Shown one piece after another: positions 1-64,000 of a stretch of DNA of 64,000 bases (within the stretch, counting starts at the first letter, position 1; each line of letters begins with the position of its first letter). The notes below the pieces were generated by a model that was not told the origin of the DNA, did no database searches, and worked only from the letters and a program-made list of their open reading frames with translations. The DNA is from Paenibacillus sacheonensis (GTDB lineage Bacteria; Bacillota; Bacilli; Paenibacillales; Paenibacillaceae): contig NZ_JAAAMU010000005.1 in NCBI RefSeq assembly GCF_009909195.1, forward strand, positions 124,001-188,000. The letters are read 5' to 3'. A program made the translations under genes and the position numbers.

Positions 1-5
1 TCGTT

Positions 6-1667
6 TTATGTGAACAGTATGGTTTTTTGCTCTAGCACCGTTTCTTTATCGTTCTTGCGAATCGGCACGAATACGGGGGACAGTACGACGGATCCGTCGG
101 CGTCCGCATACGTTCCTTCTGAGGCATATTTCAGCGGTCCAAGCTCCGATTCGCCGCGATCCGAATCTTCTTGCTTCCGCGTGCCGCGCAGCAGCAGCGC
201 TCCATGCCGCAGTGTGACGGCATCCGGAAAGGCCGGCGCATGCGCCGCCGGAACGCGGGTCAGGCCGAGCTCGAAGTTCAGCTCCAAGCGCATTCCCGCC
301 GCCAACTCCGCTTGAATCTCCAGAAACCCGTTATCGCTAGCGGCATCCAGTCGTACGCCGTTCAGACTGATGGCCTCCGTTCCAGGAACCGCATGCTGCG
401 GAACGTAGAAGCGGAGCGTCGCGCCGCAAGCCGCAGGGACGCTCAACACCTCGAATACGGTCTGCCCCTCGTACGGATACGAGGTGGTCTGCCGAATAAC
501 CGCTTCTCCCGCGGCTAACGGCAATCTGGCGACTCCGTTATGATAGAAAGGCACCGTAACCAGGTTTCCGTCCAGCCAGTAGCCGTATTCCGCCGCGCGC
601 GCCAGCCCTTCGCCGCCGCGCATCGTGCAGCACCAATACGCCTCGTACAGATTCTCCAGCGCGAACAACTCGCGCTCCTTCGATCCGGCGCAGTTATCGC
701 AGCCGAAGCCGCCGTTCGGCCGCTGGCCGTGACTCAGGCCGTTATAATAAATCAGATGGGCAGTCTCCAAGTAATCCGGCTTCGAGGTGAGACGCCACAG
801 CTCGAACGCGGCGACGAACGAATCGACGACGGCGCACGGCTCCGTCCACCAAGGCCTGTTGAACCAATTCCGATTGGCGCCGTTCTCCGTCATGCCTTCC
901 TGGACGTACAGTTCGAATACGCGTTCGGCCGCAGCCAGCAGCCCGGCATTGCGGCTTAGGCCGTAATAGCGGAGCATCCCCCGCAGCGCCGACAGCGTCG
1001 CATGCGTCTGCGCGTTGATTGCCAGCAGATCGATCGACAGAAATTTCCGGATCATCGCGTCGATCGTTTCTCGCAGCTCCGGCCACCGGAGCAGCTCGTA
1101 AGCGTGCGTGGCGCCATCAAGCATAATAAACGCGCAGCCGATATCCGTCGACAGGTACCAGTCCCGTACGGGCTTGTCCCCTCGCGTCCCTGCGGCTTCT
1201 CCCTCGTTCGCGCGTTCCAGCGGATCGGTCGGGTAATGCTCGAAATGCGCCTTGGCGGGCAGGAGCAGCCCCCTGACGACCCGCTCGATCTGACGAAGCA
1301 CCTCAGGCTCCTTCTTCCACGCATACAGCTCGGCTAGCGCCCGCAGATACCAGCTGTTGCCGGAGAGCTGCTGCTCGTCCGTCATCCCGTCAGGCAGTAT
1401 GCTGCCGAAATACCCGCGTTCATTCACGGCCTCCGGCAGCTTGGCCATGATCGCCGCCGCGTGCAGCGGCTCCGTACCCGTAGCGCGCGCGGTCAACACT
1501 TGAGCCAGCAGCGTTCTGCCTTCATTGTCGCCCGGCCAATCATAGCTCGCCGGCTTGAATACCTCGTCCGGGCCGTACAGCGAATCGGCTAGCCGCGAGG
1601 CGCTGGCCGTCAGCCGGTCGCGCAGATCGCCTTCGAGCGATAAACGCTCCAATGGGATCGCTTTCAT
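6..1667 (-). CDS. GH127/DUF1680-family glycoside hydrolase (beta-L-arabinofuranosidase-like)
   Basis: The 553-residue protein is a DUF1680/GH127 type enzyme, a family that releases beta-L-arabinofuranose from plant glycans using a zinc-bound catalytic cysteine. An EPC motif near residue 276-278 and a Cys-Cys pair in WCCTMRGGEG near residue 346 match the Glu-x-Cys plus Cys-Cys zinc/nucleophile pattern of GH127. No signal peptide is visible, so it probably acts in the cytoplasm on imported oligosaccharides. An ATG at 1682 is possible, but it lies inside the GGAGGA ribosome site. The ATG at 1667 has that site 6 bases upstream and is preferred. The gene is the last of a minus-strand glycan unit after the DUF4038 and GH172 genes. 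The exact sugar released is inferred. Confidence 0.85.
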   Translation of the reverse strand: MKAIPLERLSLEGDLRDRLTASASRLADSLYGPDEVFKPASYDWPGDNEGRTLLAQVLTARATGTEPLHAAAIMAKLPEAVNERGYFGSILPDGMTDEQQLSGNSWYLRALAELYAWKKEPEVLRQIERVVRGLLLPAKAHFEHYPTDPLERANEGEAAGTRGDKPVRDWYLSTDIGCAFIMLDGATHAYELLRWPELRETIDAMIRKFLSIDLLAINAQTHATLSALRGMLRYYGLSRNAGLLAAAERVFELYVQEGMTENGANRNWFNRPWWTEPCAVVDSFVAAFELWRLTSKPDYLETAHLIYYNGLSHGQRPNGGFGCDNCAGSKERELFALENLYEAYWCCTMRGGEGLARAAEYGYWLDGNLVTVPFYHNGVARLPLAAGEAVIRQTTSYPYEGQTVFEVLSVPAACGATLRFYVPQHAVPGTEAISLNGVRLDAASDNGFLEIQAELAAGMRLELNFELGLTRVPAAHAPAFPDAVTLRHGALLLRGTRKQEDSDRGESELGPLKYASEGTYADADGSVVLSPVFVPIRKNDKETVLEQKTILFT

Positions 1668-1798
1668 CGTATTCTCCTCCATTCGCTTTCAACCTGTCCG
1701 TGGAGCCGGCTTGCTGCCCGCTTTCCGAAACGCTGCATGGGAGCCGCACGTTCCGTTGGCCGACCTCGTGCGGCCCCCGCTTCTTCCTCATCTTCTGC

Positions 1799-3118
1799 TC
1801 AAACGACGCAATCTCCTTCTTCGTCCGCATCCAGAATGAGCACCCAATCCTGGCCGATGCCGGACGTCGGAGGCGTGAATCGGGCTATGCCGCGATTGGC
1901 CGTCCTCTCGGCCAGTGCGGTCGATTGTCCCGTTCGCGGATCGTACCAGTGCCCCTGCACCAGGCTGCCCGGAATGCGGCCCATGCGAAGCTCGAACGAT
2001 TGCCCGGTCGAGCTGTACGCATAGATATAATCGTCGCCGCGCGCCGCCCGGATATGATCGGAACCGACAAGCGGATCCACGAGCAGCTGCTGGTCGGGCA
2101 CGAGCCTAAGAAACGGCCTGGATTCGAACAGCGCCCGGAAATGCCGCATTTGTTCCGCTCCCGGACTGTCCAGTGCCTCGCGCCAATGCAGCTTCGCGCC
2201 GCTGTAAGCCGGTCTGCCGGGTTCGAACAGCTGCCACACGCTCGTATGGCCGTAGGTGTGCCCGAACGCGCCGGCCAAGACCGCCCAATAGGCGGCCTGC
2301 CGAATGTCGTCATCCGTAAAATAGCCGGCCGTCTCGTTCCAATTGACCGAATGTCCCTCGTAGCGGGGTTCCCCGTCGAACGTCGGCTTTGGCGGATGGA
2401 GATGGTAATCCTTTGCGATCATATTGTAGTTGTCCAAATGCCTGGCGCCGTGTCCCGACTGGTTCGTATGATAGTCGAGCCACTCGTCGTGATGGAACCA
2501 GATGGAAGAGGAATAACCCCCCAGCGGATGATACGTGATCAGATGACTGCCGCCGTCGCCCTCGCGCAGTCCTTCCGCCATCGCGCGCCATACGGCGAGC
2601 TTCGTATCCGGATTGCGGTCGCCGCCGAGAATCCATACGATATTGGGGCATGCCTTGTATCGCGCGCCGACATAACGGCCGAATGCGCGGGCATTGTCGG
2701 CAGCGAACAGCTCCGGCCCCTTGGCATACGGATTGCCGAGCGTCACTTTGTCTCCCCATGTCGGGACCAGCCCCATGACCAGACCCAGGGAAGCCGCCAG
2801 ATCGACCGCATAGTCGACATGCTGCCAATAATCGTAGCCGTCCGGATCGACCGCCGGCAGCATCGGATCGAACGCGGCGGATGCGTTCCTCCTCAGCGGC
2901 ACGTCACCGTAAGCGTTGGGCTCCTCGAGGCCGTCCATTTCCGCCAGGATGACCGCTTGAATGACCGTAAAACGCTTGGCGCTGCGGTTCTCCATATACG
3001 CTGCCATTTCTTCGCGGGTAAGACGGTGAAACAATTCCCAGGCTGTATCGCCGAGATAAAAGAACGGCCGTCCGTCGTCGTACGTCAAAAACCGTTTGTT
3101 GTCCGATACCTTGATCAT
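1799..3118 (-). CDS. DUF4038 family glycoside hydrolase (GH140/apiosidase-like)
   Basis: The 439-residue protein has the N-terminal DUF4038 TIM-barrel signature (FFYLGDTAWELFHRLT near residue 20, with a Gly-Asp-Thr-Ala-Trp core). A C-terminal beta domain follows, of the kind annotated as a putative collagen-binding domain. Characterised relatives in GH140 cut apiose linkages in pectic rhamnogalacturonan II. The ATG at 3118 overlaps the stop of the upstream GH172 gene as ATGA, and GGGAGGAA precedes it, so translation is probably coupled. A longer reading frame runs to 3154 but lacks a better ribosome site. No export signal is seen. Substrate assignment is inference from family and neighbours. 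Confidence 0.82.
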   Translation of the reverse strand: MIKVSDNKRFLTYDDGRPFFYLGDTAWELFHRLTREEMAAYMENRSAKRFTVIQAVILAEMDGLEEPNAYGDVPLRRNASAAFDPMLPAVDPDGYDYWQHVDYAVDLAASLGLVMGLVPTWGDKVTLGNPYAKGPELFAADNARAFGRYVGARYKACPNIVWILGGDRNPDTKLAVWRAMAEGLREGDGGSHLITYHPLGGYSSSIWFHHDEWLDYHTNQSGHGARHLDNYNMIAKDYHLHPPKPTFDGEPRYEGHSVNWNETAGYFTDDDIRQAAYWAVLAGAFGHTYGHTSVWQLFEPGRPAYSGAKLHWREALDSPGAEQMRHFRALFESRPFLRLVPDQQLLVDPLVGSDHIRAARGDDYIYAYSSTGQSFELRMGRIPGSLVQGHWYDPRTGQSTALAERTANRGIARFTPPTSGIGQDWVLILDADEEGDCVV

Positions 3119-4251
3119 GGTTCCTCCCGCTTCGACCGCCACTCGTTCCCCCACAGCGTCGTTCCGCCGCCGAATGCCTTGCGGTACTCATGCCGCCAAT
3201 AATGGATATCGTGCAGATTGATGATCGGCTTGTTTTGCCTGCCTTCCTTGTCCGGAAGCTCGGGGAATGGCTGATGCGGCTCGAGCTGGTACCAATAGGC
3301 GACGGTAACCAAATCAAGCGTCAGCGCATTATTGTGGCCGTGCTCGATGCTGGCGCGCAGCGACTTCTCGAAGTAGACGGGGTCCTCCAGCAGAAACCGG
3401 TACACGTGCGTCCGCCCGAGAAATCCGGTTTCGCCGTTCACCCTGGCGCAGCCGAAATACGGGTGCATATAAATTTCCTTCGGGCACCAGGCCGTATTGA
3501 AGAAATCCTCCGTCCCGGTGCCATGCAGCGAGCCCGGCCATGGCTCGCCGTCGATCATCCACATATCGTCCCCTTCGCCGTACCACATCGGACTTGGATT
3601 ATCCACGTAATAGTTGATGCCGACCAAATGGCCCTTGCCGCGAATATCGGCAAAGACGTAGTTGCCCGCGTCCGATTGGTTCGGCTGCTGCGGCACGAGC
3701 TCCAGGCCTTCGTTCTCGCCGTCCGCCGAATCGGCTTCGGTCAGCTCCCGCCGCCACTGCGCATGAAACCGGCCCGCGTCCTCCGGCATGGCGTCGTGCT
3801 CCTCGTAATCGATATAGTAATAGAAGGATTCGATCGGTTCCTCCGATTCGTTCGTCAGCGTAATGACGGCACCGTCTCCGAACGGCATCGGAAAATAGCA
3901 GTTCAGCGCCTGTCCCTTATGAGGCGCCGCCGCGAGCGGCAGCGAGGCGAAGTTGTAGTTCTCCCCCCAACCCTGCCCGAAAAAGTCCCCGATCGGCGAT
4001 TCCACGCTGGGCTCGCTCTCGCCGTCCCAATACATGCGCAGCACCGCATTACGCCGGATCATCCGGTCCGCGCAATTGATCGTCATCCAGATGTGGCGAA
4101 TCACGCCCGCGCCTCCGATGTTCGCAATCTCGGCGGTCTCGCCAGCGGGAATCGCAACCGAGTCCTTGTTGCCTCCCGACCTGTCGTAGCTCGAGATGCG
4201 CTTCGTTCTGCGTCCGTTCCGAACCTGATAGATGGAATCAAGCGCCGTCAT
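3115..4251 (-). CDS. DUF2961 / GH172 family glycosidase, copy 1
   Basis: The 378-residue protein is a DUF2961 member. This family, now GH172, includes alpha-D-fructofuranosidase/difructose-anhydride and D-arabinofuranosidase activities. Typical features are GAGVIRHIWMTI-like text near residue 48-58, LRMYWDGESEPSVESPIGDFFG near residue 70-90 and GTGTEDFFNTAW in the C-terminal half, the last containing conserved acidic residues. It is the first gene of the GH172-GH140-GH127 unit and overlaps the next gene by four bases. A second paralogue lies at 27970-29076. No signal peptide is visible. The sugar cannot be told from sequence alone. Confidence 0.88.
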   Translation of the reverse strand: MTALDSIYQVRNGRRTKRISSYDRSGGNKDSVAIPAGETAEIANIGGAGVIRHIWMTINCADRMIRRNAVLRMYWDGESEPSVESPIGDFFGQGWGENYNFASLPLAAAPHKGQALNCYFPMPFGDGAVITLTNESEEPIESFYYYIDYEEHDAMPEDAGRFHAQWRRELTEADSADGENEGLELVPQQPNQSDAGNYVFADIRGKGHLVGINYYVDNPSPMWYGEGDDMWMIDGEPWPGSLHGTGTEDFFNTAWCPKEIYMHPYFGCARVNGETGFLGRTHVYRFLLEDPVYFEKSLRASIEHGHNNALTLDLVTVAYWYQLEPHQPFPELPDKEGRQNKPIINLHDIHYWRHEYRKAFGGGTTLWGNEWRSKREEP

Positions 4252-4297
4252 CCTTATGCCCCTCCTCTGATCTGCGTCCCTTTATCGTACCGGGGTC

Positions 4298-5134
4298 CTA
4301 CGGTTGTTTCGCTTTCCGGTAAGCAAGCGGAGAGACTCCGACTTGATTTTTGAAAAATCGGGTGAAGTCGTCGATGTCCGCATAGCCCAGCGAATACCCG
4401 ATTTGCGCAATGCCCGTCCGGTCGGCCAGCAGCATCTTTTGCGCTTTGTCCACCCGGATCTTCGACTGCAGCTGCTTCGGCGTCAGCTGAAATATTTTTT
4501 TGAATTGATTCGTGATATAGGTCGGATGCATATGGTATTTCTCCCCGAGCTCGTTCAAGGTGTAATGCCGCTCGGGATGCCGGACCATGTCGGTCAAGAT
4601 CTCGGAGAATGCCTCGGAAACCCTATCGGTAGGCCGAATCCCGCTAGTGGTCACGACGGCCTCCAGCAGGATCGCGATCAACTCCAACGCCTTGGCTTCC
4701 TTCATGATCAGATCGGCGATGCTCCCCGGCTTGCCCGCATATCCGATATATTGGCTGAAGATGGCTTCCAGCCGCTCGGCATTCGACAGCGGAAAGCATA
4801 CCGGAAGATGGAACAGCCTGAACACGTCCATGGCGCCCGCGATCCGGTAATTGAAGTGCCACCACATGAACACCGTGTTCTCGTTCGTGTCCTTGACATG
4901 ATCGTGAGGGATGAACGGCGGCAGGAAGATGACGTCTCCCGGACCCGCAGCGTAATCCTTGCCTTCGAACCGGACTCTGCACGAGCCTTCCTTGATGTAG
5001 GACACGACGTAACAGGGCAGCACCCGATCCCGATAATTCAGCTCCGTCCGGCTGTGGACATCGAACGTCATGATATCCAATGCCGCCATCTCGACAATCG
5101 TCCGCAGCCTATCCCACTGTTCCACCGTCTCCAC
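4298..5134 (-). CDS. AraC family transcriptional regulator with cupin sensor domain
   Basis: The 278-residue protein has an N-terminal cupin-like sensor (GPGDVIFLPPFIPHDHV near residue 65-80) and a C-terminal double helix-turn-helix of AraC type ending in YSLGYADIDDFTRFFKNQVGVSPLAYR. It lies 46 bases upstream of the GH172 gene on the same strand and probably controls the glycan unit in response to a sugar. The start is a GTG at 5134. Another GTG nine bases later is equally possible, because the purine-rich ribosome site is weak. Autoregulation is plausible but not shown. Confidence 0.9.
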   Translation of the reverse strand: METVEQWDRLRTIVEMAALDIMTFDVHSRTELNYRDRVLPCYVVSYIKEGSCRVRFEGKDYAAGPGDVIFLPPFIPHDHVKDTNENTVFMWWHFNYRIAGAMDVFRLFHLPVCFPLSNAERLEAIFSQYIGYAGKPGSIADLIMKEAKALELIAILLEAVVTTSGIRPTDRVSEAFSEILTDMVRHPERHYTLNELGEKYHMHPTYITNQFKKIFQLTPKQLQSKIRVDKAQKMLLADRTGIAQIGYSLGYADIDDFTRFFKNQVGVSPLAYRKAKQP

Positions 5135-5265
5135 CCTTTCGATTCCCCGTAGCTCTATTGTAAGCGCGCCGCTCGGCTCGCTCTACCTGAATCGATTGAC
5201 ATTCCATGCTATCTATTGACATCGGGCAGTTTCTCGGAGACCTTCGCTCCCACATGCGGCCCTGC

Positions 5266-5309
5266 AAAAAAAAGCGAAGGGCTCGCCATGCTGCTGCGTC
5301 ACCTTCGCT
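5266..5309 (-). terminator. Rho-independent terminator after the MDR oxidoreductase gene
   Basis: Reading the minus strand, a GC-rich stem (AGCGAAGG pairing with CCTTCGCT) with a loop of about 20 bases ends in eight U residues. It sits about 40 bases past the stop of the oxidoreductase gene at 5352. Confidence 0.75.
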
Positions 5310-5351
5310 CGAAGAACCCTCATATAGAAATAACGGTGAAGAGAGCTCGAG

Positions 5352-6398
5352 TTATTCTTCGAACTTCAGCACGACCTGCATGCTGGGCTCCGTTCGCATA
5401 TCCAGCATGTCATAAGCCGCCGCCGCGTCGCGGAATGGCACGACATGCGTAATGAGTCCCTCCAGGTCCAACCGTCCGGCAGCCGCGAGTTCATAGACCG
5501 TACGCTCCAGCCGAAGCTGATTCCAGCGGTTGGTCAACTCGATCGAGACATTGCCGATCTGCGAGCAGACGACCTGTACCCGGTTATGATGGAATTCCTC
5601 GCCGAGGTACAAGCCGCGTCCTTCCCCTTGATAGAAGCCTGCCGCTACGACGCGGCCGTTATAGACGACCGAGCGGATCGCTTGATGCAGGCCTTCCGTA
5701 AAGCCGGACAGGTCGATTACCGCGTCCGCGCCAAGTCCCGACGTCAGCGCCTTGACGGCTTGGGCGGGATCTTCCTTCGCGCTGTTGATGGTCGCCGCGG
5801 CGCCGAACTGCTTGGACCGTTCGAGGCGCCAGTCGTCCAGATCGACCGCGATGACGCGGGCTCCGTTCAGCCTGGCGAATTGGGCGGCTAGCTGGCCCGG
5901 CACCCCTTGCCCGAACACGACCACCGTTTCGCCGACATGAATGTGGGCATCGAGCACCGCATTGAGCGCGATCGAGCCCATTTGCGAGAAAATGCCGACG
6001 ATCGGATCGAGTCCGGCAGGCAGCTTATGATCGAGGGCGAATGCTTCCGTTACGATATGACTGCTTCGGTGTCCCCACGTGCCGTAGATCAAATCGCCGA
6101 TGGCGGCATGCTCCACGCCTGGTCCGATTTCAATGACTTTGCCGATTTCCTCGTACGCCCAGCCGCCAACGACCGGGTACAGCGACGAGCCGCTGCTTCG
6201 CTCGACAAACAGGCCCGTTTCCGGATCGCGGACCTTGCCCACCATCGGGTTACTGCCCCTGTAAGCGGTTAACTGCGTCCCCGCGCTAATGCCTGAGTAC
6301 AACGTTTGCAGCCTTACTTGTCCGAGCTGCAGTTCATTCTCCCGAAAATTGTCGATACGAACCGACCGCGGCTGATCGAACACCACTACCTCTCCCAT
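5352..6398 (-). CDS. Zinc-type alcohol dehydrogenase-like (MDR) oxidoreductase
   Basis: The 348-residue protein has the two-domain medium-chain dehydrogenase layout. An N-terminal GroES-like half contains YSGISAGTQLTAYRG, and a Rossmann half starts at VVVFGQGVPGQLAAQFAR with an acidic VDLDDWR NAD(P)-binding stretch. The usual catalytic Cys of zinc alcohol dehydrogenases is not at its normal place near residue 40. It therefore resembles the zinc-free subgroup often found in sugar catabolic loci. The ATG at 6398 has GGAGGAGA upstream, whereas the longer ATG at 6422 does not. It precedes the AraC gene on the same strand but is separated from it by a terminator. Substrate unknown. Confidence 0.85.
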   Translation of the reverse strand: MGEVVVFDQPRSVRIDNFRENELQLGQVRLQTLYSGISAGTQLTAYRGSNPMVGKVRDPETGLFVERSSGSSLYPVVGGWAYEEIGKVIEIGPGVEHAAIGDLIYGTWGHRSSHIVTEAFALDHKLPAGLDPIVGIFSQMGSIALNAVLDAHIHVGETVVVFGQGVPGQLAAQFARLNGARVIAVDLDDWRLERSKQFGAAATINSAKEDPAQAVKALTSGLGADAVIDLSGFTEGLHQAIRSVVYNGRVVAAGFYQGEGRGLYLGEEFHHNRVQVVCSQIGNVSIELTNRWNQLRLERTVYELAAAGRLDLEGLITHVVPFRDAAAAYDMLDMRTEPSMQVVLKFEE

Positions 6399-6597
6399 AT
6401 GTCTCTCCTCCAATTTACGCAAGCGCTAGGCAAATCGGCGGTATTCATGACCGGATCCTAGGTCGTTCCTGCACGTCAACGCCGCCGTTATCCAGATGAT
6501 AGCACGCAGGGAAGAAGCATCACACCGCAGGATCACATCAACTTTTGTCCGTTCTACAGATGGAGGATAATACCAATTATCATACCAGTCCAATTCT

Positions 6598-6942
6598 TTA
6601 ATCCGGTAATTCAATATAGTCCGATACCCTGCTCTTTAAAATATCGATTAGCTCTTCATTCATAAAGCCGTAGTCGTCCGGGATATCCAGTCTAATGAGT
6701 CGCTTCCCGATGATCTCTTGCCTGAACTTCTCGTGGAGTCTTTGCTCATGTTTCTTCTCCATAACGAAAATCATTTCTGCCCATCCAATATGTCCAGCAT
6801 TTACTTTTATGCGCGCGCCTTCTTCGGTTCCCGCAGACCTTACCTGAAGGCCGCTGTATGGTTCGAAAATCTTCTCAGCCGTTAGGCTTCTCCATTTATT
6901 TCTGCTGCAAATAAACAATACCCTGATTAAAATCACCTTCAT
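6598..6942 (-). CDS. Low-molecular-weight protein-tyrosine-phosphatase-like protein
   Basis: The 114-residue protein opens with LFICSRNKWRSLTAE, a CX5R phosphatase loop (Cys and Arg in CSRNKWR), followed by QVRSAGTE. This is typical of small predicted phosphotyrosine phosphatases rather than full arsenate reductases. A C-terminal DIPDDYGFMN region supplies the Asp expected for general acid catalysis. No good ribosome site precedes the ATG, so the start could lie a few codons further in. It begins the AT-richer accessory block of small unrelated genes. Cellular target unknown. Confidence 0.82.
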   Translation of the reverse strand: MKVILIRVLFICSRNKWRSLTAEKIFEPYSGLQVRSAGTEEGARIKVNAGHIGWAEMIFVMEKKHEQRLHEKFRQEIIGKRLIRLDIPDDYGFMNEELIDILKSRVSDYIELPD

Positions 6943-6997
6943 TGTGAATTGAGTTATGACCTATGATGTCACTGCCGGCGTTGACTGCATCCTTGGC

Positions 6998-7663
6998 TTA
7001 ACGCGAAGCGGACATATAGGTGTTATACAAGCTCGAGCATAGATCAAGACATTCCAGATACAGCTTTCTCACGTCTACATCAGGACATAATTTTAAGTAA
7101 GCTTCATGTTTCAAAATATCGATAACGGGCAGCATGTGATGATAATATTCCGGACTACGTTCCATCGTAAGCAGCCTTTTATAGCTTTGAAGAACCTTCA
7201 CATAGACCGGATCTACGAGTCGATATTCACACTTTCGAAGTTCTTTTCGGAAGAACGCCCGAATCTCTGCAGCTAAGAATATGCCATTGTTATACGGAGG
7301 AGCACCCAAGAAACTATTGCTCACGGGTGAACGGTAGCGATACTGATCATGATGCCATGCTTTCGAAACCGTAAACGAATGCCATTGCATGATTTCCTGA
7401 TAGCGTGACTCTAGCACCTTGAATTTCGTACCGTATAATCTCTCCTGGGGTTCTGTCAGCAAGTCGTTTAATATTTCAACGTTCGTGTCCTTATCTGCGC
7501 CTTTCGTGATGGAGCACCAACAAATATAGTTGTTATCTACCGTACCAACCACACATACTTCTTCTTCAGGACTTACATAGATTTCAAACGTTATTTCTTT
7601 GCCGCCGATCTCATAATTAGGCGTTACCTGATTCTTCGCGGTAATGAGGTTATACCGGTTCAT
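6998..7663 (-). CDS. Hypothetical protein, accessory block
   Basis: I do not recognise this 221-residue protein. It is rich in Tyr and Cys (for example DNNYICWCSI) and has no membrane segment or signal peptide. The ATG at 7663 has GAGGAG eight bases upstream and is preferred over the GTG at 7672. It is a single gene on the minus strand within a run of unrelated small genes and has lower GC than the flanking catabolic genes. The intergenic sequence after its stop contains GTGAAT followed by GTTATG, weakly like the cassette-core repeats at 17-18 kb. Confidence 0.65.
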   Translation of the reverse strand: MNRYNLITAKNQVTPNYEIGGKEITFEIYVSPEEEVCVVGTVDNNYICWCSITKGADKDTNVEILNDLLTEPQERLYGTKFKVLESRYQEIMQWHSFTVSKAWHHDQYRYRSPVSNSFLGAPPYNNGIFLAAEIRAFFRKELRKCEYRLVDPVYVKVLQSYKRLLTMERSPEYYHHMLPVIDILKHEAYLKLCPDVDVRKLYLECLDLCSSLYNTYMSASR

Positions 7664-7738
7664 TTCTTCCACTCCTCGCTGCCCCCATCGTACTATCAGG
7701 GGTACTTCGCAGCTGAGACTCTCTAGGAGAAGCCCATG

Positions 7739-8077
7739 TTATTCTGCTGCTGTATGTATATCATGACGCAAGCCTTTCAGAGCGAGCCACTCGATCAAGA
7801 GCTTTTGTATTCGTTTACGCTCCTCGATCGTCAGTTGTTCTGCGGTGCGGCGTATAGGATCATAGCGATTGACGATGTACTGCAGCTCCCCATAGACCAG
7901 GACATCCAGATCAGCGACACCAGGCATTTCAATGCCGATTACAACGACAGCCTGATGCTCAACAAAATAAATGTTGCCCCCTCTGCCGCGAGTAACCATG
8001 ACAAAGCCCTCTTTATGGAGGTCAACGTTATCGCGGCTTATCGAATCAAAAAGCGAATGTCCTCGATCCATACTCAT
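7739..8077 (-). CDS. Hypothetical small soluble protein
   Basis: The 112-residue protein is not recognised. It contains VTRGRGGNIYFVEHQAVVVIGIEMPG, which reads as beta strands, and a C-terminal charged helix (TIEERKRIQKLLIEWLALKG). A good ribosome site (GGAGGGATGAT) sits before the ATG at 8077. No transmembrane segment is visible. It belongs to the accessory block. The region between it and the next gene upstream (8078-8161) holds nothing recognisable. Confidence 0.6.
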   Translation of the reverse strand: MSMDRGHSLFDSISRDNVDLHKEGFVMVTRGRGGNIYFVEHQAVVVIGIEMPGVADLDVLVYGELQYIVNRYDPIRRTAEQLTIEERKRIQKLLIEWLALKGLRHDIHTAAE

Positions 8078-8161
8078 ATCATCCCTCCAAGTGAAGGCGA
8101 AACTTAATCTTGAACTTTGCGAACGAACGGATAGCAGCCGAACTAGCGATCACGCCTCCCC

Positions 8162-8533
8162 TTATTTCCGCCAAAACGTGGAACAATCCGCTTTATCGAT
8201 GATGTTAAAATCGATCATTCTTTCCAATAAATCACAGTCCACCGGACTTCCCCACGGAATCCGAACCAGTTCCTTCGTGTGCGCATAGCCCGCCTGAACG
8301 ACTTCTTCAGAGAATCGATTCATGCCCGCCTTCTCGGGCGCAACGGCCAAATGTTGTTTGGATACGCTAAAACCGATAATGAACGTACCGTGATCGGTAA
8401 ACATCGGCTGATTCCACGCGATTTTCGTCTCTAATTGAGGGAATGTCTGCGCGACCCAAGTCAACACTTCTTCTGTTCGCGCCCGATGCTGCGGATTACC
8501 GATTTTCTCTAAATATTCTGCAAAAGTTTCCAT
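8162..8533 (-). CDS. Fra/YdhG-type iron chaperone family protein (DUF1801)
   Basis: The 123-residue protein matches the DUF1801 family that includes the Bacillus frataxin-like protein Fra (YdhG), which delivers iron for Fe-S and haem assembly. The pattern [39 protein letters not shown] and ending [11 protein letters not shown] is characteristic. The start is the ATG at 8533, placed six bases after TCCTCC on the complement. The longer frame to 8587 has no ribosome site. Iron binding itself cannot be judged here. Confidence 0.85.
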
Positions 8534-8588
8534 GTCATGTCCTCCATTATTGAGATTCCAATTTGTCGTTACCCAACTGACCTTCAAC

Positions 8589-9116
8589 CTAACTAAGCAA
8601 CTTCTTCCGAATCATTCTGATCTGACCTCTATGATTGATCTCGTCTTCGAATACATGAAACCACATAAAATAATGGTTGGCCTGCTTGTCCCACCAAAAT
8701 TCTTCCTCAATAGCTAACCAATCATCTTGAACGGAACTGAACAATTCGAGCGTTCGATTCCTTACCTTTTCTAAATTCGTAAGATAAAAGGCTAAATCAT
8801 TCCCTTTGATCTTCTCTCGCCCTTCTTCTCCTAAATCCAGCGCAGGACCCCAAGTTGCGAGCTCTTCTTCATTCAATGTACGCTTTTCAAATGTCGAGAC
8901 TTGATAAGCATATTCTACCGCTGCAATGTGCAATAACAATGCTCCGATGGAGTTGCTCTGCGGATCAAGGAGAAAATCGAGTTGTTCGGGATTCAAATCC
9001 TTTACCGCTTCCAAGGTTGTAAATCGAGCATAATTCATCATGGATATTAACCGACCGATTTGAGGCGCATAGCCCTTAATATCGGTTATTCGCAGCAGGT
9101 TCTCCATATGGATCAA
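8589..9116 (-). CDS. DinB family protein, copy 1
   Basis: The 175-residue protein is a DinB-type four-helix bundle. Helix I has [10 protein letters not shown], then [18 protein letters not shown] carries a metal-ligand His, and [18 protein letters not shown] near the C-terminus gives two further His. The three-His set is typical of metal-dependent DinB/YfiT proteins, which include thiol transferases and many of unknown function. Translation probably starts at the TTG at 9116, which has GGAGG eight bases upstream. The in-frame ATG at 9107 is too far from the ribosome site. A second DinB gene lies at 11039. Confidence 0.85.
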
Positions 9117-9237
9117 TGATTATTCCTCCGATTTTTGTCCTTCGTATGGTGCAATTTGAGCGTTTTGGCGAGTTCACTCGAACGATCCAAGCAGAAGCTT
9201 AACATTCCTTCGGCAGGATTCGTGAATGCGCGATGAT

Positions 9238-9435
9238 TTATGATGTTCTTCTTTTAAAAATCGAAATGATGTCCTTCGATTCTCCTTGATACTTACTCGT
9301 ATCAAAGCAAGATATGAGCTCCCAGCCTTGGACGCCATATTGGTTTAGCATGTCTTCGAATTCATTCGGATCTAATTTGCCGCCCAGAAAGCCGCCTATC
9401 TTGAATTTAATGGTCTTGTATTCCCATTGTTCCAT
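9238..9435 (-). CDS. DUF4177 domain small protein
   Basis: The 65-residue protein begins MEQWEYKT and contains LNQYGVQGWELISCF, the hallmark of DUF4177 proteins (WEYK..., then G-W-E-L). Function is unknown. The ATG at 9435 follows AAGGGATGA, and an alternative ATG lies three codons upstream at 9444. Its first codons and upstream region are duplicated at about 12468-12640 in decayed form. Confidence 0.8.
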   Translation of the reverse strand: MEQWEYKTIKFKIGGFLGGKLDPNEFEDMLNQYGVQGWELISCFDTSKYQGESKDIISIFKRRTS

Positions 9436-9529
9436 TTCGATCATCCCTTCTTTTTGGTTTCTATACGTAATCTATTCATTCCAGTTTCTTGAATTCCCTT
9501 TTCCTCCTCATGTAATTTCTCCAACGCAT

Positions 9530-9553
9530 AAAAAAAGCCGCGAAAGTCGCGAC
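9530..9553 (-). terminator. Rho-independent terminator after the PH-domain gene
   Basis: On the minus strand the hairpin GTCGCGA-CTT-TCGCGGC (one wobble pair) is followed by seven U residues, 18 bases past the stop of the gene at 9572. Confidence 0.8.
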
Positions 9554-9571
9554 TGGTACTAACAATGGGAT

Positions 9572-10030
9572 TCAACCATAAAGATATTTCACTTTCTTGG
9601 TATCTTTTGTTTTGATTTTATATTTCTTAGCGAGATACTTCCCGACTGAAGTTCGTTTGTTCATATAATAAGACGGTATCTTCATGACTTCGCCGCTCTT
9701 AAAAATAAGCCTGTATTCGTCCTCGTCCGGGCTAGCAATGTTGATTCTTATTTGCCCTGCTTTCAGTTCGTTGTAGATTTCAATCGTTTGGATATCATCA
9801 ATGTTTATTTCATTTCGGATGATTGCAAAGAAACGTTTACGAAGCATCCCGTCCGAAATTTCATAATTTGTTCCGGAACTCATCACGATTATGATTCCTG
9901 AAACGATAACACTTATAACTACATAGATACCAAGAATGTTGAAATATAAAAACGCATTTATACCACTTAGTACGAGGATGAAGACTAATTTTGCAAAAAG
10001 AGTTATTTGAAATACCATTCCAATAATCAT
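9572..10030 (-). CDS. Small membrane protein with bacterial PH-like domain
   Basis: The 152-residue protein has two hydrophobic segments at about residues 5-25 and 30-52. A soluble part follows (YEISDGMLRKRFF...IRNEINIDDIQTIEIYNE...IPSYYMNKR) that fits the bacterial PH-domain pattern of membrane-anchored proteins. Function is unknown. GAGGA directly abuts the first ATG at 10030, so the ATG at 10018 is a real alternative start. It lies between the DUF4177 gene and a histidine phosphatase gene and ends at a clear terminator. Confidence 0.7.
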   Translation of the reverse strand: MIIGMVFQITLFAKLVFILVLSGINAFLYFNILGIYVVISVIVSGIIIVMSSGTNYEISDGMLRKRFFAIIRNEINIDDIQTIEIYNELKAGQIRINIASPDEDEYRLIFKSGEVMKIPSYYMNKRTSVGKYLAKKYKIKTKDTKKVKYLYG

Positions 10031-10070
10031 TCCTCGTCATTACTTGATGTGCTGCAGCTTCTACATTGCC

Positions 10071-10610
10071 TCATTTCCAAATCCGGCTTATTTGGAACTT
10101 GTCCTTCTCCATAAGTAGCTCAAAAACATCAGGGTTTGTCATACCTTTCCATTCATTAAATCCGAATTCCTTTTTGAAATGGTTGATGATCAAAGAAAGC
10201 AAATTCCCATGCGTCACGACCACAATAGGATTGGCGCTGCTTTCTGCAATCTCGCGAATGACTTCAACCCCTCGATCGGCAGCTTCCGCAGAGGATTCTC
10301 CTCCAGGCAGATTGAGGTCTATATCCTCGAAGGATGCTTTCAATTTATCCATCCAGTCGGCCATGCCTTCTGAACTCAAGACTCTTTCCGACAGCCTTGG
10401 ATCTACATTTATCGGAATCCTGGATAACCTTGAAAATGGTTCAATCGAATGGATGGCCCTTAAATAAGGGCTTGAAATGATCCATTCGATATCCTTATCC
10501 ATGAGAAACTCAGTAATCGCTTCTGCCTGAGCGTGCCCCTCTAGCGTGAGCGTCGCATCCGGCTCTTGACCCTGAGCTTTACAATGCCTAATCAGATAGA
10601 TTGTCTTCAT
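10071..10610 (-). CDS. Histidine phosphatase family protein (phosphoglycerate mutase-like)
   Basis: The 179-residue protein starts MKTIYLIRHCKAQG, the RHG-type catalytic motif with RHC in place of RHG. It continues with SSPYLRAIHSIEPF, an Arg-containing phosphate pocket, and VVVTHGNLLSL, which holds the second catalytic His. The Gly-to-Cys change in RHG is seen in many small members and leaves the catalytic His intact. The start is the ATG at 10610 after GGAGGCGCTA. The longer frame to 10637 lacks a ribosome site. Substrate unknown. Confidence 0.85.
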   Translation of the reverse strand: MKTIYLIRHCKAQGQEPDATLTLEGHAQAEAITEFLMDKDIEWIISSPYLRAIHSIEPFSRLSRIPINVDPRLSERVLSSEGMADWMDKLKASFEDIDLNLPGGESSAEAADRGVEVIREIAESSANPIVVVTHGNLLSLIINHFKKEFGFNEWKGMTNPDVFELLMEKDKFQISRIWK

Positions 10611-10641
10611 TAGCGCCTCCATCATGCATTCTCGCAACCGC

Positions 10642-10803
10642 TTATTTCGTGTCCATTTTCTTCGAGATTTCTCTCAAGACGGTTAATATATTATTTAGGG
10701 CAATCAATATAAATCCCAACAGAACGTAGGCGACAATCTCGTGCGTGAAAAAAGAAATGACCCCAAGGATGCCGGCATAAATCATATATAGAAATATTTT
10801 CAT
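10642..10803 (-). CDS. 53-residue predicted membrane peptide
   Basis: This short frame encodes a 53-residue protein with two hydrophobic stretches (roughly residues 3-18 and 24-44) and a charged tail ending REISKKMDTK. It starts at ATG 10803 behind GAGGAGACACA. The stop lies 31 bases upstream of the histidine phosphatase start, so the two may be co-transcribed. I recognise no family. The topology suggests a helical hairpin in the cytoplasmic membrane. Confidence 0.6.
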   Translation of the reverse strand: MKIFLYMIYAGILGVISFFTHEIVAYVLLGFILIALNNILTVLREISKKMDTK

Positions 10804-10854
10804 TGTGTCTCCTCGTAAAACCGTAGTGGAAGCATGTTAACTGAGGGCCAGTGG

Positions 10855-10905
10855 CCAAAAGGTGAGTGGTGTTACAGGACGTTCGGGACTTGGAGTTGAT
10901 TAACA
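10855..10905. repeat. Cassette-core-like repeat, GGTGTTACAGGACGTT type
   Basis: The core GTTACAG at 10871 with flanks TGG and AGGACGTTC closely resembles TGGTGTTATAGGATGTC at 17100. It also resembles, more weakly, GGTGTTAGATGATGCC at 18073. It lies between accessory genes. The likeness is visible by eye but is short, so chance remains possible. Confidence 0.35.
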
Positions 10906-11032
10906 AATTGTTCTATATATCCGTCTAGTGTAACGATCAAATGTCTGCATTTCTGTAATCGGCTGCCATCCTATTTCAATGATATCTTCGTTTAAGTACT
11001 TTCCCTTCAATGACGACGACTGCCTGCGATAT
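10906..11032 (-). pseudogene. Possible 3' remnant of a NUDIX-like gene
   Basis: One minus-strand frame without a start reads LKGKYLNEDIIEIGWQPITE and then TFDRYTRRIYRTIC before a stop at about 10907. The text resembles the C-terminal end of a NUDIX-type hydrolase. There is no start codon, ribosome site or NUDIX box nearby, so at most a fragment is left. Low certainty. Confidence 0.3.
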
Positions 11033-11038
11033 CAAATT

Positions 11039-11521
11039 TCAAAGCCCCTTTCGAATTTGTTTCTTCAACAACATCACTTGTCCGATATGATAGGCATTAT
11101 GAATAATCAAATTAGATACGACTCCCCACCAAGGAGCATTAAAATATTCTGGAAGTTGCTGCGTAAGCTTTGCTTCATCAGATTCTTCTAAGACCGTTTT
11201 CCAATTGCCAAACACATTCTCAAGTCTACTTAAGGTTTCCTTCCAACCAAGTTCATCCGATTGATCGGAACGCAAAGAAAACGTTTCATCATTGTCGATG
11301 TCATGATTCAATACGATTTCTCCAGCCTTAAATCGCTCAAGCCATGTTTCGTTCCAATAAAGAAGATGATTCAGGATTGCCCCTATGGTTTGTTTACTTT
11401 CATTCTCAGTCGTTGCTTCTTTCACTGTTAGATCCGCCAGCATCTCCGCCAGAGGAATAAACCAGCTCTTATCGTTATAACAGGCTGTTAATTGATCGAT
11501 TAAAATGGTTTTATAGGTCAT
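11039..11521 (-). CDS. DinB family protein, copy 2
   Basis: The 160-residue protein is a DinB-like four-helix bundle. It has LADLTVKEATTENESKQTIGAILNHLLYWNETW, where the His of ILNHL is the first metal ligand, and a C-terminal NLIIHNAYHIGQVMLLKK giving the H...H pair. The start is the ATG at 11521, which has GAGGAG seven bases upstream. The longer frame to 11554 has no ribosome site. It differs strongly from the DinB copy at 8589, so the two were probably acquired separately and not by tandem duplication. Confidence 0.83.
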   Translation of the reverse strand: MTYKTILIDQLTACYNDKSWFIPLAEMLADLTVKEATTENESKQTIGAILNHLLYWNETWLERFKAGEIVLNHDIDNDETFSLRSDQSDELGWKETLSRLENVFGNWKTVLEESDEAKLTQQLPEYFNAPWWGVVSNLIIHNAYHIGQVMLLKKQIRKGL

Positions 11522-11547
11522 CCAAAACTCCTCATCTCTGACTGTAT

Positions 11548-11667
11548 TTAGCATTCTTTCGGATCATGTTCTTTTGTTCCCGATACCTGAATCGACCTAA
11601 TCATGCCAGGGTCTATAATACCTTGCTTCTTCAACGATCTCTTGGTGCCAAAATCTGCATCCTCCAT
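11548..11667 (-). CDS. 39-residue ORF with a strong ribosome site
   Basis: A minus-strand ATG at 11667 sits behind GAAGGAGGCAATCC and opens a 39-residue frame rich in Lys, Asp and Glu that stops just before the DinB gene. No family is recognised. It overlaps the 45-residue frame below in another register, so at most one is likely to be real. The ribosome site favours this one. Confidence 0.3.
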   Translation of the reverse strand: MEDADFGTKRSLKKQGIIDPGMIRSIQVSGTKEHDPKEC

Positions 11668-11734
11668 GGATTGCCTCCTTCACTCGGTTCATGAGTGTAG
11701 TAATTTCAACATCCATCCTCACGAATTCCTTCAT
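11597..11734 (-). CDS. 45-residue ORF, alternative to the overlapping frame
   Basis: This frame from ATG 11734 gives a protein-like text (EAIHGGCRFWHQEIVEEARY, ending RPWHD) but has no ribosome site. It could be the C-terminal remnant of a larger gene. It conflicts with the 39-residue frame at 11548-11667. The rest of 11735-11786 shows nothing definite. Confidence 0.3.
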   Translation of the reverse strand: MKEFVRMDVEITTLMNRVKEAIHGGCRFWHQEIVEEARYYRPWHD

Positions 11735-11786
11735 GAGTTTATAGGTTTATCTGACAATCACACTAAGACTGGCCAAAGAACGAAAG

Positions 11787-12317
11787 TCAGCGTTGGGATA
11801 TCTTCTGCAGTATAATTGCAGTAATTTTATCTGGTTCCAACTGATCGGTTTGTATATGATCATGAAACTTTTTATCCGCAAAGGCAGATACCCCGCTTCT
11901 GGTGTGCAGCTGATACCAGTGATTAAAGGTATCTCCTCGTTGTTCGATTCGTTGTCTAATCGTGTCTTCAGATGCAGTAAGACAAAAGTGAAATACCTCT
12001 TCATCAATCCTTTTAAATCCATTCAATATGTAGTCGAAATGATCAGCTTTGTATATCGTCATTGGAACAATGAGATGTTTCTTGTATCTACGTTTTAATT
12101 CTTCAGCCGTCTTTACGGTTAAGATTCTCCATAATTCAATATCTTGAAAATCATCCGTTCGTTCATTTTCGAATAGCATGTTTTCATGAAGGATCTTTCT
12201 TAACATATATCCTATTTCCTCAGGGTCAAAAATCATGCTATCCGCAATCAAAGGCTGTAACCTCTGCGCAGTCGAAGTCTTGCCGGAGCCGAAGGCTCCA
12301 TTGATCATGATGATCAC
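11787..12317 (-). CDS. TmrB-like P-loop ATP-binding protein
   Basis: The 176-residue protein starts with a Walker A loop in MINGAFGSGKTSTAQRL. It follows the order of Bacillus TmrB, a tunicamycin-resistance ATP-binding protein: DPEEIGYMLR, DFQDIELWR, LIVPMTIY, HFCLTASEDTIRQR and FHDHIQTDQL. The C-terminal extension of TmrB is missing. The start is the GTG at 12317, with AGGAG seven bases upstream. It probably acts as a kinase-like cytoplasmic enzyme. Tunicamycin resistance is only a suggestion from similarity. It closes the accessory gene block. Confidence 0.78.
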   Translation of the reverse strand: MIIMINGAFGSGKTSTAQRLQPLIADSMIFDPEEIGYMLRKILHENMLFENERTDDFQDIELWRILTVKTAEELKRRYKKHLIVPMTIYKADHFDYILNGFKRIDEEVFHFCLTASEDTIRQRIEQRGDTFNHWYQLHTRSGVSAFADKKFHDHIQTDQLEPDKITAIILQKISQR

Positions 12318-12467
12318 GTTATCACTCCTATATTCGTTTAGATTATCTCCGTTGAGAGTCGTAATTGACTGGGGTGAAAGCGTTGCAAGACTTAGGCCAA
12401 GTGGTTATCCGACTAATCGCTTCCGGTGATTTTTTCCTTCAAGAGTCTGTAAAATAGATTGTGTAAA

Positions 12468-12640
12468 CAAGCCGCCAATTTTAAAATTAATGGTTTTGTA
12501 TTCCCAGTGTTCCATATCGATCATCCCTTCTATGGATTTCTATAAGTTAACTATTCACTCCACTTTCCTGATTTCCCTTTTTCTTCTAATCCAATTCTCC
12601 AATGCATAAGAAAAGTCGCGAAGATTCGCTTACTTATGAA
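12468..12640 (-). pseudogene. Truncated duplicate of the DUF4177 gene 5' end and leader
   Basis: Bases 12468-12640 align by eye with 9390-9560. They encode MEHWEYKTINFKIGG from ATG 12515, then lose homology after about 15 codons. The upstream leader and a decayed version of the terminator at 9530 are also recognisable. The coding part is clearly broken. This is direct evidence that duplication or recombination has worked on the accessory block. Confidence 0.75.
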
Positions 12641-12821
12641 AAACAATATGAATATTAATTTATAGCCGTCAGAAACGGCTCATTCTTATTATTTTCTTTG
12701 AATAAAGAATCGAAAATGTATTAAATACCCTATGTAAAAATAAAGCAAACAAAATGGAATGTGTCATCTCTGAATAGCTCCCAACCATATTCCACCTATG
12801 AGCCGCTGGCCTGAACAAGAC
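12641..12821. other. AT-rich intergenic sequence upstream of the S-box
   Basis: No credible gene is seen here. The stretch contains a short inverted repeat (GAGCCGTTTC-type, around 12665-12685) and otherwise low-complexity AT-rich DNA before the promoter at 12822. Confidence 0.5.
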
Positions 12822-12851
12822 TTGACATCCTGCTTACTTTTATCGCATAAT
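12822..12851 (+). promoter_or_regulatory. Predicted sigma-A promoter of the SAM riboswitch transcript
   Basis: A perfect -35 box TTGACA at 12822-12827 and a CATAAT -10 box at 12846-12851 are separated by 18 bases, with the riboswitch starting about 24 bases further on. Confidence 0.75.
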
Positions 12852-12874
12852 GGTGGAAATTTAATATGTATTTT

Positions 12875-12999
12875 CTTATCAAGAGCAGGTGGAGGGACAA
12901 GCCCGATGATACCCGGCAACCGACAGACCTTTGTCAACCAAAGGCATGCACGGTGCTAATTCTTGCGGAACGCTTTACGAAGCGAATCTGGGAGATAAG
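12875..12999 (+). promoter_or_regulatory. SAM-I (S-box) riboswitch aptamer
   Basis: The aptamer begins CTTATCAAGAG and runs through GGTGGAGGGAC, the kink-turn segment CCCGATGATACCCGGCAACC, GCACGGTGCTAATTC and the closing GATAAG. This is the full consensus order of S-box leaders, which bind S-adenosylmethionine and shut off methionine or cysteine genes by transcription termination. The P1 helix CTTATC/GATAAG is intact. The odd point is the lack of a recognisable methionine gene downstream. Confidence 0.95.
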
Positions 13000-13027
13000 A
13001 GCGAGGATCGATGACATGAAATCCTAT

Positions 13028-13059
13028 GACCTTCTCTGATTCCAGAGAGGGTCTTTTTT
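13028..13059 (+). terminator. Riboswitch expression-platform terminator
   Basis: GACCTTCTCTG pairs with CAGAGAGGGTC (one wobble) around a short loop and is followed by six U. This is the off-state terminator expected after an S-box aptamer. Confidence 0.85.
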
Positions 13060-13103
13060 GATTTCCAAACTGAATTCACCTTGCGTACGGGAGGAAAACC
13101 ATA

Positions 13104-13325
13104 ATGCCGAACCAAATGCCTGACTTTTCGATCCTGGCTGATTCCATCGAGTATCAACCGGAACCGCTGTCCCAACTGATTTCTTTCCTCAATTTGAGGA
13201 ATTCGGTCATTGAATTATCGTTAGCCTATTTACAGCAATGCAAGATTTCCCATATCGAATGTTTTCGATTCGACAGCGCGCTTACGGAAAAGCTGCGTCC
13301 CGGCCGCGGTAATGATGATTGCTGA
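13104..13325 (+). pseudogene. Degenerate ORF directly under the S-box
   Basis: An ATG at 13104 follows a strong GGGAGGAAAACC ribosome site and encodes 73 residues that I cannot place in any family. The reading frame stops abruptly at 13323. Continuing the sequence in a shifted frame gives further protein-like text (AAVMMIAEVCLQSPRIQEQG) until a new stop. This suggests a frameshifted remnant of a larger gene, and the S-box predicts that it once served sulphur or methionine metabolism. It could instead be a genuine short protein. Confidence 0.45.
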
Positions 13326-13755
13326 GGTCTGCTTGCAATCACCACGAATTCAGGAGCAAGGGGAATTGGGGAATTCGCGATTCCTTGCAAAAGCCTGAAC
13401 GGCGATTTGGTGATGTGGGCCGCCCCTTTTCAGCGGATGAAAGGTCAAACCTTGCTTGAGAGCCTCAACTACGTTCAGGATAAGCAGGACACTTGGGGGC
13501 CAGCAAGATCCGAACTCCTTGCGTTGGCGCTTAAAGAGCTTATTGGCAATCGTGAACGGACAGCAGCTAACGATGAAGATCGCGAATACCTCGGGGATCG
13601 CACCTACTTGCTTCGTCATACGCAATCGTACGTTTCCTTCTAAACGGGACCTCTGTAACCGTGAGCGGCCATGAAGTGATTACCGACTAAAGTTGAGAAA
13701 AAACTGAAAACACCTGCCCTGCTCGTCCGCAGTACCTTAGCCGGAAGCAGCGCCA
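13326..13755. other. Degenerate coding-like region, no intact gene
   Basis: Short frames occur on both strands (78 residues on the plus strand from 13407, 91 residues on the minus strand ending at 13350). Neither has a ribosome site or a recognisable family. I read this as decayed DNA continuing from the riboswitch-controlled remnant. Confidence 0.5.
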
Positions 13756-13787
13756 AAAAGCCATCGTCACAGGGCAACGATGGCTTT
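13756..13787. terminator. Bidirectional terminator hairpin
   Basis: AAAAGCCATCGT pairs with ACGATGGCTTTC around a nine-base loop, with T-rich flanks on both sides. It can serve the isomerase gene on the minus strand and the plus-strand remnant. Confidence 0.75.
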
Positions 13788-13844
13788 CTTTCGTATTCGC
13801 ATTCCTATTCTTCTCTTCCCTGTAGCTTCAAAGGCATGAATAAC

Positions 13845-14672
13845 CTACTTCCATGCCATATCGGCCCGTTCCAACAGCCGCTTCAACGCGCGGACGGCCG
13901 TCACGACGCGCTTCGGATTGCTGGCATGCGGCATGTAATTGTGCAGATGCGGCTCCACAGACAGAAACCCATCGTACCCGCGCTCCCGGAGCGCCGGCAG
14001 CAGCTGATCCAGTTGACCTTCGCCCTCGCCGGCAGGGACGAATTGTCTCGGCTCTGACGTGGCATCCTTCACATGAACGTACGACGCGTACGCCTGCAGT
14101 TTCGGATAGGCCTCCGACATCGGTTTAACACCGTTGATGACGAAATTGCCGGGATCCAGCGCAAGCCGCAGCGAATCCGAAGCGCAATGCTGCAAGATAT
14201 CCAAGCAGCGGTCATCCTTCGCGCCGTAAAGATGATCATCGTTCTCCAGAATGAGAATAACGTTGTTCCGCTCGGCGATCTCCGCTAATTGCTTCATGCG
14301 GCTCAACACTTCGTCCCTGCAATCATCCAGGCTGCTGTTCTCCGGCAAATAATAAGAGAAGACGCGAATATAAGGCGTTCCCAAGGCATGCGCGGCCGCA
14401 ATCGCGCGCTGCAAGCTCTCAAGCTGCGGCGCAAAATCGTCCTGCAAAGCGTATTTGCCGATCGGGGACGCGATGGACGAGATGCCGAAGCCGCGTTCTT
14501 CCGTGAACGCACGGATTTGCCGGAGCTCCTCGCCGGTCAAATCGAGAACGTTCTTGCCCCATACGCCGCGAACCTCGATATAGCGGAGTCCCTCCTGCTG
14601 CAGCACATCCAGCTGTTCTTCTAAATCCTGCGATATTTCATCAGCGAAGCAAGTTAGTTTGACGGTAGCCAC
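13845..14672 (-). CDS. Sugar phosphate isomerase/epimerase (xylose isomerase-like TIM barrel)
   Basis: The 275-residue protein has the pattern of the IolE/xylose-isomerase-like barrel family. It starts LTCFADEISQDLEEQLDVL, then GLRYIEVRGVWGKNV, ILILENDDHLYG, LALDPGNFVING and SYVHVKDATSE, with metal ligands Glu, Asp, His and Glu spread as usual. Translation starts at the GTG at 14672 with AGGAGGA upstream. It follows a Gfo/Idh/MocA dehydrogenase by 15 bases, so the two form an operon for sugar or inositol-like conversion. Substrate unknown. Confidence 0.88.
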   Translation of the reverse strand: MATVKLTCFADEISQDLEEQLDVLQQEGLRYIEVRGVWGKNVLDLTGEELRQIRAFTEERGFGISSIASPIGKYALQDDFAPQLESLQRAIAAAHALGTPYIRVFSYYLPENSSLDDCRDEVLSRMKQLAEIAERNNVILILENDDHLYGAKDDRCLDILQHCASDSLRLALDPGNFVINGVKPMSEAYPKLQAYASYVHVKDATSEPRQFVPAGEGEGQLDQLLPALRERGYDGFLSVEPHLHNYMPHASNPKRVVTAVRALKRLLERADMAWK

Positions 14673-14687
14673 GATCGCGATCTCCTC

Positions 14688-15881
14688 CTATTTGGTCGTC
14701 CCGAAAGAAGCGGACATATCTTGGCTGGCACCCGGCTCTTGGATGGCTTTCTTTACGTAGCTCGACGTGCGGATCCGCTCTTCCAGCTCCGCTTGGAAAG
14801 CATCGCCGTCGATCGGTACCGCGACGGGACGCTTCTGAAAGGAAGACAGCATGATCCCGTTGGCCAGCGTCAGGGAGCCCAGCCCTTCCGGTCCTTCCGC
14901 GATCAAGTCGACCGGCTTGCCAAGCAGCCGTTGCACCAACCGTTCCGTAACGACATGGTGGCCGTTCGGAACGTCCGTGTCGACAACGATTTCCTCCGGC
15001 GTGATGTCCCATTCGGCGAAACGCTGGTCCGTCTCTTGGGAGAACGCGAGCATCGATTGCGGATATTTATAATAGAGCAGTTTATTGTTTTCCAAGATCA
15101 GCTTGCCGAGATCGCCGACGATTTCCATCCGGTTCGTACCCGGCAGCTCCGCCGTCGTCACGATCAGATGGCCGACCATACCGGATGCATGCTCGAAATA
15201 TGCCGTCACTTCATCCTCGACCTCGATATCGTGGTATTTGCCGATATGGGCATGACCCGAAATCAGTTCCGGCAATCCGAACAGCCACTGGTACATATCC
15301 AGCGTGTGCGGACATTGGTTGGTCAGAATGCCTCCGCCTTCGCCCGCCCAAGTAGCGCGCCAGCCGCCGCTGTCGTAATAGGCTTGGGAGCGGAACCACT
15401 TCGTATGAATCCAAGTCGCGCGCGATAGTTTGCCCAGTGATCCGCCGTCCATGATTGCTTTGAGCTTCGCGTAGAAAGGCAGCGTCCGCTCCTGAAACAT
15501 GATGGCGAATTGCAGGTCCGGTTTGTCCGCTTTGGCCGCTTCGTACGCCTGAATCATCGCCCTCGCGGCATTGACGTGCACCGCGATCGGCTTCTCGCAC
15601 ATGACGTGTATGCCCCGCTTGAACGCTTCGATCGCGATCGCAGGATGATCGTAATGCGGCACGGCGATGATGATAACATCGATTTCCGCTTGCTCCAGTA
15701 AGTCGATGGCGTCGTAATAGGCCGTTGCCCCGCAGGCTAGTGCCGTCGCGTCCGCCTTCTCCTTGTCCGTATCGCAGACGCCGACCAAGGCTACATGCTC
15801 CATGGTGCGCAAATAATTCACGTGATGCTGTCCGATGCCGCCGATCCCGACAAGCCCGAATTTGATACTATGATCGTTCAT
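14688..15881 (-). CDS. Gfo/Idh/MocA family oxidoreductase, copy 1
   Basis: The 397-residue protein has an N-terminal Rossmann fold (KFGLVGIGGIGQHHVNYLR), the family EKP motif in VMCEKPIAVH near residue 98 and the C-terminal alpha/beta substrate domain. These NAD(P)-dependent enzymes oxidise or reduce sugars and cyclitols. GGGAGG lies before the ATG at 15881. It is the first gene of an operon with the isomerase and is transcribed divergently from an AraC regulator 130 bases away, which probably controls it. Confidence 0.92.
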   Translation of the reverse strand: MNDHSIKFGLVGIGGIGQHHVNYLRTMEHVALVGVCDTDKEKADATALACGATAYYDAIDLLEQAEIDVIIIAVPHYDHPAIAIEAFKRGIHVMCEKPIAVHVNAARAMIQAYEAAKADKPDLQFAIMFQERTLPFYAKLKAIMDGGSLGKLSRATWIHTKWFRSQAYYDSGGWRATWAGEGGGILTNQCPHTLDMYQWLFGLPELISGHAHIGKYHDIEVEDEVTAYFEHASGMVGHLIVTTAELPGTNRMEIVGDLGKLILENNKLLYYKYPQSMLAFSQETDQRFAEWDITPEEIVVDTDVPNGHHVVTERLVQRLLGKPVDLIAEGPEGLGSLTLANGIMLSSFQKRPVAVPIDGDAFQAELEERIRTSSYVKKAIQEPGASQDMSASFGTTK

Positions 15882-16011
15882 CCGTTAGCCCTCCCGAATA
15901 CGTTGAAATACACGCTACTCTCCCATACTATCGAATTCCAAGTACAACTTCCTTGACGGAATTGCCCTCAAAGTGGATAATATTGCTCAAAATCACGGGA
16001 GGTCCGGCAGA

Positions 16012-16866
16012 ATGATCAGCGACTATATGGCTCGGCTCGACGACCATGTGAAATTCCTGCATGCGACCCGGCAGCCGCCGTTCAGCATTCATTTCCACTT
16101 GCATCAAGGCTGCGAGATTTACTTCCTTATTCGCGGCGACGTGAATTATTTCGTGGACAAAGCCGTGTACCCGCTTCAACACGGCGATCTCGTCATTACG
16201 AACGAACATGAAATTCATAAGCCCGCCCTCACGACGGATGCAGTGTACGAACGCGTCACGATTGAATTCGACCCGGCGCTGATCGCATTGTTTCAGACGG
16301 CCGACATGAACCTGCTGCAGTGCTTCTATGACCGACCGATCGGCGAGCATAACATAATCAAGCTGAGCGAACACGATCAAACGGCGCTGTCCGCATTGTT
16401 CGCCAAATACGCCGACCTGCAGAAGCAGCCTTTTCCCGAAGCGCCGCTGCTGAAGCTGGGCTGCCTGCTCGAAATTCTCGTGCTGGTGCAGCGGTGTTTC
16501 CATAAAAACAAGGAAAAAGAGAGCCGCTTGGACTTGCCTCCGCAGCTCTCTCCTATTCTCGCCTATCTCGATCAACACCTGGCCGAAGATTTATCGTTGG
16601 AACGGCTGGAAGGCTTGTTCTTCATCAGCAGGTTCCATCTCAGCCGGCTGTTCAAGAAACATACCGGAAGCACGATTCACGAATACATTCTGTACAAACG
16701 CATCGCCCTCGCCAAGACGCTGCTCCGGGAAGGACGCAGCGTAACCGAAGCCAGCATGGATGCGGGCTTTAACGATTATTCGGGCTTCCTTCGTGTGTTC
16801 AAGAAGAAAGTCGGCCTGTTGCCCCGGCAGTACGCCAAGCAGCATCAGACAACCGCGCCTAAGTGA
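16012..16866 (+). CDS. AraC family transcriptional regulator
   Basis: The 284-residue protein has an N-terminal cupin sensor (FHLHQGCEIYFLIRGDVNYFVD near residue 25-45, PLQHGDLVITNEHEIHKP) and two C-terminal helix-turn-helix motifs (LERLEGLFFISRFHLSRLFKKHTG and SVTEASMDAGFNDYSGFLRVFKKKVG). The ATG at 16012 has GGGAGG nine bases upstream. A longer GTG start at 15973 lies before that ribosome site and is rejected. It is divergent from the dehydrogenase/isomerase operon, its likely target. Confidence 0.92.
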   Translation: MISDYMARLDDHVKFLHATRQPPFSIHFHLHQGCEIYFLIRGDVNYFVDKAVYPLQHGDLVITNEHEIHKPALTTDAVYERVTIEFDPALIALFQTADMNLLQCFYDRPIGEHNIIKLSEHDQTALSALFAKYADLQKQPFPEAPLLKLGCLLEILVLVQRCFHKNKEKESRLDLPPQLSPILAYLDQHLAEDLSLERLEGLFFISRFHLSRLFKKHTGSTIHEYILYKRIALAKTLLREGRSVTEASMDAGFNDYSGFLRVFKKKVGLLPRQYAKQHQTTAPK

Positions 16867-16976
16867 TGCCGACAGTCCGTAAGCCGCTTGCTTACTTGGC
16901 CCCGCCGTAGTGCCGCTTCCCGATTTCCCGGCCTTGATTCGCCTGGCTGACAGAACCATCACTGGACGTAGATGAG
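16867..16976. other. Intergenic region beside the cassette repeats
   Basis: No gene is seen. The sequence is GC-rich and contains short inverted repeats but no clear terminator for the AraC gene. Confidence 0.4.
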
Positions 16977-17125
16977 GCGTTATGTCATGTCAGGGACTTC
17001 CAAGAATCTGCCTGTAAATTCATCCCTTATCGGGATTGTTATGCGATCAAAGTAGGTGGAGTCCTTGACCGGGGGGCGAATGCCCCGATGCGTGAATATG
17101 GTGTTATAGGATGTCAGCGCCTTCT
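16977..17125. repeat. Integron-like recombination site G (two right-end cores)
   Basis: Two related right-end units occur here: GCGTTATGTCATGTCAGGGACTTC (core GTTATGT at 16979) and GTGTTATAGGATGTCAGCGCCTTC (core GTTATAG at 17103). The second is preceded by CGTGAATATG and followed by TTCGAATTACC. The same order, CGTGAATAC-GGTGTTAGATGATGCCTGCGACTTC-TTGAATTAC, is present at 18062-18104. The units flank the AT-rich gene at 17189-17857 and resemble the GTTRRRY cores of attC sites, although neither core here is a perfect GTTRRRY. Confidence 0.5.
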
Positions 17126-17188
17126 TCGAATTACCTAATGAGATTTAAATTGTCTTCATACGGGAATGAAAATTGGCATGACAAAAAC

Positions 17189-17857
17189 TCATAAAATTAT
17201 TGATTTTTTCCTCACTTCTTCAAGTAACGAGTCAACTATAGATTCAAATTTAGTCTTTATAGCATTTTTGGAGTCATTTATTAATCTTTCCAGATCTATT
17301 GATGGTACATCTACTTTAGTCATAGGCCAACGCATTCTAATTTCAAATACTGTAGAAGATACTGGTGCAAAATCGCCATGCGCAGGAGCATAGGATTTAT
17401 GATTGTAATCCACAGTTGGAAGGCTCTCATGATGGATCTGATTTCTGATACTATTTATCAAATCGAATTCATTTATTGATTTACGGTCAAATCGATAATT
17501 AAGATCGGCCTGTTCACTTAAAACTTCAAGAAAACCATCTAAATAATCAATAAAACTGTCTACATGAACTAAGTAATTCTTAAGATGCATTAGAAATTCT
17601 ACTGGTCTTATACTACTTCCAGTTGTGCGTAATTGATTAACGACTTGTTGAAGATAGCTATATTCAACATCAATAAACCGAAGAATTACCAATAGATTTG
17701 TATACCTATATTCCAATTCCTTCAAGTCCTGCGTTGCCTCAACTAAAATAAGCAATTCATCTAGCAATTCAATACATTGGTTTGCTAGTCCATTATAGTA
17801 AACGCGTTCAGTATTAAAATATTCTTTACTATTTGTAATGTCGAAAATCATAGTCAA
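17189..17857 (-). CDS. AT-rich orphan protein, possible HEPN-like motif
   Basis: The 222-residue, largely alpha-helical protein is not recognised. Near residue 140 it has LINSIRNQIHHES, which resembles the Arg-Asn...His ribonuclease motif of HEPN-type proteins, but one short motif does not establish the family. Base composition is much lower in GC than its neighbours, suggesting recent transfer. It lies as the only gene between the repeat cores at 17103 and 18075, the arrangement of a mobile gene cassette. The start is uncertain: TTG 17857 or ATG 17851, with GAGAGGA about 20 bases upstream. Confidence 0.7.
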   Translation of the reverse strand: MTMIFDITNSKEYFNTERVYYNGLANQCIELLDELLILVEATQDLKELEYRYTNLLVILRFIDVEYSYLQQVVNQLRTTGSSIRPVEFLMHLKNYLVHVDSFIDYLDGFLEVLSEQADLNYRFDRKSINEFDLINSIRNQIHHESLPTVDYNHKSYAPAHGDFAPVSSTVFEIRMRWPMTKVDVPSIDLERLINDSKNAIKTKFESIVDSLLEEVRKKSIIL

Positions 17858-17920
17858 ATCTATTATTCATTCCTCTCAAGATATATTATTTAAGGTTTTT
17901 GATGGTTTGCGCTGATTTCC

Positions 17921-18085
17921 TATAACGTTCTTGTATTCACGAACCCAAGAGGCTTAAGTGACCGTAGGGAACGGGTCGCCAGACTTAGCCTCGCAGGGCT
18001 GTCCGGCTGAATTCACCCTCGGCACTTCTACTTCGGTCCGGACCAAGGGCGCCAGCCCGCAGCGTGAATACGGTGTTAGATGATG
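17921..18085. repeat. Integron-like recombination site H (inverted-end element)
   Basis: This 165-base element starts TATAACGTTCTTGTATTCACG and ends CGTGAATACGGTGTTAGAT. The two ends are imperfect inverted copies (CGTGAATAC plus GTTAT/GTTAG). The right core GTTAGAT fits the attC consensus GTTRRRY exactly, while the left TATAAC is a near match to the inverse core. The inside is GC-rich with further short palindromes. It lies just past the 3' end of the NUDIX gene, where an attC site would be expected. Confidence 0.55.
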
Positions 18086-18107
18086 CCTGCGACTTCTTGA
18101 ATTACAC

Positions 18108-18533
18108 TCAAATGTTCTCCTCGTCTTTAAATTCAATACAAAATGGCTGCTGATCGGGATTTAAACAATACTCAATTCTCTTCCTGAAATCTCTTCAAGT
18201 TACCATACTAAGAGCTTCTTGAACTGGAAAGAATCCTGAATCCAGACTTTCTGAAGTGGTTATTAACTCCCCACCCTTGGGCCGGGCTAAAAACAGGGTA
18301 TTTACTATTGAGTTTCCAATGTTCTGAAATATTCCACAAAACTTAATGATCTCTATGTCAATTCCCGATTCCTCTTTTGTTTCTCTTACTGCAGCCTGAC
18401 TTAATGATTCTCCTACTTCAACTTGTCCCCCAGGCATCTCCCATCCTCGTCTTGGTCCTTTAACTAGTAAAAATTCACTTTTATCATTTATCACAAATGC
18501 AGCTGCGGAAACAATATGTTTAGGAGGATTCAT
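18108..18533 (-). pseudogene. NUDIX hydrolase gene interrupted by TGA
   Basis: The N-terminal 112 residues are a clear NUDIX domain. GGQVEVGESLSQAAVRETKE continues through EESGIDIE to form the NUDIX box (GX5EX7REUXEEXGU), and it is preceded by LLVKGPRRGWEMPG. The frame meets TGA at 18195-18197, directly after ALSMVT. Reading on in the same frame gives RDFRKRIEYCLNPDQQPF and IEFKDEENI before a TGA at 18108, which looks like the missing C-terminal helix. The TGA probably replaces a Trp codon. The truncated protein still contains the whole NUDIX box and might fold. Minus-strand ATG at 18533 with AGGAG upstream. Confidence 0.75.
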
Positions 18534-18692
18534 TGTTTTGCTCCTTTAATCAGTTTTTAGTTTCCAGTGGTTTTCATCCCTTTTATTTTAGTCTTCTAGC
18601 AGGTTTCATCTAACGTCTTTTTTACGTATTTCGCTAACTTTCACACAGTAGAATGTTTACGTAATTCCAACGGTCACTCGCAATGGGGGTAT
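18534..18692. repeat. Left-end-type half site next to the recombinase (possible attI analogue)
   Basis: TTTCATCTAACGTCTTTTTTACGTATTTC near 18604-18632 aligns with the left end of site H (TTTCCTATAACGTTCTTGTATTCAC) and carries a perfect inverse core ATCTAAC at 18608. A second TATTCACG lies at 18690, at the original 3' end of the recombinase gene. Only left-type ends are seen, so it is not a complete attC-like element. Confidence 0.4.
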
Positions 18693-19816
18693 TCACGTAC
18701 TCGCTCCCGCATCCTCCATACGATCTAACGGACTTTTGATCTTTCTTATATCCCTCGTGCTAACGTGCGTATACTTCTCGGTCGTGCGAAGATGCTAATG
18801 CCCGAGCAGTTCTTGAATATAGCGAATATCGATGCCGCTTTCCAGCAGATGCGTAGCGAATGAATGACGGAGAACATGCAGACTAACCGGCTTATGGACA
18901 CCTGAACGAGCAAGGGCCTGCTCGAACAGCTTTTGGACGGTGCGCTCCGTGAGATGCTTTCCTTCGTACTGGCCGGGAAAGAGCCAATCTTGCGGCTTTT
19001 CCCGCTCCACGTAGTGTTGGACGACTGCATAAGCTGCGTCGGACAATAACGTCTGCCTGTCCTTGCGCCCCTTGCCTTGACGGAGACGAAGTGTTTTTCG
19101 CTCGCGGTCGAAGTCGCTTAGGCGCAGCCGCACGACTTCGCTTACCCTCAAGCCGGAGGAATAGGTAATATACATAATTGCCCGGTGCTTCGGGTTCTCG
19201 AAAGAGCGAAGAATCTGCATGACCTCGGATTGCGACAATACATGCGGCAGCTTCTGTTCCCTCTTCGGTCGAACGTACGAAGTGGAAGTCATGGTCTCTC
19301 CCAGCACGCGGCTGCTGAAGAACTTGACCGCACTCAACGTTTGATTGACATCGGAGTGCGATGAGCCGCGCCCCAGCATATGCAGCGAATATTTCGCAAT
19401 TGATTGGGCATCTTCGTCAAGATGCTGTTCCTTCAAAAACCGGTAATAACATCCACCTGGCTGCAATACGCCTTCACCGTCTTCAGACTATACCCCCGAA
19501 GCGCCATCGACTGACGAAGCCGGTGCTCATGCTCGGCATCTCAACGATAGCTGATCTCTTCGACCGGCTCCATCGGTTCCCATTCCTCTAACGCCGGACA
19601 CTCTTCCACGAGCTCCGCATCGATATCCACGTCAGCCCGGAGAAACATCTCTTTCAGCTGCTCCAGCGCAAGCAGCGTATAGGGGATGAACCACGTCTTC
19701 GACGCAGGATGCCATCGTCTGCCGTCGATGGATCTGATCGCTTTCACGATCGACGCTTCGTACGCAAACGTAACGGCAAGGCAGGTTTCATCTTCTTTCG
19801 CTAACCGAATCTTCAT
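18693..19816 (-). pseudogene. Tyrosine recombinase/integrase with N-terminal extension, three lesions
   Basis: A 91-residue N-terminal piece (19541-19816; IDGRRWHPASKTWFIPYT, HARP-like in look) ends at TGA 19541. The same frame then reads HEHRLRQSMALRGYSLKTVK, a SAM-like core-binding start. A frameshift near 19452 leads into YYRFLKEQ and the catalytic domain (18795-19466), with SGLRVSEV (first Arg) and HVLRHSFATHLLESG (H..R). TAG at 18795 interrupts IQELLGH-stop-HLRTTEKYTHV, so the tyrosine nucleophile in EKYTHV is lost from the product. The gene would have encoded about 370 residues. No IntI-specific insertion is visible. It lies at the edge of the cassette-like repeats and probably once mobilised them. 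Confidence 0.82.
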
Positions 19817-19917
19817 CCTAATCTCCCTTTCAGTATACCAGTTCCACTAAATACTGGTAACCGTTTCAAAGTTCTCTTCGCCCTCGAAGTATCGCCTCTG
19901 CCCGGAAATGCAAAAAA

Positions 19918-19952
19918 GGAGATCCCCCGTCCAAGTGGACGAAGAAATCTCC
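19918..19952 (-). terminator. Terminator downstream of the YjgB-type lipoprotein gene
   Basis: On the minus strand, GGAGAT pairs with ATCTCC and an inner GTCCA/TGGAC stem extends the hairpin. A run of six U residues follows at 19912-19917. It lies about 120 bases past the lipoprotein stop. Confidence 0.65.
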
Positions 19953-20073
19953 CGATGCTTTCGGTCTATGCTGCGATAATACCAGCTTATCACGGCCTCA
20001 ATCGCTTGTAAACGCTACTGCTTTTCCGACAGAACAAACCAGTTGTTCTAACTTTCTACTACCCGTTCGCGCC

Positions 20074-20826
20074 TTAACCTGCCATATTATTCACGGCAGC
20101 CGATGGGGCGTACACCGAGATATGGTCGACTTTGCCCGTTTCCGCGGCAATGACGAAGCGCAGCTCGTAAGTCTTGCTCGCAGCGTACGTATAGATGCTG
20201 TCCGTGCCGTTCTTCGTGACTTTGGCAGCTTTGCCGAGCGCAGTCTCGATCTGCTTCAAGGTCAGCTTCTGCAGCTCGGGCGCATCGGAACGGACATCGA
20301 AGATCTGACTGCCTTTATTGTAACCAATTACCGCATGCTTCTTGGCATACGTAGCGTAGATGCCTTTGCCGGCGAAGTCGCTTTTGTCCGCCTTGCCCCA
20401 TTCCTTCTCGACATCTTCGGTCAGCCCCTTAATGGCTTGGAACGGAATGCCTTCCACTTTGCCTTCCTTCGCCAGCGCCAGCATCGCTTTCAACATCTTC
20501 GCTGTCGCATCTTCATCTTTCGGCGGCGTCGACACGCTGCCGTTATCGGCGTTGCCCGAGTTACCTGAGTTTCCTGAATTTCCCGCATTACCCGAGTTTC
20601 CAGCAGGGGCATTCGTTGAATTGCCGTCACCGTTGTCCCCGTTAACTTGATCGCCGCCTTGGTCAGCATTATTGCTTGGGGCATTACTGCCGGAACTATC
20701 GTTCGCTGGCGTCGTCGTGTTCGACGGATCGTCCCCGTTAGTGTTGTTGTTGCAAGCGGACAGCATCAGGACGCCGGCCATCAGTGCCGCGAAAGCCAGC
20801 ATCGTTACGGATTTACTCTTCTTCAC
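20074..20826 (-). CDS. YjgB/DUF4309 family lipoprotein
   Basis: The 250-residue protein has a lipoprotein signal (MKKSKSVTMLAFAALMAG then LMLSAC lipobox, Cys near residue 25). An Asn/Gly/Ser-rich linker with repeated GNSGN units spans residues 27-98. A C-terminal DUF4309 domain (EGIPFQAIKGLTEDVEKEWGKAD..., TLKQIETALG, YELRFVIAAETGKVDHISVY) follows. It is probably anchored on the outer face of the membrane. Function of the family is unknown. Translation starts at GTG 20826, with GGAGATG upstream. It is monocistronic with its own terminator. Confidence 0.85.
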   Translation of the reverse strand: MKKSKSVTMLAFAALMAGVLMLSACNNNTNGDDPSNTTTPANDSSGSNAPSNNADQGGDQVNGDNGDGNSTNAPAGNSGNAGNSGNSGNSGNADNGSVSTPPKDEDATAKMLKAMLALAKEGKVEGIPFQAIKGLTEDVEKEWGKADKSDFAGKGIYATYAKKHAVIGYNKGSQIFDVRSDAPELQKLTLKQIETALGKAAKVTKNGTDSIYTYAASKTYELRFVIAAETGKVDHISVYAPSAAVNNMAG

Positions 20827-20987
20827 TTTCGTTCATCTCCATTATGTTAGATTTCATGTTTGCATCCACTAGACGAACGGTTTCCTGAAAATGTTCCAAT
20901 CATGACCGCTGATCCAGCAACGCCGTGACAATATTCCCTCTTAAATCGCTTCGCTGCAGCCGAAACGCCTGCAGGCCGCCATGAAGC

Positions 20988-21809
20988 TTATTGGTCGAGC
21001 TCATTCGCTGGTAGCAGATCGGTCTTCGTCAGGACCAAAGCCTTCTTCTCCCCGTCGTAGCGCAAATGGTACACCGGAACCGCGTCCATGCCTGCGCCGA
21101 AACCGCCGACTGCGATCACCTCGTCTTGCTTCACTTCCAGCTTCCGATGCGGATATTGTCCGATGCTGGTCAACGTGCTCGTGTCGCTCATGATAATCGG
21201 GACCGGAAAAGCTTTCCCGTCTTTCATACCGAAGAAATAGGTTTCCACCATTCGGCAATCCGTATACCGCGGGCTGAAAGCAAGCAGCAGCACATCGTTC
21301 AGCTCTAGACGCTCCATGCCGACAGGACTCTCCGAAGGCTGGATCATTTCAAACTCCCGGGGAAACGTAAATACCCGCTCCGCTTCCCCATCCTTTGGAA
21401 TCCAATCCGCTTCGAACGTCCCGCGCCAGTTCAGATCCGATTCCAGTCCGAGACAGCTCGGCACGCCCAGCTCCGAGACCGTCGCATGGACAGTCGGTTT
21501 AACGACTAACTGTCCCTCTGCCAACTGAACACTAGCTCGCACGGAAATGTCTTCTCTCGTATTATCTCCATTAGGTTCGGCGATAGCAGCATCAACCTCA
21601 CTCGCATTAGCCGCATTCGATTCTGCTACGATCTCCCCGATTGTAGCAGCTTCATCATCCGCAGCACTCGACTCCGACACGCTAACCGACTGCACCTTGG
21701 ATCTCGCGGCGTTCTCCGTTTCGTTCCTTTGCCCCGTGCAGCCTGTCGCCAGCATCATGAATGCCAGCACAGCCCCTGAACCCATCCTCCACTTACGCAT
21801 GCTTCCCAT
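20988..21809 (-). CDS. Predicted lipoprotein of unknown function
   Basis: The 273-residue protein has a basic N-terminus, a hydrophobic stretch and an LATGC lipobox near residue 20-24. An Ala/Glu/Ser-rich linker follows, then a globular part with no family I recognise (YTDCRMVETYFFGMKDGKAFPV, VGGFGAGMDAVPVYHLRYDG). It is probably membrane-anchored and extracellular. It stands alone between the YjgB lipoprotein and the next catabolic block, and the start could be the ATG at 21809 or the one three codons in. Confidence 0.75.
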   Translation of the reverse strand: MGSMRKWRMGSGAVLAFMMLATGCTGQRNETENAARSKVQSVSVSESSAADDEAATIGEIVAESNAANASEVDAAIAEPNGDNTREDISVRASVQLAEGQLVVKPTVHATVSELGVPSCLGLESDLNWRGTFEADWIPKDGEAERVFTFPREFEMIQPSESPVGMERLELNDVLLLAFSPRYTDCRMVETYFFGMKDGKAFPVPIIMSDTSTLTSIGQYPHRKLEVKQDEVIAVGGFGAGMDAVPVYHLRYDGEKKALVLTKTDLLPANELDQ

Positions 21810-21884
21810 TTCATCGCTCCTGCAACTATATTGAATCCTCTATAGGCTATCGACGCCATGAGGAAGAAAATGGTTTCACCTGCA

Positions 21885-21912
21885 TGCAAAAAAGAGAGCG
21901 CACCGCGCTCCC
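21885..21912 (-). terminator. Terminator of the Gfo/UxaA operon
   Basis: GGAGCGC pairs with GCGCTCT around a three-base loop on the minus strand, with a six-U tail, 68 bases past the stop at 21980. Confidence 0.8.
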
Positions 21913-21979
21913 TATGGGTTCATTTGATAATAGTTCTTGATTATTGATCTGTTCATGAGCTGCATCTCGATCTCGACTC

Positions 21980-23092
21980 TTACTTCAACTTCTGCGCAGC
22001 GATCTCCGCCAGCGTTACCGGCCGATTCTCCTTCATCGACAAGTAAGCCCCGAATACCATCTGCATCGTCTTCAGATTGTCCGCCACGCTGTTCTCCGGC
22101 TCGCGATCCTCTTCGACGGCGCGCATCAGCTCGCCCATCGTACCCATGAAAGCATGCGGGAACCATTTGCCATGCAGCCGCGGTTGGAACCAATAATCCT
22201 CGTGAATCGCCCGCGAATGAAAGCTCAGCGTATCCTCGCGGCCGACCGGATAATTGTACAGGGAACCGTTCGTGCCTTTGATGATCCCCTCGGTGCCTTC
22301 GAACCGATACGTCGCGAACCAATCATCTTCGCCCGCGATGTGGTTGTGATTATCGTGAATCAACCCGCGCGCTTCGCCGGGAAACTTCACATGCAGCAGC
22401 GTCCGCGTCTCGCCGACCGTCTGCTGCCCAGGGAATCGCGCGCCGTCCGCATAGACGTATTCCGGCGTACCGAACAAGAACCGGATCGCATCCATGTAAT
22501 GAATGCTGTGGTACATGAATTCCAGCGTCGGCATCTCCCGCAGCCAGCCCCAGTTGGCAAAATCCTGCTTCACGTTCACCTGGATCGTCGCCTGCAGCAG
22601 CTCGCCCAGCCAGCCGCGCTGGATGATCGTGTGGCTGGCCCGGATGCTCGGCGACCAGCGCATCTGCTGGTTGACCGCGCCTTTAATGCCGTACTTCGCG
22701 CAGGCATCGGCGATGCGCACGGCTTCCTCGTAAGACTCCGCAAGCGGCTTTTGGCAGAGGATATGCTTGCCTGCCGCGGCTGCCCGCTCCGCGATGCCCG
22801 GCTGTACCTTAGCCGGAACGGCTAGATCGACGATACGCACCTCGGCATCCGATAACAGTTCATCGATTTCCCGATACACTTTGGCGATGCCGAACTTCGC
22901 GGCCAATTGTTCCGCCCGCTCGCGGTTCAGATCGAAGATACCGACGACGCGAAGGCCGCCCATCTCGTAAGCCGGCAGATGACAGGCTTCGACGATTTCG
23001 CCGGCACCGATAATGGCGATACCGATTTCTTTGTTCCGTGGCAAGGCCGGACGATAGTCCAAATCAAGCCATTCGTTCATTAACGCGCTCAT
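21980..23092 (-). CDS. Gfo/Idh/MocA family oxidoreductase, copy 2
   Basis: The 370-residue protein starts with a Rossmann motif (IAIIGAGEIVEACHLPAYE near residue 25-43) and has CQKPLAES as its EKP-type motif (Gln in place of Glu). The C-terminal substrate domain includes WFATYRFEGTEGIIKGTNG. It is likely an NAD(P)-dependent sugar or sugar-acid dehydrogenase. The ATG at 23092 with GGAGG nine bases upstream is chosen. A longer frame to 23269 overlaps the UxaA gene and has no ribosome site. It is the third gene of the uxaA-type operon, 22 bases after the dehydratase large subunit. Confidence 0.9.
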   Translation of the reverse strand: MSALMNEWLDLDYRPALPRNKEIGIAIIGAGEIVEACHLPAYEMGGLRVVGIFDLNRERAEQLAAKFGIAKVYREIDELLSDAEVRIVDLAVPAKVQPGIAERAAAAGKHILCQKPLAESYEEAVRIADACAKYGIKGAVNQQMRWSPSIRASHTIIQRGWLGELLQATIQVNVKQDFANWGWLREMPTLEFMYHSIHYMDAIRFLFGTPEYVYADGARFPGQQTVGETRTLLHVKFPGEARGLIHDNHNHIAGEDDWFATYRFEGTEGIIKGTNGSLYNYPVGREDTLSFHSRAIHEDYWFQPRLHGKWFPHAFMGTMGELMRAVEEDREPENSVADNLKTMQMVFGAYLSMKENRPVTLAEIAAQKLK

Positions 23093-23114
23093 GCTGGCGC
23101 ACCTCCGCTGTCTA

Positions 23115-24278
23115 TTACAAGCTTGGACCGATCCGGTTGATGCTGAATTCCGTATGCCCCAGCACCTCCGCCTTCGTCCATTTCCCTTCCGCAACGTCCA
23201 AGATCTCCTGCCATATCCGTTCGCCCGCTTGACCCAGGCTGACGCTGCCGTCCAGCATGTCGCTGACATCCACGTCCATGTTATCCTCCATGCGCCGGAA
23301 CATCATCTGGTTGCCCGTAATCTTGATGACCGGCACGACCGCTGCGCCCGTCGGCGTACCGCGGCCCGTCGTGAAGCAGACGATGTGCGCGCCGCCGGCC
23401 GCCATGCCCGATACGCACTCGATGTCGTTGCCGGGCGAATCCATGAAGTACAGCCCATGATCCGGAATGCTCTCGGCGTATTCGATGACGCCCTTGATCG
23501 GCGCCGTTCCGCATTTGCTGATGCAGCCGAGGGACTTCTCTTCGATAGTGGACAAACCGCCGGCAATATTGCCCGGGCTTGGATTGCCGCCGCGCATGTC
23601 GGCCCCCATCCGCTCGACCTCTTTCTCGAAGCGATCCACGATGTAGTACAGCTTGTCCGAAATTTCCTGCGTCACGCAGCGCTCCGCAAGCAGATGCTCC
23701 GCGCCGATGATTTCCGTCGTTTCGCCGATGACGATCGAACCGCCTTCGCCGATGAGCGCATCCGCAGCCACGCCAAGAGCGGGATTGGAAGCCAGGCCCG
23801 ACGTTGCGTCTGATCCGCCGCATTTGACGGCAACCTTCAATTTATTCAACGGAACCGGCACTTTTTCCTGCTTCTCGAGATCGGCCATCAATCGTTTCGC
23901 CACTTCCGTGCCGTACGAGATCGCTTTGACCGAGCCGCCGACGGATTGAATGTCGAATACTTCCACGGGTTTGCCGGTCTGGCGGATATCCGCTGCCAGC
24001 GCGATCGGATCGACGACCTCGCAGCCGAGGCTGATAATCAAGACGGCGCCGACATTCGGATTCTTCCCCGTGCCCGCGAGCATCTCGAACGTGCGGTCTT
24101 TGTCCGCGCCGATCTGGCTGCAGCCATGCTGATGCGGAATCGCAACCGCCCCCGGCACCATCTGCATGATCCGGCTGCACACCTGATTGGAGCAAATGAC
24201 AGTCGGAATGATCAGCAGATGATTGCGGATGCCGATTTCGCCGTTCGGCCGTTCATAACCCATAATGGTACGTTCCAT
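23115..24278 (-). CDS. UxaA/GarD family dehydratase, large subunit
   Basis: The 387-residue protein is the C-terminal catalytic part of altronate/galactarate dehydratase-type enzymes, which remove water from sugar acids using Fe2+. Recognisable motifs are GYERPNGEIGIRNHLLIIPT, PHQHGCSQ with a metal-ligand His/Cys pair, VAVKCGGSDATSG and SPGNDIECVSGMAAGGAHI. The first codon directly abuts the stop of the small SAF-domain subunit, as in split UxaA enzymes. With the Gfo dehydrogenase downstream it indicates uronate or aldonate breakdown. The exact acid is undetermined. Confidence 0.9.
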   Translation of the reverse strand: MERTIMGYERPNGEIGIRNHLLIIPTVICSNQVCSRIMQMVPGAVAIPHQHGCSQIGADKDRTFEMLAGTGKNPNVGAVLIISLGCEVVDPIALAADIRQTGKPVEVFDIQSVGGSVKAISYGTEVAKRLMADLEKQEKVPVPLNKLKVAVKCGGSDATSGLASNPALGVAADALIGEGGSIVIGETTEIIGAEHLLAERCVTQEISDKLYYIVDRFEKEVERMGADMRGGNPSPGNIAGGLSTIEEKSLGCISKCGTAPIKGVIEYAESIPDHGLYFMDSPGNDIECVSGMAAGGAHIVCFTTGRGTPTGAAVVPVIKITGNQMMFRRMEDNMDVDVSDMLDGSVSLGQAGERIWQEILDVAEGKWTKAEVLGHTEFSINRIGPSL

Positions 24279-24602
24279 TTAATTCGTCTCCTTCGCGCCG
24301 AGGTCGCCGCGTCCGCGGATGCCTTCGATATTGTGTACATGCACATGCTGTCCTGCAACGATCGGCGCCACGGCGCGGCCGATTACTTCACCGTACTTGC
24401 GCACGTCGTCGCCTGCCTCGATCGCCGCAACCGCGATTTTATGGCCGAAAGGAATATCATTCTGCGTCGTCACTTCCTGCAAACCTGCCGCATTCCGATA
24501 GCTGATCGTCTCGCCCGATCGAATCTCCCGAAGCGCCGTTACGACGTGATCGCGTTCATTCATATACAGCGCATCTGCGCCCGTGCCGATTACATGTGCC
24601 AT
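24279..24602 (-). CDS. UxaA/GarD family dehydratase, small SAF-domain subunit
   Basis: The 107-residue protein is the SAF domain of altronate dehydratase-type enzymes (DHVVTALREIRSGE, NDIPFGHKIAVAAIEAGDDVRKYGEVIG). In one-chain UxaA this forms the N-terminus, whereas here it is a separate first gene of the operon. The protein starts at ATG 24602. Upstream is a divergent AraC gene that probably regulates it. Confidence 0.9.
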   Translation of the reverse strand: MAHVIGTGADALYMNERDHVVTALREIRSGETISYRNAAGLQEVTTQNDIPFGHKIAVAAIEAGDDVRKYGEVIGRAVAPIVAGQHVHVHNIEGIRGRGDLGAKETN

Positions 24603-24766
24603 CGGTATTCACCTTACCTTATCCCTGTGATGTGATGGACAATCCCTGCAGCGTTCGTTATAGTTTCATTATAAATAATAAGAAACAGAATCTTAATAGC
24701 GCATATCGCCGGAAATATACCCTTTCTTGCACATATGCATCTTCACGGTGAAAGGAGACGAAGCGG

Positions 24767-25624
24767 TTGAACGCGATGCGAAAGCAATTTGCTGCCGACG
24801 ATACCCTGCCGGTAGAGCTGGCGCTGCACAGCACGAAGAATCTGCAGGCCGAGCTGCCGGATCATTTGCATGACTGGCACGAGATCATCTATGTGCACGG
24901 AGGCGCAGGCTCGTTCTTTATTAACCATACGTTTTACGAAATGCAGCCAGGGGATCTCTATCTCATTCCCGGCAATACGATTCACAAGACGCTCCCTCAT
25001 CCGGACGAGCCCTTGACGTCCTCCGTCGTGTTCTTCAGCGGTCAATTCGTGCAGGCCTCCTCCATCGGCATGGATGCTTCCTACTCGTTCCTGCAATGCT
25101 TCGATACCGCAAGAACGAGCCGAAGCTACAAGCTGGAGCTGCTTTCCGATGAACGCTTGCGCCTAGAAGCCGTATTCAACGACATGCAGGGTGAAATGAC
25201 CGCCAAACAGCCCGGATACAAACAAGCCATACTGCTGCTATTGAAGAGCATCCTGCTCCACGCGAATCGCAAAATCAATCCCGGCAACCGTTGGACGCCG
25301 CACGCTTCCAGGCCAGCATGGCTGCAGAACGCGCTGAATGAAATCGAGACCCGTTTGCTGCAAACGATCAGCTTGACGGAGCTCGCCTCGCACGCCTCCG
25401 TAAGCCCGTCGTACTTCTCGCGGATCTTCAAGCAGCACACCGGACTGGGCTTAACGGAGTATATCATCACGAAACGCATCATGCATGCGAAGGAGCTGCT
25501 GACCGAGACGGATAGTACCGTGGCGGAGATCGCAGCGGCCTGCGGTTTCGAAAGCCTGCCGCATTTCTACCGGATGTTCAAGAAATTCGCCGGTCTCACG
25601 CCTGCGCATTATAAACGGACGTAG
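24767..25624 (+). CDS. AraC family transcriptional regulator
   Basis: The 285-residue protein has an N-terminal cupin (PDHLHDWHEIIYVHGGAGSFF near residue 32-52, MQPGDLYLIPGNTIHK) and C-terminal AraC helices (SLTELASHASVSPSYFSRIFKQHTG, TVAEIAAACGFESLPHFYRMFKKFAGLTPAHY). Translation starts at TTG 24767, nine bases after AAAGGAG. The ATG at 24776 is too far away. It is divergent from the uxaA operon, its likely target. Confidence 0.9.
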   Translation: MNAMRKQFAADDTLPVELALHSTKNLQAELPDHLHDWHEIIYVHGGAGSFFINHTFYEMQPGDLYLIPGNTIHKTLPHPDEPLTSSVVFFSGQFVQASSIGMDASYSFLQCFDTARTSRSYKLELLSDERLRLEAVFNDMQGEMTAKQPGYKQAILLLLKSILLHANRKINPGNRWTPHASRPAWLQNALNEIETRLLQTISLTELASHASVSPSYFSRIFKQHTGLGLTEYIITKRIMHAKELLTETDSTVAEIAAACGFESLPHFYRMFKKFAGLTPAHYKRT

Positions 25625-25683
25625 CAGAAGACGGTCTTTGCGGCTACCTCGGCTAATTGCTAAGCCTTACTCCCCAGCACGGC

Positions 25684-25727
25684 AAAAACGCCGCAGCCGA
25701 CGGAATTCCGTTCAGCTGCGGCGTTTT
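25684..25727. terminator. Bidirectional terminator between convergent genes
   Basis: AAAACGCCGCAGC pairs with GCTGCGGCGTTTT around a 17-base loop. It ends the AraC gene on the plus strand and the dehydrogenase gene on the minus strand. Confidence 0.85.
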
Positions 25728-25785
25728 GATTTCGAGGTTTTACGGCAAAGCAATCTGTTACGCCTCGACTATTGCCCTAAGCGTA

Positions 25786-26772
25786 CTACTTCAAATCGGC
25801 CGGGAAGACAAGCCCCTGAAGCCGTCTTGCTTCATCCAGTACGTTCATGACGGCAAGCGCGTTCGCATGCGAGTTGAGCGGCGACTCTTGTACGCCTTCT
25901 TGAATCAGCTCGGCGAAAGCCCGCACTTCATAGCTCATGACCAAGCCCTGCTCCGGCGCGGATGCTTCCTTCACGCGTCCGTCCCTGTAACGGACCGTAA
26001 TCTGGCGCGGCAGGTTGATGGCATCGATGATCATCGTGCCTTCCTCGCCTTGAATTTCCGCCGGAAGCGAGGAATTCGAGATTTTGGAATACGTGATGAT
26101 CGCTTCCATGTCCTTGTAGCCGGCAATGATGCTGCCTTGGCCGTCGACGCCGGAGGACAGCATCGTGCCGCTGGCGGAGATCCGTTCAGGCGCGCCGAAC
26201 AGCAGCACGAGCGGATACACGCAGTAAACGCCGAGATCCATGAGCGCGCCGTTCGAGAACTCCGGCTTGAAGGCATTCAATACATTGCCTGCGCGGAACG
26301 CATCGTAGCGCGATGAATATTGGCAGTAGCTTGCCGTATAGCGACGAATCGTGCCAAGCGACGGCAGCAGCTCCCGAATCGCCTGGAACCCCGGCATGAA
26401 CGAGCTCTTCATCGCTTCCATGAAGACGACGCCGTTCTCCTTCGCCGTCTCGATCATCCGCTGCAGCTCGCGCGCATTGGAGGCCGCGGGCTTCTCGCAC
26501 AGCACATGCTTCCCCTCGCGCATGCAGAGAATCGCCTGCTCCGCATGGAAGGACGTCGGCGAAGCGATATACACCGCGTCCACTTCGCCGCTCGCCGCCA
26601 TTTCGCCGATATCCGTGAACGTCAGCGGAATCCCGTTCTTCGACGCATATTCCTCCGCCCGCTCAGCCGTCCGCGAATAGAGCGCCGACAAGGCAACCCC
26701 TTCGACTTCGCGCACGGCCGCCACGAATTGATCCGTAATAAAGTTGGAGCCGATTATGCCAAAACGTATCAT
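25786..26772 (-). CDS. Gfo/Idh/MocA family oxidoreductase, copy 3
   Basis: The 328-residue protein has an N-terminal Rossmann stretch (RFGIIGSNFITDQFVAAVRE, with Ser-Asn in place of the usual Gly-Xaa-Gly end), HVLCEKPAAS near residue 95 and the typical C-terminal half with LMDLGVYCVYPLVLLFG. It is probably a dehydrogenase of the 1,5-anhydro-D-fructose or dihydrodiol type, acting on sugars. GAAAGGGGAT precedes the ATG at 26772. It seems to be a single gene, since yhaM upstream has its own signals. Confidence 0.9.
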   Translation of the reverse strand: MIRFGIIGSNFITDQFVAAVREVEGVALSALYSRTAERAEEYASKNGIPLTFTDIGEMAASGEVDAVYIASPTSFHAEQAILCMREGKHVLCEKPAASNARELQRMIETAKENGVVFMEAMKSSFMPGFQAIRELLPSLGTIRRYTASYCQYSSRYDAFRAGNVLNAFKPEFSNGALMDLGVYCVYPLVLLFGAPERISASGTMLSSGVDGQGSIIAGYKDMEAIITYSKISNSSLPAEIQGEEGTMIIDAINLPRQITVRYRDGRVKEASAPEQGLVMSYEVRAFAELIQEGVQESPLNSHANALAVMNVLDEARRLQGLVFPADLK

Positions 26773-26846
26773 CGTTCAATCCCCTTTCGTCGGTATTCAT
26801 TTTACCCGTTATGCTCGCCCAGGACAACGAGACGATGGCTTCCGCA

Positions 26847-27803
26847 TTACCACTTCAAGCGATAGAACGCCTTGTTCTCCAAGCCTCGCACCTGCGGCGT
26901 CCAATCCTCGTGGGTCGCGGCCGTGTCGAGCGCGTCTTCGATCATTTGCAGCTTGGCATCGAGCGAGTCGATATAATGAAGCGCGACCGCTTCCGCGATC
27001 TGCGGCTGAACGGGGCTGCCCCATTCGCCCAGGTTATGATGCGACAGCACGAGATGCTGCAGCGCCAGCACCCGCTCCGAATCCGCGGCGATGCCGGACT
27101 GCTGGGCGGCCTCCGCGATCCACAGCGAAGCGAGCGCAATATGACCGATCAGCTTGCCCGCATTGCTATAGTCCGATACGATGCCGAGCTCCGATATCAT
27201 CTCCTCGGGCTTCGCGATATCATGCAGAATAATGCCCGCTTTAACCAGATCCGCATTCAAGAACGGACGCTGCGCGCAAATGAATTCGCCGAGCTCCAGC
27301 ATGCGCACGATATGATAGGCCAGTCCGGCATAATAGGCGTGATGATGCGTTTTCGCCGCCGGCGCATGGTACAGCCGCTCTCCTGCCTTGTCGAGGCAAT
27401 AAGCGACGATCGTGCGGATGACCGTATCCGCGATGCCGTCCTTGACCGCATGTATGCGGGCCACGAGCGTTTCCGGCTCGACCGGAGCCGCGCGGATAAA
27501 GTCCGTCAACGTAACGCCGTCCGCCTCCGTCGCTTTGCGGATCCGGTTGACTTTCAATTGTATTTTCTCCCGATACAGCTGGACGATGCCCTGCACCTTG
27601 ACGAGCGTCAGCGCCTTGAACTGCTCCTTGTCGCTCTCGGCAGCGTCCCACAGCTTGGCCGGCGCTTGGCCGCTCGCATCGGACAACGTCAAATTCATAA
27701 AATCCTTCGGCGGCGTCGTGTTCGTCTGCTTGATCTCGCTCTCCTTGATGAGATAGAAGCCGACAAACTCTTCGCCGTCCCGCAGTTCATTGATCCGTGA
27801 CAT
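26847..27803 (-). CDS. yhaM: 3'-5' exoribonuclease YhaM family protein
   Basis: The 318-residue protein has an N-terminal OB-fold (FMNLTLSDASGQAPAKLWDA, VQGIVQLYREKIQLKVNRIR) followed by an HD domain with HAYYAGLAYHIVRM, GIILHDIAKPEE (the HD dyad) and QHLVLSHHNLGEWGSP. This is the layout and length of YhaM/Cbf1 RNases, which trim RNA and single-stranded DNA from the 3' end. GGAGGG lies before the ATG at 27803. It is a housekeeping gene inserted between catabolic blocks. Confidence 0.92.
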   Translation of the reverse strand: MSRINELRDGEEFVGFYLIKESEIKQTNTTPPKDFMNLTLSDASGQAPAKLWDAAESDKEQFKALTLVKVQGIVQLYREKIQLKVNRIRKATEADGVTLTDFIRAAPVEPETLVARIHAVKDGIADTVIRTIVAYCLDKAGERLYHAPAAKTHHHAYYAGLAYHIVRMLELGEFICAQRPFLNADLVKAGIILHDIAKPEEMISELGIVSDYSNAGKLIGHIALASLWIAEAAQQSGIAADSERVLALQHLVLSHHNLGEWGSPVQPQIAEAVALHYIDSLDAKLQMIEDALDTAATHEDWTPQVRGLENKAFYRLKW

Positions 27804-27870
27804 CCCGTTTCCCTCCTGCTATCTTCTCTCCCAAGCCGTCCTCCCGAGGCAAATGCGGACAAAACCGCAA

Positions 27871-27948
27871 AAAAATCCCCTCTCGGAAGACAGCGTTCTA
27901 GTCCATCATACCATGAACTCTTTTTACGCTGTCGAGCAAAAGGGGAAT
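27871..27948 (-). terminator. Nested terminator hairpin after the GH172 gene
   Basis: On the minus strand, ATTCCCCTTTTG pairs with AGAGGGGAT and an inner GACAGCGT/ACGCTGTC stem is enclosed. Seven U residues follow the outer stem. A TATGAT box lies in the loop and could be part of the yhaM promoter. Confidence 0.55.
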
Positions 27949-27969
27949 CGTCGCAGAATCAATGCTCAA

Positions 27970-29076
27970 CTACATATCCGTCCGCGCCGGCCTTCCGGAA
28001 TCGCTCGTCCCAAGATCTCGGCTTCGCTCTTCCCGTGTAGGGAAGCGATCAAACGGCAAGGACGGCAGCGACTGGTACCAATACGCGACGGCGCAATAAT
28101 CGTCGCTGCGCTCGAAATAACAGTCATCGGCCGCTTCGTCATTGCCAAACGCGCGGTAACGGACGAGCGCGTCGCCATAGTGCTCGCGTGCCTTGGAACC
28201 CGATCCGTAGCCGATTTGCTGGATCGTCACTTTCAAGCGCTCCTGAAAATAGATCGGATCGCGCACATGAAAGCGATAGAGCGAATACAGCCCGTTCCCG
28301 CCGTCCACGAGCGGCGCGCCTTGATACGGAGTCAGGACTTCTTCCAGCCCCCATGCGGAGCCCATGTAATCCTCGGCCCCTGTTCCGCATAGGGTCGGGT
28401 ACTCTTCATCGCCATCGAGATAAAATTTGACCTCGCCTTCTCCCCACCAGCAGTCGTTATACAAACTGCGTACGCCGAGCGTCGTTCCTAAGTAAACGCC
28501 CCGCCCTTCAATCCCGTCCGTAATGACGAAATCCTCATGCATGGGACATGGGTTGCTGCGCCGGAACCGGGCATGGAAATAACCCGCAGCGTCGTCCAGC
28601 TCGTCCCCGAGCGTCGCATCGATTTGATAGAACAGCAGCCGCACGTCCGAATCGGAATCGTTCTCGATCGTGACGACGGCTTGCTGCTTGAAGGGCATCG
28701 GGATCCAGCAGTTGAACCCTTTCCCCGACTGCATCGTCACGCAGTCCGACTGCATCGGCCGCTGGCGACCGTGCGCGACGCCGAAGAAATCGCCGATAGG
28801 CGTTTCCACGCTCGGATGCTTCTGGCCGTCCCAATAGATGCGCAGAATGACGTTGCGCATATGATCGGCATTGCCCGGCGGAATCGTCATCCAGATATGA
28901 CGAATGACGCCAGCCCCTTCGCAATGCAGCAGCTCGATCGTCTCGCCCTGCTTGAAGCCTTCGATGCAAGGCGCCCCTTTCCGGCCGCGGTTCGCTTGTC
29001 CGCCGCTGCCTGCGGCGCCAGCCGTGTTCTCCGCGGTGAACGCCCGGCTCTTCGTCTGTTTCATCTCATAGAGCAT
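27970..29076 (-). CDS. DUF2961 / GH172 family glycosidase, copy 2
   Basis: The 368-residue protein is a second DUF2961 member. It has GAGVIRHIWMTIPPG near residue 53-67, LRIYWDGQKHPSVETPIGDFFG and GTGAEDYMGSAWGLE in the conserved places, but differs clearly from copy 1 at 3115. The start is ATG 29076, with GGGAGG 11 bases upstream. The frame is open to 29184. It follows a complete ABC sugar importer on the same strand with a 144-base gap and presumably acts on the imported glycan inside the cell. Confidence 0.87.
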   Translation of the reverse strand: MLYEMKQTKSRAFTAENTAGAAGSGGQANRGRKGAPCIEGFKQGETIELLHCEGAGVIRHIWMTIPPGNADHMRNVILRIYWDGQKHPSVETPIGDFFGVAHGRQRPMQSDCVTMQSGKGFNCWIPMPFKQQAVVTIENDSDSDVRLLFYQIDATLGDELDDAAGYFHARFRRSNPCPMHEDFVITDGIEGRGVYLGTTLGVRSLYNDCWWGEGEVKFYLDGDEEYPTLCGTGAEDYMGSAWGLEEVLTPYQGAPLVDGGNGLYSLYRFHVRDPIYFQERLKVTIQQIGYGSGSKAREHYGDALVRYRAFGNDEAADDCYFERSDDYCAVAYWYQSLPSLPFDRFPTREERSRDLGTSDSGRPARTDM

Positions 29077-29220
29077 CGCTGAAGCTGCCTCCCTAATCTG
29101 AAATCGAACAACGAGCACCCGAAGCGGTCCAAGAGGACTTCCGAATGCTCGCCAGTCACTGCTTTTGTCATTCTTCGCCAGCACAGGTCAATCCTTCTTC
29201 GCCAGCGCCTTTCAATCCTG

Positions 29221-30105
29221 CTATTCTTTGACCGAACCGAGCATGATGCCGCTGATGAAATACTTCTGCATGAACGGATACACGAGCAGGATCGGAATCA
29301 TCGTAATGACCAGCTTCGCGGCGGTCAAGCTCCGGTTCGATATGGCCAGCAGGTCTCTCACCTGATCGACGTCCCGGATCGTGGTATCGTAATTGACGAC
29401 GAGCTGCTGGATGTAGGTTTGAAGCGGGAAATCGCTCGTTTTCATCGAATAGATCAAGCCGTCGTAATACGCATTCCAGTTGCCGACAACGACGAAGAGC
29501 GCGATGGTTGCCATAATGGGCATGGACAGCGGCACGTAGATTTGCAGCAGTCTGCGCCAAGGTCCTGCGCCGTCGATGCTGGCGGACTCCTCCAGCTCGG
29601 ACGGGATATTCCGGAAATAGTTAAGCATGAGGATGATATGGAACTGCCCCACCGCGCCCGGAATGACGAGCGCCCATATCGTGCCGAGCATATGCATGTC
29701 CTTCACCGTGAAAAACATGGGCACGGTGCTTGGTCCGAACAGCATCGTTCCGATGACGATCCACATATAGATGCCTCTTGAGCGGAACGCCTTCTTGCTT
29801 CTCGACAGCGGATAAGCGGCCAGGACGACCAGCACCATATCGATGACCAGGGCGAGGACGACCCGTTGGCATGATACGCCTGCAGCCGTCAGAATCGCAT
29901 GATCCTTGAAAATCGTCGTATACGTGCTCCAACTCAGCCCCAGCGGATAAATCGTCACGAGACCTGCCGTCGCTTTGGCGCTGTCGCTTAACGAGATGGC
30001 CAATATGTTAAGCAGCGGCACCAGCGTAACGACGACCAATAGGGTCAGAATCGTATAGATAATCGTATTGGCGATCATGTCGCCTTTCGTTAACCGAATG
30101 GACAT
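29221..30105 (-). CDS. Carbohydrate ABC transporter permease, LplC-type
   Basis: The 294-residue integral membrane protein has six predicted transmembrane segments and the EAA loop ELEESASIDGAGPWRRLLQI...PLSMP, which contacts the ATPase. Family members pair with an LplB-type partner and a lipoprotein in the CUT1 group importing oligosaccharides. The start is ATG 30105 with GAGGTGA seven bases upstream. A GTG at 30114 overlaps that site. It lies 17 bases after the partner permease. No ATPase gene is in the operon, which is normal for this group, where a shared ATPase is used. Confidence 0.93.
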   Translation of the reverse strand: MSIRLTKGDMIANTIIYTILTLLVVVTLVPLLNILAISLSDSAKATAGLVTIYPLGLSWSTYTTIFKDHAILTAAGVSCQRVVLALVIDMVLVVLAAYPLSRSKKAFRSRGIYMWIVIGTMLFGPSTVPMFFTVKDMHMLGTIWALVIPGAVGQFHIILMLNYFRNIPSELEESASIDGAGPWRRLLQIYVPLSMPIMATIALFVVVGNWNAYYDGLIYSMKTSDFPLQTYIQQLVVNYDTTIRDVDQVRDLLAISNRSLTAAKLVITMIPILLVYPFMQKYFISGIMLGSVKE

Positions 30106-30122
30106 CCGTTTCACCTCATCGT

Positions 30123-31028
30123 CTAGAACACCTTATATTCGCCGTATTTTTTAGCCAGCCATTGCGAGATCAGGATGAAGATAAAGGCGACTGCCGAACG
30201 GAACAGCCCGACCGCGGTAGCAAATTCGTATTGATTGCTCTGGAATCCCATGCGATAGATATACGTGTCATAGATATCCACAACTTGGTAGACAAGCGGA
30301 TTGTACAAATTGAAGATTTGATCGAAGCCGCCGCTTAAGATGCCCTGCAGGCTTAGGATGAGAATCAGCACGATCGTGCCTTTGATGCTCGGAAGCGTGA
30401 TGTTCACCAGCTTGGCCCATCTGGAAGCGCCGTCCACGTCGGCTGCCTCGTACAGATTGGGATTAATGGCCGTCAGCGCCGCCAGGAATACGATGGCATT
30501 GAATCCGAAGCCTTTCCATACGTCCGTCACGTACACGATGATCATGAACCACGTGTTGCTGTTGAAGAACATGATCGGCTCGCCGCCGCTTAATCGGTGG
30601 ATGATGCCGTTGATAAGGCCGTCGATCGAGAAGAAATCCTTGAAAATACCGGCCATAATGACCCACGAAAGGAAAAAAGGCAGATAGACGATCGTCTGAA
30701 CCGACCGCTTGAACCATCTCTTCTTGATCTCATGCAGCAGCAGAGCGAAAGCAAGCGCGCAGGAAATATTCAATATAATCTTGATCAACGAAATGGTAAT
30801 CGTATTGATCGTAATCTGCTTGAACTCCGGTATTTGAAACAGCATTTTGAAATGGTCGAGACCGGCCCAAGGCGATCCCCATATCCCCTCGATCGGGTCG
30901 AAATATTTAAATGCCATGATCGAACCGAGTGTCGGATAAATGCTGAATATAGCCAACAGGATAAGGGTAGGAAGCAGCATGACGTGATAATGGACGGCTT
31001 CCAGGCTGCGAATTTTCTTTTCTTTCAA
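30123..31028 (-). CDS. Carbohydrate ABC transporter permease, LplB-type
   Basis: The 301-residue protein has about six transmembrane segments and the EAA motif NLYEAADVDGASRWAKLVNITLPSI. It is the partner of the LplC-type permease. Translation most likely starts at TTG 31028 (TTG AAA GAA AAG), with AGGTGG seven bases upstream. The frame to 31058 has no ribosome site. The preceding gene is the substrate-binding lipoprotein, 93 bases away. Confidence 0.92.
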   Translation of the reverse strand: MKEKKIRSLEAVHYHVMLLPTLILLAIFSIYPTLGSIMAFKYFDPIEGIWGSPWAGLDHFKMLFQIPEFKQITINTITISLIKIILNISCALAFALLLHEIKKRWFKRSVQTIVYLPFFLSWVIMAGIFKDFFSIDGLINGIIHRLSGGEPIMFFNSNTWFMIIVYVTDVWKGFGFNAIVFLAALTAINPNLYEAADVDGASRWAKLVNITLPSIKGTIVLILILSLQGILSGGFDQIFNLYNPLVYQVVDIYDTYIYRMGFQSNQYEFATAVGLFRSAVAFIFILISQWLAKKYGEYKVF

Positions 31029-31121
31029 CGAAATGCCACCTCGGTTCGAATGAAACAAGTACCGCGGCCGAAGAGCCCCGGCACTTGTTCGAAAAGTTAA
31101 GTAGTTACGTCGAGAACTTGC

Positions 31122-32873
31122 TTAACCGCCTACGATATCATTTACTTCTTTGGTAATATCCGCGCCGCCCATGCCGTTCCATTGTTGGACGAAGGCGTCG
31201 AAGGCGTCGATCGGCTTCTTGCCCGTGATGATTTCCAGGAACGTTTTCTTCTCCAGATCGTCCATGGACGCTTTTTTCTTCTGCATCAGATCCGTGGAAC
31301 CGATAAAAGCTGGAAGCGTTTGCTGGACCGGGTTTTTCACCAAGCCGGCCGCCCCGACGTAGAATTGGTTCGCCAGGCTCCACAAGCCCATATCCGCGAA
31401 TTTGTCGGCTGCCTTCTGATAGTTCTGAATCGCCGCCGCCTGTACCTTCGTTTCCGGATCGGCCGCGTCCATCGTCGCTTTGCCGTCGTTTACGTCCATA
31501 ATGGCCTTGTAACGGACCGTGATTTCATGCGGGTCTTTCGCGCTTACGCTCACCGGAAGCAGCGGCATTTTCGCGTTCAAATATTTGGCTCCGTCGTCGA
31601 TCGTCAGCTTGTTGTACCAGTCCAGTTTCTTCGTGTTGGCTTCCTGCGCGAAGTTCAGCATTTTCATGATCGCTTCGGGATGCTTGAAGCCTTTCTTCAC
31701 GACGACGAACGACCGGACCGCTCCGTAGCCCTTGGCATGCGCGATGCCGTCGACGCCTTTAAGCACGGTCGCCTGCCAGTTGGCATTATGATCGTTCTTC
31801 ACCGAGTCCGGCAGCGGATACCAAGTCGCCCACCAGGCGCCTTCGAACAGGCCGGCTTTGCCCTTCGCGATCGCTTCCACCGCTTTGTTGCTGTCGTTCA
31901 TGATGAAATCCTTCGCGATGAGGCCTTCTTTGTACCACTTCGCCAGTCTTTCCAGCGCGCCTTTCATTTCAGGCTGCACGGAACCGTAACCTACGCTGCC
32001 GTCCGCCGTCCGGATCCATTGCCCCGGATAGGAGTTGTAAGCGCCGAAGACGAAGTCGAAGGAAGCCGTATCCGCGCCGTAGATGTTTTGCTGGGACGGC
32101 AGCGAGCCCGCGCCGAATTTATCTTTGAACGCTTTGAGATCCGTCTCGACATCCTCGAGCGTTTGCGGTTCGGGCAGCCCGACTTGATCCAGCCAGTCTT
32201 TCCGCGTCCAGACGACCGGGATTGCAGTCTCGACGTCCGCAATCGAAGGAATGGCATATAGTTTGCCATCCGAGGAAACCGACTTAAGCGCATCCGGACC
32301 GCCCAGCGCAATGCTGTCCTTCAGGTTCTGAGATGCGTAGTCGGCATAAACCTGCGTCAAGTCTTCGATCATGTCCGCTTTGATCAGCTTCTTCAATATG
32401 CTGAGCCCGTTCGGATCCACGCTGATCGATAACACATCCGGAATGTTGTTGGCCGCGATCAACAGGCTGACCTTTTGCTCGAAGGCGAAGTTCTGGTCGC
32501 TCGTGGACCACGCCATCTTCGGCTTCACGTTCAAGTTCTGTTCGAACCATTTCTCGACGTCATTGTTCTCGAAGCTTTCTCCCGCCGGCGGCTTCGCATC
32601 CGCGGAGAGCGAGATACCTGTCGTGAATTCCACCATTTCCGTCATCTTGCTGAACGGATCGGGCTTCTCCGCCGGCGCCGCAGCATTGGCCGCCGTGCCG
32701 TTCTTGTCGCCCGTACCGCCGTTTGCCGCTTGCTCCTTATCTTGGTTGTTCGCGCTCGCGTTATTATCCGTGCTCGTGTTGTTGTTGTCCGCATTATTGC
32801 CGCAGGCAGCGCTTGTCAGCAGCAGCGCGGCGATCAGAGAGGCGGATGCGGCGGCTTTCATTTTCTTGTTCAC
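31122..32873 (-). CDS. Extracellular solute-binding lipoprotein of the ABC importer
   Basis: The 583-residue protein has a lipoprotein signal (hydrophobic SLIAALLLTSAAC with lipobox Cys near residue 24) and an Asn/Ala/Asp-rich linker to about residue 70. A large family 1 solute-binding fold of LipO type follows, with KPKMAWSTSDQNFAF and DWLDQVGLPEPQTLEDVE. It binds the sugar outside the cell and hands it to the two permeases downstream. Translation starts at GTG 32873 behind AAGGGGGATT. The YesN/YesM pair upstream probably induces it. Confidence 0.93.
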   Translation of the reverse strand: MNKKMKAAASASLIAALLLTSAACGNNADNNNTSTDNNASANNQDKEQAANGGTGDKNGTAANAAAPAEKPDPFSKMTEMVEFTTGISLSADAKPPAGESFENNDVEKWFEQNLNVKPKMAWSTSDQNFAFEQKVSLLIAANNIPDVLSISVDPNGLSILKKLIKADMIEDLTQVYADYASQNLKDSIALGGPDALKSVSSDGKLYAIPSIADVETAIPVVWTRKDWLDQVGLPEPQTLEDVETDLKAFKDKFGAGSLPSQQNIYGADTASFDFVFGAYNSYPGQWIRTADGSVGYGSVQPEMKGALERLAKWYKEGLIAKDFIMNDSNKAVEAIAKGKAGLFEGAWWATWYPLPDSVKNDHNANWQATVLKGVDGIAHAKGYGAVRSFVVVKKGFKHPEAIMKMLNFAQEANTKKLDWYNKLTIDDGAKYLNAKMPLLPVSVSAKDPHEITVRYKAIMDVNDGKATMDAADPETKVQAAAIQNYQKAADKFADMGLWSLANQFYVGAAGLVKNPVQQTLPAFIGSTDLMQKKKASMDDLEKKTFLEIITGKKPIDAFDAFVQQWNGMGGADITKEVNDIVGG

Positions 32874-32989
32874 TTGAATCCCCCTTGGTCGTGAGCGGTA
32901 TGTCTTGCTGTCTCAATAGTAAACGCAGTTAGGAAGACCGCGGGATAGACGATCTTCCTAACCTGATCGGAATTTGGTCATCAGTTTGA

Positions 32990-33004
32990 AGGCGTTTACA
33001 TGAC
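32990..33004 (-). promoter_or_regulatory. Possible cre site upstream of the ABC importer
   Basis: ATGTAAACGCCTTCA on the minus strand differs from the cre consensus WTGNAANCGNWNNCW at one position. It lies about 120 bases before the binding-protein gene and would give CcpA carbon repression. One mismatch makes this tentative. Confidence 0.4.
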
Positions 33005-33077
33005 AGGAATCGGACTAGCTCATGAAAAACTTCTCTTGCGATCCACTCCGATTCACCACTCGCCGAGATGGACCTCT

Positions 33078-33848
33078 CTACCGACTGCGTTCCCGGTATT
33101 CCGAAGGCGTCATGCCGTTCTGCTCCCGAAACAGCTTGCTGAAATATTTCTCGTCCTGAAAGCCGAGCTGATCGGCAATGACGTAAACCGGCTTGCTCGT
33201 TTTGCGCAATAAGGACTCGGCAGCGCCGATTTTGAGGTTCCGCAGGTAATCGCTGAACGATTTCCCGGCAATATCTTTGAAGCACATGCTGAAGTAACCT
33301 CGGCTCATGTTGACCGCCTTGGCAACCTCCTCTTGATGGATACCCTCGAACAGACGCTCGTTCATGTAGCGGACCGCATTATGAATCGCGGCCACGACTT
33401 CTTCAGAATATCTTTTGCCCTGCTCGTTCTCGTACGTCGGCTCGAACTCGCCGTTCCGGTCTTGATTGTCCAGCTTGATCCGGTTGGCAATACGTTCCAG
33501 CACGTCGTCCAGCTTCTCCTTCTCCAGCTGCGTTTTCACGATGTAGTCGATGGCGCCGAGGCGCATCGCGTCTTGAATAAAACCGAAATCCTGATGACAG
33601 GTCAGCACGACCGTCTTCACGCCGGGATGCCCGCTCCGCGTTTCCTTCATTAATTCGAAACCCGACATGCCGGGCATCGTCAGATCCATGAACACCACGT
33701 CCACGCGGTTATCCTTCAGGAACTCCAGCGCTCGCTCTCCTCCGCTCGCTTCCCCGACGATCTTGAAGCCGAATTTCTCCCAGGGAAGGACCGAGATCAA
33801 CCCTTTGCGCACGTAAATTTCATCATCGACGATCAAGGTCTTGATCAT
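33078..33848 (-). CDS. Response regulator, YesN/AraC type
   Basis: The 256-residue protein has a receiver domain (LIVDDEIYVRKGL at the start; the phosphoacceptor Asp in VVFMDLTMPG near residue 55; Lys in VKTQLEKEK near residue 107). A C-terminal AraC-type DNA-binding domain ends with DQLGFQDEKYFSKLFREQNGMTPSEYR. Its ATG overlaps the kinase stop as ATGA and AAAGGAGG precedes it, so both are co-translated. It probably activates the ABC importer/GH172 genes downstream on the same strand. Confidence 0.95.
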   Translation of the reverse strand: MIKTLIVDDEIYVRKGLISVLPWEKFGFKIVGEASGGERALEFLKDNRVDVVFMDLTMPGMSGFELMKETRSGHPGVKTVVLTCHQDFGFIQDAMRLGAIDYIVKTQLEKEKLDDVLERIANRIKLDNQDRNGEFEPTYENEQGKRYSEEVVAAIHNAVRYMNERLFEGIHQEEVAKAVNMSRGYFSMCFKDIAGKSFSDYLRNLKIGAAESLLRKTSKPVYVIADQLGFQDEKYFSKLFREQNGMTPSEYRERSR

Positions 33849-35593
33849 GTCCGTACCTCCTTTCCTGTCCCCCGGCTGATGGGCAATCGCAATATAAAGG
33901 TTGTTCCCTTGTCCTTCTCTCCGATGATATCCATTGAAGCTTGGTCGCCGTAATTGACATCCAGCATGTAGCGAACATAACTGAGACCGATCCCCATGCC
34001 GACCTTCTTATGCTCCTCGGAGAGCGGCTCCAGCAGCCGTTCGATATCCCGTTCGCTCATGCCCGCTCCGTTGTCCTTGACCGTGATGAGGAGCTCCGCG
34101 CCAATCCGGGCAGCTTCGATGAGGATATAACCGCTCTCGTCTTTGAGCCCATGATAGATCGCGTTCTCCACGATCGGCTGCATGATGAACCGCGGCACGT
34201 CGACGTCCAGCAGGGCCGGATCGACCTTGATCTGCACGTCAAAATGGTAGGCGTAGCGTATTCGCTGCAAATCCACGTAATTTTGCAGCGCTTCGACCTC
34301 TTCGTTCAGAGCGACGATCCCGCCCTCCTTGCCCAAGTTGTAGTGCAGCACGCGCGTGAACAGCGCCACCAGCCGATCGATCTCGTCCTGGCCGTTCATC
34401 CGCGCCAGCCATTGCACCGTATTGAGCGTATTGTGGAGGAAGTGGGGATTAATTTGATGCAGCAGCTTCTCGACCTCGATGATCCGCTTCTTCCGTTCCT
34501 TCTCCTCCAGTTCCGTGAACAGGCCGGCGATCTTGCTCTTCATGTCATGGAACTCCGCCAGGAGGCTGTCGAATTCGAGAATCCCGGTCGTCTTCAGCTT
34601 GGAGTAGAACTTATTGTGGCTCAGCAGCATAATCTCTCGATTGATGGTGCGGAGCGGCCGATAGACGATCCGCCACATCGATAGGCCAAGCAGAAGACTG
34701 GCCACGATGGACACGACCGCGAAGAACGCGAACTTCCCCATCCATTGCCGGATGTCGGAGCTGTAAGCCTTCGTGTCTACTGCGGAGAGAACGTACCAGC
34801 CCTGCTGCCCCTTTTCGGAGAATACATAGTAGCCGCCTCGGATCTCCTTCGTTTTCGCTGTATCGGACAGCTTCGCGATGTCGATGATGGAGCCGACGGG
34901 AAAATCCTTTTCCTGCTGGCTGTACATGATCCGCCCCCGGTCATTTACAAGAATAGAGGAGACGGCGAGCTTATACTGCTGCGATTTCAGCAAATCCTCG
35001 AATAACTTGATGCTCGTCTCCAAATAAACGTACATGTCCGCGCCTTCAATCAGATTGACCTTGCGCGCAATCGAAAACACCGGGCTGTCATGCGTAGTTC
35101 GCACCGTCGTATGCGGTCCGTAGAAGGTCGCGTTGATGCCGTTCGCGAGCATCGGCAGCTGCGCCGGATCGAACCCGGGCTGCACGCTTTGGTTCTCGAA
35201 CATGACCTGATGCTTGTTCGCGTAATAGATGAAGATAAGTCCGATATCCGGCTTGGAAGCGTTAATGAACGAGATACTCTCGATGACGGACTTCTTCTTC
35301 TCGTACTTGGTCAGAATGTCCGTCGTATCCAGGTAGGTTTCGATATCGTCCGCGACTTTGCCGTTATACATGGCGAGTTGAAGCGCCGAATCTTCGAGGT
35401 TGGCGAAGACGTTGCTAAGGCTGACTTGGATCTGCTTCATATTGCTGCGTATGCCGTCGTCGGTATTGCGGTTCAACAAGGAATACATCGAGATGTACGA
35501 AATATAGCCGATGGTGATTAACGGAATGATGGAGCTTAGAATCAGGAACAAGTACGCTCGGTTCTTCAAGGAGTAGGTCGTTTTTGGAAGCAT
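33845..35593 (-). CDS. Sensor histidine kinase, YesM type
   Basis: The 582-residue protein has transmembrane segments near residues 13-35 and 280-300 around an extracellular sensor. A HAMP-like linker (RIVYRPLRTINREI), the kinase His in LHQINPHFLHNTLNTVQ near residue 395 and an ATPase domain with NAIYHGLKDESG and DNGAGMSE follow. YesM-type kinases sense extracellular glycans or the loaded binding protein. The stop overlaps the response regulator start. The ATG at 35593 follows a GGGGGAA ribosome site. Confidence 0.94.
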   Translation of the reverse strand: MLPKTTYSLKNRAYLFLILSSIIPLITIGYISYISMYSLLNRNTDDGIRSNMKQIQVSLSNVFANLEDSALQLAMYNGKVADDIETYLDTTDILTKYEKKKSVIESISFINASKPDIGLIFIYYANKHQVMFENQSVQPGFDPAQLPMLANGINATFYGPHTTVRTTHDSPVFSIARKVNLIEGADMYVYLETSIKLFEDLLKSQQYKLAVSSILVNDRGRIMYSQQEKDFPVGSIIDIAKLSDTAKTKEIRGGYYVFSEKGQQGWYVLSAVDTKAYSSDIRQWMGKFAFFAVVSIVASLLLGLSMWRIVYRPLRTINREIMLLSHNKFYSKLKTTGILEFDSLLAEFHDMKSKIAGLFTELEEKERKKRIIEVEKLLHQINPHFLHNTLNTVQWLARMNGQDEIDRLVALFTRVLHYNLGKEGGIVALNEEVEALQNYVDLQRIRYAYHFDVQIKVDPALLDVDVPRFIMQPIVENAIYHGLKDESGYILIEAARIGAELLITVKDNGAGMSERDIERLLEPLSEEHKKVGMGIGLSYVRYMLDVNYGDQASMDIIGEKDKGTTFILRLPISRGTGKEVRT

Positions 35594-35949
35594 GTTTATT
35601 CCCCCGGACGGTAATCAAACTAGCTATGAATACAATTTTTGAAGCGCTTACAAAAACGTGTGCGATTTATCCCTGTTCACTGATGTGAAGCATGTTTACC
35701 AACGTCGTATCTCCAAATACGAAATAATGTAATCCATAATCATACAAATTTTGAATGATGTAACAGATTATTGTTGAAGATGATTATATATCACGGCTAA
35801 ACCCACTGTAAATATGAATTCTTTATCACTTGTTCGATTGTGGAATCCCTTTTCGCTTGTTCTTCAACCTTACAATATGCCTTATTCGTTTATTGACAAA
35901 ATCACTGCCTGCCCTAGAATGAAACTAGAAACTTCTACTAGCCGAAGGA
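35594..35949. other. Intergenic region between divergent kinase and LacI genes
   Basis: No gene is seen in this AT-rich stretch. TTGTAAGCGCTTCAA on the minus strand at 35640-35654 is one base off a cre consensus and is palindromic around GCGC, as CcpA and other LacI-family operators are. It could serve the YesM gene or the neighbouring LacI regulator. Confidence 0.5.
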
Positions 35950-37107
35950 ATGATGCAGTTGCCCAAAAAGATCACCACCAACGATATTTCACTGAGTCTC
36001 GGACTATCCAGAAATACCGTATCCAAGGCGCTTAATGATCATCCCAGCATTACTGCCGAGACGAAACGAAAAGTCGTCGAGCAGGCTATTGCACTTGGGT
36101 ACAAAAAGTTAAAGCCGTCTGACGACGGACATCCTGCCGAGCCTGTTCCTGCCGCCAAGAGCATCGCGTACATTACCAAGCAGCAGCTTCATCACGGGAC
36201 GGGCTTTTGGATGAATGTCATAAGCGGCGTCGAGCAGATCATCAGCAGCAACGGATACGAAATGAAGATCAGCTTTATCAAGAACGAGGATATCGATTCG
36301 CTCGCGCTGCCAGCCGTGTTGACCAACAATGATTTGGCCGGTTTTATCGTTGCCGGAAGTATGGACAGAGCTTACACCGAGAAGCTGATCGAGCTGCCGC
36401 TGCCGAAGGCGTTCATCAACATCAATCCCGACTTGTCGCTTGCCGGACTGAAGGCTGACGTTGTCTTCATGGAGAACGAGGACAGCATGCATCAAATTAC
36501 GCGGCATCTTCTGCAAGCAGGCCATACGGATATCGGCTTCATCGGGGATATCTCATCCTGCCGCAGCTTCATGGAACGCTGGTTCGGTTTTCAGCGGGCT
36601 CACTTCGACGCAGGCCTCGCCGTCGACCCGGCGTTTTGCGTTACTTCGCCGTCCTCGGACGGTTATCAGCTCTACGACAGCCTCTCCCGAGCGCTGCAAG
36701 GCATGAATGAACTTCCCGCCGCTTTCGTCTGCGTCAATGACAAGATCGCGCTCCATGTAATTAAATTCGCCCATGAAGCCGGCAAGGCAGTCCCGCGCGA
36801 CTTGTCCGTCTCCGGATTCGATCAGATCGACGAAGCGGAATTCCTAGGGTTCACGCTCACGACTGTCGCAGTCGATGAGCGTCAGCTCGGCCAACGGGCA
36901 GCGGAGCAATTACTCCGGCGCATCAGTCAACCCGAGAGCGTTCACGAAACGATTCGCTTGTCCACTACGGTCGTATTCGGAGAGAGCACGCCGCCGCACG
37001 CCGCCGCTATCTCGGAGGTTAACCGACTAAGTGTCTCAACCGATCCCTGGCTGCAGGAGCAGGAACGGCGAAGCCGGCCTACCGTGGGTAGATCGACCGG
37101 AACATGA
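35950..37107 (+). CDS. LacI family transcriptional regulator
   Basis: The 385-residue protein starts with a LacI helix-turn-helix (ITTNDISLSLGLSRNTVSKAL near residue 8-28, with AETKRKVVEQAIALGYKK as the hinge). A periplasmic-binding-protein-like sensor domain follows (SGVEQIISSNGYEM, LAGFIVAGSM, AAFVCVNDKIALHVIKFAHEAG, SVSGFDQID). GAAGG precedes the two adjacent ATG codons at 35950/35953. It stands opposite YesM and may regulate the kinase/importer region or an unlinked operon. Confidence 0.93.
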   Translation: MMQLPKKITTNDISLSLGLSRNTVSKALNDHPSITAETKRKVVEQAIALGYKKLKPSDDGHPAEPVPAAKSIAYITKQQLHHGTGFWMNVISGVEQIISSNGYEMKISFIKNEDIDSLALPAVLTNNDLAGFIVAGSMDRAYTEKLIELPLPKAFININPDLSLAGLKADVVFMENEDSMHQITRHLLQAGHTDIGFIGDISSCRSFMERWFGFQRAHFDAGLAVDPAFCVTSPSSDGYQLYDSLSRALQGMNELPAAFVCVNDKIALHVIKFAHEAGKAVPRDLSVSGFDQIDEAEFLGFTLTTVAVDERQLGQRAAEQLLRRISQPESVHETIRLSTTVVFGESTPPHAAAISEVNRLSVSTDPWLQEQERRSRPTVGRSTGT

Positions 37108-37146
37108 CCCGCAAGCCGCGGTAACCCGCCTAGCAATGAACGAGAA

Positions 37147-37175
37147 GAAGGCTGACGCCGCGTCAGCCTTCTTCT
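37147..37175. terminator. Bidirectional terminator between convergent genes
   Basis: GAAGGCTGACGC pairs with CGTCAGCCTTC around a tiny loop, with T-rich DNA on both sides. It ends the LacI gene and the dioxygenase gene. Confidence 0.85.
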
Positions 37176-37191
37176 TCTTGCCCTTTCCTCG

Positions 37192-38130
37192 CTATTCCCG
37201 TCTCGCCCATGCGCACGGTTCCCCGTCTTTGAGCCCCAGCGATGTCCGTATCATCTGTTCCACGACCGAATAGTCGGCCGGATTCTCGCGGTTGAGATTC
37301 ATCCGCTCGCGCGTCGGCGCCACCCGATTGCACATGAATCTCGGGACGCCAAGTTCGTTCGGCGACGGAGCGTGGTACAAGAACGGATGGCACAGGACCA
37401 AGTCCCCCGGTTCTCCAGTCGTTTCGACCACCCGCAGGGAGAAGCCGGCAGGATCGTCGTACGTCGTATTCATGAATGCGGCCAAATGCTCTTTCTGCGA
37501 TTTCTTCTCCTTGGAGGGAGCGTCCGCATAGATATCGTCCGCCGCCGGTTTGTTCTTGCCGATCAGCTCCGCGAGCCATGGGTGCTTGCCGCACTCGCGC
37601 AAAGCCTCGCCCAGCCCCATGCCTTCCGGATGCTGCGCCAGCACGTTGGCCACGATGTTATGGGAGCCTTCGGCGACGAGCGTTCCCGAGCCTCCCTTTT
37701 TCACGCTGGAGAACAGGCACACCAGGAGCAGCCCTTGCTCCCAGCTGTCCAAATAATGACGGAAGTGGCTGCCGTCGTAATGCCAGCCTCCAGGAATATC
37801 CGGTCCGAAGTTAATGATATATCCGCCCCAGCTTGCGCCGGTCATCTTGTCCCCTTCCTGCCAGCGTCCTTCGCCGAGCAGATCCTCGATCGCTCCGGTG
37901 AGCCGCTTCGAGTTTAAGCCATCCATGACGGGATGCACATAGTCTCCAAGGCGGACAACGGGTTCCGTCCATGTTCGTTCGTCATCCTTGATAATGCCGC
38001 GTGCCGCGAGCTCGTCCCAGAGGAACTGCTGCACCTTCAGCGCCTCCTCGCGCGGATAGGCCCCTTCTACCTTGACCCAGCCTTTTTCTTTAAAATGCTG
38101 CACTTGCGCTTCCGTCAATACGTTCGCCAT
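37192..38130 (-). CDS. Phytanoyl-CoA dioxygenase family protein
   Basis: The 312-residue protein is a PhyH-type Fe(II)/2-oxoglutarate dioxygenase. The metal pair H-x-D is in GGWHYDGSHFRHYLDSW near residue 120. The distal His and 2-oxoglutarate Arg are in LCHPFLYHAPSPN...PRFMCNR near residue 250-275. Substrates of bacterial members are diverse and this one is unknown. The ATG at 38130 with GGGGAG eight bases upstream is preferred over the GTG at 38139. It is a single gene with a terminator. Confidence 0.88.
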   Translation of the reverse strand: MANVLTEAQVQHFKEKGWVKVEGAYPREEALKVQQFLWDELAARGIIKDDERTWTEPVVRLGDYVHPVMDGLNSKRLTGAIEDLLGEGRWQEGDKMTGASWGGYIINFGPDIPGGWHYDGSHFRHYLDSWEQGLLLVCLFSSVKKGGSGTLVAEGSHNIVANVLAQHPEGMGLGEALRECGKHPWLAELIGKNKPAADDIYADAPSKEKKSQKEHLAAFMNTTYDDPAGFSLRVVETTGEPGDLVLCHPFLYHAPSPNELGVPRFMCNRVAPTRERMNLNRENPADYSVVEQMIRTSLGLKDGEPCAWARRE

Positions 38131-38567
38131 GCTCAACACTCCCCTGGTTGATTATCCGTTCGGACATTGCAGCGCTTTCATAATCATACGAGACATAGCA
38201 GATCTTCATTGGAATCTTCAGACGTCATCTTCGGTGCCAGTTCTTCGTGTTCCAAGTTGCCCGATAATAGGACCGAATAGATCTTTTCAGAATAATCTCA
38301 TTTACAAAATTACAAAATGTAAACTTACAAACATACAGTTTTAATGATTATGATTATATATTGCGGTCTTTTTTTTGTAAATACTACATCTATCTATTAA
38401 AACCTAAGAATTCCATAGCATTTTAGTTTACAATTTTCGGTTTTGTAAACTTTCATCACGAATAATAAGCCGCTGGGCGACGCAAAAACGACGACTCTTC
38501 ACGAGCTGTCTCCGTACGCTTCCGTATAAAAATCGATAATTTTTTTTATAAAACCTTGTCCCTCCGG
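38131..38567. other. AT-rich intergenic region upstream of the LytTR gene
   Basis: About 440 bases without a credible gene. It holds long A/T runs and several short dyads but no recognisable RNA or repeat. Confidence 0.5.
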
Positions 38568-38609
38568 TTCACAAACGAAACGCCTTGTGTTAGAATGAAA
38601 GCGCTAACA
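38568..38609 (+). promoter_or_regulatory. Promoter and perfect cre site of the LytTR gene
   Basis: TTCACA at 38568 and TAGAAT at 38591 are 17 bases apart. Overlapping the -10 box, ATGAAAGCGCTAACA at 38595-38609 fits the cre consensus WTGNAANCGNWNNCW at every position. A CcpA site placed on the -10 region would be expected to repress in the presence of preferred sugars. Confidence 0.7.
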
Positions 38610-38640
38610 AATTCATCTTATTAAGGGGGATCATCACACG

Positions 38641-38988
38641 ATGAATGTACTAGCAGAGGAAACGCGCAGTATCTACGAAAGCTTCGAAGTGGAGAAAGAT
38701 ATTTACTATTTCAAAGTCGGGCGGCTCTGCATGGTCAGCTTTCACGGCAGAAACTACAACATTAAAAAGAGCATCACTGCCGAGCAGTTGAACAGCTACG
38801 TCACTTCAGGCCATTTCGTCAAAGTAAGCTCGAACTGCTACGTCAATGCGCGCAAAGTACTTTCGGTTACGGACGGGTTGATTTGCTTCGACCAGGGCTA
38901 TTCGGAAGCCAACCGCATTCACGTTCCGAAGTGGAGAATGAGCGGGATCAAGAGCCTGCTGTCCGCAAACAAACCCATGGCGATGTAG
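38641..38988 (+). CDS. Stand-alone LytTR DNA-binding domain protein
   Basis: The 115-residue protein consists almost only of a LytTR-type DNA-binding domain (YYFKVGRLCMVSFHGRNYNIKK, then HFVKVSSNCYVNARKVLSV with the typical Val-Asn, and NRIHVPKWRMSGIKSLL). Such domains usually sit behind a receiver or membrane sensor. Here they are alone, as in small competence- or carbon-responsive regulators. A promoter with a perfect cre site precedes it and the gene has its own terminator. Targets unknown. Confidence 0.8.
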   Translation: MNVLAEETRSIYESFEVEKDIYYFKVGRLCMVSFHGRNYNIKKSITAEQLNSYVTSGHFVKVSSNCYVNARKVLSVTDGLICFDQGYSEANRIHVPKWRMSGIKSLLSANKPMAM

Positions 38989-38999
38989 CCTTCATAAAA

Positions 39000-39044
39000 C
39001 CTGGTTTTCGGAGGACGATGTCTTCCGGGAACTAGGTTTTTTAC
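39000..39044 (+). terminator. Terminator of the LytTR gene
   Basis: CCTGGTT...GGAGGAC pairs with GTCTTCC...AACTAGG around a short loop and is followed by six T residues. Confidence 0.85.
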
Positions 39045-39108
39045 TGCGCATAAGGCCGCCCCGATTTACGCACAATACACGGCATCTTGTGCGAAAGGAG
39101 GACGTCCC

Positions 39109-39192
39109 ATGGCTAAACAACAAGGACACGGACGCAAGAACACGACGACAAGAACCAAAGACAAGAAAAGCGGCGGCAGCTCCGGAGAGTAA
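39109..39192 (+). CDS. 27-residue basic peptide
   Basis: ATG at 39109 follows a strong AAAGGAGGACGTCCC ribosome site and encodes a short Lys/Arg/Gly/Thr-rich peptide ending GGSSGE. The composition recalls small spore or DNA-associated peptides of Bacillales, but I do not recognise the family. Confidence 0.55.
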   Translation: MAKQQGHGRKNTTTRTKDKKSGGSSGE

Positions 39193-39329
39193 TCCGGCAA
39201 CCTAGGCTCTTGGCTCCATAATCTCAATAGGCTCGATACCCCGAACCCCTGGACTCGCACTCGAAAATGCGAAGCCAAGGGGTTCTCTTTGTTGCTATAA
39301 TGTAAATAAAAGATCGCGAGGTGAGCGAG

Positions 39330-39872
39330 TTGCAAGGAACTTTCCAGACCGACCGCCTGCTGCTGCGTCCGTTCAATCCGCAGGATGCCGTGGAAGTGCA
39401 GCAGTTGGCCGGCGAATACGAAGTGGCGAGAACCACCTTATCGCTTCCTCACCCCTACCCGGACGGAGCTGCTGAGTCCTGGATCGCCTTTCGCACGGAT
39501 GCGGCGCGGCATGGGCATGGATATACGTTTGCGATAACGGCATTGGCGGAGAATCAACTCATGGGATGCGTCAGCCTTAATCTCACCTCGGAACATAAAC
39601 GCGCCGAAATCGGTTACTGGCTGGGGAGCCGCTATTGGGGAAACGGTTATGCGACGGAAGCGGCCGGAAGAATCGTCCGGTTCGGGTTCGAAGAGCTTCA
39701 CCTGAATCGCATCGTGGGGGCTGCCATGACCAAGAATCCAGCTTCGTCCGCTGTGCTGCGGAAGATCGGCATGCATTATGAAGGCTGCTTCAAGCAGCAT
39801 ATTCGAAAATGGAACGTATACGAGGATGTCGATTACTACGGATTGACGAGCGCGGACTTCCTAACGCTATAA
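39330..39872 (+). CDS. GNAT family N-acetyltransferase (RimJ/RimL type)
   Basis: The 180-residue protein has the GNAT pattern of ribosomal-protein or small-molecule acetyltransferases: FQTDRLLLRPFNPQDA at the start, GYWLGSRYWGNGYATEAAGRIV with the acetyl-CoA loop, and ASSAVLRKIGMHYEG. TTG 39330 is chosen because AGGTG lies six bases upstream. A GTG at 39321 overlaps that ribosome site. It is convergent with the urease operon and has a shared terminator. Confidence 0.88.
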   Translation: MQGTFQTDRLLLRPFNPQDAVEVQQLAGEYEVARTTLSLPHPYPDGAAESWIAFRTDAARHGHGYTFAITALAENQLMGCVSLNLTSEHKRAEIGYWLGSRYWGNGYATEAAGRIVRFGFEELHLNRIVGAAMTKNPASSAVLRKIGMHYEGCFKQHIRKWNVYEDVDYYGLTSADFLTL

Positions 39873-39945
39873 TCGCGTTACTATCCTATGCATTCACGTC
39901 GTTGGCCATCGGAAGCTTGCAGGGCAAACGATTGTTTTCAAGCAA

Positions 39946-39973
39946 AGAAGCTGGCGGAGTTCGCCAGCTTCTT
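39946..39973. terminator. Bidirectional terminator between the acetyltransferase and urease operon
   Basis: AAGAAGCTGGCG pairs with CGCCAGCTTCTT around a short loop, close to the end of ureD. Confidence 0.85.
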
Positions 39974-39975
39974 CG

Positions 39976-40851
39976 TTAGTTTAAGAACTTTAACGGCTTC
40001 ATCTGCAGCAGCTTCATTCGAAGCGCGCGCCACGCCGCATCCAGCGTTTCCTGCAGCTGCCAGGCAGACATGCCGGCTGCCATCACGGCCAGGCCATGCT
40101 TGTAAGTTAGCGACACGCCCCAGGTTAATGGCTGGCCTTCTGTTGCAGGCAGCGCGCCGAGCGCCTCGCGAACTGCATCCGCTTCGCCAATGCCGATCCG
40201 GTCGGAGAACGCATAGAACACGCCGGTATGCGTCATATCCGCCATGCATCCAGGCGCGGACAACCGCTGCCCAGACGGCTTTATCAGCTGATTCTGAGCA
40301 TAGATCATCTCATCCCCATAATAAACATGCAGCTTGTTGCGGAACTCCCGATAGACGAACCGTTCTCCGCGCATCGTCCTTCCCGGGCAAAACACTTCCG
40401 CGCCCATCCAAATCGAATCCGGCGACAGCCGCACTTCCGTCTCGCTGACGAGCGCGGCGTCGCGAAACAGCATGATCGGCTCCGGCATCGATTCTACGAC
40501 CGCCCCTCTCCCCAGTTCGAAATGCTGGCTGAGCGAAGAACGGTCATGATCGCCATGCGAAGGATGGACTTTCGTGAACGATTGATTCGTCACATACACA
40601 TGCGCGCCGGCTTCGACGTTCCATCGCAATTCATAGCGGTCGCCGGCCAGCAGCCCGGGCGAGACGTCCATGACGATGACGCCGAGCTGGTCCCCGAGCG
40701 GAAACGTCTTGGCGATCTTGATCGGCGCCGTATGGTATTTGGATACGATGACCGTATCGTTCTCCCGCTTGCGAAAGGTCGTCCGAAGGACGGACAGCCG
40801 CTGACCGCTAGGCGTGGCGGTGCTGGGCAGCATCTTCATGCTTGTGCTCAT
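39976..40851 (-). CDS. ureD: Urease accessory protein UreD
   Basis: The 291-residue protein is UreD (UreH), which with UreF and UreG loads nickel into urease. Typical text is [40 protein letters not shown] and [14 protein letters not shown]. Its start lies inside the histidine-rich 3' end of ureG (44-base overlap in another frame), so its precise ATG is uncertain. ATG codons at 40839 and 40833 are also possible. It is the last gene of the urease operon. Confidence 0.9.
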
Positions 40852-41557
40852 GCTCGTGTTTATGCGCTAGCTCGTGCTCATGGTGATGCGCAATTCCGTG
40901 CGCGTGCGCAAGCTCATGCTCCAGCCATGCGACGATCCGGTCAACGTTCTCGCCGCCGTACAGGTTGGAGAATACATATGGACGCTCGCCGCGCATCCGT
41001 TTCGTATCTTCTTCCATAACTTGCAGGCTGGCGCCGACGTGAGGAGCCAAATCGATCTTGTTGACGATCAGCAGGTCGGAACGCATAATGCCGGGACCGC
41101 CCTTGCGGGGAATCTTCTCCCCTTGCGCGACGTCGATGATATAGATGAAACGATCCACCAGCTCCGGGCTGAAAGCAGCCGCCAAGTTGTCTCCGCCGCT
41201 CTCGATAAAGATGAGATCCAGCCCCTCGAAACGGCTTGTCAGCTCTTCGACCGCTTCGAAATTCATCGAGGCATCCTCGCGGATCGCCGTATGCGGACAG
41301 CCGCCGGTCTCCACCCCGATGATGCGTTCTTCCGGAAGCACGCCGGTCGCGGCCAATATTCGCGCATCCTCTTTCGTATAAATATCGTTCGTAATAACGG
41401 CGAGGTTGTACGTATCTTTGAGCGCGCCAGCCAAACGTTCGACGAGCGCCGTCTTGCCCGAACCTACGGGACCGCCGATCCCGATCCGTATCGGCCTGGA
41501 ACGATCCAGCGCCGGCTGTTCCCATTCTTGGTGCGTATGACCTTGTCCTTGACACAT
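40808..41557 (-). CDS. ureG: Urease accessory GTPase UreG with His-rich C-terminal tail
   Basis: The 249-residue protein has a P-loop ([19 protein letters not shown] near residue 28-46), the nickel-binding Cys-Pro-His motif in [14 protein letters not shown] and NKID for guanine. It is the nickel metallochaperone GTPase of urease. Unlike ordinary UreG of about 205 residues, it carries a tail of roughly 35 residues with many His ([22 protein letters not shown]). The operon has no ureE, so the tail may store or deliver nickel. GGAGGA precedes ATG 41557. Confidence 0.95.
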
Positions 41558-41584
41558 CCTGCATTCCTCCTCAGATTCTAGGGA

Positions 41585-42328
41585 CTATGACATGAATAAT
41601 CGAGAATACAACTGCTCATGGCGAATCATCGCGATCTCGCCAAGCGGCATATTCGTATACGCCTCTTCAGGCACCAGCGCCTCCGAGATGCGCCAAGCAT
41701 CGGCTGTTCTCGGAATCAGCCGGGCGATGAGCGCCTGTCCTTCCGTCTGCCCGATGGACATCAAGCGCAGCGCGCTGTTGACGCCGTTCACGACGCAGCC
41801 GTACAGATAGCCCTGCGCCGCCTGTTCGAGAGAAATCCCGAGCCGATGGCAGGCGTAACCGAAAACAAGCGGATACGTCGCCAAACAATTCCCGCTTCGC
41901 AGCGCTTCCGTGAGTGGCTTCCAATCGATCTGCGGATACGCCGCGTCGAGCAGCTTCAGCAGCCTGCGGCCGACTTTTTCCACGCCGATTCTCGTTTCCT
42001 GGGCGGTACGCTGCACATGAACGAGTCTCTCCACCTTCCACAGCGAGTCCCAGTTTTCGTCCGGAACGTCTCTGTACACGGCTTTGATGACCATCGCATC
42101 CGCCGTTGCCCAGCTTTGCATCAGCATCGCCGCCGCATACTCCTCAAGCTGCCTGCTTGTCCGCAGCGCCCCTTCCTGGACCAGCGTTTCCAGTCCGAAT
42201 GAATGCGAGAAGCCGCCAACCGGCAGCGCCGAATCGAGCAGCTGCTGCAGGGCAAGCCACGGTACGATGGCCGGCGCCGGCGTTGTCACCGCCGAATGTG
42301 GCGTTTCAGGCGTTCCGGCTTTCGCCAC
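41585..42328 (-). CDS. ureF: Urease accessory protein UreF
   Basis: The 247-residue protein is UreF, an all-helical accessory factor in the UreDFG complex. SALPVGGFSHSFGLETLVQEG and NGVNSALRLMSIGQTEGQALI are family text. The GTG at 42328, six bases past the ureC stop, is chosen, and the open frame runs to 42385 inside ureC. The ribosome site is weak, so translation may be coupled to ureC. It is followed by ureG after 27 bases. Confidence 0.9.
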   Translation of the reverse strand: MAKAGTPETPHSAVTTPAPAIVPWLALQQLLDSALPVGGFSHSFGLETLVQEGALRTSRQLEEYAAAMLMQSWATADAMVIKAVYRDVPDENWDSLWKVERLVHVQRTAQETRIGVEKVGRRLLKLLDAAYPQIDWKPLTEALRSGNCLATYPLVFGYACHRLGISLEQAAQGYLYGCVVNGVNSALRLMSIGQTEGQALIARLIPRTADAWRISEALVPEEAYTNMPLGEIAMIRHEQLYSRLFMS

Positions 42329-42333
42329 TTCGC

Positions 42334-44052
42334 TCAAAACAGGAAGTAACGCTGCGCCATCGGCAGCACCTCCGCCGGCTCGCATACGGCCGGAACGCCG
42401 TCGACCTTCACTTCGTACGTCTCCGGGTTCACCTCGATGACGGGCGTGGCATCGTTATGGATCATATCCTTCTTCGTCACGCTGCGGCAGCCGCGCACGG
42501 GCTCGATGCGTTTGGCCAGCCCCAGCTCCTGCGCGATCCCGCGGTCATAGGCCGCCTGGGAGACGAAGGTGATGGAGCTGCTCGCAGTCGCCTTGCCGAA
42601 ACCGCCGAACATCATCCGGCCGAAGACCGGCTGCGGCGTCGGGATGGATGCATTGGGATCCCCCATCTGCGCATACGCGATCATGCCGCCTTTGAGCACC
42701 AGGTCCGGCTTAACGCCGAAGAACATCGGACTCCAGATTACGAGATCCGCGAATTTGCCCGGCTCGATCGATCCGACCAGATGCGAGATCCCATGCGTGA
42801 TCGCAGGGTTGATGGTGTATTTTGCAATGTACCGTTTGATGCGATAATTGTCCGCCTCTTCGGAGGTGTCCGGCGCCAGCGGTCCGCGCTGCTTCTTCAT
42901 CTTGTCGGCGGTCTGCCACGTGCGGATGATGACTTCGCCTACGCGCCCCATGGCCTGGGAATCGGAGCTCAGCATGCTGAACACGCCCATGTCGTGCAGG
43001 ATATCTTCCGCCGCGATCGTCTCCGGCCTAATCCGCGAATCCGCGAAAGCGACATCCTCCGGAATGCGGCTGTCCAAGTGATGGCAAACCATCAGCATGT
43101 CCAAGTGTTCTTCGATCGTGTTCACCGTAAAGGGGCGGGTCGGATTCGTCGAGGACGGAAGCACGTTAGGCTCGCCCGCGGCGCGAATGATATCGGGAGC
43201 ATGTCCGCCTCCGGCGCCTTCCGTATGATACGTATGAATCGTGCGTCCCTTGAATGCCGCGAGCGTATCCTCGAGGAACCCGGCTTCGTTCAACGTATCC
43301 GTATGAATGGCTACCTGCACGTCGTACCGGTCCGCCACCGTCAAGCACGTGTCGATCGCAGCCGGCGTCGTCCCCCAGTCTTCATGCAGCTTCAGGCCGA
43401 TCGCCCCCGCTTCCACCTGCTCGATCAGCGGCTCGGCGAATGACGCATTGCCCTTGCCCGTGAAGCCCATATTCATGGGAAAGGCTTCCGCCGCCTCCAG
43501 CATGCGCCGCATATGCCATGCCCCGGGCGTGCAAGTCGTGGCGTTCGTGCCTGTCGCCGGCCCCGTCCCTCCGCCGATCATCGTCGTCACGCCGGAAGAC
43601 AGCGCGGTTTCGATCTGCTGCGGGCAGATATAATGGATATGCGAATCGATGCCGCCGGCGGTTACGATCTTGCCTTCGCCCGCGATGACTTCCGTGCTGG
43701 CGCCAACGATCATATGGGGCATGACGCCATCCATAATATCGGGATTGCCAGCTTTGCCGATGCCGACGATGACGCCGTCCCGAATGCCGATATCCGCCTT
43801 GACGATTCCCCAGTGGTCGATGATGACGGCGTTCGTGATCAGCGTATCCAGCACGCCTTCGCTGCGCAGCGCGCCGCTCGACTGTCCCATGCCGTCGCGG
43901 ATGACTTTGCCGCCGCCGAACTTGCACTCGTCGCCGTACACCGTATGATCATGCTCGATCCGAGCCCATAGTTCCGTATCCGCAAGCCTTACGGCATCGC
44001 CGGCCGTTGGGCCGAACATGGCCGCGTAGCTGCTTCTGTCCATCGTGCTCAT
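42334..44052 (-). CDS. ureC: Urease alpha subunit UreC
   Basis: The 572-residue protein is the nickel-containing catalytic subunit. It has [10 protein letters not shown] (two metal His), GLKLHEDWG with the Lys that becomes carbamylated, [25 protein letters not shown] and [10 protein letters not shown] (catalytic His flap). It splits urea into ammonia and carbamate in the cytoplasm. The ATG at 44052 overlaps the ureB stop as ATGA and has GGGAGGGAGA upstream. Confidence 0.98.
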
Positions 44053-44417
44053 GGCCGTTCTCCCTCCCACGCCGACAGTCGGGATCGAACTTCATCGGGC
44101 ATGCTGCCGTGAACGGCCGGCCCATTCGTCAATCCGTTCAATCCGTAGGATCGTTGACGTCCGCCAAGCTCGACCAATCGAACGGGCTTCTCTTCCCCGG
44201 GTTCGAAACGGACTGCGGTGCCGGCGGGTATGTCGAGTCTCATGCCGAACGCTTCCTCGCGGGCAAACGAAAGCGCCCGGTTCACTTCGAAAAAATGAAA
44301 ATGCGATCCGACTTGAACGGGACGATCGCCGGTATTCGCGACGATGACGCGAGTCGTTGCCCGGCCCGCATTCAACTCGATCTCGCCTGCCTCGATGCGG
44401 TATTGTCCAGGTATCAT
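44049..44417 (-). CDS. ureB: Urease beta subunit UreB
   Basis: The 122-residue protein is the small beta subunit ([60 protein letters not shown]). ATG 44417 with GAGAGGAT upstream is chosen. The frame is open to 44441 but that overlaps ureA without a ribosome site. Its stop overlaps the ureC start by four bases. It assembles with UreA and UreC. Confidence 0.97.
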
Positions 44418-44437
44418 GAGGAACATCCTCTCTAACG

Positions 44438-44740
44438 TCAATGAATGGGATGATGAATGGTAACCAGCTTGGTTCCGTCCGGGAAGGTCGCTTCGACTTG
44501 AACCTCGTGAATCATGTCGGCGACGCCGGGCATCAGCTGCTCCCTTGTCAATATCGTCGTGCCGAAGGCCATTAATTGCGCGACGGTCTGTCCATCGCGC
44601 GCGCCTTCAAGAATTTCCGACGTAATCAGGGCGACGCTCTCGGGATAATTCAGTTTCACGCCTCGCTGCAAGCGTCTGCGCGCCAAATCGGCGGCGATCG
44701 TGACGAGCAGCTTCTCTTTCTCGCGTTCTGTCAGCTGCAT
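44438..44740 (-). CDS. ureA: Urease gamma subunit UreA
   Basis: The 100-residue protein is the gamma subunit ([62 protein letters not shown]). It is the first gene of ureABCFGD. ATG 44740 has GAGGTGCTTC upstream. Confidence 0.97.
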
Positions 44741-45091
44741 GAAGCACCTCTTCCTTAATTTTTATGCATGACCGCTTTATCCCGCACGCAGGGCAAAACG
44801 GCATTATGATGACAGATAATACACGTGAACACTTCCTATTATAGCGGGCAAAAACGGGCAAGTAAATCTTTTACGTCAAGTTTACTAACATAATATGAAA
44901 GATATTTCATCAAAATGAAACATATCTCACCATCTCATGTCATATCCTGTCGAAATGAGTGAGTTGTTTCCCCGGGCCAAGTCGGCCGGCAGCAGGCTTT
45001 CAAGACCCTTCCAAGCCCCGCCGCGACTGGTCATTCCTAGATTGATGTGATAGACTACTTTGTATTGGACATACACTAGGGAGGTACCGAA
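44741..45091. other. Divergent control region of ureABCFGD and ilvD
   Basis: About 350 bases without a gene. It contains the predicted ure promoter (next entry) and AT-rich DNA with ATATGAAAGATATTTCAT-type dyads near 44892-44915, which may bind a nitrogen or metal regulator. No nickel riboswitch or other RNA is recognised. Confidence 0.5.
44838..44866 (-). promoter_or_regulatory. Predicted sigma-A promoter of the urease operon
   Basis: On the minus strand TTTACT (-35) and a perfect TATAAT (-10) are 17 bases apart, about 98 bases upstream of ureA. Confidence 0.7.
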
Positions 45092-46777
45092 ATGGCTTCA
45101 AAAAAGATGCGTTCCGACATGATTACTAAAGGTTTCGACCGCGCGCCGCACCGCAGCTTGCTGCGTGCCGCAGGCGTCAAAGAAGAAGATTTCGGCAAAC
45201 CGTTCATCGCAGTTTGCAACTCGTACATCGATATCGTTCCGGGTCACGTCCACTTGCAGGAATTCGGTAAAATCGTCAAGGAAGCGATTCGCGAAGCGGG
45301 CGGCGTTCCGTTCGAGTTCAACACGATCGGCGTCGACGACGGCATCGCCATGGGCCACATCGGCATGCGTTATTCCCTCGCGAGCCGCGAAATCATCGCC
45401 GACTCCGTCGAAACCGTCGTCAACGCGCACTGGTTCGACGGCATGATCTGCATCCCTAACTGCGACAAGATCACGCCGGGCATGCTCATGGCCGCCCTTC
45501 GCATCAACATTCCGACGATCGTCGTCAGCGGCGGCCCGATGAAAGCCGGCCGTACGAGCGACGGCCGCGCCATCTCCCTTACTTCCGTCTTCGAAGGCGT
45601 CGGCGCTTTCATGTCCGGCAAGATCGACGAACAGAGCCTTACAGAGCTCGAGCAATACGGCTGCCCGACTTGCGGTTCCTGCTCCGGCATGTTCACGGCG
45701 AACTCCATGAACTGCTTGTCCGAAGTGCTCGGCCTTGCCCTTCCGGGCAACGGCACGATCCTTGCGGTCGCTCCGGAACGGATCGAATTCGTCAAGAAAT
45801 CGGCGCGCCAGCTGATGGAATTGATCAAGCAGGACCTCAAGCCGCGCGACATCGTCACCAAGAACACGATCGACAACGCGTTCGCGCTCGACATGGCGAT
45901 GGGCGGCTCGACGAACACGGTTCTTCACACGCTCGCGCTCGCGCACGAAGCGGACATCGAGTATCCGATCGAACGCATCAACGAAGTCGCGAAGAAGGTG
46001 CCTTATTTGTCCAAGCTGGCACCGGCTTCCGATCATCATATCGAGGATCTGCACAACGCCGGCGGCGTTAGCGCGATCATCAACGAATTGCTGAAGAAAG
46101 ACGGCGCGCTGTTCGGCGACGAAATGACGGTATCCGGCAAGACGCTTCGCGAGAACGTGGCAGGCTGCGAAATCCTCGATCATTCCGTCATCCGTCCGAT
46201 CGACGATCCGCACACTAAGGAAGGCGGCCTGTCCGTCATGTTCGGCAACTTGGCGCCTCGCGGCTCGATCATCAAAGTCGGCGCGGTCGACAAATCCGTC
46301 GGCGGCTACCATCGCGGACCGGCCATCTGCTTCGACTCCCAGGAAGAAGCGCTGTCCGGCATCGCGAACGGCAAAGTCAAAGAAGGCCATGTCGTCGTCA
46401 TTCGCTACGAAGGACCTAAAGGCGGTCCCGGCATGCCGGAAATGCTCGCCCCTACGTCGCAGATCGTCGGCATGGGCCTCGGCACCAAAGTCGGCCTCAT
46501 CACCGACGGCCGTTTCTCCGGCGCATCCCGCGGCATCTCGATCGGCCACGTATCCCCGGAAGCGGCCGAAGGCGGCCCGATCGCGTTCGTCCACGACGGA
46601 GACATGATCGAGCTCGACATGAACAACCGCACGATGACGCTCGAAGTGAGTGACGAAGAACTCGAACGCCGCAAAGCCGAATGGCCGGGCTTCGAACTCA
46701 AAATCAAGCGCGGTTACCTCGCGCGTTACGCCGCGATGGTCACGAATGCCAGCCAAGGCGGCGTCATGAAAATTTAA
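45092..46777 (+). CDS. ilvD: Dihydroxy-acid dehydratase IlvD
   Basis: The 561-residue protein is dihydroxy-acid dehydratase of valine, leucine and isoleucine synthesis. It has [11 protein letters not shown] and [16 protein letters not shown] with the Fe-S cluster cysteines, [12 protein letters not shown]-like text and the C-terminal [19 protein letters not shown]. Codon use is strongly biased to GC-ending triplets, as expected for a highly expressed gene, and this also creates a long antisense frame. GGGAGG lies before ATG 45092. It is transcribed alone. Confidence 0.98.
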
Positions 46778-46803
46778 CGAACCGCTACGTGCTTGAAACC
46801 TTA

Positions 46804-46848
46804 ACAAAAGCCTTGCGTATGACTGAACACAGTCATCTCGCAAGGCTT
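46804..46848 (+). terminator. Terminator of ilvD
   Basis: CAAAAGCCTTGCG pairs with CGCAAGGCTTTTG, with an inner ATGACTG/CAGTCAT stem, and leads into T-rich sequence. Confidence 0.85.
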
Positions 46849-46895
46849 TTGTCTTTCTTGGCCATGCTTCCTCTCCGGCGAACGCAAAAAACCGC

Positions 46896-48359
46896 CTAGG
46901 GAGTAAACTCCCTGGCGGCATTCGCGTTGTCGTACGCGGCGGAATGAAGCTCGTTCGTCCCGTTTCCGTGCAGTCGGCCGTCGAAGTCTCTCGCGGCAGC
47001 GCGGTTCGGCGCAGTCCTCTCGTCATCGCTGCTGAAACGCTGCCAGAAGGTATCCATCGACATCGCCATGATTCTAGGTTCCATGCGCGCGCCCTGCTCG
47101 CTTAAACGTTGCTTGCCCGACGGATTCAGAACGCGAAGCAGCAGTTTCAAGTACAACCGGCTCGAGAAGTCGAACAAGCCTTTCGGCAGCTTGTGAACGT
47201 CGAAGCCGAAATTCTCGACGCCTCTGTTCATCAAGCTAACGCCGTAGAGACCTTTGACAAGCTGCGCGTCCGCGTCCAAGGCGAGCCGCTCGGCCAATTG
47301 CGGCATGCTCTTCTTCACTTCCCGAATAAGCATGACGGCTAGCTGCATCATGGAGCGCGAATTCGTCATCAGCTGCAGCAGCATGCCATTATCGAAGTGC
47401 AGTTCGACGACGTCATCCTTATCCGCAATCCGATTGCCGTCGGAAAGCTCGAGCGTCGCGCCGCGATACTTGATGACCCTATAGTGGAAGATACTCCCAT
47501 CGGCTACGGACTTCACCCGGAACACGACATGAAACAACCGCTCCCAGCCCATCCAGCAGCTAACGGCGATTCGTTTCATCAAGCCCAGCTTCGGTTTGGA
47601 ACCGCCTTTTCTTGATTCGGCTTTGGCATCCGACCCGGCATTCGATTTCTTTGCCTCGTCCGTTATTGCGATCATCTCGGCGATATGCACGAATTTGTAG
47701 CCTTTCGCTTGTCCAGCCGCCAGCACGGGCTCCAAAGCGGCCAGCATATGGACCGGCGCTTCCTTATCCGCGCCGAACGTATCGCCGCAATCATGCAGCA
47801 GCAGGATTTCGCCTGGCCGAAGCTTCTTCATGATCCGCTTCTTCAGTCTTTCCGCGCCGACACGTTTGCGCCAATCGCCGAACAAGGCTGACCAAAGAAT
47901 AATTTGCATATAGCCCAAATTCGAGAAATCGAACAGATTAACGATCCCCCACGGAGGACGATAGTAGACGGAATCGGAACCGGTTGCGTTGCGAATGATT
48001 TCCGAGGTCCGTTGGATCTGTTTCTTGACCGTGCGCGGCCGCATGAGCCAATTCGTCTTATGCACGTAATTATGAATGCCGATAATATGTCCTTCGTCAT
48101 GCATCCTTTTCAAGATTTCCGGATGCCGTTCCGCATGGTTGCCAACGACGAAAAATGTCGCTTTCGCGTCATAACGCTTCAATAAATCGAGCAGCAGCGG
48201 CGTATAAACCGGATCAGGGCCGTCATCGAACGTAAGCGCGATTTCTCGTTCTGCCCTTCCTCGTTTAAATACGCGAAATCCGAATGTCCGGCTGACCAGA
48301 CCGGGTAAAAACGCATAAAACGTCAAAAAATAAAAGCCCCATAGCAGGAAGTTTTCCAT
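46896..48359 (-). CDS. Polysaccharide deacetylase fused to a YkoP-like domain
   Basis: The 487-residue protein has a transmembrane anchor near residues 5-25. A NodB-type deacetylase domain follows (ALTFDDGPDPV with catalytic Asp, GIHNYVHKTN with the metal His pair, YRPPWG and ILLLHDCGDTFG). The C-terminal 220 residues (SCWMGWERLFHVVF, FGFDVHKLPKGL, YLKLLLRVLNPSG) look like the YkoP domain, which is usually a separate protein. It probably acts on cell-wall glycans outside the membrane. The start is ATG 48359. The open frame to 48428 has no ribosome site. Confidence 0.85.
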   Translation of the reverse strand: MENFLLWGFYFLTFYAFLPGLVSRTFGFRVFKRGRAEREIALTFDDGPDPVYTPLLLDLLKRYDAKATFFVVGNHAERHPEILKRMHDEGHIIGIHNYVHKTNWLMRPRTVKKQIQRTSEIIRNATGSDSVYYRPPWGIVNLFDFSNLGYMQIILWSALFGDWRKRVGAERLKKRIMKKLRPGEILLLHDCGDTFGADKEAPVHMLAALEPVLAAGQAKGYKFVHIAEMIAITDEAKKSNAGSDAKAESRKGGSKPKLGLMKRIAVSCWMGWERLFHVVFRVKSVADGSIFHYRVIKYRGATLELSDGNRIADKDDVVELHFDNGMLLQLMTNSRSMMQLAVMLIREVKKSMPQLAERLALDADAQLVKGLYGVSLMNRGVENFGFDVHKLPKGLFDFSSRLYLKLLLRVLNPSGKQRLSEQGARMEPRIMAMSMDTFWQRFSSDDERTAPNRAAARDFDGRLHGNGTNELHSAAYDNANAAREFTP

Positions 48360-48587
48360 GTCTCGTTTCCCACCACCCCTAGTTTCAATCCTTGTCCGTC
48401 CATGGAAGAGGGAGTGCCATGTGCTCATGTTTTGTCGACTCCAACCATTGTACCATAGCCCCGCGGAAATCGGCTACGGAAGTTGAGGCAAACATGAAGC
48501 GCCCGGCAACAAAAAGCACTAAACATAGCGTTTTTAGGAAATAATGATATTCTATAAAAGAATACTAGAATGAAAAGGAGTTTATAC

Positions 48588-49712
48588 ATGCTTTCCTTCT
48601 ACCGCAAATACTGGCGCACCGCATTCGATATCGCGCTGATCGTGTTGACGGTGTGGCTCATCATGTACGTGTTCAGTTACATGTACCGAATCGCGACGCC
48701 GATCTTTTTATCGTTCCTGATCTATCTGTTTATCGAACCTCCGGCAAGATGGTTATCCCGGCTGGGGTTGAAGAAGTCGATCGCATCGGGCATCTCGGTG
48801 CTCTTGTTCACGCTGGTCATCGTCGCGGCGTTCGTGGGCGCGGGATATGTGGTAACGACGCAGATCACGGGACTGGCGGACAAGCTGCCGACGTACCAGC
48901 GGCTCCTGGTGGATCAATTTCAGTCCAACACCAGCCAGCTCCAAGAGCGAATCTCCGGCCTTCCGCCCGAATACGTAGACAAAGCCGAGGAAGTCATCGG
49001 TTATGTAACCGATTGGGGCAGCGATCTCGCTATCCGATTCCTGCGCTCGCTGGGCGGCTATTTAATGTCGTTTTCTACCTTTATCATTAACTTCTCCATC
49101 GGGATTATTCTCGCTTATTTTCTCAGCTTGGAAATTACGGAATGGAAGCGGCTGGCCAGAGAGAAGACGCCTAACACGTTCAAGCGGGCGTTCAGCTTCC
49201 TGCGGGAAAACGTGTTTGCCGGAATTGCGGGCTACTTGAAGGCCCAAGGCAAACTGATCAGCATTACGTTCATCGTTATTTTCGTCGCGCTGCTGCTGCT
49301 CAAGGTCCCGAACGCGTTCTCGATCTCGCTGCTGGCCGCATTCTTTGACGTGCTGCCGCTGCTCGGAGTCAGTACCGTATTCATTCCGTGGATTATCTAT
49401 CTGTTTATCGTCGGGAATACGTCGCTGGCGATCTGGCTGAGCGCGCTCCTGCTGCTCGTCGTATTGACACGGCAAATTCTGGAGCCCAAAATAACCGGCG
49501 ATACGCTCGGCGTGTCGGCGTTCACCATGCTCGCGTTCATGATCATTTCCTTATCAATCTTCGGCATCTCCGGCGTGATCCTGTCTCCGATCCTGATGAT
49601 CCTGCTGAAGGCCTTATACGATCAGCGGTACTTCCACCGTTGGATCCATGCCCCCAAGGGCGAATACGACACGGCCGCCACGTCTACGGAAGAGTCGGAA
49701 TCCATCGTTTGA
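48588..49712 (+). CDS. AI-2E family transporter (PerM/YtvI-like)
   Basis: The 374-residue protein has about eight transmembrane segments. Family features are FLIYLFIEPPARWL, FFDVLPLLGVSTVFIPWIIYLF and LARQILEPKITGDTLGV-like text (here LTRQILEPKITGDTLGV). The family includes AI-2 exporters and Na+/H+ antiporters as well as uncharacterised members, so the cargo is unknown. ATG 48588 with AAGGAG seven bases upstream is chosen. An in-frame ATG at 48570 contains the ribosome site. Confidence 0.9.
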   Translation: MLSFYRKYWRTAFDIALIVLTVWLIMYVFSYMYRIATPIFLSFLIYLFIEPPARWLSRLGLKKSIASGISVLLFTLVIVAAFVGAGYVVTTQITGLADKLPTYQRLLVDQFQSNTSQLQERISGLPPEYVDKAEEVIGYVTDWGSDLAIRFLRSLGGYLMSFSTFIINFSIGIILAYFLSLEITEWKRLAREKTPNTFKRAFSFLRENVFAGIAGYLKAQGKLISITFIVIFVALLLLKVPNAFSISLLAAFFDVLPLLGVSTVFIPWIIYLFIVGNTSLAIWLSALLLLVVLTRQILEPKITGDTLGVSAFTMLAFMIISLSIFGISGVILSPILMILLKALYDQRYFHRWIHAPKGEYDTAATSTEESESIV

Positions 49713-49738
49713 TGGATGTCCGGCTCTTCTTTTTCCAT

Positions 49739-49804
49739 CTCCTTTGCTTGTCTTCTGCTTATGTTCGGGCTGTCTTCCGCTCATTGACGGGCTGTCTTCC
49801 GCTA
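49739..49804. repeat. Three 22-base tandem repeat units
   Basis: On the minus strand AGCGGAAGACAGCCCGTCAATG is followed by a close copy AGCGGAAGACAGCCCGAACATA and a degenerate third unit. The 22-base spacing is exact. It begins at the PBP stop codon. Confidence 0.7.
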
Positions 49805-51619
49805 TTCCGTCTCCGCCAGCAGATCCATCACCCCTCTGAACAGCTGCGTCGCCTGATTGGACGTATGGAGTCCTCTGTTTTCCGACAGAACCGCGACGGC
49901 GTACTTCGGCGATCGCAGCGGCCCGTAACCGACGAACCACTGGTTCAGCCGCTCGCTGCCCTGCTTGTAGACTTGCGCCGTTCCGGACTTGCCGGCAATG
50001 GACCATGTTCCGTCGCTGATGCCTTGCCCGGTTCCGTAAGCGACAACGGCCTCCATCCCGCGCAGAATCGTTCGCGTCGTTTCCTTGCCCACTTGCCCGT
50101 AACGGGATGGCAAGGCTTGCCGGGGCAGCGAAGCCAGCAGCTGTCCGTTTCCATATCGGATCTCGCTGACGAGGCGCGGCTCCTGCACGACCCCGCCGTG
50201 AAGCAGCGTTACGACAAGATTGGCGGCCTGAAGCGGAGATATTCGGACGTCCCGCTGCCCGATGCCAGTCTGTGCCAGCTGGCCGCCGTCACGAACAGCC
50301 CGAATCGCCGTGAACAGTCTTCCTGCCTCTTCATCCGGGAGCAGCCTGAGCGGCTTCTTCAACGGCGCAAAAGCTCCCTCGCTCGTCCAACCCACCTGCT
50401 CCCCGATACCGAGCTTCTCTGCCGTGACGTACAACTCGCGCGCGCTCAAACGCTCCGCCAGCGAGGCGAATACGACGTTGCAGGAGCCGGCAAGCGCGTC
50501 TTCGAGCGTCAGCTGCCCATGGCCGCCTCTCTTCCAGCAATGCAGCCCGTAACGGCCGTAATCGCCGTTACATTGAAACGTTTCGTTATCGCGAACGGCG
50601 TGGTACTCCAATGCAGCCGCTTCCGTTACCAACTTGAAGATCGAGCCTGGCGTCGCGGCGCGTATGGCATGGTTCACGCCCGCTTCCGGCCGGCTGCCGG
50701 GCCGGTCTTGCGGGAGCTGCGGCCGCGATATCATCGCCACGATGTCCGCATTCTCCGCGTCCAAGACGACGACCGCTCCTTCACGCAGCCCCTCCGCGTC
50801 GACATAATGTTCCAGCTTATGCTGCAGCTTAAGGTCCAAGGTCGTATGGACGCGCACGGGAAAGAAGGGATTGGAGGGACTCTCCAGACGCCAGTCCAAG
50901 CCGTGCATCGGTCGATCCGTCCCATCCGTGAAATAGGACACCGTGGTCGGCCCCGACCCCTGCAGCAGCCTGTCAAGCGACCGTTCCAATCCTGCGCCGC
51001 CGGTTTGATCCGACAGCTTCATCGAGCGCTCCTTTAATCGCCTGTCGTACTCGAGGCGGAGCAGCTCCGGATGCTGACTAACGAACCCGATTGCATGCTT
51101 AACCGAGAATCCGGAAGGATATCGGTTACGGTACGGCAGCATCCGAACACCGTTCAAACGCAGCCCTCGAATGATGGCGACCTGCTTCTGCGACAGCTTC
51201 AGCGGCGCCGATTCCCCTTCCCGTCTCCAAAAACCAGGCTCCTTCAGGGAGGTCAGCCATCCCTGCAGCCGCTCCGTCTTAACGCCGAGCGCCTTTGCCA
51301 GCAAGTCCAGATCGCCTTTGTTGCCCGCCGCCCTCGACTTCGCTTGCAGCGGAAAAGCCGCGAGCGCTTCGTAAGTCTCTCCGGTCAGCGCAAGCCCAGT
51401 CCTGTCGAAGAAATCGCCTCTTCCGCTGTCCAGCACCAGCTCTCGCTCACGCTGAGCCACGGATTCCGACTTCAAATGGGACACCCCCGCATGAGCCGGC
51501 TCAACCGGCGAAATTTGCAGCCAGGCGAGCCGCAAGAGAAACCCCAACATTGCCGCGCTCATGGCGAGCAGCACCTGAAAGATGCGCCGCTGCCTGCTTC
51601 TACGCCGTTCTTTGCTCAT
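49802..51619 (-). CDS. Class B penicillin-binding protein (transpeptidase)
   Basis: The 605-residue protein has a short cytoplasmic tail, one transmembrane anchor at about residues 14-34 and a PBP dimerisation region. The transpeptidase motifs are SIFK in ATPGSIFKLV (catalytic Ser), SCN in LAGSCNVVF and KSGT in AGKSGTAQV. It cross-links peptidoglycan outside the membrane and resembles PBP2/SpoVD-like enzymes. No PASTA domains follow. It is single, between the AI-2E-type transporter and LysR genes. Confidence 0.93.
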   Translation of the reverse strand: MSKERRRSRQRRIFQVLLAMSAAMLGFLLRLAWLQISPVEPAHAGVSHLKSESVAQRERELVLDSGRGDFFDRTGLALTGETYEALAAFPLQAKSRAAGNKGDLDLLAKALGVKTERLQGWLTSLKEPGFWRREGESAPLKLSQKQVAIIRGLRLNGVRMLPYRNRYPSGFSVKHAIGFVSQHPELLRLEYDRRLKERSMKLSDQTGGAGLERSLDRLLQGSGPTTVSYFTDGTDRPMHGLDWRLESPSNPFFPVRVHTTLDLKLQHKLEHYVDAEGLREGAVVVLDAENADIVAMISRPQLPQDRPGSRPEAGVNHAIRAATPGSIFKLVTEAAALEYHAVRDNETFQCNGDYGRYGLHCWKRGGHGQLTLEDALAGSCNVVFASLAERLSARELYVTAEKLGIGEQVGWTSEGAFAPLKKPLRLLPDEEAGRLFTAIRAVRDGGQLAQTGIGQRDVRISPLQAANLVVTLLHGGVVQEPRLVSEIRYGNGQLLASLPRQALPSRYGQVGKETTRTILRGMEAVVAYGTGQGISDGTWSIAGKSGTAQVYKQGSERLNQWFVGYGPLRSPKYAVAVLSENRGLHTSNQATQLFRGVMDLLAETE

Positions 51620-51897
51620 GGCTCGTCCCGTCCCGTCTTGAATGTGGTTTGCTTACCAGTATCCCCCTGCGGACAATGGTTCAATCCTTAGGGGACAGCT
51701 TGCAATGGACGCAAGCAAGATGCGAATTAAGACGCAAAAAAACCGTACAGCGGACCGGGGACGGAACCGTGCACGGCGTCGGGCACATGACACATATCGA
51801 ACTAGTTTATGGCAAAGTTATACCCATCATAATCATAAGTTGCCATGCTGCTGCTCTACGCTGCAAACAGTCGTCAGAAGGCTGTTCGCTCGGTCGC

Positions 51898-52812
51898 TCA
51901 GTCCAGCCGGCCCCTTGCTTCGACATTCGCGAAGAAGTCGAGCAGGAAACGTTGGAACACTTTGGCAACGAGCGGCAGCTTCTCGTTGGAACGATAGATG
52001 AGGCCGATCGTACGCGTGACGCGCGGCGCGCGGACGCGAACCTTGGTCGGCTGCAGCTTGCCCGAGCCTCCCTGAAGAGCCATCTCCGGCAGCAGGCTGA
52101 CGCCCATGCCGGCGGCTACGAGGCCGCGTATCGTATCGGTCTCCTGCCCCTCGAATCCGATGATCGGCGTAAAGCCGGCTTCCTTGCAGGCATCCCACAC
52201 GATCGGTCGGAGCGAATATCCATCGCTGAAGAGCACGAAATTCTCGTCCTTCAGCTGAATCAGATCGATCGACGCTTCGTTCGACAGCGGATGGCCGGGC
52301 GGCAGGATGGCGAACAACTCTTCCGTCAGCACCGTCTGGCCGGTTACATGAGCATGCATCTCCGGGCAGGGGGATACGAAGGCAAGATCAACCTCGCCCT
52401 TCATGACATCCTGAATGAGGGAAGGATACATGCCTTGCTTGAAGCGGAAATTCACGTTCGGATTCTGTTTCCGGAACGCCGAGACGACTTCCGGGATGAG
52501 CGATATGCCCAGGCTGTGCGGGAACCCGAGCCTAACCTCCCCTTTCTCCGGATCCAGGAATTCCTGAATCTCCAAGACTGCCCGCTCCAGATCAGCCAGG
52601 ATCACTTCCGCGCGCTTGAGGAACAACGTCCCGACCGGCGTCAGTTGAAGATTGCGGCCCTTCTGCAGGAACAGCTTCGCCCCGAGCTCTTCCTCCAGCT
52701 GGTGAATTTGCCGGCTCACGGCCGACTGCGCCACGTGCAGCTCTTCCGCTGCTTTAGTGACATGCTCTCTTTTTGCTACTTTTACGAAATAATATAATTG
52801 TCGAAGCTCCAT
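51898..52812 (-). CDS. LysR family transcriptional regulator
   Basis: The 304-residue protein starts with a LysR helix-turn-helix (HVTKAAEELHVAQSAVSRQIHQLEEELG near residue 17-44). A periplasmic-binding-protein-like effector domain follows (EVRLGFPHSLGISLIPEVV, EELFAILPPGHPLSN). GAAAAGGGGACGTC precedes ATG 52812. It has no divergent partner gene, so its target is not evident. The gap at 51620-51897 holds only low-quality frames and no clear terminator. Confidence 0.93.
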   Translation of the reverse strand: MELRQLYYFVKVAKREHVTKAAEELHVAQSAVSRQIHQLEEELGAKLFLQKGRNLQLTPVGTLFLKRAEVILADLERAVLEIQEFLDPEKGEVRLGFPHSLGISLIPEVVSAFRKQNPNVNFRFKQGMYPSLIQDVMKGEVDLAFVSPCPEMHAHVTGQTVLTEELFAILPPGHPLSNEASIDLIQLKDENFVLFSDGYSLRPIVWDACKEAGFTPIIGFEGQETDTIRGLVAAGMGVSLLPEMALQGGSGKLQPTKVRVRAPRVTRTIGLIYRSNEKLPLVAKVFQRFLLDFFANVEARGRLD

Positions 52813-52871
52813 GACGTCCCCTTTTCTTCAAGATCGGCGCCTCGCGGCCAATCGCCCTTCTAGTCTTGCTC

Positions 52872-53486
52872 TCAATAGCGTCCGTTTCGTTTGGCGATCA
52901 AATACCAATCATAGAGATACATAAGCACGAAGCCCGCGAGCAGGCCGCCAAAATGCGCCCATATGCCGATGTTCGGGACGACGAGCGTATAGATAATCCC
53001 AAATACCAAGATGGAATAGACGGTCTTCCGCGAATTGACATCCAGCGAACGTTTGAGCAGCGCCAGGAACAGATACGCGCCGAAGACGCCATAAATCGCG
53101 CCGGATGCGCCCGCGCCTGCCGTCGAATGGTCCACGATCACGCTCAGCAGATTGCCGGCTATTCCGCTCAGGAGATAGAACGCGGCGTATTTGACATGTC
53201 CGAGCAGCCTTTCCAGCGGCGGAGCGAACACAAGCATGCTGAACATGTTGTAGCAGATATGCTGCAGGTCCAGATGAAGGAAGACGGCCGTCACATAACG
53301 CCAAGGCTCATCCAGCGAGAAATAATTATCATGCGGGGAACTATAGAAAAAACCATGCTCCATCAGCTGTCCGTCCAAAAACAGGTGATCGGCGGCATAT
53401 ACGAGGATATTGATGGCGATGATCGCGGCCGTTACGGGAAACATCCGAAGATAGCTTCCGAAGCTCTCATAGCGTAAAAATATCAT
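52872..53486 (-). CDS. Rhomboid family intramembrane serine protease
   Basis: The 204-residue membrane protein has about six transmembrane segments with catalytic Ser in GASGAIYGVFG, catalytic His in IGIWAHFGGLLAGF and the HLDLQHICYNM metal-independent His/Asn region. Rhomboids cut transmembrane helices. ATG 53486 is chosen, with AAAGGAGAA upstream. The frame to 53570 lacks a ribosome site. Confidence 0.92.
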   Translation of the reverse strand: MIFLRYESFGSYLRMFPVTAAIIAINILVYAADHLFLDGQLMEHGFFYSSPHDNYFSLDEPWRYVTAVFLHLDLQHICYNMFSMLVFAPPLERLLGHVKYAAFYLLSGIAGNLLSVIVDHSTAGAGASGAIYGVFGAYLFLALLKRSLDVNSRKTVYSILVFGIIYTLVVPNIGIWAHFGGLLAGFVLMYLYDWYLIAKRNGRY

Positions 53487-53585
53487 AGCATTCTCCTTTA
53501 CGCACTCCTCATTGGACAACGGTAATTCATTATGCTTATAATTATTTGGTAGAAACCAATTCCAATTCAAGGAGGCTATTTAATA

Positions 53586-54104
53586 ATGGCACAAGAACGT
53601 ACAGGCGTTTCGACATTTAAAGGCAACCCGCTTACGCTGATCGGACCGGAACTTCAGGTCGGCAGCCAAGCCCCGGATTTCCAACTGAACAAATCGCTCG
53701 TTGACGTGGTCTCCCTGAAAGACTATGCCGGCAAAGTGAAGCTGGTCAGCGTAGTCCCTTCCATCGACACCGGCGTCTGCGATGCGCAAACGCGCCGTTT
53801 CAATGAAGAAGCGAGCAAGTTCGGCGACAACGTCGTCATCTTGACGGTCAGCGTGGATCTTCCGTTCGCGCAAGCCCGCTGGTGCGGCGCCGCAGGCGTG
53901 GACCGGGTCGTCCTGCTTTCCGATTACAAGAACAACAACTTCGGCGAAGCTTACGGCGTGCTGATCAAAGAATTCCAGCTCGACATGCGCGCAATCTTCG
54001 TGATCGACGCCAACGACACCATTCAATACGTTGAAGTGCTCAGCGAAATGACGGAACACCCGAACTACGAGAACGCGCTGAATGCAGTGAAAGCACTTCT
54101 ATAA
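53586..54104 (+). CDS. tpx: Thiol peroxidase Tpx
   Basis: The 172-residue protein is a thiol-specific peroxidase. The peroxidatic Cys lies in [16 protein letters not shown] near residue 60 and the resolving Cys in [13 protein letters not shown] near residue 95. It reduces peroxides with thioredoxin in the cytoplasm. AAGGAGG precedes ATG 53586. Monocistronic with a strong terminator. Confidence 0.96.
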
Positions 54105-54129
54105 TCGAAAACCGATTCGCTAGTCATTA

Positions 54130-54165
54130 TAAAAGCGAGGACAGGGATTCCCTTCCTCGCTTTTT
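54130..54165. terminator. Bidirectional terminator between tpx and the DUF1499 gene
   Basis: AAAAGCGAGGA pairs with TCCTCGCTTTTTT around a palindromic loop, lying between two convergent genes. Confidence 0.85.
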
Positions 54166-54173
54166 TCTCGTTA

Positions 54174-54563
54174 TTATACGCCGCTCGTTTTGTACTGAGC
54201 CAGCTTCTTATCGAGGGTACGGTAGATATCAAGTATAAGGCGATAGTTCGAACCGAGATCCCCGAAGGATCCACGCGAGGCGGAATAAATATCGACTGCC
54301 GAGGTCACGGGGTTAACGTTGATGACGGAAACGGTTACATCCATCGTTCGTCCGGTCACGGTGCGTTTCTCGAGCACGATTTCTCCTACGGATTGAACTT
54401 CGTGAAGAATTTTGTAGCCTTGCATTTTTTTGAGTGTGGAGACGACTTCTTCCCACGCTTTTTCTCGGGATAGTTTGTAGTAATGGGATTTCAGTAACGG
54501 ATCTTTCGCTTTATCGCCAGTCAATTCATGACTGCGCAGGAGCCCGATAAGGTTCCGCTTCAA
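54174..54563 (-). CDS. DUF1499 family protein
   Basis: The 129-residue protein ends SASRGSFGDLGSNYRLILDIYRTL, matching the SASR-G-xDLGxN-R pattern of DUF1499. Function unknown. A strong GGAGGGGGAGA lies upstream of adjacent TTG codons at 54566 and 54563, and either may start translation. The frame is open to 54662 but runs through the terminator of the ncRNA. Confidence 0.7.
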   Translation of the reverse strand: MKRNLIGLLRSHELTGDKAKDPLLKSHYYKLSREKAWEEVVSTLKKMQGYKILHEVQSVGEIVLEKRTVTGRTMDVTVSVINVNPVTSAVDIYSASRGSFGDLGSNYRLILDIYRTLDKKLAQYKTSGV

Positions 54564-54631
54564 CAAAGGTAATCTCCCCCTCCAACGTCTTCTATGTACA
54601 CTAAGAGTTATCATAGCATAGTTCCGCGCAT

Positions 54632-54844
54632 AAAAAAAAGGGGTTGCCCCCTTTTCATTCATAAGTTACCCGCCATGCCGTCCGACTTGCTTGTTTCTGA
54701 ACCCGCTCTCGCAGGTGGGTGGCCGCAGAAACGTTTTTGAGATCCCTTTTCGAGGGCCTGTCAGCCGCGTTTCAATGTTAGTCTCCCTAAAAACAGCCAT
54801 TGGTTCAAAACAAGTGATAAGCCGTAACGCACACCGCAGGATGT
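54632..54844 (-). ncRNA. Structured small RNA, probably 6S RNA
   Basis: A promoter (TTTACT, 17 bases, TATAAT at 54851-54866) points at a non-coding stretch of about 213 bases. It ends in a terminator hairpin AAGGGG-TTG-CCCCCTT with an eight-U tail. The 5' part CTTGTTTTGAACC pairs with GGTTCAGAAACAAG in the 3' half, and GTTAC near the start pairs with GTAAC near the end. This gives the long interrupted rod typical of 6S RNA, which mimics an open promoter and binds RNA polymerase. It has no ribosome site or coding frame. Assignment to 6S rests on size and fold, not on a covariance search. Confidence 0.55.
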
Positions 54845-54850
54845 ATTGCT

Positions 54851-54872
54851 ATTATAGACCGAACCTCGGCAA
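54851..54872 (-). promoter_or_regulatory. Strong promoter of the small RNA
   Basis: TTTACT and TATAAT on the minus strand are 17 bases apart and match the sigma-A consensus closely. Confidence 0.7.
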
Positions 54873-54893
54873 AAGTAAACGTGACACGCGGCC

Positions 54894-55694
54894 CTATTTA
54901 ATGGTTGTGCGCCCGTCTTCTGTATTCGGCAGCATCAGAGCCGCATCTTCTTCAAGACGCTTGCGCTCTTCCTCGGCTTCCGCCTCCGCTGCTTTCTCGG
55001 CCTGCAGCTGCAGCTTGGTGTAGATGCCGTAGAAGTTCCAGAAGGCGATTGCCGCGACGATACTGCCGGTAAAGAACGGCACCAGGAACATCAGCTTGGC
55101 CGAGCTGAAGCTAATATAGATGACGAATCCGCACATGACAGCCGTCGACAGCGAACGAAGCGGGCGGCCGATCGTGATCAGAAGCGCGTTCTTCAGGAGC
55201 TGCAGCGTCTTCATATGGTAATGCACGAGCATCGAGAAGAAGTTGAGCAGCGAGACGCCCACGAGCACGATCAACGCGACGAACAGATACGAGATGATGC
55301 CCCACGAGCCCAGCTTGGACAAGTAGACGCGGAAGTCAACGATCAGGATCGCGAAAAGGATCGCATAGAGAATACCGCCGAGCATCGCTTGTTTATAGCT
55401 TTCCTTATAGTTCTTGAAGAAGGTTTTCAAGAGCGGCGCATCCACTTCGCCCATCACCCATTTGCGAGCAACGCCGAACATGGCGGCAGTCGCGGGGAAC
55501 AGCGTAAATGGAGCCAAAATCGCCGATAAAATCAGATTGCTTAGTACCTGATCATTCGTTTCCGCGAACATTACCGGGAATAAAACCAAAATAAACGGAA
55601 TGGAACAAACGATCCAAAGGATATTTGTTACGGATAACCGCATAATCCATTCCGAGATTTTGTAAAACCCGCCCATCATGCCTCTCATTTCCAT
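54894..55694 (-). CDS. YesL/DUF624 family membrane protein
   Basis: The 266-residue protein is a DUF624/YesL membrane protein with five to six transmembrane segments (for example TNILWIVCSIPFILVLFPVMF near the N-terminus). It has a charged, coiled-coil-like C-terminal tail (LQLQAEKAAEAEAEEERKRL). YesL proteins occur near sugar importers but their function is unclear. ATG 55694 is used. A later ATG (MRGMMGG) is possible. Confidence 0.85.
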   Translation of the reverse strand: MEMRGMMGGFYKISEWIMRLSVTNILWIVCSIPFILVLFPVMFAETNDQVLSNLILSAILAPFTLFPATAAMFGVARKWVMGEVDAPLLKTFFKNYKESYKQAMLGGILYAILFAILIVDFRVYLSKLGSWGIISYLFVALIVLVGVSLLNFFSMLVHYHMKTLQLLKNALLITIGRPLRSLSTAVMCGFVIYISFSSAKLMFLVPFFTGSIVAAIAFWNFYGIYTKLQLQAEKAAEAEAEEERKRLEEDAALMLPNTEDGRTTIK

Positions 55695-55873
55695 TATTGC
55701 CGAGTCCCCCTAGCAAGCGATTTCATTTTGTCCTATGTTAACTATAATATAGGCGGCCGGATAAGCCAACGCCCATTTTCGGGAACCTGGGCCAGAGTCT
55801 AAACGGCGAATACCCATATGAATACCCTAATGTATCAAGACCGTCTTCATCGGTCATAAGGAGGTTTTCGCTA

Positions 55874-55969
55874 ATGAGCAATGCAGGTCATGGCTTCGGA
55901 AACTCTGCCGCCATCATTCTCGTTCTGTTCATTCTGCTCGTCATCGTTACCAAAGGCGTGCTGTACTAA
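55874..55969 (+). CDS. YjcZ family sporulation peptide
   Basis: A 31-residue peptide starts MSNAGHGFGNS and continues with a hydrophobic helix (AAIILVLFILLVIVTKG). This is the layout of YjcZ family sporulation proteins of Bacillales. AAGGAGG lies 10 bases before ATG 55874. Confidence 0.85.
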   Translation: MSNAGHGFGNSAAIILVLFILLVIVTKGVLY

Positions 55970-55992
55970 CGGATGGATCGCAGGCCGGTTTT

Positions 55993-56037
55993 AAAAAAAG
56001 GCTTCCGTTTATCCGATTGCTCGGTTAAACGGAAGCC
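55993..56037 (-). terminator. Terminator of the DEAD-box helicase gene
   Basis: GGCTTCCGTTTAA pairs with TAAACGGAAGCC around a loop on the minus strand, followed by seven U residues, just past the helicase stop. Confidence 0.85.
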
Positions 56038-56055
56038 CCGGTCAGGTGTTACGGT

Positions 56056-57660
56056 TTATTCGTCAGCGGAAGGACGCGGACGACGCGGAGCGTCAGAACG
56101 GCCTTCGCTGCGGCCTCTGTAGCCGCCGCCACCGGTGCTTGCGCCATCACGGTCACGGTTGTAGCCGCCGCCGCTGGAACTGCGATTGCCGCCGTAGCCG
56201 CCGCGGTTGCCGCCGCCGCTATAGCTGCTGCCGCCTTCACCGCGACCACGAGGGCCGCTGCCTGTACGGTTGCCGCCGCCGAATGGACCGCCGGAGAAAC
56301 GGCGTCCGCTCGTGCGTACGTCCGGTCTGCGTTTCTTCGCGCGAATCGGATCTTCCGGCGTCAGCTCGATGTTCACGTCTTTCTTCTCGCCGGTGATCAG
56401 CTTGATCGCTGCAGCCAGCAGATTGACGGAATCATATTGCTCGAGAAGCTGGATGGCGATCGCTTTGAACTCATTGACGGATTCTCCGTCCATGCCTTCA
56501 AGAATTCGTTCCGCCGTTACGCGCTGCTTGCCTTCGATCGCTTCAGCGATGCTAGGCAGCGGCTTCTTAGCGATTTTGTGGCGCGTGATTTTCTCGATGA
56601 AGTGCATGTGATCCAGCTCGCGCGGCGTTACGAACGACCACGCCGTGCCTTCTTTGCCCGCGCGGCCGGTACGGCCGATACGGTGTACATAGCTCTCCGG
56701 ATCCTGCGGAAGGTCGAAGTTGATTACGTGCGTTACGCCGGAAACGTCAAGTCCACGCGCCGCAACGTCCGTTGCCACGAGAACGTCGATGCTGCCATCG
56801 CGGAATTTGCGCATAACGGCATCACGTTGATTTTGGGACAAGTCGCCATGCAGGCCGTCAGCAGAGTATCCGCGCTTCTGCAGCGCTTCGCTCAACTCGT
56901 CGACGCGGCGTTTCGTACGTCCGAAGATGATGGCAAGTTCAGGGGATTCCATGTCGAGCAAACGGCTGAGCGCATCGAACTTCTGACGCTCATGCACTTC
57001 GATGTACGCTTGATCGATCGTAGGAGCGCTGACTTGCGTCGGGATAACCGATACATGCTCCGGATTTTTCAAGAACTGATCTGCCAGCTTCCGAATGTTC
57101 GTCGGCATCGTAGCCGAGAACAGCATCGTTTGGCGCTCATCGGGTACGAGCGAAAGAATGGACGTGATATCTTCCATGAAGCCCATATCGAGCATTTCGT
57201 CCGCTTCATCCAAGATAACCGTTTGGACGTCGTCCAGACGAATCGTCTTACGATTGATGTGATCCAGCAAACGTCCCGGCGTACCGATGATGATTTGCGG
57301 TCTTTTCTTCAGCGCGCGAATTTGTCTGCCGATCTCTTGACCGCCGTAAATAGGCAGGGAACGCAGTCCTTTGTAACGTGTAAGCTTTCCGATTTCTTCC
57401 GAGACTTGAATGGCAAGCTCGCGGGTCGGAGTCATGATAAGTGCCACGATGCGATCTTCCGTTACCGGAATCTTGTTCACGAGCGGGATTCCGAAGGCAG
57501 CCGTCTTACCCGTGCCTGTTTGTGCTTGACCGATCAAGTCGGATCCGGTCATTGCAAATGGAATAGCTTTGGATTGGATCGGGGTCGATTCCTCGAACCC
57601 AAGCTCCGTAATGGCTTGAAGCACTTTAGGCTCCAGGCCGAATTCAGCAAATGTTTTCAA
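56056..57660 (-). CDS. cshA: DEAD-box RNA helicase, CshA-like
   Basis: The 534-residue protein has the Q motif (GFEESTPIQ), [11 protein letters not shown] (motif I), [16 protein letters not shown] (II), SAT (III), TDVAARGLD (V) and [11 protein letters not shown] (VI). A Gly/Arg/Ser-rich tail near residue 440 onwards ([20 protein letters not shown], then [18 protein letters not shown]) binds RNA. It matches CshA-type helicases of the RNA degradosome and of cold adaptation. TTG 57660 with AAGGAGA ten bases upstream starts translation. Confidence 0.95.
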
Positions 57661-57802
57661 ACTGTTTCAATCTCCTTCTATCTGCATCCTACAGAAAATA
57701 TACAGTTCATTATAGCACAACTGTAAATCAGAATACCAGCAAGGACTAAATAGGCATACTAATCGACATTCTTGGCAAAGTGCTTTCGAGGTGAAATCCG
57801 AC

Positions 57803-58627
57803 ATGAGAACGTCCAGAACTGCGGCAACGACTTTGATCGGCGCCATGCTGATTGCCTTCGGCTTTAACCAGCTGCTCATCCCCCATCAATTGATCAGCGG
57901 CGGCGTTTCCGGCATCACCATGATTGTCGGCTACGCCACGGGCCTTAACATCGGCTGGCTATATTTTATTCTAAATGTCCCCGTTCTACTCTGGGGTTGG
58001 CGAGAACTTGGAATGCGTTTCGTCGGCTGGAGCTTGGTCGCGGTCGTGGCTACTACGGCGTTCATGCAATTGATTCCGGTCAAGGCCTTGGTCGGGGATC
58101 TCATGCTCGGTGCCGTATTCGGCGGCGTCGTCATCGGATTCGGCAGCGGACTCGCGCTGCGCGCCGGCTCTTCTTCGGGCGGCTTCGATATTATCGCGGC
58201 CATCGTGACGCGCAAGCGGGATATTTCCATCGGCATGCTTATCTTCGGATTAAACGGATCGGTCATTGCGGCGCTCGGTTTCCTGACGGACGATTGGGAT
58301 GTCGCCCTCTACTCGCTGCTCTCCATCTTCACGACGGGGAAGATCATCGATCTCATCCACATCAACCACGTCAAAATGACGGCCTTCATCATCACCTCGC
58401 AAACCGAGCTGATGCGGGAGAAGCTCATTCCGCTCTACCGCGGGGTCACGGTTATCCGAACTCGAGGCGGTTATACGAATACGGAGTACGACATGCTCAT
58501 GACGGTAACGACCCGTTATGAGCTGGGCGAGCTGCGCAAAATCATTCTGGCAACCGATCCCAAAGCTTTCGTTAATATCGTGGAAACCGTCGGCGTTCTG
58601 GGCGATTTCCGCAAACCGTCCCTGTAA
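57803..58627 (+). CDS. YitT family membrane protein
   Basis: The 274-residue protein has five to six transmembrane segments in the N-terminal half (LIAFGFNQLLIPHQLISGGVSG is the family signature). A soluble DUF2179 C-terminal domain follows (RGVTVIRTRGGYTNTEYDMLMTVTTRYELGELR). Function unknown. ATG 57803 with GAGGTGA upstream is used. The GTG at 57791 overlaps that site. Confidence 0.9.
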   Translation: MRTSRTAATTLIGAMLIAFGFNQLLIPHQLISGGVSGITMIVGYATGLNIGWLYFILNVPVLLWGWRELGMRFVGWSLVAVVATTAFMQLIPVKALVGDLMLGAVFGGVVIGFGSGLALRAGSSSGGFDIIAAIVTRKRDISIGMLIFGLNGSVIAALGFLTDDWDVALYSLLSIFTTGKIIDLIHINHVKMTAFIITSQTELMREKLIPLYRGVTVIRTRGGYTNTEYDMLMTVTTRYELGELRKIILATDPKAFVNIVETVGVLGDFRKPSL

Positions 58628-58783
58628 GGACGCTTACCCGAGAACGGGCGGAGGCAAACATGGAATTTTGTAAAGGACCACTAGGTTTTTCAACATTCGG
58701 CTGTTATAATAGCAGTATCCCGTACAACACACAGTTTCGTGCCATACGTTTTACCCTCCATTACGATGAAAGGGTGATGCTTC

Positions 58784-58978
58784 ATGGATATGGAAACGGT
58801 CAGGCTCGTACAGATTGTGGAGAAGCTAGCACCTGAATTAGTGCCTTTCCTCACGGAGCGGGAATTGAATTTGAATATCGTGCTGCGGGATGGACTGGCA
58901 TGGTTGGAACCTGAAGACGCGATGGAAATCGTGCAGCAAAGTATCTGCGAGCACCAAAGAGAAGTGCTTTTGCAATAG
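58784..58978 (+). CDS. Hypothetical 64-residue acidic protein
   Basis: The protein is small, helical and acidic (VRLVQIVEKLAPELVPFLTERELNLNIVLRDG). It has a good ribosome site (AAAGGGTGATGC) and its own terminator. No family is recognised. Confidence 0.7.
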   Translation: MDMETVRLVQIVEKLAPELVPFLTERELNLNIVLRDGLAWLEPEDAMEIVQQSICEHQREVLLQ

Positions 58979-58986
58979 ATCGTCAG

Positions 58987-59025
58987 AACGAGAACAACAG
59001 CTGTTGTTCTCGTTCTTTTTTTGTT
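58987..59025 (+). terminator. Terminator of the 64-residue gene
   Basis: AACGAGAACAACAG pairs with CTGTTGTTCTCGTT and is followed by seven T residues. Confidence 0.9.
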
Positions 59026-59158
59026 TATATACATACGTAAGGGCAGGACATTGCCCGTGCAGCCGCAGCCCGCCTTCAAATTCATACGGAATACCCTGTG
59101 TCATTTTCGTCGGCTGCATTACAATGAAATGGATCCCGCAAACGAAGGAGCGAACGCG

Positions 59159-60406
59159 ATGGATGCACTCTTCTCGGCCTTATTATTATTGTTTCATGTC
59201 ATGTCGGGAACCGGAACGCCTGCGACCGCAGGAACGGAAACAACGGCAGCGCATCAATTGCTTGCTTCCATCTTGACGGCACCTGCCGCTAAGCTGCAGC
59301 CAGGCGCATTCGGATCGTCGGAAACGCCGGGAGAGCATCTTCCGGCCGTCACGGACCCGCCAACAGGGAATGCCGGCAATACGGGCAGCGCATTCGTCAA
59401 ACACGATCCGCAGCCAGGGGCACCGGCGTCCAAAGGCATATACGTAACGGCTTACAGCGCCGGCGGCGCGCGCATGGACTCCCTCCTGAAACTGCTCGAC
59501 GATACGCCGCTGAACAGCATGGTCATCGACCTCAAGGACGACAACGGCTACATCACGTTCCCGACGTCGAATCCCGATCTGCTCAAGTACGGCAAGCCGC
59601 AGAAATTCATCCGCGACATGCCCGCCTTGATGGAAAAGCTGAAGAAGCATAATGTTTATCCGATCGGGCGCATCGTCGTCTTCAAGGATACGGTGCTTGC
59701 CAAGAAGCATCCGGAACTGTCCTTCCGGCGCAAGGACGGATCGGTATGGGCGAATGCCAAAGGCGACAGTTTCGTAAACGCTTACCGCAAGGAAGTCTGG
59801 GACTATAACGTTGCCGCAGCCAAAGAAGCCGCCAAGCTGGGCTTCAAAGAAATCCAATTCGACTACGTCCGGTTTCCGGAAGGCTTCGAGAACAAAGCGG
59901 ATTCCCTCGTCTTCGATAAAACGCAGGCGTCGCGCGTGGATACGATCGCGGCTTTCGTAAAGTACGCCAAGGCTCAGTTGGAGCCGCTCGGCGTCCGCGT
60001 CTCCGTCGACATCTTCGGTTACGCCGCTTCCGTCCCGGCCGCCGAAGGCATCGGGCAGGATTTCGTGAAAATTTCGAAGTACGTGGACGTCATCGCGCCC
60101 ATGATCTATCCGAGCCACTACGGTCCGGGCTGGTTCGGCGTGAAGGATCCCGACACGAATCCTTACGCCACGATTAAGGGCGCCATGAAGGACACGCTCA
60201 AGAAGCTGAATCCCATCGGCTCCTATAAACCCGTTATCCGGCCTTGGATTCAAGACTTCACGGCGAGCTGGCTCGGCAAAGGCCATTATATCCCGTACGG
60301 CAAACCTCAGATCGAAGCGCAGATCAAAGCGCTGCACGAAGCCGGCGTCGATGAATACCTGCTGTGGAACGCCAACAACCGCTACACGGCGGATGCGAAC
60401 TATTGA
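59159..60406 (+). CDS. Secreted putative glycoside hydrolase, DUF4015 family
   Basis: The 415-residue protein has a likely N-terminal signal or anchor (LFSALLLLFHVMSG). A Pro/Ala/Thr-rich linker to about residue 95 and a DUF4015 TIM-barrel follow (GIYVTAYSAGG, MVIDLKDDNGYITFPTS, YPIGRIVVFKD, IQFDYVRFP with conserved Asp, VDIFGYAA, VIAPMIYPSHY, RPWIQDFT). ATG 59159 with AAGGAG eight bases upstream is used, and the frame to 59021 is not supported. It probably cleaves an extracellular polysaccharide, perhaps the cell's own matrix. Confidence 0.88.
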   Translation: MDALFSALLLLFHVMSGTGTPATAGTETTAAHQLLASILTAPAAKLQPGAFGSSETPGEHLPAVTDPPTGNAGNTGSAFVKHDPQPGAPASKGIYVTAYSAGGARMDSLLKLLDDTPLNSMVIDLKDDNGYITFPTSNPDLLKYGKPQKFIRDMPALMEKLKKHNVYPIGRIVVFKDTVLAKKHPELSFRRKDGSVWANAKGDSFVNAYRKEVWDYNVAAAKEAAKLGFKEIQFDYVRFPEGFENKADSLVFDKTQASRVDTIAAFVKYAKAQLEPLGVRVSVDIFGYAASVPAAEGIGQDFVKISKYVDVIAPMIYPSHYGPGWFGVKDPDTNPYATIKGAMKDTLKKLNPIGSYKPVIRPWIQDFTASWLGKGHYIPYGKPQIEAQIKALHEAGVDEYLLWNANNRYTADANY

Positions 60407-60506
60407 TTCGGCACGAGAATAGGGCCCCAGCGTTACTGACGCTTTACTGAATTAATGAAAAGTAATAGCCGGCAATCATAAATGACAAAAGAATCCCTGC
60501 CGGAAA

Positions 60507-60564
60507 AAGCTCTGAGGAGCCGAGCGGAATACATTCCGCCTTCGGTCCCGCAGAGCTTTTTATT
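60507..60564. terminator. Bidirectional terminator
   Basis: AAAAAGCTCTG pairs with CAGAGCTTTTT with an inner arm, between the convergent DUF4015 and FMN reductase genes. Confidence 0.8.
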
Positions 60565-60591
60565 CATGCCTTATTTATACCTTCCAACATG

Positions 60592-61125
60592 CTAGGCGCG
60601 AAGTTTCGCGGCCAGCTGCAGGAAGTACGTCACCGTCCGATGCACGCGGTTCTGAACATCCGCCGACTCCGGCGTGCCGTCCGGCTTGAACTGGCGCTGC
60701 GCGCCGCCGATCGAGATCCATTCCGGCGAATTAATGCCGTGCACGTTGCGTACGATCGTCTGCATATGCTGCAGCGAGCTGACGCCTACCGCGCCGCCAG
60801 CCGAGCTTACCGAGAGAACGGCTTTATCGCAGAACTGATCCTTGCCCAAATAGTCCAGCGCGTTCTTCAACACGCCGGATATGCTGCCATGGTACTCGGG
60901 CGTGCTGAGCACGACGGCATCCGCGTGCAGGACCGCATCCTGCAATTCGGACGTATTCGGATGCATGTCCTCGTCATCGTCGTTATACAGCGGCACCGGC
61001 TTCTCCCGCAGATCGAACAAGGTCACCTCATGACCTTCTTCCTGTATCAACCTTCCGATATAAGCGGAAATTCCCGCACTCGTAGATTCACGACGGGTCG
61101 CTCCCGCGATGATCGTAATGCGCAT
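60592..61125 (-). CDS. NADPH-dependent FMN reductase
   Basis: The 177-residue protein is a flavodoxin-like FMN reductase of the azobenzene/chromate reductase type: ITIIAGATRRESTSAGISAYI at the start, STPEYHGSISGVLKNALDYLG and VLSVSSAGGAVGVSSLQHMQ. It reduces quinones, azo dyes or flavins in the cytoplasm. ATG 61125 with GGAGGGG nine bases upstream is used. The frame to 61251 is shadow. Confidence 0.92.
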   Translation of the reverse strand: MRITIIAGATRRESTSAGISAYIGRLIQEEGHEVTLFDLREKPVPLYNDDDEDMHPNTSELQDAVLHADAVVLSTPEYHGSISGVLKNALDYLGKDQFCDKAVLSVSSAGGAVGVSSLQHMQTIVRNVHGINSPEWISIGGAQRQFKPDGTPESADVQNRVHRTVTYFLQLAAKLRA

Positions 61126-61231
61126 ATAAAAAAACCCCTCCACCAAGCCAACTTTACATACATGGTAGTGTGTAAAGTCAATTTGGTCAAGGGAATTATT
61201 ACCTAAGTAGTTGGTACCGTCCTTTTTCCTT

Positions 61232-61438
61232 CTATGTCTGATGGGGAACATAATAACCCGCGCCCGTCGCGGTCCGCTTCTTCTCCACGATCGCCGCGGA
61301 CTTGAGCACGGGCATCTTGAGGTAATGCCGTTCCAATTGGCTGTCTACCGTTTCAAATGCTTTCTCGTCCGTTTCGGCCAATACGATCAATTGCCCCGAA
61401 GCGTCCTCGAGTTCGATCTCGATTTTGTATAAAAACAT
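61232..61438 (-). CDS. DUF3906-like small protein
   Basis: The 68-residue protein (MFLYKIEIELEDASGQLIVL, AETDEKAFETVDSQLERHYL) looks like a DUF3906 family member. Function unknown. It ends 107 bases before the FMN reductase start on the same strand. Confidence 0.75.
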   Translation of the reverse strand: MFLYKIEIELEDASGQLIVLAETDEKAFETVDSQLERHYLKMPVLKSAAIVEKKRTATGAGYYVPHQT

Positions 61439-61567
61439 CGCAGCAGCCTCCCTTCTATGTAATAGCCCGCCATAACTGCCTACCGCTCGAACGGCATGAA
61501 TAAAGCCTCGGAAGCCTCCGCGGACATTCGTCCGGGGTTGGCATGATCCAAGGCTTGTGCCGGCAAC

Positions 61568-62536
61568 CTATTGCGATAGGCGAAGCGCCAAGTTGTAGAG
61601 CTCCATGTTGAACGGCTTCTTCGTGTTCACGACTTTATCGATATCCGTCACCGTGAGTACGCCGTTAATGATGCCGCAGGCTTTGCCGGAATCGCCTTCC
61701 ATGAGCTTGCGGACCGCGAAGTCGCCGAGCTCACTCGCCAGAATGCGGTCCTTGTGCGTCGGGGAACCGCCGCGCTGGATATGTCCGAGCACCGTGACGC
61801 GTGGCTCCATGCCGCAGCGCGCCATGATGCCGTCTCCGATCTCTTCGCCCGAGCCCGCGCCTTCGGCAACGATAATAATGCTGTGGCGCTTGCCGGAAGC
61901 GAAGTTATCTTTCATCCGGTTCGCGACCGCGTCCAGATCGTACGGCACTTCCGGTACGATAATCGTCTCCGCGCCGCTGGCAAGGCCCGCGTAAAGCGCG
62001 ATATCTCCGCAATGACGTCCCATAACCTCGACGATCGAGGAGCGCTCGTGCGAGGTCATCGTGTCGCGAAGCTTGTTGATCGCATCGACGACGATGCTGA
62101 CCGCCGTATCGAAGCCAATCGTATAGTCGGTAAAAGGAATATCGTTATCGATCGTTCCGGGAAGTCCCATCGTCTTGATGCCGAGCTTGGAAAGCTTGTT
62201 CGCCCCTTGGTAAGAGCCGTCGCCGCCGATGACGACGAGTCCGTCGATGCCCCGCTCGCGCAGCACCTCCGCGCCTCTTTGCTGCCCTTCGGGCGTCAGA
62301 AACTCCTTGCAGCGCGCGGTTTGCAAAATCGTTCCTCCGCGCTGGATAATGTCGCCGACGCTGCGAAGATCCATTTGGCGCAAGTCGTTGTTGAGCAACC
62401 CTTGGTAACCGCGCTGAACGCCATATACTTCAAGGCCATGATACAAGGCGCTGCGCACGACGGCGCGCACCGCGGCGTTCATGCCCTGCGAGTCTCCCCC
62501 ACTAGTTAGAACGGCAATCGATTTTACTGCTGACAT
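61568..62536 (-). CDS. pfkA: 6-phosphofructokinase
   Basis: The 322-residue protein is ATP-dependent 6-phosphofructokinase I. It has IAVLTSGGDSQGMNAAVRAVV, VVIGGDGSYQGANKL (ATP/Mg2+), GLPGTIDNDIPFTDYTIGFDTA with the catalytic Asp and VEVMGRHCGDIALYAG. It commits hexoses to glycolysis. GGAG lies nine bases before ATG 62536. It is usually paired with pyruvate kinase elsewhere, but here ytpB is upstream. Confidence 0.97.
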   Translation of the reverse strand: MSAVKSIAVLTSGGDSQGMNAAVRAVVRSALYHGLEVYGVQRGYQGLLNNDLRQMDLRSVGDIIQRGGTILQTARCKEFLTPEGQQRGAEVLRERGIDGLVVIGGDGSYQGANKLSKLGIKTMGLPGTIDNDIPFTDYTIGFDTAVSIVVDAINKLRDTMTSHERSSIVEVMGRHCGDIALYAGLASGAETIIVPEVPYDLDAVANRMKDNFASGKRHSIIIVAEGAGSGEEIGDGIMARCGMEPRVTVLGHIQRGGSPTHKDRILASELGDFAVRKLMEGDSGKACGIINGVLTVTDIDKVVNTKKPFNMELYNLALRLSQ

Positions 62537-62577
62537 TCCTCTTCACTCCTCTATATGATCTATACATAGCTAGTACA

Positions 62578-63675
62578 TCAATTTACCGATTCGCTCGATG
62601 ATTGGCGCTTCCGGATGATGACGCTGTTCCCCCAGAAGAACAACCGCGTCAGCGGGCTTCTGCGCATCAGCCTTTTGGAGACGAGCTCCACATCCTTCTG
62701 GCCGCTCACCTTGGGATCGGACAGGTAGAGCGCGATCAGCCCCTCGATGACCATCCGGTGAAAACGCGAAGCAGGCAGCCTGTCGACGTCCTTGCGGGCA
62801 TGTTCGACGATGGTTCCGATCCGCTCGATCAGCTCGCTTTGGCTGCCGTAATAATTACAAAAGTTCAAATCGCCGCCGATTCGGTCTTCTTCTTGATCGA
62901 TCAAATAATCGAGCATGATATGAAGTCCGCATACATGCGGAAAATACGCGCTTCGAATGCGCAGCGCATCCTCAGGCGTACAGTCGCCGTACGAAGCGGT
63001 AAGGAACAGCATGAACATGCCCAGGGTCGAACCCGTTGCCGCCGCAAACTCGTTCCACTGCAGGTCCGGCACGGAATGGCGATGCTTCTCCCACCATTCC
63101 AGCAGGGCGGGCTCCCGCAGATCCTTCGCGATATGCTTGTACACCTGCAAATCGCCGTAGAGAGCGACAAGCTCCCGCACGTACGAATGAACGACGGCAT
63201 AAGAAGGCAGCCGCTTCACGTTCGCTTGGCATGTGCGGACAAGCTCGTGCAAATAGCCGCCGTCGTCGTTCTCCGCGCGCAGCGCGTAATAATCGCGCAG
63301 AGGCGCATCCGGATCAACCGCATCCAGCATGGATTGGTGGAGCAGGCGGAAGTCGCCGGCATCGAGCGAAGTGCTTCGGTCGCACAAGTTGTCCAAATAG
63401 TCACTGATCGTCTGCAGGCAGACGATCAGTGGGACGAGAATATGCCTGCTGTCCAAATGGGCGGCAGCGTAGATGCCGCCACCTTCGCAGTGGAACTGCT
63501 TGCTCGTCATGCTGGCGAGCGCTTGAACGCGCAATTCATCATCCGGAATCCGTTCGGCGATGACCCGTAAACGAGCCAGCTCCGCGCGCACTTCCGGCAA
63601 CACGTATTTGTATACCCTGTACATGAGGGTAACGGGTGTTTTGGGCACTTGGCGGGCCTGCGCTGACAGGTTCAT
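62578..63675 (-). CDS. ytpB: Tetraprenyl-beta-curcumene synthase family protein (YtpB)
   Basis: The 365-residue protein is a DUF2600/YtpB type terpene synthase. The Asp-rich motif in QTISDYLDNLCDRSTS near residue 90 and the NSE-like DEEEDRIGGDLNFCNYY-type region (here QEEDRIGGDLNF) near residue 268 hold Mg2+. Relatives turn tetraprenyl diphosphate into beta-curcumene, the precursor of sesquarterpenes in Bacillus. GGAGGGC precedes ATG 63675. Confidence 0.9.
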   Translation of the reverse strand: MNLSAQARQVPKTPVTLMYRVYKYVLPEVRAELARLRVIAERIPDDELRVQALASMTSKQFHCEGGGIYAAAHLDSRHILVPLIVCLQTISDYLDNLCDRSTSLDAGDFRLLHQSMLDAVDPDAPLRDYYALRAENDDGGYLHELVRTCQANVKRLPSYAVVHSYVRELVALYGDLQVYKHIAKDLREPALLEWWEKHRHSVPDLQWNEFAAATGSTLGMFMLFLTASYGDCTPEDALRIRSAYFPHVCGLHIMLDYLIDQEEDRIGGDLNFCNYYGSQSELIERIGTIVEHARKDVDRLPASRFHRMVIEGLIALYLSDPKVSGQKDVELVSKRLMRRSPLTRLFFWGNSVIIRKRQSSSESVN

Positions 63676-63708
63676 AAATGGGCGCCCTCCTTTAAGCCAA
63701 TCCGCTAG

Positions 63709-64000
63709 CTAGGAATGGCGCTTGCTTTCGACGTCCTGGTTCATTCGGTACCATATATGCAAGTCATTGATTCGGCTGGCCAAATCCGCGATGTCCGAAT
63801 TAATGCCGCAGGAACGCTCAAAGTCTTCTTCCTCGAAGAGCTCTGCCTGCTTCGCATTAATAACGCGTTCGATCGCGATAACCCGTTCGGGAATCGTCCC
63901 GCGGATGCCTTCCCACTGCGTCACGATGTATGTTCGTTCCGCTTCGCTGAATCGCTCCCACTCCTGATGAAGCGTCGGGAGCGAGATTCCAAGCCGGTCA
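63709..64000 (-). CDS. Partial hypothetical protein at the window edge
   Basis: The reading frame stays open through the right edge. The visible 96 codons include ISLPTLHQEWERFSEAERTY, WEGIRGTIPERVIAIERVI and DIADLASRINDLHIWYRMNQ, a charged helical protein. No family is recognised with certainty and the start lies outside the window. Confidence 0.75.
   Translation of the reverse strand, partial: DRLGISLPTLHQEWERFSEAERTYIVTQWEGIRGTIPERVIAIERVINAKQAELFEEEDFERSCGINSDIADLASRINDLHIWYRMNQDVESKRHS

Follow-up and report, generated by a model that had tools for sequence, protein, structure and literature searches.

The closest described systems are the classical integrons, in which a recombinase gene (intI) lies by an attI site, head-to-tail cassettes carry attC sites with a G|TT core, and intI is usually divergent from the cassette array. 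Classical attC sites are given as 57-142 nt long and as defined by an extrahelical G in the L'' box (PMC2727003). According to one survey, integrons abound in Gamma- and Betaproteobacteria but are extremely rare in Firmicutes, with a single complete integron (Limnochorda pilosa) and a few CALINs among the complete genomes of the latter phylum (PMC9024848). IntegronFinder calls IntI by the overlap of tyrosine-recombinase and IntI-specific-domain profiles (PMC9668308), and because it needs the IntI-specific domain, arrays of the kind reported below would presumably not be called complete integrons. None of the open-access PMC papers screened describes such a system, as judged by titles and the first part of abstracts.

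The 64,000-nucleotide stretch of Paenibacillus sacheonensis DNA analysed here (the window) very probably holds a degenerate integron-like platform, of which both the recombinase and the sites differ from the classical ones. On the minus strand, a broken tyrosine recombinase gene is followed by an attI-like site, a NUDIX cassette, an AT-rich cassette and a remnant cassette end:

19541-19816, minus strand: N-terminal piece of the recombinase, a 91-aa ORF apart from the catalytic piece
18795-19466, minus strand: catalytic piece of the tyrosine recombinase, with an in-frame TAG at its end (PF00589, E 1.7e-37)
18613-18640, minus strand: attI-like site, GCGAAATACGTAAAAAAGACG, then the T at 18613 as first cassette base
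17926-18613, minus strand: cassette 1, whole, with a NUDIX gene; its own ends pair at 14/17 positions
18195-18533, minus strand: NUDIX hydrolase gene of cassette 1 (PF00293, E 7.4e-19)
17917-18083, minus strand: intact attC-like site of cassette 1, R''-L''...L'-R' (136.9 bits, model R1)
16998-17925, minus strand: cassette 2 as far as its decayed site; its own ends pair at 15/17 positions
17189-17857, minus strand: AT-rich gene within cassette 2, encoding 222 aa (GC 0.317 against 0.539 for the window)
16998-17111, minus strand: decayed attC-like site of cassette 2 (21.2 bits, E 0.0007)
16979-16995, minus strand: leftover 3' end of another cassette (plus-strand sequence GTTATGTCATGTCAGGG)

The recombinase gene, already taken for decayed in the sequence-only reading, is indeed fragmented: one ORF holds the N-terminal part and another, closed by the in-frame TAG, the catalytic part, whose homology runs past this stop to about 18705. 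With a broken recombinase and a decayed site, the window copy is probably inactive. Cassette 2 has its 5' arm at 17925-17909 and its 3' arm at 17104-17120, its true 3' end being lost, and the 222-aa product of its gene has no Pfam, NCBIfam or PADLOC match. The decayed site lacks GTTA on the L'-R' side in the alignment. The element first delimited at 16977-17125 is real, but is composed of this decayed site and the separate cassette end at 16979-16995, which is the third copy of repeat D1 (60% identity).

That two elements of the window share a motif is borne out both by exact minus-strand matches to TAACACC[G/A]TATTCACG (18063-18078 and 17091-17106) and by a covariance model of the sites. With up to three mismatches the motif occurs four times in the window; 100 shuffled versions average 0.47 occurrences and never give four. 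The model was trained on 24 rows that include 17917-18083, so that the 136.9 bits of this site are partly by construction, while 16998-17111, which scores 21.2 bits, was not among them; the next-best match in the window reaches 7.3 bits (E 2.4). The shared right end that had been described is present, but the part beyond the core is made up partly of a cassette-specific arm and partly of a conserved AAG-type box.

The 24 aligned sites have a branched fold in common, and 16 of its 26 pairs show compensatory change, so that the expected attC-like folding is upheld by covariation. Folding of individual sequences gives weak to moderate values (z: decayed site -0.21, intact site -1.90, attI region 0.57) and is insufficient alone to settle the attC-like nature of the sites. 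Most sites exceed the classical upper length (365/450 are >142 nt from TAAC to GTTA and 85/450 are not longer) and they have a conserved branched interior, unlike classical attC. Their L'' and L' boxes pair at 8-9 of 9 positions without a bulge in 351/450 sites, as found with a finder that used ungapped L boxes, and the consensus of the 24 aligned sites likewise shows no extrahelical bulge, whereas classical attC has the unpaired extrahelical G in L''. The classical R box GTTRRRY fits 71 of 349 unique cassette starts, the usual core being GTTA. Moreover, the two ends of a cassette form a 17-nt pairing in which position 9 is a constant mismatch, compared with arms of about 9-11 nt in classical sites, and the partners that meet at a junction do not pair. 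Over positions 3-16, the ends of 349 unique pairs match at 10.3 of 14 positions against 5.65 when shuffled, while pairing across 382 junctions between array neighbours stays near the shuffled level. Pairing of a cassette with its own end is also seen in the classical array used as control (Vibrio sp. HDW18). For a sample of 150 circle junctions, the bottom strand is predicted to be the more stable one in 132.

The recombinases of these arrays belong to the same fold family as XerA, XerC and XerD. The catalytic piece in the window is a 54% match, with one TAG inside, to the intact protein of genome G111, and the N-terminal piece resembles the corresponding part of other array recombinases (29-39% identity). 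As had been proposed, the IntI-specific insertion is missing: 59-61 residues separate two catalytic motifs in 22/22 measured array recombinases, where IntI1 has 100 and a Vibrio IntI 101, a count that leaves out two array rows and IntI2, and the insertion region has 21 residues where IntI4 has 63. The G111 protein (213.9 bits) and the window piece (156) fall below the cut-off of the IntI family model TIGR02249 (265 bits). The former is barely above the cut-off of the XerA model NF040815 (223.8 against 220; 174.6 bits for the broken window piece) and far under those for XerD (191.1 against 329.6) and XerC (180.9 against 335.15). An extra N-terminal region, absent from classical IntI, is carried by intact relatives of the window recombinase, in line with the earlier description of an additional domain; its likeness to HARP, however, is weak and under the Pfam cut-off in the window (E 0.0056) and is not found in the intact G111 protein.

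A tree with only three IntI proteins places the array recombinases as a lineage beside IntI and the recombinases that accompany IS91 elements. The clade of 30 recombinases is supported at 96/99, with other tyrosine recombinases from G000, G111 and G132 outside it, and the IS91-partner recombinases (Aromatoleum, Rhizobium and the relatives in Microvirga and Sphingomonas), although near both, group with IntI (94/83) and apart from the new lineage. A C-terminal SPLD motif is common to the new recombinases and IntI1, and a terminus of this type is also found in three measured IS91-partner recombinases. Unlike the new arrays, the Rhizobium and Aromatoleum loci have an IS91 family transposase directly after the recombinase.

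Larger versions of the platform, with dozens of cassettes, occur in many relatives of Paenibacillus. The fetched loci, 722,087 bases in all, contain 450 sites, whereas the reversed sequence has one, and the largest fetched array has 72. The 410 cassettes delimited by them stand head to tail, with the longest ORF running along the array in 299 and antisense in 68, and 43 have no ORF of 50 aa. Recurrence beside different genes, one of the expectations for a cassette system, is evident from 314 cassette proteins of at least 80 aa that fall into 276 clusters, 246 of them singletons. Likewise, the expected cassette-wise junctions are seen as breaks of homology inside ACG|TTA in 205 and 105 pairs of recurrent cassettes; these pairs were chosen for high cassette-side identity, are non-independent because the same cassettes are reused, and resolve the breakpoint to the invariant hexanucleotide. 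The NUDIX cassette of the window shows such junctions too: in this genome it adjoins attI, whereas in P. sediminis and P. alkalitolerans it follows attC-type ends. Its relatives at 72-85% identity, as well as weaker ones, are found in other fetched array loci. An exact empty site was not found among six relatives with the araC-oxidoreductase pair, which have no recombinase in the fetched stretch and lack the right-flank genes.

The half site at 18604-18632, earlier suggested as the attI analogue, fits this role: its GCGAAATACGTAAAAAAGACG|TTA agrees with the consensus derived from 32 unique junctions proximal to a recombinase, one of which is the window junction itself. These junctions lie 64-277 bp past the end of the recombinase match (repeats and offsets above 300 were dropped), and at least one of them (G091) has an attC-type sequence upstream. 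The first cassette starts within 1.6 kb of 47/55 recombinase ends, and the recombinase gene is codirectional with its array, unlike what is usual for classical intI.

The search with the covariance model that the sequence-only reading had called for gave matches in 91 of 146 genomes of relatives and 33 of 48 genera; the 146 genomes sample one order, as deduced from named contigs that share the pattern. The site pattern occurs in 92 of them, and the reversed control pattern has three matches over the same set. The recombinase (E ≤ 1e-50) is present in 45 genomes, of which 44 have sites; among the remaining 101 genomes the number is 47 (Fisher p 1e-10, kinship ignored). These 47 possess sites without a recombinase at this threshold, and the single recombinase genome with no R1 site, its recombinase contig included, is G095. 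At 21 of 30 fetched recombinase loci there is a site in the stretch, the best one downstream and on the same strand (two of these sites are training rows); the locus L070 also has a weak upstream match of 19 bits. Seven of the nine site-less loci run into a contig end within 750 bp. Of 15 recombinase loci from Bacillota outside the class, 11 have the 17-nt arm signature, with 28 arm pairs (including some alternative partners of one end) against none in reversed and none in shuffled sequence, and the position-9 mismatch in 28/28. Among seven stretches fetched first for ten weak phylum-level matches, tblastn detected a recombinase in only two (L263, L264). The exact two-part site pattern has no match in IMG/VR, and the 60 recombinase matches in phage records are all distant and none covers 80% of the query, hence no phage vehicle is indicated.

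Taken with the gene order and the recurring cassette units, which are shown by comparison of loci, these features suggest a system that would work like an integron yet fails the defining tests of classical ones. The platform consists of a gene for a tyrosine recombinase with an extra N-terminal region, then on the same strand an attI-like site, mostly within 64-277 bp, and head-to-tail gene cassettes that each end in an attC-like site and recur as units bounded inside ACG|TTA. The recombinase may excise cassettes as circles, which could be re-inserted at attI or attC. Since the cassette ends are complementary to each other and not to their array neighbours, the substrate is presumably single-stranded and folded, with the bottom strand as the likelier one. 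The earlier proposal of an undescribed cassette system outside the known integrons is supported by the recurrence, the junctions and the recombinase type. We rather favour, with some reserve, a second and separately evolved integron lineage, without the IntI insertion and with the extra N-terminal region and a 17-nt cassette-specific arm with a fixed mismatch, that would be distributed in Bacillota far beyond Paenibacillaceae and in Bacteroidota (a Chryseobacterium plasmid).

It seems quite improbable that the sites are classical attC of CALIN type served in trans by an ordinary IntI, with the adjacent recombinase incidental. Sites and classical array do have the GTT core and own-end pairing in common, a few CALINs are reported from Firmicutes (PMC9024848), and the phylum is listed among those with integrons (PMC8618304). 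However, the recombinase and the sites are linked and co-occur, the position-9 mismatch, length and L box differ from classical attC, and the site model has no match at E ≤ 1 in a 50-kb stretch (L232) covering a portion of the Vibrio sp. HDW18 array. A search of the 146 genomes for IntI yielded nothing above the cut-off, but it was equally empty for its 14 control genomes. A role of the sites as structured RNA elements or intergenic transcription signals, spread by homologous recombination, as their branched and covarying interior might imply, is very improbable, because Rfam has no match at the window sites and none fitting the sites in three array loci (E ≤ 1), each cassette end complements the opposite end of its own cassette, at a distance of hundreds of bases, rather than a neighbour, and homology breaks with cassette precision at one fixed hexanucleotide.

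The inverted ends of each unit and the IS66-type transposases within the G111 array would also suit transposon-like units moved by a transposase, with the 17-nt arms as terminal inverted repeats. The units, however, stand head to tail with one shared site per junction, their proteins (276 clusters among 314) are too diverse for a common transposase, and the array head holds a tyrosine recombinase, which makes such an origin scarcely credible. Chance resemblance in the window, to be considered since the likeness was first spotted by eye and one site scores a weak 21.2 bits, disagrees with the shuffles and the model scores in the window, is refuted by recurrence (91/146 genomes, 450 sites against one, and the NUDIX cassette elsewhere) and has practically no probability left.

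If a second integron lineage is the true explanation, cassette capture through folded single strands would not need the IntI-specific domain, and the new recombinases offer a natural test of the role of this domain. The order in which 91/146 genomes have sites belongs to Firmicutes, where integrons are reported as extremely rare. If active, the arrays would amount to a large and so far unexplored reservoir of mobile genes among Gram-positives. Their cargo is small and varied and, as in classical integrons, includes GNAT and NUDIX domains; in a sample of 140 cassette proteins, two fit the model for the Drt8 defence system.

Judging from sequence comparison, this cassette system appears to work like an integron and yet fails several of the tests that define IntI integrons, which would class it as a new integron variant and not as the classical IntI type. 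In the window, the pieces of the recombinase are followed on the minus strand by an attI-like site, two cassettes and the remnant end of another:

19816-19541, minus strand: N-terminal piece of the recombinase
19466-18795, minus strand: catalytic piece of the recombinase, terminated by TAG
after the catalytic piece, minus strand: attI-like site
next, minus strand: cassette 1, with a NUDIX gene and an attC-like site
next, minus strand: cassette 2, whose gene is AT-rich and has no assigned family, and its decayed site
last in order, past the decayed site, minus strand: remnant end of a further cassette

The motif TAACACC[G/A]TATTCACG has two exact occurrences within the window, and four matches are found at up to 3 mismatches against 0.47 expected. 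Elsewhere the same genome has a further site of this family, scoring 75.4 bits (G000:C5:128281-128477; 8282-8478 of the fetched stretch L270). Rfam matches in the window also include a SAM riboswitch (12873-13001), 6S RNA (54663-54845) and 5' ureB sRNA (43605-43900).

The first 17 bases of a cassette (TTANNNGAAANNNNNNN) recur in inverted form at the 3' end of the same cassette, as seen in 349 unique end pairs. Over positions 3-16 of these arms, 10.3 of 14 positions are paired against 5.65 in shuffled pairs; pairing falls to 3% at position 9 and to background at position 17, and across 382 array junctions it is about at the shuffled level. Own-end pairing was also observed in a classical Vibrio array (57 cassettes), but over about ten positions and without the position-9 mismatch, in agreement with the 9-11 nt of arm pairing stated for classical integrons in an excerpt of PMC2727003. 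The suggestion that the elements fold was upheld by the aligned sites, which have a branched consensus interior with compensatory change in 16 of 26 pairs. DNA energies predict that the bottom strand of the circle junction is the more stable one for 132 of the 150 cassettes folded, which were drawn from 347 in arrays of the new type.

Precise cassette-wise junctions, as supposed by the sequence-only reading, are evident in recurring cassettes, where homology ends within ACG|TTA both upstream and downstream. Copies of the same cassette with different upstream neighbours (205 pairs) are 99-100% identical over 30 bases from TTA, with a drop upstream of ACG, and those with different downstream neighbours (105 pairs) are 85-100% identical over the 30 bases ending ACGTTA before a drop, all pairs being non-independent and chosen for high cassette-side identity. 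The NUDIX cassette, which stands behind attI in the window, is preceded by attC L'-R' ends in P. alkalitolerans and in P. sediminis, where it is 80.9% identical over 650 bp; the arm TTAGATGAAACCTGC is common to all three. In P. selenitireducens it lies behind an attC-type L'-R' end with one arm base altered, and in genome G132 it has a different arm; in Cohnella kolymensis and genome G002 the NUDIX gene is recognisable and a scripted search placed no matching cassette start.

By own-arm pairing, the first cassette starts at most 1.6 kb from 47 of 55 recombinase match ends. The 32 unique recombinase-proximal junctions (after removal of repeats and offsets >300 bp) have a consensus near CGAAGTTCGTAAATAAGANG|TTA, in which the G before TTA was imposed by the search. 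The window junction fits this consensus, consistent with the attI analogue previously proposed beside the recombinase. The recombinase-proximal junction in G091 looks attC-like, not attI-like.

The proposed covariance-model search of relatives found recurrent sites: model R1, built from 24 sites, matches in 91 of 146 genomes and 33 of 48 genera, the sources of the training sites being among the genomes searched. A fuzzy pattern for the R''-L'' end occurs in 92 of the 146 genomes, while its backward-read control has 3 matches altogether. An explicit two-part rule gives 450 sites in fetched arrays, the largest with 72, against 1 in reversed sequence, and R1 has no match at E<=1 in the negative control L232 (50 kb, with part of a classical Vibrio array in roughly its first 11 kb). 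The matches listed from a pattern scan of named genomes (at least 120 stretches) include the genera Paenibacillus, Cohnella, Fontibacillus, Gorillibacterium and Saccharibacillus, as well as Brevibacillus panacihumi, Tepidibacillus decaturensis and Bacillus sp. FJAT-27264. Sites are also carried by a Cohnella herbarum plasmid record (NZ_CP051681.1, fetched as L238), at 10506-12168 and 23105-23427, near three other tyrosine recombinases.

In genome G111 an intact recombinase of 377 aa lies directly upstream of the array; used as query (E<=1e-50), it has matches in 45 of 146 genomes. R1 sites are present in 44 of these 45 and in 47 of the other 101 (Fisher p 1e-10, ignoring relatedness). A site within the short fetched stretch, its best match downstream on the same strand, was found at 21 of 30 recombinase loci, two of these sites being R1 training rows. 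Seven of the nine loci without a site reach a contig end within 750 bp; the remaining two are L080, whose stretch contains masked bases, and L088, which has in-frame stops. Another array-type recombinase with in-frame stops (L271, G095:C112) is on a contig without an R1 site.

The absence of an IntI-specific insertion holds for the family: all 22 array recombinases measured have 59-61 residues between two catalytic motifs, whereas IntI1 and a Vibrio IntI have 100 and 101. The array recombinases cluster with two Chryseobacterium proteins (94/97) in a 42-protein tree, and this cluster adjoins IntI plus IS91-partner recombinases (94/83; encompassing group 96/99). The exact sister relation is provisional and needs wider sampling, because the tree has only three IntI proteins and, elsewhere, two rows on very long branches.

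Among 398 genomes drawn from the phylum, R1 (E<=1e-6) matches in 14, of which four belong to the same family as the window, and the recombinase (E<=1e-50) in 33. Some recombinase-bearing genomes outside the class have site variants of their own: in G421, six R1 matches (23.6-52 bits) lie downstream of a stop-free recombinase 46% identical to that of G111. Of 15 such recombinase loci outside the class, 11 contain arm pairs that match at 11 or more of 12 positions. There are 28 of these pairs, a few of which share one end with an alternative partner, against none in reversed or shuffled sequence, with a mismatch at position 9 in 28/28 and at position 8 in 15/28. A plasmid of Chryseobacterium sp. 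SNU WT5 (NZ_CP041688.1, L236, 7932-16972) has a related recombinase and then four long repeats of about 282 nt, with inverted arms, between mostly codirectional genes. This may be an integron-like array of Bacteroidota that uses a different type of site; its arm pairing (one pair, 9/12) is compatible with the control level.

As the earlier reading implied, the sites recur beside different genes, since 314 cassette proteins (at least 80 aa) form 276 clusters, 246 of them singletons. The best 25 of 77 domain families in 140 sampled cassette proteins include Acetyltransf_1 (11), NUDIX (4), RVT_1 (2) and the phosphotransferase family APH (2). The Drt8 model matches two of the 140 (best E 2.3e-145), and many other reverse-transcriptase models have two matches each. 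When an array piece (L043, 1-8000) was compared with plasmids, 143 of 196 matching records were from Enterococcus. A recurring cassette type in the G111 array, ending TGCGGGTAGCTCAGCTGGCCATCACTTAAC, has a 3' end that by eye resembles the start of a tRNA gene.
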